The notes under the pieces: generated by a model
The model's input: the letters and a program-made list of their open reading frames with translations, nothing else
Told to the model about the DNA's origin: nothing
Database searches by the model: none
IMG/VR virus record: IMGVR_UViG_3300045999_007904
Span: 1 to 22,028 of that record
DNA: 22,028 nt
DNA from: a virus
Reading direction: 5' to 3' (one strand)
Position numbers and translations under genes: made by a program
Shown: in pieces, positions 1 to 22,028 of the stretch
Position numbering within the stretch: position 1 is the first letter of the stretch
How the letters are laid out: every line of letters starts with the position of its first letter

Positions 1-56
1 TTGCGCCGAGCCTTGCGCCGTGTCAGCAACTCAATCGCGGCCTCTTGGGGTGTCAT
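1..56 (-). CDS. terL: Terminase large subunit, N-terminal fragment (cut by window edge)
   Basis: Only the first 18 codons are visible; reading leftward from the ATG at 56 they give MTPQEAAIELLTRRKARR. This Arg-rich opening helix with a TPxEAAxELLxRR pattern is typical of phage large terminase N-termini. The start codon overlaps the stop of the small terminase gene (ATGA), the usual terS-terL arrangement, and suggests translational coupling. The ATPase and nuclease domains lie outside the window, so the call rests on the short N-terminus and gene order. The large subunit would translocate DNA into the prohead. Confidence 0.6.
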   Translation of the reverse strand, partial: MTPQEAAIELLTRRKARR

Positions 57-454
57 TCCGCAGGCGCATCTTTGCCGAGCGCCACAGCCTCAAGGACAGC
101 ATCCGAGGCGGCTTGCGGGGACATCGAACGATCAGAGGATGTGTGATCGAGCTGGCGTACATCTGCCCATTCAGTGCGGGCGCGGTTTTTCACACCAAAA
201 ATCGCCATAGTGGCGTTGCCCTCGCCAGTGATGGCATTTTTACGGGCGACTTCTTCCCACCATGCACCGGAAGCGGCCTGCCCGGTTTTTATGGCATCAC
301 AAAATTCAGGATATTCATCACGCCAGCGGTAAATTGTTTCAAGCGACACACCCAAATGACCCGCAAGCCCCATCAGGCTATACCCTTGCGCCAAAAACGG
401 CACAACCCGTTCAACCATTGCCGGATCGTATTTTGTTGGCCTGCCTGCTGGCAT
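53..454 (-). CDS. terS: Terminase small subunit
   Basis: A 133-residue protein, normal length for phage small terminases, which recognise the packaging site and hand DNA to the large subunit. It opens MPAGRPTKYDP, followed by a helix-turn-helix at about residues 25-51 (LAGHLGVSLETIYRWRDEYPEF) and then the WWEEVARKNA and IFGVKNRARTEW segments that recur in this family. The C-terminal 30 residues are low-complexity, as expected for a flexible tail. The ATG at 454 is preceded on the minus strand by GGAGGAATT, a strong ribosome binding site. Its stop overlaps the terL start. A promoter-like pair lies upstream at 477-505. Confidence 0.85.
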   Translation of the reverse strand: MPAGRPTKYDPAMVERVVPFLAQGYSLMGLAGHLGVSLETIYRWRDEYPEFCDAIKTGQAASGAWWEEVARKNAITGEGNATMAIFGVKNRARTEWADVRQLDHTSSDRSMSPQAASDAVLEAVALGKDAPAE

Positions 455-476
455 AATTCCTCCTGATTTTCATCAC

Positions 477-505
477 AATTTAACAATTCCCAAAGCCATG
501 CGCAA
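477..505 (-). promoter_or_regulatory. Candidate sigma70-type promoter for the terminase genes
   Basis: On the minus strand TTGCGC (500-505) is followed after exactly 17 bases by TAAATT (477-482), then the GGAGG site and the terS start at 454. The boxes match the consensus only partly. It sits back to back with the plus-strand promoter at 545-573, which shares the TTGCG element. Confidence 0.4.
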
Positions 506-544
506 GCCTGCAAAAAAAAATGCGCTTGTGCAAAAAAAAAACTA

Positions 545-573
545 TTGCGGATTAGAAAAAAAGGGGATATATT
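545..573 (+). promoter_or_regulatory. Sigma70-type promoter with upstream phased A-tracts
   Basis: TTGCGG (545-550), a 17-base spacer and TATATT (568-573) form a good promoter for the small-gene operon starting at 616. Just upstream, two near-repeats of about 21 bases (499-520 and 521-541) each end in an A9-A10 tract, about two helical turns apart. Such tracts could bend DNA or act as an UP element. The repeats also contain a gcgcaagc/gcttgtgc inverted repeat with one mismatch. Confidence 0.6.
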
Positions 574-615
574 CTTTTTCATGAGAGGGCAATCAAGCCC
601 CACGGAGAACCTAAA

Positions 616-933
616 ATGACCCGCACCGAATACCAAACCCTGACAGCTACCTACATCGACGCGCAAGACCTTACAGATCTGGTTTTGGACGATGAAGTTG
701 CCAACGGCATTTTTGCCAAAGAAATCAAAAGCCTGACGTTTGAGATTGATACTGTTGAGCACGGGCGGTTTGATGATGAGCCGGATGTTGCGGCCGACAT
801 TACCGACATCCGAATCGAACTGACCCGCCAAGATGGCAGCATTGTTAGCGATTTTGATTCTGTTGCGCTGGCGCTGGGTAAAATATGGCTCAGGCAGATC
901 CGCAATCAGGCAGTCAGCAACCAACTGATCTGA
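616..933 (+). CDS. Hypothetical acidic phage protein, 105 aa
   Basis: First gene of the plus-strand operon. The ATG at 616 has GGAGA about nine bases upstream (603-607). The product is soluble and acidic, with many Asp/Glu residues and alternating polar/hydrophobic strands (KSLTFEIDTVEHGRFDDEP, ADITDIRIELTRQDGS) that suggest a small beta-rich fold. I see no catalytic motif, signal peptide or membrane segment and do not recognise a family. Its position directly behind the 568 promoter suggests early expression. Confidence 0.65.
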   Translation: MTRTEYQTLTATYIDAQDLTDLVLDDEVANGIFAKEIKSLTFEIDTVEHGRFDDEPDVAADITDIRIELTRQDGSIVSDFDSVALALGKIWLRQIRNQAVSNQLI

Positions 934-943
934 GAGGGCCAAA

Positions 944-1063
944 ATGACAGAAGAAGAAGCATACCTCGAAGCGCTGGCAGAAGAATTTTACTACTACGCC
1001 AGCCAAGAATACCCGGAGGGCCTAGCGCCCTCCCCCATCTCAAAACAGGAAATACAAAAATGA
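944..1063 (+). CDS. Hypothetical small acidic protein, 39 aa
   Basis: A short frame starting MTEEEAYLEALAEEFYYYAS, ten bases after the previous stop, with GAGAGGG (932-938) as ribosome binding site. The first half should form an acidic amphipathic helix; three consecutive tyrosines are notable. Its stop overlaps the next start (ATGA at 1060-1063), which argues that it is translated and coupled to the next gene. Function unknown. Confidence 0.5.
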   Translation: MTEEEAYLEALAEEFYYYASQEYPEGLAPSPISKQEIQK

Positions 1064-1281
1064 CACTTGAAGAAATTGTAAACCAAATCCGCCAAATGGA
1101 CGTTGCGACCATTGAAGCGACGCATACAGACATCAACAAAAAAATGCAACGTGCTCGCAATCCTCAAATCCGGCTGGGCTATGCGCTGATCATCGAAAAC
1201 CTTGAATTGCAAAAATTTATCAAAACCACAGAGCCTTGCGACATGAGCGACGAAGAATTGCTGGCAGAACTTACAGCATAA
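1060..1281 (+). CDS. Hypothetical helical protein, 73 aa
   Basis: Starts at the ATG overlapping the preceding stop; the ribosome binding site is the AGGA within the upstream gene (1047-1050). The sequence (TLEEIVNQIRQMDVATIEATHTDINKKMQRAR, then IENLELQKF and MSDEELLAELTA) is predicted to be almost wholly helical with no membrane segment. No family recognised. It belongs to the small-gene early operon. A GC-rich stem-loop follows it at 1290-1309. Confidence 0.6.
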   Translation: MTLEEIVNQIRQMDVATIEATHTDINKKMQRARNPQIRLGYALIIENLELQKFIKTTEPCDMSDEELLAELTA

Positions 1282-1289
1282 TTTCAACA

Positions 1290-1309
1290 GGGCGGCAATC
1301 ACGCCGCCC
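1290..1309 (+). other. Intercistronic GC-rich stem-loop
   Basis: GGGCGGC (1290-1296), loop AATCAC, GCCGCCC (1303-1309): a perfect 7-bp stem. There is no T-tract after it, so it is unlikely to be an intrinsic terminator. It ends 23 bases before the next start codon (1333), and may influence mRNA stability or translation of the AT-rich gene. Confidence 0.5.
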
Positions 1310-1332
1310 CGAATCAAACAAAGGAAAGTGCA

Positions 1333-1644
1333 ATGAAAAAACATTATACAGCAAAAGAACTAATCGACAGTGGTTCTGTTTTTCACGGAATAACATTTGA
1401 TTTTATCAATAAAACAAATGACATAAAAGAATTATTTTTGTTAGCATGTTTTTTTGGTAAACAAATTGAAGCGTGCGATTTGCATATGAAAACCTTAGAT
1501 TTCAAAATTTTCAAACGTATATTTAATAACGAATATTACAAAAACACAATCAGGGATTATAAATTTTGTAAAATTTGCATGGATTCTTGCTTAAAAAAAA
1601 TAAAAACTCTTAAAGAATTTTCCCAAAAAACCAAAAACCAATAG
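1333..1644 (+). CDS. Hypothetical AT-rich protein, 103 aa, likely acquired
   Basis: The ATG at 1333 follows AGGAAAG (1321-1327). By hand count the gene is about 25% G+C, while its neighbours are near 50%, so it was probably acquired from a different source. The product is basic and rich in Lys, Phe and Asn, with five cysteines including CKICMDSC near residues 80-87, which could bind metal or form disulfides. It has no clear signal peptide or membrane segment. The KELFLLACFFGKQIEACDLHMKTLDFKIFKRIF stretch resembles short helical-repeat proteins but I cannot assign a family. Insertion as a single gene within an operon is typical of phage morons. Confidence 0.55.
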   Translation: MKKHYTAKELIDSGSVFHGITFDFINKTNDIKELFLLACFFGKQIEACDLHMKTLDFKIFKRIFNNEYYKNTIRDYKFCKICMDSCLKKIKTLKEFSQKTKNQ

Positions 1645-1653
1645 GATAACACC

Positions 1654-1806
1654 ATGACCACCAAAAACGCCGTATGCCTTATTTTATCTACAGTTGTGTG
1701 GGTAGTTATAGGTTTTGCAATCCTTGAGTCTGCATTGCGTGATAATTTTGATCCTGAGCAATATTGCGATGGCTCCAAGGCCGCTGCTATTGTGTGCCAG
1801 CCATAA
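1654..1806 (+). CDS. Small single-pass membrane protein, 50 aa
   Basis: A short frame beginning MTTKNAVCLILSTVVWVVIG. Residues 6-25 form one hydrophobic helix preceded by a Lys, followed by a short tail with two cysteines (QYCDG and IVCQP) that could form a disulfide if exported. AGGA at 1643-1646 provides the ribosome binding site. It lies tightly between two other genes of the same operon. It could be a small inner-membrane effector; nothing identifies its target. Confidence 0.5.
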   Translation: MTTKNAVCLILSTVVWVVIGFAILESALRDNFDPEQYCDGSKAAAIVCQP

Positions 1807-1824
1807 AAATGGAGTATTGCACCA

Positions 1825-2070
1825 ATGACCATTACCAAAAACGGTAAATATCAACCTCGGCGAGACATGCGGCCACATCCATTGCCGGATGAAATCTGGG
1901 CGGCACGTCTGGCCGCTAACCTCACCCAGTATGAGGCCGGCTATCTGCTGTATACCAGCAATCGCCATTGGTCAAATTGGGAGACTGGAGCGTCCAAAAT
2001 GCCTCGCGCAGCGTGGCATCTGTTCCTGATCCTGACCGACCAGACCGACAAGCTGGAAAAAACGGCATAG
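1825..2070 (+). CDS. Helix-turn-helix (XRE-like) DNA-binding protein, 81 aa
   Basis: Residues about 23-60 (EIWAARLAANLTQYEAGYLLYTSNRHWSNWETGASKMPRAAWHLF) follow the XRE/Cro pattern: a first helix, the LTQYEAGYLL turn segment, the recognition region ending in WSNWETG, then a closing helix. The S/xxWExG signature is frequent in such phage regulators. The N-terminus is basic and proline-rich and probably disordered. GGAG (1811-1814) precedes the ATG. It would act as a transcription regulator in the cytoplasm; its operator is unknown. The AGTTCGCG repeats at 2442-2707 are one possible, untested target. Confidence 0.6.
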   Translation: MTITKNGKYQPRRDMRPHPLPDEIWAARLAANLTQYEAGYLLYTSNRHWSNWETGASKMPRAAWHLFLILTDQTDKLEKTA

Positions 2071-2164
2071 GAAGCGTTTTGACGCTTTTGGCTACGCAGA
2101 ATTGTTTTCAACCACAGACCCCACTAGAAACGCCTTAAAACGCGAAATAGAGGCATTTTGAACC

Positions 2165-2386
2165 ATGAATGACAACTCATCTGAACGATCCCGCGATTTT
2201 ACCCGCAACAGCTTGATCAACAATCTGGAGGGAATGGCAATCTGGATGTACGCTTTTCCCGAACAGGTGGACATGCTGCACAAGGACGACCTGCTTCAGA
2301 TCCAGATGTCCGCCGAGAGGCTGGAAACCCGGCTCAATCAGACGCTAGACTGGCTGGCCCGTGAAACGGGGAGGAAACGGAAATAG
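2165..2386 (+). CDS. Hypothetical helical protein, 73 aa
   Basis: Last gene of the operon, 94 bases after the HTH gene and directly followed by a strong terminator. The product is soluble, with a helix around IQMSAERLETRLNQTLDWLARETGRKRK and a basic C-terminal tip (residues 68-73). No motif or known family is recognised. The ATG at 2165 has only a weak upstream purine run (AGGC), so translation may be low. Confidence 0.5.
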   Translation: MNDNSSERSRDFTRNSLINNLEGMAIWMYAFPEQVDMLHKDDLLQIQMSAERLETRLNQTLDWLARETGRKRK

Positions 2387-2405
2387 CAACACCATCCCCA
2401 GAACA

Positions 2406-2431
2406 CCCCGGCCATTGTGCCGGGGTTTTTT
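2406..2431 (+). terminator. Rho-independent terminator of the small-gene operon
   Basis: CCCCGGC (2406-2412), loop CATTGT, GCCGGGG (2419-2425), then six T (2426-2431). A 7-bp G+C stem with an immediate U-tract 20 bases after the stop of the last gene is a textbook terminator. Confidence 0.9.
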
Positions 2432-2457
2432 ATGACCGCATAGTTCGACAAGTTCGC

Positions 2458-2486
2458 GATAGTTCGCGCTAAATCCGCGAACTATC
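2458..2486. repeat. Perfect 11-bp inverted repeat within the iteron cluster
   Basis: GATAGTTCGCG (2458-2468), 7-base spacer CTAAATC, CGCGAACTATC (2476-2486). It joins two iteron units head to head and could bind a dimeric protein or extrude as a hairpin. A second, shorter copy (TAGTTCGC, 8-base spacer, GCGAACTA) is at 2674-2697. Confidence 0.8.
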
Positions 2487-2581
2487 TCCCAAACCAGCTT
2501 TCCTACTCTATCTATATGATAATAATTAATAATTCTCTCTCTTATACTACGTATAAAGGTAGTTAGTTCGCGCATAGCAAT

Positions 2582-2624
2582 ACCCCCCCTTCCCATTTTT
2601 TCCTTTCGGAGGGGAAGAGGGGGT
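2582..2624. repeat. C-tract/G-tract hairpin in the candidate origin
   Basis: An ACCCCCCCTTCCC arm (2582-2594) can pair with GGGAAGAGGGGGT (2612-2624) with a single C-A mismatch, leaving a 17-base loop that contains a T6 run. The strong strand asymmetry (C-rich then G-rich) is unlike the rest of the window. It may be a single-strand initiation hairpin or a polymerase pause site. Confidence 0.5.
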
Positions 2625-2709
2625 GGCGCGAACTGCGAACTAACCGATTTTTCCGTTAAATATCAAGGCGCTTTAGTTCGCAAAAATCCGCGAACTATCT
2701 GCGAACTTG

Positions 2710-4851
2710 CTAACTATCTCTGCCTCTAACTCTATAATATCTAACAGTTTTTCCAGTTGTACCCTTTTTTTCGTCGTAGTCAAGCTCTCCTGAATCGATC
2801 AACTGGATAATTGCCTCCTTAAAATCCCGTTGCCGGGCAGAATTGAACTTTTTTAAAAGCGCCGTGTGCGTGATCGTGCCCGATTCGCGAACGTATCCCA
2901 GAAGCTTTTTCAAAAACCCGCCCCATTCCGTGTCAGACACGTTCTCGGCCAGACCCTTAGCAAGACTGTCAGCGCAAAACAGCGCCACATCCCGACCCCA
3001 CTCCATCGCTTCCTCGCTGATCTGGCCGTATTCATGCGCCAAAAGCGCCAGCTTGGCCGCATGTTCGGCAACCCGGCCATAAACGACATGCAACCCCGTC
3101 TTGTGAATGATCGCCTTATCGCACCGCTCGTCCATATCCAGCACTAACGCATCCCACATCCGGCGGGCACCGTCGGTCATGGGGATGGTGGCAGGGCGCA
3201 ATCCCGCAAACGGATCATCCCGTGTCGGCTGGTTCAGGCCGCCTGATATGATATGGTTTGTCATGGATAAGAGCGCGGCAGGCGGTTGTTCCACAGACCC
3301 GCCCTGTTTGCGCTTGGGAAGGCCGTCAGGGCACTGGAACAATAACCAGCGTGGCAGGAAGCCCGAACTGGCATCACGGCTCTTCAGCGCCGCGAAAAAA
3401 CTTTCAGGCTCGGACATCCCATAAACCGACAGGCATGGATCCTGAATGACCTTGGTCTCGATCTTTTCGTCTGCATACTCCCGGCCCCGGTACGCCGTTG
3501 TGGCGCTGGTTGCCAGCTTGGTGAGCGTGGTCAAAACCTCGGATTGCACCGTGGCATTCCGGTGGGTTAATTTCTCCAACTCCTTCCCCATCTCGTCCAT
3601 GATGGAAAGCGCCCGGCCTTGGCGTTTATGCAGCGCCATAACGATCCCGGATTCCGAGAAGAACGATCCCGTCATCATGGCCGCCGCTTCTGTTCCGCAA
3701 GCGTTTAGGAGACTGTCTAAACACCGCCGCCCGTGATCCTTGCCCGTGCCCGATGCGGCAATGCCAAGGGTGTACATGTTAGTTCTAAGATCCGTTTCAG
3801 TGCGGATCTTGTGCGCATACACGGCCCCGGCCCCGGCAATGGCCGCAGCCATAGACAGCAGCGGCGTTTCCCGGCGGCTGGTGGATTCGATCCAATCCCT
3901 CAACATCCCGACATAGCCGGGGGCGCGCAACATGCACACAGGCAGCCCGGATTGCTTGGCCCGGACGTGTTCTTCCACCGACTGCATGAAGGCCGTTGCA
4001 TCGAACTCGTCATCATCCGGCGGTGTTGGCAGCCACCCCTGCCCGATAGCATGGTGAAACAGTGTTCCGATATCAATCGGGCGGCCCTTGTACTTGCCAA
4101 AGCTGGCCCACTTGCGCGGCATTTCGTCAGGCTTGTATGTGCTACCTCGGCTCGACCAGTTATCCCACACCTGGAACCCGGCATCGCCAAAGGCGTTGTG
4201 CAGCGCCATGCCGCAGTCCACCCAGTCCTGATACGGCTCGCAGCTGATATGATCCAGCGCCCGGCGCACCTCTTCCACATCGGGCGGCGGCAGGTCTGAT
4301 CTAACAGGTGGCATCAGGCGGGTGACGCCCATAAGATCATCCACCACCTTGACAAAATCCACAGGTAGTAGCGGCAACTCAACATCGCCCAGGGTGTCCT
4401 GGGTGAGCCAAGTGTATGGCTGGCGCGTGTCTGGGTGGATCGACGGCGGCAGCACGGTGTGCCGCCCAATGGAAAGCAGTTCAAGAACGCACTTGCCATC
4501 TTTTGACCATTTCCGGTTGCGCTCGTCCTGGATTTTGTAAAACCACGTTTCCCCCCGTGCGCCACGTTTTCTCACAGGCGACGGCGGCAGCTTGGCCTTG
4601 ATCTTGGCGTGGAGGCCGTCCACGTCCTCGTCAAAATCCAGCGCCACAATACCGGACGCTGGCCCGGTGCACAGGCCGATTCCGCCCGATCCGTAAACGC
4701 CCTCCCATTCATCAATCTCGGATTCTGCCGCTGGCCGCTGGCAATAGATTTGCCAACCTTTGACAGCCGGGATCTTTTCACCCGAACGCAACGGGATAAC
4801 CGACAGGCCGCTCTCCCAAAGCCGTCGGCCATAATCTGCGAAAACAGTCAT
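2710..4851 (-). CDS. Primase-helicase: PrimPol domain, PriCT-type linker, DUF3987-like ATPase
   Basis: 713 residues. Residues 5-165 resemble a bifunctional primase/polymerase (AEP) domain: VIPLRSGEKIPAVKGW, the metal-binding ALDFDED (70-76) and the SIGRHTVLPPSIHP strand (127-140). Residues about 190-270 look like the PriCT_2 module (ALDHISCEPYQDWVDCGMALHNAFG, WDNWSSRGS). Residues 300-680 match the DUF3987 helicase-like pattern, with Walker A GIAASGTGKDHG (363-374) and Walker B SIMDEMGKE (416-424). It should synthesise primers and unwind DNA at the replication fork. It starts three bases after the stop of the HTH gene, so the two are co-transcribed leftward. Its end abuts the proposed origin. 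Length and domain order are normal for phage primase-helicases. Confidence 0.85.
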   Translation of the reverse strand: MTVFADYGRRLWESGLSVIPLRSGEKIPAVKGWQIYCQRPAAESEIDEWEGVYGSGGIGLCTGPASGIVALDFDEDVDGLHAKIKAKLPPSPVRKRGARGETWFYKIQDERNRKWSKDGKCVLELLSIGRHTVLPPSIHPDTRQPYTWLTQDTLGDVELPLLPVDFVKVVDDLMGVTRLMPPVRSDLPPPDVEEVRRALDHISCEPYQDWVDCGMALHNAFGDAGFQVWDNWSSRGSTYKPDEMPRKWASFGKYKGRPIDIGTLFHHAIGQGWLPTPPDDDEFDATAFMQSVEEHVRAKQSGLPVCMLRAPGYVGMLRDWIESTSRRETPLLSMAAAIAGAGAVYAHKIRTETDLRTNMYTLGIAASGTGKDHGRRCLDSLLNACGTEAAAMMTGSFFSESGIVMALHKRQGRALSIMDEMGKELEKLTHRNATVQSEVLTTLTKLATSATTAYRGREYADEKIETKVIQDPCLSVYGMSEPESFFAALKSRDASSGFLPRWLLFQCPDGLPKRKQGGSVEQPPAALLSMTNHIISGGLNQPTRDDPFAGLRPATIPMTDGARRMWDALVLDMDERCDKAIIHKTGLHVVYGRVAEHAAKLALLAHEYGQISEEAMEWGRDVALFCADSLAKGLAENVSDTEWGGFLKKLLGYVRESGTITHTALLKKFNSARQRDFKEAIIQLIDSGELDYDEKKGTTGKTVRYYRVRGRDS

Positions 4852-4854
4852 TTT

Positions 4855-5031
4855 TCAGGCCTTTTTTGTGTTCAGATAGTTGTCAAGCGCAACCGTGGTG
4901 CTGAGACTTGGCACATAGTTTTCATCCCGCATGATGCGGTAGATGGTTTCCCGATGCAGCCCCGTGGCTTTGGCAACCACATTCAGGCGACGGTCTGACA
5001 GTTCCGCCCGGATTTCCTTGAGGGTACGCAT
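4855..5031 (-). CDS. Small Cro-like HTH transcription regulator, 58 aa
   Basis: A short gene starting MRTLKEIRAELSDRRLN at 5031. Residues 17-34 (NVVAKATGLHRETIYRIM) form a clear helix-turn-helix, with the ATGLHRETI turn and recognition helix, and the tail SLSTTVALDNYL matches the dimerising helix of Cro/XRE proteins. It is about Cro length and lacks a cleavable C-terminal domain, so it is a simple repressor/activator rather than a LexA/CI-type. It reads leftward into the primase gene, and the palindromes at 5061-5096 lie between it and the rightward Sak4 operon, making it the obvious regulator of both directions. A weak purine-poor ribosome site precedes it. Confidence 0.7.
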   Translation of the reverse strand: MRTLKEIRAELSDRRLNVVAKATGLHRETIYRIMRDENYVPSLSTTVALDNYLNTKKA

Positions 5032-5060
5032 ATTTTTTTGCCCTTATCGTTGTTTTTGAC

Positions 5061-5096
5061 GTTGACAGGTTGTCACTTTTCCAGTTAACTGTCAAC
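5061..5096. promoter_or_regulatory. Divergent control region: palindromic operator over a promoter
   Basis: GTTGACAG (5061-5068) and CTGTCAAC (5089-5096) form a perfect 8-bp inverted repeat with 20 bases between. Within it TGACA-GGT-TGTCA (5063-5075) is a second, compact palindrome. On the plus strand TTGACA (5062-5067), a 17-base spacer and TTAACT (5085-5090) make a consensus -35 with a weak -10, driving the gene at 5121. A protein bound to the palindromes would cover the promoter, so repression by the adjacent HTH protein is the likely mode. Confidence 0.6.
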
Positions 5097-5120
5097 ACGA
5101 CAAAACAAAGGGAGTCAAAA

Positions 5121-5894
5121 ATGATTGATCTGACAAAGCGCCAAACCAAGCCGCCCAAGCCGCCGCGCATTGTGCTGTATGGTGAGCCGAAGGTTGGCAA
5201 GAGCACGTTTTCGGCGCAATGCCCGGATGTGTTTTTTATCGATACCGAAGACGGCCACGACTATTTGCGCCGGGAATTGGGCGACCGATACAACGGCGCA
5301 CAGGTGACATCTTTTGCAGCGCAGCGTGACGGTGAGCATTCGTTTGTCGAGGTGCTGACGGCGCTCGCAAAACAGGATCATCCATTTAAGGCCGTGTGCA
5401 TTGATACGGTGGACTGGCTGGAACGCATGGTGCATGAGGACATTTGCGCCAAGTACGGTGCTACCAGCATCACGGACAAGAAGAACGAGCGAACCAGCTA
5501 CGGACAAGGCTACATTGCCGCTGCGAACGTGTTCCGCGACATCTGCTTGCGCCTTGATCGGCTGCGGGCGGCAAAGGGCATGACGGTGATTCTGCTGGCG
5601 CATAGCGTTTGCAAGCGCATCGAAGAGCCGGATGCGGAAGGCTACGATCGGTTTGTGATGAAATTACACGAAAAAGCGGAAGCCGTGATACGTGAATGGG
5701 CAGATATGCTGCTGTTTGCCCGACTGGAGACGCGAACTCTTGCCACAGGCCAGAAGGTTCAAGGCGAGCGTGTTTTGATTTCTGGCGGTAGCCGAATTGC
5801 TGTTGTTGGCAGCCGCACGGCTTTGCCGGATCGCCTGCCGCTGAATTGGCAGGATTTTATCAACGCCTATAATGGCAAAACGGAAGGAAACTAA
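5121..5894 (+). CDS. Sak4-like ATPase (phage nucleotide-binding protein, AAA_24)
   Basis: 257 residues from the ATG at 5121, chosen because AAGGGAG (5108-5114) lies at proper distance; an upstream in-frame ATG at 5070 lies inside the promoter and is rejected. Walker A is GEPKVGKST (21-29), Walker B AVCIDTVDW (91-99), and TVILLAHS (155-162) is the sensor strand. Layout and length fit the Sak4/AAA_24 group, RecA-like core ATPases linked to phage single-strand annealing recombination. It likely loads onto single-stranded DNA with the DUF669 protein encoded four bases downstream. First gene of the rightward replication operon, under the operator at 5061-5096. Confidence 0.8.
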   Translation: MIDLTKRQTKPPKPPRIVLYGEPKVGKSTFSAQCPDVFFIDTEDGHDYLRRELGDRYNGAQVTSFAAQRDGEHSFVEVLTALAKQDHPFKAVCIDTVDWLERMVHEDICAKYGATSITDKKNERTSYGQGYIAAANVFRDICLRLDRLRAAKGMTVILLAHSVCKRIEEPDAEGYDRFVMKLHEKAEAVIREWADMLLFARLETRTLATGQKVQGERVLISGGSRIAVVGSRTALPDRLPLNWQDFINAYNGKTEGN

Positions 5895-5897
5895 CCC

Positions 5898-6404
5898 ATG
5901 TTTGATTTAGACTTTGGCGGCATCGACGTTGCCGACGTTGTGACTGATGTGCGCGTCCCGGTGGTTCCTGCTGGCGTGTATGCAGTCCACATTGTGGATT
6001 GCGACCTCAAGCAGATCACAGGCAAAGACGGCACGAAATACCCGCCTGTAACGCATATCTTTTTTGAGATTCTGGAGGGGCCGGAACAAGGGCGACTGAT
6101 TGATATTGGTTTCAGTCTGGCCGATAAACGCGAACAGGTGAGCAAAACCGGAAAGCCGTACACTTGGGCGCAGATTGCACACGGGCAGGTTGGCCGCATC
6201 TATAAGGCCGTTGGCGTTGCCAAGATGGGCAAGCTGTCCGAGATTAAGGGCAAAAAGTTTTTGCTTGGCGTGAAGGTTCGGGAAAAGAACGAGTACGAAT
6301 CGAACGAGTTTGAATCGGCGATGGAGTACCGTGCATCGTTTACGCCTGCCCCGGCTCAGGCAGCACCCGCACAAAAAACGGCTGATCCGCTCAACTGGGA
6401 ATAG
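5898..6404 (+). CDS. DUF669 family protein, probable single-stranded-DNA-binding partner of Sak4
   Basis: 168 residues, starting three bases after the Sak4 stop with GGAAAC as ribosome site. The sequence has the DUF669 layout: FDFGG-type start (MFDLDFGGIDVADV), VPAGVYAVHIVDCDLK, then an interrupted beta-barrel ending FLLGVKVREKNEYESNEFESAMEYRAS. An Ala/Pro/Gln-rich linker (150-162) and acidic tip DPLNWE follow, which resembles the protein-interaction tail of single-strand binding proteins. In phages DUF669 genes commonly sit beside Sak4-type ATPases; SSB-like activity is inferred from that and the fold pattern, not proven here. Confidence 0.7.
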   Translation: MFDLDFGGIDVADVVTDVRVPVVPAGVYAVHIVDCDLKQITGKDGTKYPPVTHIFFEILEGPEQGRLIDIGFSLADKREQVSKTGKPYTWAQIAHGQVGRIYKAVGVAKMGKLSEIKGKKFLLGVKVREKNEYESNEFESAMEYRASFTPAPAQAAPAQKTADPLNWE

Positions 6405-6415
6405 CATTTACGCCC

Positions 6416-6434
6416 GCCGGGAGCGCATCCCGGC
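6416..6434 (+). other. Intercistronic GC-rich stem-loop
   Basis: GCCGGGA (6416-6422), loop GCGCA, TCCCGGC (6428-6434): a perfect 7-bp stem without a following T-tract. It ends 22 bases before the start codon of the helicase-methyltransferase gene, similar in spacing to the stem-loops at 1290-1309 and 16423-16450. Confidence 0.5.
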
Positions 6435-6456
6435 AACATAACAAGGGAGAAAAAAA

Positions 6457-8661
6457 ATGGACTATCAAGAGTTTGTTAATCGCAAAATTAAAACAGAAGT
6501 GCCTACTGGCCATAACCCTGAATCACTGAATGAAAACCTGTTTGATTTTCAGCACGCCATTGTAACATGGGCCGCTCGTCGTGGTCGCGCTGCGATTTTT
6601 GCAGATACTGGCCTTGGCAAAACGCTGATGCAGTTGTCATGGGCGGATGAAGTGGCAAGCCATACAAATGGCGCTGTTCTTGTGCTTGCGCCATTGGCTG
6701 TTTCAGAGCAGACGATTGAACAAGGTTCAACCTTTGGCATTGAAGTGCGCCGCGTGCCGCGTGACAATGGCAAAAAGCCGCTTGATCCAGGCGTGTGGAT
6801 CACGAACTACGAGCGCATGGATTCGGTGGACTTTACCGAACTGACCGGGCTTGTCCTTGATGAATCCAGTATTCTGAAAGCGCATGATGGCAAGACCAGA
6901 ACCGCGCTGATTGATGTTGCGCAAGGCATCCCTTACCGATTGAGCTGCACCGCAACGCCAAGTCCGAACGACTTTGAAGAACTCGGCAATCAATGCGAAT
7001 TTCTAGGCGTTATGAGCCGCACCGAGATGCTGGCGACGTACTTTGTTAATGACACTGGAGACACAGGCACATGGCGACTCAAAGGCTGGGGCGCATCTAA
7101 GTTTTGGGAATGGATGGGATCGTGGGCTGTCGTCGTGCGCAATCCGTCCGATATCGGATTTGATGGATCTCGCTATGATCTGCCGCCGCTCAATTATTAT
7201 GAGAATGTGGTAGATGCAAAGCCGCTGGGGGATGAACTGTTCTCGCGGCCTGCTTTGACACTTACAGAACGTCGCAAGGCTCAACGAAACAGCATTGAAG
7301 AACGCTGCAAATCCGTTGCTGATTTGGTGAATGCCAAGTTGGATGAACAATGGCTTATCTGGTGCCATTTGAACGATGAAGCGGAATTGTTGCAATCATT
7401 GATTCCCGGAAGTGTCAATGTTCAAGGTTCTGACGATCCCGATAAAAAAGCAAAAAACCTGCTTGATTTTGCGCATGGTGAATATCGCGTTTTGATCAGC
7501 AAGCCGAAGATTGCCGGTTATGGGATGAATTTTCAAAAGTGTTCACACATGGCATTTGTTGGCATGGATGATTCATTTGAGAAATTCTATCAGGCCGTCC
7601 GTCGTTGCTATCGTTTCGGGCAGACAAAGCCAGTCAATGTTCACTTGTTCACGGCGGAAAATGAAGGGCAGGTTTTGTTTAACCTTAAACGCAAAGAAAA
7701 ACAGCATCACATCATGAGCGAAAAAATGACTGAACACATGGGGGATATCATGAAAAACGAACTCAAAGGACAAGTTAAGATCACTGAAGAATATCGAGAG
7801 GATGTTTATCACGGAGATGGATTCACCGTGCATCTTTCCGATTGCGTTAAGCTGGCGAGAAACATTGAATCTGATTCTATTGATTACTCGATTTTTTCGC
7901 CGCCGTTTGCTGACCTGTTTGTTTATTCAAACAGCAACTACGACATGGGGAATTGCAAAAATGATGAAGAATTTATCCAGCAATTCAAATATCTGATTGC
8001 TGAAATGTTCCGGATCATCAAGCCGGGACGCAATGTGTCCTTTCATTGCATGAACCTGCCGACAACCAAAATGCGTCAAGGTTATATCGGACTGCGCGAT
8101 TTTCGCGGCGACCTGATCCGTGCATTTCAGGAAGTCGGGTTTATCTATCATTCTGAAGTGTGCATCTGGAAAGATCCAGTTGTGGCAATGCAGCGAACTA
8201 AGGCACTCGGATTGCTACACAAAACAATCCGCGAGAATGCCAGCATGAGCCGTATGGGGTTGCCTGATTATGTGGTGACAATGCGCAAGCCGGGTGAAGC
8301 TGAAGATCGCGTTGTTCATGGTGATGATCTGCCTGTCATGCTGTGGCAGAAATATGCAAGCCCTGTTTGGGATGACATTAATCAGGGGCGTACTTTGAAC
8401 AAAATGCCAGCCCGTGACGAAAACGACGAAAAGCACATGTGCCCGTTGCAGCTGGATGTGATCGAGCGGTGCATTCACCTTTGGACAAACAAGAATGATC
8501 TTGTGTTCTCGCCGTTTACCGGGATCGGATCTGAAGGATATTGTGCTGTCAAAATGGGCCGGCGGTTTATTGGATCTGAATTGAAGCCGCAATATTGGCA
8601 ACTGGCATGCCAAAACATTGCCGATGCCAAGGTTGAGCAAAAGGATCTGTTTGCATGCTAA
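6457..8661 (+). CDS. SNF2-type helicase fused to a DNA methyltransferase
   Basis: 734 residues with two enzymes in one chain. Residues 25-430 form a SNF2/SF2 ATPase: FADTGLGKT (48-56, Walker A), LVLDESS (132-138, motif II), SCTATPSPND (163-172, motif III), and QAVRRCYRFGQTKP (379-392, motif VI). Residues 445-734 form an amino-methyltransferase with motif IV SPPF (481-484) before motif I FSPFTGIGSEG (684-694) and GSELKPQYW (707-714), i.e. the beta-type order. SPPF, rather than D/NPPY, is typical of N4-cytosine enzymes such as PvuII methylase, so N4-cytosine specificity is inferred. It would move on phage DNA and methylate it, perhaps as anti-restriction. AAGGGAG precedes the start. It overlaps the next helicase by 7 bases. 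Confidence 0.85.
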   Translation: MDYQEFVNRKIKTEVPTGHNPESLNENLFDFQHAIVTWAARRGRAAIFADTGLGKTLMQLSWADEVASHTNGAVLVLAPLAVSEQTIEQGSTFGIEVRRVPRDNGKKPLDPGVWITNYERMDSVDFTELTGLVLDESSILKAHDGKTRTALIDVAQGIPYRLSCTATPSPNDFEELGNQCEFLGVMSRTEMLATYFVNDTGDTGTWRLKGWGASKFWEWMGSWAVVVRNPSDIGFDGSRYDLPPLNYYENVVDAKPLGDELFSRPALTLTERRKAQRNSIEERCKSVADLVNAKLDEQWLIWCHLNDEAELLQSLIPGSVNVQGSDDPDKKAKNLLDFAHGEYRVLISKPKIAGYGMNFQKCSHMAFVGMDDSFEKFYQAVRRCYRFGQTKPVNVHLFTAENEGQVLFNLKRKEKQHHIMSEKMTEHMGDIMKNELKGQVKITEEYREDVYHGDGFTVHLSDCVKLARNIESDSIDYSIFSPPFADLFVYSNSNYDMGNCKNDEEFIQQFKYLIAEMFRIIKPGRNVSFHCMNLPTTKMRQGYIGLRDFRGDLIRAFQEVGFIYHSEVCIWKDPVVAMQRTKALGLLHKTIRENASMSRMGLPDYVVTMRKPGEAEDRVVHGDDLPVMLWQKYASPVWDDINQGRTLNKMPARDENDEKHMCPLQLDVIERCIHLWTNKNDLVFSPFTGIGSEGYCAVKMGRRFIGSELKPQYWQLACQNIADAKVEQKDLFAC

Positions 8662-10307
8662 CCTTGCGGCCATACCAGCAAGAAGCCGTCGATGCGTTCT
8701 ATCAGACCATCCGGGACAAGGTGCCCGGACACGGTTTGATAGAGCACGCAACGGGTCTGGGCAAATCCGTCATCATTGCCAAGGTTGCGGCGGATATGCA
8801 CAACTGGGGACGGCGTGTGCTGATCCTTGCCCATGTGGCCGAGCTACTGGAACAAAACCACGCCAAGCTTCAGGCTATGCTGCCTGAGATCCCCGTTGGG
8901 CTTTACAGCGCCAGCCTGAAGCGGCGTGACATCAATGCAACCCCATTGGTGGCTGGCATCCAGAGCATCCACAACAAGGCGGCACAGGTGTTTCCACCTC
9001 CCGATGTTGCTATCATAGACGAATGCCACCTCACGTCCCCTAACGCCGGTAGCATGTATCGCAAGTTTCTGTCTGACCTATGGCAACAGAACCCTAAGAT
9101 GCGCCTGCTTGGGTTGACTGCCACACCATATCGGCTAAAAGGTGGTTGCCTGATTTCCAGTAAGGATTCTTTGTTTTCGCATACTATCCACAAGTTTGGC
9201 ATGGGTGACGGTATCCGGGAAGGCTATCTTTCGCCCGTGACATCCAAGGCATCCCTTGTGCAGGCTGACCTCACTGGCGTGACGACGCAGAACGGGGATT
9301 TCAATCAGGCAGAAATGGCGGCGCGATTCAGCCCGGCTCTGACGTTAAAAGCGCTGGAAGACTTGCTTCAAAAGGCGCACGACCGCCGCAGTATCCTGAT
9401 TTTTGCCGCGAATGTTGAACACGCCGAGTTTATCACGGAATGCCTCGACGGCGCGGCTATGGTTGATGGCAGCACCCATAAAGAGACACGGGCGCGACTG
9501 ATCGAGGATTTCCGACAACGGCGTTTGCGCTTTCTGGTCAACGTCAACGTGCTGACCACCGGGTTTGATGCACCCAATGTTGATTGCATCGGGCTTTTGC
9601 GTGCCACAAAATCACCCGGCCTGTATGTGCAGATCGTGGGGCGCGGCACACGAAAAGCGGAAGGGAAGCAAAATTGCCTCTTGCTGGATTTTGGGGGCAA
9701 CATAGAACGCTTTGGCCCGGTCGAGCATATTAAGCTGCGAAAGAAGTCCGACGGCTCCACAGAGGCACAGGGAGCGCCAGTAAAGACCTGCCCGAAATGT
9801 GAAGAAAAGGTTCACGCTGGCGTGCTGGAATGCCCTGCCTGTCACTACAGGTTTCCAGCAATCATGGCTACGCATCAAACCAAAGCCTCAGAAGCTGCGG
9901 TGTTGGAGGGCATCGAGGATGATATCCGGGACGTGTCGCATTGGTTCTGGGAACGTCACAAAGGCAAGGGCGGCAAGCCTGACACGGTGCAAATCACATA
10001 CTTTTGCGGCTTGGCGCAATTCAGGCAATGGATTTGCCCGGAGCATGAGGGTTATGCCCGGCGGCAGTATTTGGAGTTTGCGACGCTGTTCAAACATCCG
10101 ATTTATAAAACGGTGGATGATGTGCTGAAATGGTTTCATGATACGAAGCCGAAGCCGCCGGGCAAGATCACCGTAAAGCGGAATCCAACAGGTTATTGGA
10201 ACGTACTGGAACACAAAAGGGAGTATATCTATGGACAAGAAGCCGACACAGTGGGACGTGGACAACTGGAAAAAAGTTATCAAGGAGATTTTAGACTTTT
10301 ACCCTGA
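8655..10307 (+). CDS. SF2 DEAD/DEAH-type helicase with C-terminal zinc ribbon
   Basis: 550 residues. Helicase motifs in order: RPYQQEAVD (5-13, Q-like), HATGLGKS (31-38, Walker A), IIDECH (120-125, DExH box), GLTATPYR (153-160), LVNVNVLTTGFDAP (294-307), QIVGRGTR (326-333, motif VI). A four-cysteine zinc ribbon follows at C379, C382, C393 and C396. The C-terminal 130 residues (WFWERHKGKGG, QFRQWICPEHEGYARRQYLEFA) are typical of phage members of this group. It probably unwinds or remodels DNA in replication or recombination. Its start lies within the end of the methyltransferase gene (ATGCTAA), so the two are coupled. The next gene starts inside its 3' end. Confidence 0.85.
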   Translation: MLTLRPYQQEAVDAFYQTIRDKVPGHGLIEHATGLGKSVIIAKVAADMHNWGRRVLILAHVAELLEQNHAKLQAMLPEIPVGLYSASLKRRDINATPLVAGIQSIHNKAAQVFPPPDVAIIDECHLTSPNAGSMYRKFLSDLWQQNPKMRLLGLTATPYRLKGGCLISSKDSLFSHTIHKFGMGDGIREGYLSPVTSKASLVQADLTGVTTQNGDFNQAEMAARFSPALTLKALEDLLQKAHDRRSILIFAANVEHAEFITECLDGAAMVDGSTHKETRARLIEDFRQRRLRFLVNVNVLTTGFDAPNVDCIGLLRATKSPGLYVQIVGRGTRKAEGKQNCLLLDFGGNIERFGPVEHIKLRKKSDGSTEAQGAPVKTCPKCEEKVHAGVLECPACHYRFPAIMATHQTKASEAAVLEGIEDDIRDVSHWFWERHKGKGGKPDTVQITYFCGLAQFRQWICPEHEGYARRQYLEFATLFKHPIYKTVDDVLKWFHDTKPKPPGKITVKRNPTGYWNVLEHKREYIYGQEADTVGRGQLEKSYQGDFRLLP

Positions 10308-10485
10308 TGTTGCTGCTTGGACGGTCAAGGCGTGGTCAGACCATTTGCAGGGTATCAAGGGCGAAAAGTCGTGCTATGATTGCATGTTTGAAAAGCATGG
10401 CAAATGCACAAAACGCGAAATGATCGAGATTCCGGAAGACGTTTGGCAGCGTGGCTGTTCAATGTGGGATGGTATCCCGTTTTAA
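10231..10485 (+). CDS. Cys-rich hypothetical protein, 84 aa
   Basis: The ATG at 10231 lies 77 bases inside the helicase gene, in another frame, with AAAAGGGAG (10215-10223) correctly spaced, and the frame continues alone beyond 10307. The product is Trp-rich; cysteines at 48, 51, 59 and 76 (CYDC, GKC, RGC) suggest a small zinc or iron-sulfur site. No family recognised. The long overlap implies tight coupling to the helicase, so a shared role in DNA metabolism is plausible but unproven. Confidence 0.65.
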   Translation: MDKKPTQWDVDNWKKVIKEILDFYPDVAAWTVKAWSDHLQGIKGEKSCYDCMFEKHGKCTKREMIEIPEDVWQRGCSMWDGIPF

Positions 10486-10524
10486 ACGGACATAATGAGA
10501 CATTTAAACGGACAAAAAGGGACA
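10481..10524 (+). repeat. 22-bp tandem duplication before the next gene
   Basis: Two adjacent 22-base units beginning TTTAAACGGACA (10481-10502, 10503-10524) differ at only three positions. The first holds the stop codon of the preceding gene; the second ends in the GGGACA that serves as ribosome site for the gene at 10529. It looks like a recent duplication, possibly modulating translation. Confidence 0.75.
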
Positions 10525-10528
10525 TAAA

Positions 10529-10801
10529 ATGGGCTATATGAAAATCACCCGCAAAAGCGCCGATCTTGCAGACCTTGAGGGCATCGTGAATGCAGACGAT
10601 GCGATTCTATTCGCACGGGAGGCGACACGGTTTCTGGCCGAAGAACTGCCATCAGAAATGAAGGAACGGTTTTTATCAGAGGCTATAGTTTCCATCTTGC
10701 GGGCATCCTGTTCGCATACGGAAGCCAAGGATACGTTGGAAACAGCAAAACGGTTGCTTGAAATGAATCACATGGCAATCGGCACACCAAAGGGGAATTG
10801 A
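10529..10801 (+). CDS. Hypothetical helical protein, 90 aa
   Basis: Starts MGYMKITRKSADLADLEGI after GGGA (10519-10522). The sequence is predicted to be all-helical (DDAILFAREATRFLAEEL, KERFLSEAIVSILRASCS, TLETAKRLLEMN), without membrane segments or catalytic motifs. It sits between the Cys-rich protein and VRR-NUC gene in the replication operon, with one base between its stop and the next start. No family recognised; it may be an adaptor protein. Confidence 0.6.
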   Translation: MGYMKITRKSADLADLEGIVNADDAILFAREATRFLAEELPSEMKERFLSEAIVSILRASCSHTEAKDTLETAKRLLEMNHMAIGTPKGN

Positions 10802-10802
10802 T

Positions 10803-11150
10803 ATGACCATCATCATTCCAACCGAAGACGTTGAACAGGCCGCTTTTGTCGCATGGTTCCGAGCAACGTGGCCCGACGTGCGGATTTTTTCCATTCCAAA
10901 TGGCGGAAGGCGTTCCATGAAGGTTGCCAACACGCTAAAGGCCACCGGGGTTTTGCCCGGTGTGCCTGATTTGTTTGTGCCCGGCTGGAATCTGTGGATT
11001 GAGATGAAGCGGGCGAAGGGCGGCAAGTTATCACCGGAACAGAAAGATATGGAATCCTATCTTATCAACGAGTGTTACCATGAAGTCATCGTCGGGCATG
11101 GTTTTGAGGATGCTAAGCGGCAGGTTCTTGAACATTGGGATAATCTGTGA
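10803..11150 (+). CDS. VRR-NUC domain nuclease
   Basis: 115 residues, the size of standalone phage VRR-NUC nucleases. The PD-(D/E)xK core is visible: E11 in EQAAFVAWFR, the NGG turn (33-35), GVPDLFV with PD at 55-56, and WIEMKR with E67 and K69, followed by LSPEQ (77-81). VRR-NUC proteins cut branched DNA structures, as in Holliday-junction or flap processing. As the last gene of the replication/recombination operon it most likely resolves replication intermediates. The terminator at 11176-11206 closes the operon. Confidence 0.85.
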   Translation: MTIIIPTEDVEQAAFVAWFRATWPDVRIFSIPNGGRRSMKVANTLKATGVLPGVPDLFVPGWNLWIEMKRAKGGKLSPEQKDMESYLINECYHEVIVGHGFEDAKRQVLEHWDNL

Positions 11151-11175
11151 CACTATGCATCCACAGTAGATCGAG

Positions 11176-11206
11176 AAAACCCCCGTGATTCATACCACGG
11201 GGGTTT
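11176..11206. terminator. Bidirectional rho-independent terminator
   Basis: CCCCCGTG (11180-11187), loop ATTCATAC, CACGGGGG (11196-11203), followed by TTT and preceded by AAAA. The symmetrical A- and T-runs allow it to stop the rightward VRR-NUC operon and the leftward membrane-protein operon that converge here. Confidence 0.85.
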
Positions 11207-11210
11207 CTTG

Positions 11211-11591
11211 TTACCACTTGTCTTGTTTTACCTCTCGCTCTAGCGCCTTGGTTTCTTTCCATTGTTTTTCCGACATGGAACGACGAATCAGCATCTGTTC
11301 AATTGTGGCATCATCGTGGCCGAGTCGAATCAGGAACGTAACAAATTCATCGTCCGACAGATCTTGCAGCCGAGCAGCATTGATAAGATCATCCTCACTG
11401 CCAGTAAGCGCCACACCGTAAAGCGTGATTTTTGCCAGCAGTGGTTTATGATGATGTTCCACAATGTAATGCCCTGTGAGCGCAACGGCGGTGAATAGGG
11501 CGTATGCAGCCAGCGCGTGCCCTGTTAAGCGATATACACCACCCAAAAGGGAAGGCCGGTTTTTTGCCGGCACTTTTTTTTCCTCGCTCAT
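11211..11591 (-). CDS. Single-pass inner-membrane protein, 126 aa
   Basis: Starts MSEEKKVPAKNRPS at 11591 after GAGGTTCTA. A charged N-terminus is followed by one hydrophobic helix (about 24-44, GHALAAYALFTAVALTGHYIV) and a weaker one at 51-63, then a charged C-terminal domain (SEDDLINAARLQDLSDDEFVTFLIRLGHDDATIEQMLIRR) that is helical. Its start overlaps the stop of the lipoprotein-like gene (TAATG), so the two are coupled. Membrane protein plus lipoprotein is the layout of phage spanin pairs, but the overlap type and composition are not classical, so this is only a hypothesis. Confidence 0.6.
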   Translation of the reverse strand: MSEEKKVPAKNRPSLLGGVYRLTGHALAAYALFTAVALTGHYIVEHHHKPLLAKITLYGVALTGSEDDLINAARLQDLSDDEFVTFLIRLGHDDATIEQMLIRRSMSEKQWKETKALEREVKQDKW

Positions 11592-12058
11592 TAGAACCTC
11601 ACATTAGCAAATTGATAGCAACCAGCATCGTACTCAGCTTGCGTACCAACAAAGCCTTTCGGCTCATATTCAGCAAGGCAGGCTTTAACATCAGGGATCA
11701 TGATACGGCCAACCTGGGCGGGTTCCTGCGTGGCACAAGCCGCCAGAGGCAATACCAGCAGCAATACACACGCCATACGATGCACGGCGCCGCGCAACAG
11801 GCTTGTGGTCTTGGTGCCGTTCTTGCGTTCGTTATACAGGCGGATAACGTATCCCGGCTCAAGACCAGCGAGCTGGCAAATTTCCACAAAATCCCTATTG
11901 CCAAGGGAAAACCAGTTGTGTGCTTGCGATACAGTCATGGTGTACGCATTCCTATCTTGTTTGCGCATTTTGTTGGTAAAGTAAGTAGGAGGAAAAGCAT
12001 CGTGAAACGCTTGGCTAACTACGGCAGTCCAGAGCTTTTGTTCGGCTGTCATTTCCAT
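11591..12058 (-). CDS. Phage protein joining a cytosolic helical domain to a lipoprotein-like segment, 155 aa
   Basis: The ATG at 12058 has GGAGA (12065-12069) upstream; further upstream frame is ignored. Residues 1-80 (EQKLWTAVVSQAFHDAF, HNWFSLGNRDFVEICQLAGLEPGYVIRLYN) resemble small helical proteins often found in alphaproteobacterial phages and prophages, possibly DNA-binding. Residues 94-108 (RMACVLLLVLPLAAC) look exactly like a lipoprotein signal with lipobox LAAC, followed by a 47-residue tail with two more cysteines. Such signals normally sit at an N-terminus; here an internal start at M95 (11776), or TTG at 11797 giving a basic n-region, could produce a separate lipoprotein from the same frame. 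One long protein, or two nested products, cannot be told apart by sequence. Confidence 0.6.
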   Translation of the reverse strand: MEMTAEQKLWTAVVSQAFHDAFPPTYFTNKMRKQDRNAYTMTVSQAHNWFSLGNRDFVEICQLAGLEPGYVIRLYNERKNGTKTTSLLRGAVHRMACVLLLVLPLAACATQEPAQVGRIMIPDVKACLAEYEPKGFVGTQAEYDAGCYQFANVRF

Positions 12059-12086
12059 TTTAGATCTCCATTTTGTTGTTGATGAT

Positions 12087-12105
12087 CCCTTGTAACACAC
12101 AAGGG
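12087..12105. repeat. Inverted repeat upstream of the leftward membrane-protein operon
   Basis: CCCTTGT (12087-12093), loop AACAC, ACAAGGG (12099-12105): a perfect 7-bp stem lying 29-47 bases upstream of the start at 12058. No T-tract follows on either strand. It may be an operator or a leader hairpin for the operon at 11211-12058. Confidence 0.45.
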
Positions 12106-12175
12106 GTTAAGATAAGGTAAACACCTCTCCCCGCCTCTTTCCGGGTTTTGTCATTTCCCCGACGTGAGGCCACTT

Positions 12176-12211
12176 GAGCGGTAACATTTTTATGTTGCCG
12201 CTCTTTTTTTT
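12176..12211 (+). terminator. Strong plus-strand rho-independent terminator without an upstream gene
   Basis: GAGCGGTAACAT (12176-12187), loop TTTT, ATGTTGCCGCTC (12192-12203) form a 12-bp stem with one T-G wobble, then eight T (12204-12211). The orientation is plus, but the nearest plus-strand gene ends at 11150 and has its own terminator, so it either blocks read-through antisense to 11211-12058 or ends a short unannotated RNA. Confidence 0.8.
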
Positions 12212-12212
12212 G

Positions 12213-12240
12213 TTGCGCAAGAAAAAAAATATGATATTTT
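12213..12240 (+). promoter_or_regulatory. Possible promoter of the accessory operon
   Basis: TTGCGC (12213-12218), 16 bases, TATTTT (12235-12240); TATGAT at 12230-12235 is an alternative -10. The -35 shares TTGCG with the promoters at 477-505 and 545-573. It lies between a terminator and the start at 12271, so some promoter is expected here; the exact boxes are uncertain. Confidence 0.35.
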
Positions 12241-12270
12241 GGGGATACGAAAAAAACACGGGAGATTAAA

Positions 12271-12684
12271 ATGACTGACACAGCAAAACCGACAACTGGG
12301 CCAGTGCGATTCACAGAAGTAAAATCAAATTGGCCAGCAGAAGGATACAAGGAAGGCGGCTGGCACGAAGCTTTATGGTCAGATGGAACCAACCAACCTA
12401 TTATGGTGGCGTTAGATAAAGATGACCATGCGGCGCGCTTTGATTTTCCAAACCCTAAAGATATGGATTTTATTCAAGAGGCTTACGCAGTTTACACAAA
12501 AACCGGCCTGACCCCGCGCCAGTTGCTGGAGCAGCGGAATGAGTTGCGGGACGCGCTTTTCGCCCTGCAAATGGCATTCATTAAGATTAACGGCTGTTTC
12601 CCGCTTCCGTATTCATCGGGGCATCAGGAAATGACGCAAGCGCAATCCGCCCTCGCCAAGTGCGGAAAGGTGGGTGTGAAGTGA
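12271..12684 (+). CDS. Hypothetical phage protein, 137 aa
   Basis: First gene of the accessory operon; CGGGAGA (12259-12265) precedes the ATG. The N-terminal half is polar (FTEVKSNWPAEGYKEGGWHEALW, MVALDKDDHAARFDFPNP). The middle segment LTPRQLLEQRNELRDALFALQ (about 85-105) is a helix pattern that recurs at the ends of many phage hypothetical proteins. No catalytic motif or membrane segment. Its stop overlaps the GTG start of the PP-loop gene (GTGA). Function unknown. Confidence 0.6.
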   Translation: MTDTAKPTTGPVRFTEVKSNWPAEGYKEGGWHEALWSDGTNQPIMVALDKDDHAARFDFPNPKDMDFIQEAYAVYTKTGLTPRQLLEQRNELRDALFALQMAFIKINGCFPLPYSSGHQEMTQAQSALAKCGKVGVK

Positions 12685-13424
12685 AAGTTATTGCGGTGTG
12701 GTTTTCGTGCGGAGCTGCCAGCGCAGTTGCTGCCAAAAAAACAATAGAGCAATATGGTAGCGATCATTTAATCCGAGTCCTTAACAACCCAGTAAAAGAA
12801 GAACACCCGGACAACGTTCGGTTTAAAAATGATGTTGCTACATGGCTGGGAGTAGAAATTGAATCGGTAGTTAACCCATCGTATCGCCATTGTAGCGCCG
12901 AAGATGTGTGGGACGAACGGAGGTTTATGTCTGGCCCAAACGGAGCGCCATGCACTATGTTGCTTAAACGGGAGGCTCGCAGAAAATGGGAAATGACTAA
13001 CCATTGTGATTACCATGTCCTTGGCTTTACCTCGGACGAAAAACACCGCTGGTTAAATTTTTTGAAGGAGAGACCGAACACCCTTCCCGTGTTGATTGAT
13101 TTAGGGATCAGTAAATCTGATTGCTTTGGTATTATCAAAAAGGCCGGGATTAAACTACCAGAAATATACAGCCTTGGCTATCCGAATGCTAATTGTATAG
13201 GGTGCGTAAAGGCCACGTCTCCCACCTATTGGAATCATGTGCGTCAGCAACACCCGGAAGTTTTTCAAAGACGGGCAGAACAATCGCGTGAATTAGGAGC
13301 TAAACTTGTGAGACATAAAAACCAGCGTATTTTTCTAGATGAGCTACCGCCAGATGCCAAAGGAAAGCCTATGAAAGGGATGGATTTTGAGTGCGGTATT
13401 TTTTGTGGAAAGGTGGGTGGGTGA
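12681..13424 (+). CDS. PP-loop enzyme of the PAPS-reductase/adenine nucleotide alpha-hydrolase type
   Basis: 247 residues from the GTG at 12681, chosen because it overlaps the previous stop and follows GGAAAGGTGGG; a GTG at 12660 is the alternative. Residues 3-14 (VIAVWFSCGAAS) form a variant PP-loop, SCGAAS in place of SGGxDS. Cysteine groups GAPCTM, NANCIGC and the terminal DFECGIFC suggest metal or iron-sulfur binding. Such enzymes activate substrates with ATP and move sulfur, in sulfate reduction, tRNA or DNA thiolation. The phage substrate is unknown; the altered PP-loop and Cys pairs fit sulfur transfer or a 4Fe-4S-dependent thiolation better than standard CysH. The next gene overlaps by one base. 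Confidence 0.75.
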   Translation: MKVIAVWFSCGAASAVAAKKTIEQYGSDHLIRVLNNPVKEEHPDNVRFKNDVATWLGVEIESVVNPSYRHCSAEDVWDERRFMSGPNGAPCTMLLKREARRKWEMTNHCDYHVLGFTSDEKHRWLNFLKERPNTLPVLIDLGISKSDCFGIIKKAGIKLPEIYSLGYPNANCIGCVKATSPTYWNHVRQQHPEVFQRRAEQSRELGAKLVRHKNQRIFLDELPPDAKGKPMKGMDFECGIFCGKVGG

Positions 13425-13648
13425 TGTTTGATAGATTTATTTCCTATTTCCGTAAAGACCGAGAAGAGTTTCTATGGGCCTTGGCAGAGGCGCTCATGTG
13501 GAGGGATGAAAGTGTGAGCATGGCAGCCATTCCATTGCCAATTAAAGAACAGCCCAAAGAAGAGCGGCAGAGATACTACGCAGACGCTAAGTATATTGCG
13601 AAATTTGTTTATCTTCAGGTCTCAAAGAACAAAAAGGTGAGTCCATGA
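13424..13648 (+). CDS. Hypothetical protein, 74 aa
   Basis: The ATG at 13424 overlaps the preceding stop (TGATG), and GGAAAGGTGGG lies upstream. The product (MFDRFISYFRKDREEFLWALAEAL, KEERQRYYADAKYIAKFVYLQ) is helical, aromatic-rich and basic at its C-terminus. No motif recognised. It is embedded in a string of overlapping genes, which supports its being translated. Confidence 0.6.
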   Translation: MFDRFISYFRKDREEFLWALAEALMWRDESVSMAAIPLPIKEQPKEERQRYYADAKYIAKFVYLQVSKNKKVSP

Positions 13649-14010
13649 CCCCGCGTAACCCCCTTGATGGGAAACTGATTATTGATCGTGAAGCAGCAGA
13701 AAGAATCTTGAAACATCTTGAGATGCATTCTTGTTCAAATGTTACGGCGTTTCGACATGCATTTATTCGCCCGCTTGAACAAGCCCTCGCCCAAGACAAC
13801 ACCGGATGGGCGGCGGTGCCTGTGGAACACACACCAGATATGGCGTCTGCCGCAGTAAAGGCGCTGGAGGACAGCATTTGTGCTGACATTGATTTCCATC
13901 TGTCTTGGGTGAACACAGCAGACCAAGAGGTGCAGCTCGTATCATGTCTGGGGCGGACTCACCGCGCCATGCTCAACGTCAGCCCGCCGCTGCCGGGAGG
14001 TGGGGAATGA
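13645..14010 (+). CDS. Hypothetical protein, 121 aa
   Basis: Starts at an ATG overlapping the previous stop (ATGA), with AAAAAGGTGAG upstream. N-terminal DGKLIIDREAAERILKHLEMH and a central ALEDSICADIDFHLSWVNTADQEVQLV region; the C-terminus is Pro/Gly-rich. It is soluble, and no family is recognised. Its end overlaps the next start by four bases. Confidence 0.6.
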   Translation: MTPRNPLDGKLIIDREAAERILKHLEMHSCSNVTAFRHAFIRPLEQALAQDNTGWAAVPVEHTPDMASAAVKALEDSICADIDFHLSWVNTADQEVQLVSCLGRTHRAMLNVSPPLPGGGE

Positions 14011-14168
14011 GTAATATAGAAGCGATCCTTTCTGCTATTCTAGGTGCTATTATCGGTTCTTTATTCGGCACTTTTAGCACCATGGAAAAAAACGAAACAC
14101 AACTGCTGCGCTTCTGCATGACGCACAGCATATCATTGGAACAATGTGAAATACCGGAAAAAGGATAA
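14007..14168 (+). CDS. Small single-pass membrane protein, 53 aa
   Basis: The ATG at 14007 overlaps the previous stop (ATGA), with GGGAGGTGGGG immediately upstream. Residues 4-23 (IEAILSAILGAIIGSLFGTF) form one Gly/Ala-rich hydrophobic helix; the rest is a polar tail with two cysteines. The Gly-xxx-Gly spacing could allow helix packing into oligomers. Function unknown; small holin-like or inner-membrane effector roles are possible, but it lies in the accessory operon rather than with lysis genes. Confidence 0.6.
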   Translation: MSNIEAILSAILGAIIGSLFGTFSTMEKNETQLLRFCMTHSISLEQCEIPEKG

Positions 14169-14173
14169 TAACA

Positions 14174-14566
14174 ATGGACTTCAACGAACTTTTACACAAA
14201 CTTGAAGGCGTTCGCGTGGCGAATCGTCAACTTGTCGAAAAACTGGAACAGGCGCAAAAGGAATGCGCTGCATATAAGGAGTTTCAAAATGTTGAAAGCA
14301 ATCTCGATAGCACTGCCAATAAGCTTTGCGTTTTGGGTAATCCTTGTCGGATTTATACAATGTCTTTCGTAAACGATCAGGATACTATTAAAGGCGCTCT
14401 CGATGTTTTGAACGTGTATGATGGCGTGCAATTTCTGATTGATGAATCAAGGCAGACTGAAACTGTTATTAAAATGGGGCAGATTACGCGCCAACATAAG
14501 TTTCCTAGTAAATTGTTTACAACACGCCGCAACAGCAAAGGCGTGATTGTGTGGAGGATTGATTGA
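14174..14566 (+). CDS. Hypothetical protein with N-terminal coiled coil, 130 aa
   Basis: Residues 1-45 (LLHKLEGVRVANRQLVEKLEQAQKECAAYKEF) form a probable coiled coil; the C-terminal part (QFLIDESRQTETVIKMGQI, RNSKGVIVWRID) looks like beta strands. It starts five bases after the previous stop; AAAAGG serves as a weak ribosome site. It overlaps the next start by one base (TGATG). No family recognised. Confidence 0.6.
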   Translation: MDFNELLHKLEGVRVANRQLVEKLEQAQKECAAYKEFQNVESNLDSTANKLCVLGNPCRIYTMSFVNDQDTIKGALDVLNVYDGVQFLIDESRQTETVIKMGQITRQHKFPSKLFTTRRNSKGVIVWRID

Positions 14567-14826
14567 TGAAAGCCAAAACCACCATACTACAAGAAGCTAC
14601 TGAAATCGTTACTGGCATTCGACAACAAGATTACAGACATGCTCGTGAATCGTTTGCCAAGATTGCTACGATTGCCACGGTGCTAACCGGAAAAGACCTA
14701 AGCCCGCAGGACTGCTGCAAGGTTCTGATGGCGGTAAAGCTGACCCGTGAATCGTTTCAGCACAAGCGAGACAATCTGGTTGATCTGTGTGGTTACGCGC
14801 ATTTGTTACAGGAGCTTGAGCAATGA
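14566..14826 (+). CDS. DUF6378-like phage protein, 86 aa
   Basis: The ATG at 14566 follows GGAGG (14553-14557) and overlaps the preceding stop. The pattern ILQEATEIVTGIRQQDYRHARESFAKIATIATVLTGKDLSPQDCCKVLMAVKLTRES, then KRDNLVDLCGYAHLL, matches the small DUF6378 group found beside nucleotide-metabolism genes in phages, with the closing DxxxDLxGYA segment well preserved. The family's activity is not known to me. It is immediately followed by a MazG-like gene, in keeping with a role in nucleotide housekeeping. Confidence 0.65.
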   Translation: MKAKTTILQEATEIVTGIRQQDYRHARESFAKIATIATVLTGKDLSPQDCCKVLMAVKLTRESFQHKRDNLVDLCGYAHLLQELEQ

Positions 14827-15131
14827 GGAGGCAATACGTCACGGTTCAAGAGTTTAAACATTACAATCAGATTCCGACGACGCTGGAGCAATCACAGCCA
14901 TCCAGCGTCCGACTGATTCATTTCACCACCACCATCCGGCCAGACAACAGCGCCGTGTTGGTGCAGCGCCCTGCCGATGTGGTGGATGCCATCGGTGATT
15001 GCGCCGTGGTGCTGACCATCCTTGCCGCTCAAAGCATGACGACGTTAGAGGCGTGCATTGATCGTGCATATTATGAAATCAAAGACCGAAAAGGCCGTAT
15101 GGTTGACGGCGTGTTTATCCGGGAGGAATAA
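14823..15131 (+). CDS. MazG-like protein lacking the first acidic motif, 102 aa
   Basis: Residues 50-102 (DVVDAIGDCAVVLTILAAQ, ACIDRAYYEIKDRKGRMVDGVFIREE) match the C-terminal half of phage MazG-like NTP pyrophosphohydrolases, which remove aberrant NTPs or ppGpp. The usual EExxE helix before it is replaced by beta-like sequence (VRLIHFTTTIRPDNSAVLVQRP), so half of the metal site appears to be missing; the protein may be inactive or changed in role. ATGA overlap with the preceding gene. Confidence 0.55.
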   Translation: MRRQYVTVQEFKHYNQIPTTLEQSQPSSVRLIHFTTTIRPDNSAVLVQRPADVVDAIGDCAVVLTILAAQSMTTLEACIDRAYYEIKDRKGRMVDGVFIREE

Positions 15132-15526
15132 TGCACGCAGAATGCCCTGTTTGTGGCGCATCTTTTGAAAAAGCCACTTACAACAATATTTATTGCAGCT
15201 TCAAATGCAAATTGAAACGCAACAAACAACAAGAGATTTGTTCTTATCGTCGTATGATAAGTGCATTAAATGAACCACCGCTTTACAGTAAGACGCAATA
15301 CCGAGAAGCCAAGCACCACATTGAAATGTATTCAGACCCGGCGCTTGCCCGTGGCCGTGAATACCTTTTGATTCGCGCTCATCAAATTGTGGATTACTGG
15401 AACAAACGGGAATACACAATTAACCGTGTTGCGCGTTTGCGGGCACAATCCAGAGAAACAACATCACGGCATTATTTCAAACAGAAAGAAAAGAAAAATG
15501 ACAAGACCATACAGCCCACAACTTGA
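15131..15526 (+). CDS. Zinc-ribbon protein, 131 aa
   Basis: GGAGG (15122-15126) precedes the ATG, which overlaps the previous stop by one base. Four cysteines near the N-terminus (ECPVCGASFEKATYNNIYCSFKC, residues 5-26) form a treble-clef/zinc-ribbon pattern resembling FCS or MYM-type fingers. The remainder is basic and helical, ending in a Lys-rich tail that overlaps thyX by 29 bases. It probably binds nucleic acid; no further function is evident. Confidence 0.65.
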   Translation: MHAECPVCGASFEKATYNNIYCSFKCKLKRNKQQEICSYRRMISALNEPPLYSKTQYREAKHHIEMYSDPALARGREYLLIRAHQIVDYWNKREYTINRVARLRAQSRETTSRHYFKQKEKKNDKTIQPTT

Positions 15527-16355
15527 CAAGCTTATCGGAACAAAGATTCCTATACTGGATCACGGTTTTATCATTGTTCGTGATTACATGGGTGTAGATC
15601 GTTCTATTGCAGATGCCGCCCGTGTATCATACGGCGACGGTACACGAACAGTGAATGATGATGCCAATTTGATTCGGTATTTGGTTGAACATCAACATTC
15701 CAGCCCTTTGGAAATGTGCGAAATTAAACTGCATATCAAACTACCTTTGTTTGTTGCCCGCCAGTGGATACGCCACCGTACAGCGAACGTGAATGAGGAA
15801 TCAGCACGTTATAGCCTGATGTGTCGTGAATTTTATGTACCGAACGCATCTGATATGGCTCAACAATCCATCAACAACAAGCAAGGCCGTGGTGATGTTC
15901 TGACGCCTATTCAGGCAGCAAGGGCAGCTGATAAGATTGAGTCGTTCTCACGCATTGCCCGATTCAATTATGAGTCACTTTTGAATGAGGAAGCCCTCGC
16001 CCGCGAACTGGCACGCATGAACATCACCCTGAATTACTACACACAATGGGTGTGGAAGTGCGACTTGCGGAATCTGCTGCATTTCATCAAGCTGCGAATG
16101 GATCCACATGCACAGCTTGAAATCCGTAAATATGCGGAAGAAATATGGCGCATTGTGCAAGCGTGGGTTCCTGCTGCTGCAAAGGCATTTGAAGAATACC
16201 AGCTTTATGCGGCATCATTTTCACGCCTTGAAAATGAGCTTCTGAAAGCCATGGTGCCATCTGATGTTACCAAGGTTCTGAACGATCAACCCCAATGGCA
16301 TCAAATGAAGCCTAGACAGCAGCAAGCCTTTTTGGCAAAGTTAGGCCTAGAGTAA
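15498..16355 (+). CDS. thyX: FAD-dependent thymidylate synthase ThyX
   Basis: 285 residues. The ThyX signature RHRTANVNEES at 92-102 (RHR, seven residues, S) is intact, as are HSSPLEM (67-73) and LRMDPHAQLEIR (235-246), which bind dUMP and FAD. It makes dTMP from dUMP with methylene-tetrahydrofolate, NADPH and FAD, supplying thymidylate during phage replication. The ATG at 15498 has AAAGAAAAGAA upstream, a weak site, and overlaps the zinc-ribbon gene. Longer N-terminal frames at 15387 have no homology and are rejected. No thyA is seen. It is the last certain gene of the accessory operon. Confidence 0.9.
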   Translation: MTRPYSPQLDKLIGTKIPILDHGFIIVRDYMGVDRSIADAARVSYGDGTRTVNDDANLIRYLVEHQHSSPLEMCEIKLHIKLPLFVARQWIRHRTANVNEESARYSLMCREFYVPNASDMAQQSINNKQGRGDVLTPIQAARAADKIESFSRIARFNYESLLNEEALARELARMNITLNYYTQWVWKCDLRNLLHFIKLRMDPHAQLEIRKYAEEIWRIVQAWVPAAAKAFEEYQLYAASFSRLENELLKAMVPSDVTKVLNDQPQWHQMKPRQQQAFLAKLGLE

Positions 16356-16372
16356 ACACATTACTCTTAACA

Positions 16373-16450
16373 ACCCCGAAGGCTGGGGTGAGAAGCCCGC
16401 TACCATACGTTATTTGGTCGTCTTGCCCGGTTGGCGTTAGAGCCGGGCAA
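16373..16450 (+). ncRNA. Candidate structured RNA element in the thyX-nrdB interval
   Basis: Three stem-loops lie in series: ACCCC/GGGGT (16373-16377 with 16385-16389), ACCA/TGGT near 16402-16418 (weak), and the strong TTGCCCGG/CCGGGCAA (16423-16430 with 16443-16450, 12-base loop). No T-tract follows, so none is a plain intrinsic terminator. The element follows thyX on the plus strand and precedes the tiny frame at 16474. It may be a 3'-end stability element, a riboswitch-like leader or an sRNA. I recognise no known RNA family. Confidence 0.35.
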
Positions 16451-16473
16451 CAAATTTAAAAGAGCGACATCAC

Positions 16474-16515
16474 ATGCCCTGCGGATCAAAGAAAAAAGGT
16501 GGACGGAAGAAATAA
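16474..16515 (+). CDS. Possible 13-residue basic peptide
   Basis: The frame MPCGSKKKGGRKK ends in TAA at 16513-16515. Tiny Lys/Gly-rich frames of this kind occur in some phages. Against it: only a weak ribosome site (AAAAGAG, 16458-16464) and a location inside the minus-strand terminator of nrdB, whose A-tract supplies the lysine codons. For it: a strong stem-loop ending 23 bases before the start, as for the genes at 1333 and 6457. Confidence 0.2.
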   Translation: MPCGSKKKGGRKK

Positions 16516-16527
16516 CTTCCGTCACCC
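16492..16527 (-). terminator. Rho-independent terminator of the late (nrdB) operon
   Basis: Read on the minus strand: GACGGAAG (16523-16516), loop TTATTT, CTTCCGTC (16509-16502), then CCACC and six T (16497-16492); GGT/ACC extends the stem past one bulged base. The nrdB stop codon lies in the first arm. Confidence 0.75.
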
Positions 16528-17496
16528 TTGCATCAAAGTTTCGAATGCTTCTTCCCAAGTGCCAGTTGTAGCAGCCTTGGTGTATTCCGTTGCGCGGCTT
16601 TCAAAGAAGTTTGCGTGTTCAACGCCGTTCATGATTTCATCAATCCATGGCAACGGGTTTTTCTCGATGTTGTAGATGGCATCCAGACCAAGCTGGCTAA
16701 GACGACGGTCAGCAATCCAGCGGATGTATTGCTTGACTTCATCGCCGCTGATGCCCTCGACCCCGCCAAGCTCGAACGCCAGATCAATAAATGCATCCTC
16801 ATGCTCCACAATGGTGGCACAGGCATGATGCAGGTTTGCAGTCAGTTCATCCGTCCACACTTCGGGGTTTTCATGCACAAAGGTGCGGAACAGCTTGATG
16901 ATGGAGTTGCAGTGCAGCGTTTCATCCCGTACCGACCATGAAACAATCTGCCCCATGCCTTTCATTTTGTTAAAGCGCGGGAAATTTAGCAAAATGGCAA
17001 AGCTGGAAAACAGTTGCAGCCCTTCGGTGAAAGCGCCAAACACGGCAAGTGTCATGGCAATATCTGATGGCGTTGATACGCCAAACTGCTGCATATAATC
17101 GTATTTGGCTTTCATCTCTTTATATTGAAGGAAAGCACTGTATTCCGTTTCCGGCATTCCGATTGTATCCAGCAGATACGAATAGGCCGCGATATGGATG
17201 GTTTCCATATTCGAGAACGCCGCCAACATCATCTGAACTTCCGTTGGCTGGAACACGCGGGAGTAATGCCGCATGTAGCAGTTGTTCACCTCGACATCCG
17301 CTTGCGTGAAAAAACGGAAAATCTGGGTCAGAAGATTGCGCTCATTGTCTGTCAGGGTTAATTGCCAGTCCTTGACATCATCTGCCAAGGGCACCTCTTC
17401 TGGCAACCAGTGGATGCGCTGCTGCATCAACCAAGCGTCATAAGCCCACGGGTAGTGGAACGGCTTGTAAACCGGGCTGGATTTAAGCAAAGACAT
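16522..17496 (-). CDS. nrdB: Ribonucleotide reductase class Ia beta subunit
   Basis: 324 residues from the ATG at 17496, which overlaps the upstream stop (TAATG). The di-iron ligands are present: D67 (TQADVEV), E98 and H101 (METIH), E158 (TEGLQLF), E192 and H195 (RDETLH). Tyr105, seven residues after E98, is in the place of the radical tyrosine, indicating an active class I radical-bearing subunit. With NrdA it reduces ribonucleotides to deoxyribonucleotides. No alpha subunit is encoded in the window; it may lie elsewhere or come from the host. It is the last gene of the leftward late operon, opposite thyX. Confidence 0.93.
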   Translation of the reverse strand: MSLLKSSPVYKPFHYPWAYDAWLMQQRIHWLPEEVPLADDVKDWQLTLTDNERNLLTQIFRFFTQADVEVNNCYMRHYSRVFQPTEVQMMLAAFSNMETIHIAAYSYLLDTIGMPETEYSAFLQYKEMKAKYDYMQQFGVSTPSDIAMTLAVFGAFTEGLQLFSSFAILLNFPRFNKMKGMGQIVSWSVRDETLHCNSIIKLFRTFVHENPEVWTDELTANLHHACATIVEHEDAFIDLAFELGGVEGISGDEVKQYIRWIADRRLSQLGLDAIYNIEKNPLPWIDEIMNGVEHANFFESRATEYTKAATTGTWEEAFETLMQG

Positions 17497-17864
17497 TATT
17501 TGCACCAATCATGTTTTGTGTTGAATTGCCAAAGCACACCGTGACCTGATTCGATCATGTGGCTGGCGAAATCCTCGCCATTGACTGAAACAGCCGCAAC
17601 GGTGCGGCCATATCTATCAACGCTGTGGCGGCTTACTTCAATATCAGCCATAGGCCGCACAAAGAATTTAAGCGCTTCTTCCTTGGCATCAAGCCCAAGG
17701 CGTTTTTCTTGCGGGCATTTTGGGCGGTACGTTTCAGGTGCATCAAGTGATGCAATCCGTATCACTTCCTTACGATCCTTGTGACAAATCTCGATGGTGT
17801 CTCCATCAATCACGCGCACAGGAGATGCGCACGCAAGCACAGCGGCAAGGGCGATTACAATCAT
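17496..17864 (-). CDS. Exported staphylococcal nuclease-like (SNase/TNase) protein
   Basis: 122 residues. The SNase fold is evident: VRVIDGDTIEI (16-26), RIASLDAPETY (36-46) and DRYGRTVAAV (83-92), supplying the catalytic Asp/Arg/Glu set. The N-terminus (MIVIALAAVLACASP) is a short hydrophobic signal; VLAC could be a loose lipobox, but no basic n-region precedes it. GGAGAATCC lies before the start at 17864. It would cut DNA or RNA in the periplasm or outside the cell, for example degrading host DNA released at lysis or competing DNA. It overlaps nrdB by one base and follows the lysis genes. Confidence 0.85.
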   Translation of the reverse strand: MIVIALAAVLACASPVRVIDGDTIEICHKDRKEVIRIASLDAPETYRPKCPQEKRLGLDAKEEALKFFVRPMADIEVSRHSVDRYGRTVAAVSVNGEDFASHMIESGHGVLWQFNTKHDWCK

Positions 17865-17925
17865 TTAGGATTCTCCATGATGTTATTGCAATGCAGCATA
17901 ACACCATGGATTTAATCCAGACAAA

Positions 17926-18096
17926 TTATTTTTTGCTTTCAGGCAGAAAAATAGATGCAAGGCCAGCAAGACCGACACCGACATAAGTCACAGCTTCGAC
18001 GATGCCTGCTGGCAGGGCAACACCCAGACCGACAAGCAAGGCTGCAATGCCGGAATAGGTGGACGGTTCGCGGAAACGTTTTAGAAGATAGGTCAT
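17926..18096 (-). CDS. Small holin-like membrane protein, 56 aa
   Basis: Starts MTYLLKRFREPSTYSGIAAL at 18096, with GGAGG (18101-18105) as ribosome site and ATGA overlap with the preceding gene. A basic N-terminus and REPSTYSG segment are followed by two hydrophobic stretches (17-31 and 35-51) and a Lys-rich end. This layout is common in small phage membrane proteins next to lysozyme genes that are annotated as holins. A second holin candidate lies at 18748-19062, so this one might be a holin or antiholin. Confidence 0.65.
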   Translation of the reverse strand: MTYLLKRFREPSTYSGIAALLVGLGVALPAGIVEAVTYVGVGLAGLASIFLPESKK

Positions 18097-18314
18097 AAAT
18101 CCTCCTTGGTTTTCAAAACAAATCCAAATTGCTGGCGCGGCTTATGCAGTTCGTCGCCGTTATGATCGTACAAGCCGCTAAATGTGTCGCTGCATGTCTC
18201 ATGCACTGTTAGAGTAGGTGCGTTTTCAGCAGGGGCGTATTGCCAATGCTCCCGCATCCATTCTGGTTGCGTAACATGATATGCGGATCGTGGCGGGCGA
18301 GTCTCGTATTTCAT
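18093..18314 (-). CDS. Hypothetical protein, 73 aa
   Basis: The ATG at 18314 overlaps the lysozyme stop (ATGA); an in-frame GTG at 18323 is possible. The product is polar, Trp/Tyr/His-rich (YHVTQPEWMREHWQYAPAEN) with a terminal KPRQQFGFVLKTKEDL; no membrane segment or motif is seen. It sits between the lysozyme and small holin-like genes, so some accessory role in lysis is possible, but I do not recognise it. Confidence 0.6.
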   Translation of the reverse strand: MKYETRPPRSAYHVTQPEWMREHWQYAPAENAPTLTVHETCSDTFSGLYDHNGDELHKPRQQFGFVLKTKEDL

Positions 18315-18751
18315 TCCGGCCACCGCCCATATTCGAAAACAAAGGCGTTGCGTTTTGCCCGATTACCGACCTGACGCGCATATCGACTATCGAGACATTC
18401 CTTGGCGGCATCTGCCCACCGTCCTGCCCTGAGTGCATCTAGCATCTTGCGGAAGCCGCCCAGACGCTGCACACCAAGATTAAACATCATATCACAAAGC
18501 GCCTCTTGCCGTGTATCCGACAGGCCGCGCCACCATGGATGGTGCCAATCAAGATCTGCCGCAGCATTGCGGGCATCATTTAGCAACACATGCTCGGCGT
18601 GCTGGCGCGTCCATTTCAAACCTTCCGCCACGCTTGGCCCGGTATGGCCGTAACCGATGGTCAACTTTCCAGCGGTGCAACGGTATGGCGTCAGTCGTAA
18701 TCCTTCGTTGCGTTTCAGAATCTCGACTAGGTTTTTAATATCCATCGTCAT
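18311..18751 (-). CDS. Endolysin, GH24 T4-type lysozyme
   Basis: 146 residues from the ATG at 18751 overlapping the holin stop (ATGA). The catalytic pattern E-8aa-C-5aa-T is clear: E16 in RNEGLRL, C25 and T31 in RCTAGKLTIGYGH. Cys replaces the Asp of T4 lysozyme, as in P1 and phage 21 enzymes. GHTGPSVAEG and the helical C-terminal half (ALCDMMFNLGVQRLGGFRKMLDALRAG) follow the family. There is no signal peptide or SAR anchor, so release to the periplasm must depend on a holin. It cleaves peptidoglycan between MurNAc and GlcNAc at the end of infection. Confidence 0.92.
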   Translation of the reverse strand: MTMDIKNLVEILKRNEGLRLTPYRCTAGKLTIGYGHTGPSVAEGLKWTRQHAEHVLLNDARNAAADLDWHHPWWRGLSDTRQEALCDMMFNLGVQRLGGFRKMLDALRAGRWADAAKECLDSRYARQVGNRAKRNAFVFEYGRWPE

Positions 18752-19062
18752 TTGCGTTTGATCCACTTTTCAGGGTCTTTTTGAAACACTTCTGCCAGTT
18801 TGTAAAATCCATGCAGAAGTGGTGTAGCCATATACCCTGCCAGTACTGCTGCGCCTAGCTTTTGTTTATCTGTCCAGTTCACACCGTCCAAAATTAACAC
18901 TGTTATTACACCAATGAGGATGCTGCCAAGCATACTAATAGCGAAATAACGCGTTGTTATTTTTTGCAAAGAATTATGATTTACACAAGCAATAAAGCCC
19001 GCGAATGCGGCAAGCGCAATCAGGGTTAGCCATTCCTCAATAAATTTTTGAACATATTTCAT
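18748..19062 (-). CDS. Holin-like membrane protein (LydA/phage holin 3 type), 104 aa
   Basis: The ATG at 19062 overlaps the preceding stop (ATGA) and follows GGAAACATG; an upstream ATG at 19074 is an alternative. Three hydrophobic segments (about 12-27, 41-60 and 70-86) with short polar links and a basic C-terminal tail (EVFQKDPEKWIKRK) fit a class I-type holin of the LydA/holin-3 kind. Immediately upstream of, and overlapping, the lysozyme gene, it would make the membrane lesion that releases the lysozyme. The assignment is based on topology and context. Confidence 0.7.
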   Translation of the reverse strand: MKYVQKFIEEWLTLIALAAFAGFIACVNHNSLQKITTRYFAISMLGSILIGVITVLILDGVNWTDKQKLGAAVLAGYMATPLLHGFYKLAEVFQKDPEKWIKRK

Positions 19063-19457
19063 CCATGTTTCCACACGTATTTATGGAATGCGCCTATTGC
19101 GCGAGCAGAGCAATAGTTCATATAACTCCATAACATATTGTCATAAATTCCTATGATGTCCCATCCGCTTTTTATATACCAATCAAGCAGAAGAACAATC
19201 TGCATCAGACAAGCTGTGCATGATAACGCCAGCAGCCAGCAGGTTTCAAGGCAATCCCATTTTCCCTGCCATTTTTGAAACGTCTTTACGCCGGTGTGTA
19301 AAGCATGGAGGGTTATAAGGGGGACAATGATGTTCATCGTCCATATGCAAATCAGATAATTATCCGTCATCCATGCCAAGAACGGCACAATCAATGCCGC
19401 GCAATCAGCGGCAATAATCATGCGCGTTCTGTTATCTGGATGGATGGCGGATTGCAT
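19059..19457 (-). CDS. Multi-pass membrane protein of unknown role, 132 aa
   Basis: Three or four hydrophobic helices (about 14-31, 34-52, 69-91 and perhaps 103-115), with six cysteines spread through the chain and Trp-rich loops. AAGGCG precedes the ATG at 19457. It overlaps the holin gene by four bases and lies between the tail protein and lysis genes. It could be an antiholin or a superinfection-exclusion protein; nothing in the sequence decides this. The gap 19458-19554 on its upstream side holds no further gene. Confidence 0.6.
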   Translation of the reverse strand: MQSAIHPDNRTRMIIAADCAALIVPFLAWMTDNYLICIWTMNIIVPLITLHALHTGVKTFQKWQGKWDCLETCWLLALSCTACLMQIVLLLDWYIKSGWDIIGIYDNMLWSYMNYCSARAIGAFHKYVWKHG

Positions 19458-19554
19458 CGAAACGCCTTATAGTGTGATTGGGCTGCGTGTTGGCATTGCT
19501 GGCACGGTATCATTGGTGGTTTTAAGAGTAAAACTAACGAGAAGCATAATGTTC

Positions 19555-20859
19555 TTATTGAATGGTTTTACGCAAACAGATTCTACCCCAGCGAATAGTT
19601 CCTTTTGCAACCTGCGTTGTCACGCCGGCGTTTGCTAACGCGGCTTCACACCATACGTTCGTGCTGGTTAAATTACTAGTCAGGATAAACGGTTTTGACC
19701 GCACAATGCCGCTGAATGCAGCATCTGCAAAAGTGCTGTCTGCGGAATTGCTGCCCATTGCAATCAAATTTTGAGATTGCAGAGTAAATGTAATAGCGCG
19801 TACGTTCTGTAGATTATTATCCCACTGAACTTCTGCCAAAACCTCTACCACATCGCCGGAATTATACCCTGTAATTGATGAAGATCGACTGCATCGCACA
19901 ATACGATTGTCGCCGCTGTAATCAAAGTCAAAATCAATCTGTTGATATTGGCCGTATCCCTGTGGATGGGAAATAACAGATGCAGCATATGTACGAATTG
20001 CTGTTTGACCTGTGATGCTGTTGGCGGCGCTGACCGTCCATCCTGTGGCTACTGTTCCAGTTGTGCCATTGCTGGCTGTTCCGGTCGTGCCGGTAAAAAA
20101 TGGATTGATTCCGGCAAAACCATTTAACGGATCTCCGCTGGTTATTGGTAGGATTTCTCCAGTTAAGACAAATTGATTGATTGCGATTGAAACGGCTTGC
20201 CCGATACGAAGTGCACCCACTGGGGTTGGGTGCAATCCATCTGTGGTCATGCCAGTTTGAACCGTGTGATCGGCATCCATGTTGCCGATTAACGATTCAG
20301 CATCAACCACTTTTAAGTCAGAAGCCGACTGCGTCGCAATCCAATTATTAACGCCTTCCCAATTTGTTTTGGATGTTGCATCCATTGGAGATGCAACTGT
20401 GCCTCGCGGAAGGATTTTTACCAGAATAATCCGAGAGCCAATATCTCGCAGTTGCGAGATCATGGAAGCAATATTACTGGTTGTTGTCGCAAACGGGATT
20501 GTGGCAATATCATTGGTGCCAATAAGAATGACGCACACCCTTTGCCCGGCAGGTGACAACTGCAATTCTGTGATTGTATCAGAAAAACGTGCGAGTAATT
20601 GCGCCGAAGTATTGCCGCCTACCCCTTGGTTTCCTCGATACCCGTGAAACGCTCGATGCCCTGAACGCATTTGCGACCACATTGCATAACCACGAGGGAA
20701 CAAGGCCGGATTTGTAATAGTGGAACCGGAACTGGCAGTGATGGAATCACCAGCATAAACAATGCGTGAGCCATTTGGTAATGGAGCACCAGCATCAACA
20801 CCGACAATGTTTTGCGTAATCCCAAAGGTAATTGGCGATGTCAGTTGTCTGTAAAGCAT
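19555..20859 (-). CDS. Tail protein with SGNH/GDSL hydrolase domain
   Basis: 434 residues from the ATG at 20859, chosen because GGAGG (20865-20869) is well placed and it overlaps the previous stop (TGATG). The SGNH blocks are in order: block I VYAGDSIT (34-41, nucleophile S39), block II GNQGVGGNT (76-84), block III LIGTNDI (112-118, N116), block V TDGLHPT (206-212, D207 and H210). Residues about 240-434 are Gly/Thr/Ser-rich beta structure. Such tail enzymes deacetylate or cleave host surface polysaccharides during adsorption. It follows a beta-helix tail protein, suggesting a host-recognition cassette. Confidence 0.8.
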   Translation of the reverse strand: MLYRQLTSPITFGITQNIVGVDAGAPLPNGSRIVYAGDSITASSGSTITNPALFPRGYAMWSQMRSGHRAFHGYRGNQGVGGNTSAQLLARFSDTITELQLSPAGQRVCVILIGTNDIATIPFATTTSNIASMISQLRDIGSRIILVKILPRGTVASPMDATSKTNWEGVNNWIATQSASDLKVVDAESLIGNMDADHTVQTGMTTDGLHPTPVGALRIGQAVSIAINQFVLTGEILPITSGDPLNGFAGINPFFTGTTGTASNGTTGTVATGWTVSAANSITGQTAIRTYAASVISHPQGYGQYQQIDFDFDYSGDNRIVRCSRSSSITGYNSGDVVEVLAEVQWDNNLQNVRAITFTLQSQNLIAMGSNSADSTFADAAFSGIVRSKPFILTSNLTSTNVWCEAALANAGVTTQVAKGTIRWGRICLRKTIQ

Positions 20860-22028
20860 CAGATCCTCCGGCGTGCTTGAACGTACCACGTAGAAGACGC
20901 CAGATCAATTGCGCCAGCGGTGTTGTTGTAAAGTGTCAGTGTCACCACGCCGTCTGTCCAGTAATCCACATCATTAATCGTATTTGGCATGGTGCCTTCC
21001 ACCACGTTTACCGTCACAGTGGTGACAGAAACGCCGTCATAGCTGCTTGCGGTCACATACCCATAACCAAGGTACGCGCCACCCACAAGGAACCGCACAT
21101 AACGCCGTTGCGGGAATTCTGCGGTATGGTCAACACCAGCATCTGTGACGGTGAAGGTTGTTGCTGTAGCATACGCCACAACGCCGCCGCTGATATTGGT
21201 AAAAGCCCCCGGCGTTGTGATGTGCGAATCCAAAAGCAACCCACCAAGGGACACACCCGGAATCACAATCAGCTCATCACGAAAGGGTGATGTGATTGCA
21301 TCCGGTACGGTTACGGTTGTGCTGCTGTTAGCACCCGCTGAAATGCTAGGCGGGTTCCATGTAGTGGATTTGACGTTGCGGATACCAGTGAAGTCAACAC
21401 TGATATTGCCTGTGATGTATTGGTTATCCTCGACCTGCAACGCACCGACACCAGAACCAATTACAATGTCATAAAATGTGCTAGTTCCACCGCCGCGCAG
21501 CTTGTTGCGCTTGATGCTGCCAGTCAGGTTTGTGCCTGTGATGGAAAGAGCATCATTTGTGGCTGTAATATCATTATCCTCCACAACAAAATTGATTGAT
21601 GTTGAATTATTTGAGATAGCAGAGACCGTTTGCGTTCCGGTGCCAATGGTAATTTTGTTGCGCCTAAATGCCGTGTTGCTGGCACTGGTAACGCAAGAAA
21701 ACAAAGTTGTTGCCACCGTTGAGCCAGCAGCAACGGAAATCACATTATTTTCAAAGCGGGAATTTATAACACTTTGAAGATAAAACTGGTTAGCTGTTCC
21801 ATCGCTGGCGGCATATTCCAGATAGTTATCATGCACCCATAAACGATCCACTTCGCGCAGGAAGTGCCCCTTATGGCCTCGGAAATCGCAATTATGAACT
21901 TGAATATCCGTTGCGAAACGGGTATTTGATCCTTTGTCTGCGTCAACATTAATCCAAAAGCGCCCACCGTTTCCACGGCAATTTCTAATGATAATCTGCT
22001 CAAGGTGCAAATCGTTAGAAAACGCATC
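20859..22028 (-). CDS. Beta-helix tail spike/fibre protein, 5' end outside window
   Basis: The frame is open to the window edge, giving 389 visible residues; the true start is beyond 22028. Residues 1-220 show repeated short strands ending in Asn (VHNCDFRGH, VHDNYLEY, FENNVISV, FRRNKITIG, VEDNDITA, IKRNKLRGG, VEDNQYITG), the hallmark of a right-handed parallel beta-helix as in pectate lyase-like tail spikes. Residues 220-389 are Thr/Val/Gly-rich beta domains. It probably binds and may depolymerise host surface glycans. Catalytic residues cannot be assigned. Its stop overlaps the GDSL protein start. Confidence 0.75.
   Translation of the reverse strand, partial: DAFSNDLHLEQIIIRNCRGNGGRFWINVDADKGSNTRFATDIQVHNCDFRGHKGHFLREVDRLWVHDNYLEYAASDGTANQFYLQSVINSRFENNVISVAAGSTVATTLFSCVTSASNTAFRRNKITIGTGTQTVSAISNNSTSINFVVEDNDITATNDALSITGTNLTGSIKRNKLRGGGTSTFYDIVIGSGVGALQVEDNQYITGNISVDFTGIRNVKSTTWNPPSISAGANSSTTVTVPDAITSPFRDELIVIPGVSLGGLLLDSHITTPGAFTNISGGVVAYATATTFTVTDAGVDHTAEFPQRRYVRFLVGGAYLGYGYVTASSYDGVSVTTVTVNVVEGTMPNTINDVDYWTDGVVTLTLYNNTAGAIDLASSTWYVQARRRI

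Follow-up and report, generated by a model that had tools for sequence, protein, structure and literature searches.

Known origins and their initiators

Every PICI origin lies directly 3′ of the initiator gene (rep or pri-rep) and consists of an AT-rich region with a set of iterons on either side, a layout said to be common to no other known bacterial replicon (PMC6092414). In the SaPI system, Rep is reported to recognise the iterons directly downstream of its own gene by means of its C-terminal domain (PMC7581432). The isolated C-terminal domain of Cch2, the SCCmec helicase, likewise binds repeats situated directly downstream of its own gene (PMC7581432), while priming is left to a separate CCPol-MP pair. 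In the PLE satellites of Vibrio cholerae, the DNA-binding domain of RepA and the origin covary, have been swapped at least twice, and work only as cognate pairs; these origins are targeted by an origin-directed nuclease, which may have selected for the swapping (PMC8263062). The PLE initiator carries an N-terminal RepA_N domain without any predicted primase or helicase (PMC7145576), and the PLE iterons are semi-palindromes of about 30 bp.

Other initiators carry the primase themselves. In the archaeal plasmid pRN1, ORF904 unites a PrimPol-type primase, an SF3 helicase, and a C-terminal winged helix, and the origin, a stem-loop of about 100 nt devoid of iterons, lies 3′ of its own gene; this stem-loop model was extended to phage BIP-1 (PMC4234260). 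In phage P4, origin binding, helicase action, and priming at an iteron-type origin are all entrusted to the single protein alpha, whose primase domain is of the Toprim type (PMC4234260). Primases of the PrimPol-PV1 supergroup have an AEP, PriCT, and DUF3987 architecture; the portions of that work drawn on here predict DUF3987 to be a helicase, and describe no origin or iteron readout for its fusions (PMC5862659).

The DNA analysed here, called “the window” in what follows, is the 22,028-nucleotide IMG/VR virus record IMGVR_UViG_3300045999_007904, probably a fragment. Its 323-bp gap beside a primase-helicase gene is probably an iteron-type origin, with iterons read by the C-terminal winged helix of that adjacent primase-helicase, and with reader and repeats exchanged together as a cassette. 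As the PICI layout, the pRN1 domain plan, and PLE swapping are all known, the window combines known parts in a new setting, namely a tailed-phage contig with an AEP-DUF3987 initiator.

The gap and its surroundings

The gene content of the window is as expected for a tailed phage, and the contig looks like a fragment of one. The genes scanned include a terminase small subunit as well as ribonucleotide reductase (RNR), thymidylate synthase, endolysin, and a lipase-like protein, and these last four set the contig apart from the satellites that carry PICI and SaPI origins. A replication and recombination neighbourhood is marked by a Sak4-like recombinase ATPase (5118–5894, plus strand), directly followed by an SSB-like gene (5898–6404). 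Beyond it, 6457–8661 encodes an SNF2-like helicase fused to an N6/N4 DNA methyltransferase, with a second SF2 helicase next to it (8655–10307), and further on lies a PAPS reductase-like phage gene (12660–13424, phrog_424) without a Pfam match. No RNA family has a match within the window.

The gap itself (2387–2709) separates the convergent ends of a plus-strand ORF (2165–2386) and of the minus-strand primase gene, whose stop is at 2710, which is the setting next to the primase-helicase described in an earlier note on this DNA. The ORF, on the far side of the gap from the primase, is small and conserved (57–90% in relatives), and its transcript ends at an intrinsic terminator that bounds the gap (2405–2431, plus strand, z −4.3).

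An array of iterons around an AT-rich core

All ten copies of AGTTCG that the earlier note had counted in this gap, in both orientations, were located. They form two sets that flank an AT-rich core. Set A (2442–2483) is made of four AGTTCG(CG) copies, at 2442(+), 2451(+), 2461(+), and 2478(−), and set B (2565–2707) of six, at 2565(+), 2629(−), 2636(−), 2675(+), 2691(−), and 2702(−). The iteron sequence of the window reads AGTTCGCG. The array stands directly 3′ of the primase, its first iteron beginning two bases past the stop. Set A includes a perfect 11-bp inverted repeat (2458–2468/2476–2486), and an exact 17-base direct repeat, AAATCCGCGAACTATCT, read from the sequence on the plus strand, is found at 2471–2487 (partly as repeat family D4) and again at 2684–2700, 213 bp away. 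The core, the proposed melting region, is 72% AT over 2490–2564 and 78% over 2510–2560. Inverted repeat, direct repeat, and core are thus all present as first described.

Across the whole window, AGTTCG occurs 21 times against 7.6 expected, a number reached in none of 100 shuffles; with ten copies in the gap, the remaining 21.7 kb holds only 11. As a control for choosing the motif after the fact, the commonest 7-mer of any sequence was counted: the best one in the gap has 9 copies (shuffle mean 2.1, maximum 3), whereas elsewhere in the window the richest 330-bp stretch reaches 4. The array is the only one of its kind in the 22-kb contig. Motif density thus bears out the earlier proposal, but GC skew leaves the array unmarked: the cumulative curve is lowest near 5 kb, at the point where the genes switch direction.

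A primase-helicase ending in a predicted winged helix

The proposed initiator is the 713-residue primase-helicase encoded on the minus strand (2710–4851), made of a Prim-Pol domain, PriCT_2, a DUF3987 ATPase, and a C-terminal winged helix. It matches Pfam PF09250 (E 1e-16), PF08707, and PF13148, as well as phrog_3022 (DNA primase). The C-terminal domain (residues 641–713; 2713–2931, minus strand) is the proposed iteron reader, and its fold is predicted. An AlphaFold2 model of the C-terminal 81 residues (pLDDT 85.5) has the order helix-helix-helix-strand-strand, as in a winged helix, and Foldseek and VIA-align match it to winged-helix proteins such as MarR, HxlR, MecI, and Z-alpha (Z 9–10). The structural reading is taken solely from this model, the full-length AlphaFold model being unusable (pLDDT 35), and these matches to generic winged-helix proteins show a fold rather than a function or any particular family.

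Could the array then be an operator or silencer, through which the primase winged helix or another phage regulator controls transcription of the convergent genes instead of replication? Winged helices do often serve in the control of transcription, and most of the proteins matched by fold are regulators. We nevertheless regard this as very improbable: the array sits at convergent 3′ ends, the sole promoter-like site within 1900–5300 is distant from it (4908–4935), the reader seemingly belongs to a primase-helicase, and two sets round an AT core reproduce the layout of known origins (PMC6092414).

Repeats and primase C-terminus switch together

Scans of IMG/VR yielded six loci with close primases, one of which (L007) ends before the gap. 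No relative was found among the genome contigs searched, and a pattern scan of viral contigs with TAGTTCGCG...CGCGAACTA returned, beyond the close relatives, only lone palindromes (L009, L011, and L012) and no arrays. In three loci (L003, L004, and L006; primase 97–99% identical), all ten AGTTCG copies are kept in the same places. In L005 (primase 94% identical), the slot is occupied by ten GTACAC/GTGTAC copies, and in L008 (82% over the part present) by eight GCCACA copies (AGTGTGGC). The expectation that related phages would carry the same array next to the primase thus holds for the first three, while the other two have repeats of their own.

What surrounds the iterons is more constant. L005 and L008 retain the terminator and an AT core ending in TTTATTATCATATAGATA, and the right part of this core is conserved across all three iteron types. 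Within the core, the minus-strand element TTATTATCATATAGATA (2509–2525), which contains the near-palindrome TTATC-N5-GATA, is kept in 6/6 aligned loci. The C-tract/G-tract hairpin inside set B (2581–2625, about 45 nt), also reported by the earlier note, is present in all three types, although its stability barely exceeds that of composition-matched shuffles (z −2.0 and −1.5); covariation was looked for in it and gave no evidence. This hairpin could be a terminator or a single-strand priming site.

These comparisons also dispose of the reading in which the gap is chance or decaying sequence, or else a short unrecognised gene. A mechanical 83-aa ORF (2345–2596, minus strand) does overlap the array, but in L004 and L006 it does not persist as a single frame, and the slot holds different repeats in L005 and L008. 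With an array above all shuffles, such a reading is scarcely credible, and we consider it refuted by the array statistics together with the conservation in relatives.

Along the primase, residues 1–640 are 97.2–99.5% identical in those relatives whose gene is complete, and 95.5% over the portion present in L008. Residues 641–713 remain 98.6% identical in L003, L004, and L006, and fall to 60.9% in L005 and 62.3% in L008, so that this drop is confined to the two close relatives with changed iterons (n = 2 switched loci), and the identity of the winged helix follows the iteron type. The boundaries are sharp in the DNA as well. Between the window and L005 or L008, identity is mostly 0.8–0.93 up to about base 1920 of the primase gene (about codon 640), 0.3–0.75 from the C-terminal codons through most of the gap, and 0.92–0.97 again at the start of ORF 2165–2386. 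L003, L004, and L006, whose iterons are unchanged, remain at 0.83–1.0 over these codons and the iterons next to them, except for part of the AT core.

The two helix-turn-helix (HTH) proteins put forward in the earlier note as possible readers were rejected. The one encoded at 4855–5031 (minus strand, upstream of the primase) is 93% identical in same-iteron and switched-iteron relatives alike, and the HTH-like protein at 1825–2070 (plus strand) is only 61–62% identical in L004 and L006 despite their unchanged iteron. A packaging site was also discarded, since the terminase small subunit is 70% identical in L003, with the same iteron, and 78% in the L008 contig, with another.

Because the C-terminus and the iterons switch together, while the HTH genes and the terminase small subunit do not, the simplest account of the aligned sequences is that the C-terminal domain reads the iterons and is exchanged together with them as one cassette. 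Recombination could in principle have dragged along an array that is linked to the primase but unrelated to it: since the changed DNA forms a single contiguous block, array and C-terminus could have moved together by linkage alone, while some other phage or host protein (a small HTH, partition, or packaging protein) reads the repeats. We hold this to be very improbable. The small HTH genes and the terminase small subunit are independent of iteron type, no ParA/ParB-like gene is among the window genes scanned, and, inside the exchanged block, the AT core and the hairpin remain alignable while the iterons differ.

Arrays beside distant homologues

A further 25 distant primase homologues were sampled, 20–25% identical to the window primase where compared over full length, and for each the most frequent 7-mer within 800 bp 3′ of the primase was set against 60 shuffles. 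It exceeds all 60 in 8/25, and the other 17 have no array above all shuffles in the 800 bp directly downstream. The eight are Synechococcus phage Ssp-JY40 (AACCGAC, nine copies), Rhizobium phage RHph_TM3_3_14B (TTCCAAA, seven), Sinorhizobium phage AP-16-3 (AATTCCA, six), Spartinivicinus ruber plasmid pC (GTGAAAA, six), Pseudoalteromonas phage H103 (GATAGTA, five), and L022, L064, and L073 (four copies each).

The Rhizobium phage and AP-16-3 have repeats in common, and their C-termini are 89% identical. Within the Synechococcus clade, L016 and L064 differ in their repeats (AACCGAC vs. TTTTTCAA) and have C-termini only 40% identical, against 81% for the N-terminal parts. Sinorhizobium phage NV1.1.1 (L053), with a C-terminus 60% identical to that of the Rhizobium phage, has no significant array. 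In these comparisons, repeat type and C-terminus are associated in the same direction in other clades, which again speaks against hitchhiking and for the exchange of reader and iterons as a cassette.

Several neighbouring loci deserve mention in their own right. TTTATTATCATATAGATA also occurs within a GGTAGAC array (8 copies) at L041:5480–5700 and in L042, near an unrelated VapE-type primase, and L120 has a 16-bp version next to a GTGGTTA/ACTAACC array, near base 4034 of its minus strand; the element may be a component that origins share whatever their initiator. In S. ruber plasmid pC (L058:4763–5056), a PrimPol-DUF3987 gene precedes a TTTTCACAT array placed around an AT-rich region; a plasmid may therefore be driven by the same module. 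A different origin-like layout is seen in Loktanella phage pCB2051-A (L022:4920–5270), where the DNA directly 3′ of the primase has an AT-rich core surrounded by inverted repeats that are long and perfect (e.g., TTGACCAATCCTTAGCCGTCGAAC).

Comparison with described systems

Like PICI and SaPI origins, the candidate origin of the window lies immediately 3′ of the initiator gene and has two iteron sets around an AT-rich region. SaPI Rep is reported to recognise its iterons through the C-terminal domain; here, domain and repeats covary strongly at the sequence level. Contrary to PICI and SaPI, the initiator is an archaeo-eukaryotic PrimPol and DUF3987 protein. The window origin is classed as PICI-like in its proposed mode of action, whereas the contig, with its tailed-phage genes, is not counted as a PICI. 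With PLE it shares the exchange of reader domain and iterons as a cassette, functional in PLE and here seen in the sequences. The protein is a Prim-Pol/PriCT_2/DUF3987 initiator rather than a RepA_N one, and its 6–8-bp iterons go with a C-terminal winged helix.

The domain plan is closest to that of pRN1. The window primase combines PrimPol with a (predicted) C-terminal winged helix as in the ORF904 type, with the origin 3′ of its own gene, although phmmer relates it to ORF904 only at E 0.12. In place of a long stem-loop, the window has iterons and the short hairpin of marginal stability. Phage BIP-1 does match the window primase, but here again iterons are found rather than the stem-loop model. 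As with P4 alpha, origin binding, helicase, and priming would fall to one protein at an iteron-type origin, although the primase domain is archaeo-eukaryotic Prim-Pol and not Toprim. Binding of repeats directly downstream of its own gene by a C-terminal domain, as in Cch2, is what we propose for the window, except that a single protein would also prime. The AEP, PriCT, and DUF3987 architecture is that of the PrimPol-PV1 supergroup (PMC5862659).

A model for initiation

The evidence supports the iteron-type candidate origin of the earlier note: the motif is infrequent elsewhere, the array is kept beside the primase in relatives, and repeats and C-terminus co-switch. The winged helix would bind the AGTTCGC(G) iterons of both sets and so tether the primase-helicase there, a step strongly suggested by the covariation. 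By analogy with established systems, from which ring assembly, melting, and initiation are all borrowed, helicase rings would then assemble on both iteron sets and melt the intervening AT core, where the PrimPol domain would prime, so that replication would start at the gap. Exchange of the cassette between related phages would create new origin specificities on an otherwise unchanged phage.

Significance

An AEP-type primase with DUF3987 is a common possession of phages and mobile elements, and the literature searched gave no described origin for such enzymes. For the window and its relatives, sequence suffices to name a candidate origin, the domain that probably reads it, and three natural variants of specificity borne by an almost identical protein, which makes origin recognition testable with short DNA probes and a domain of about 75 residues. 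The locus suggests that phages, too, have the two-set iteron layout that was described as unique to their satellites, and that the swapping of origin specificity known from PLE satellites takes place in phage genomes. More tentatively, and with less than even confidence, we propose that in PrimPol-DUF3987 phages, origin specificity resides in a cassette of about 0.5 kb, formed by the C-terminal winged helix and the iterons downstream of it, which is exchanged rapidly. Its diversity would be driven by other genomes, or by enzymes able to recognise origins, for instance co-infecting relatives, satellites, or origin-directed nucleases. If this is true, such cassettes on a near-constant primase-helicase would make up a natural code linking winged-helix sequence to DNA sequence.
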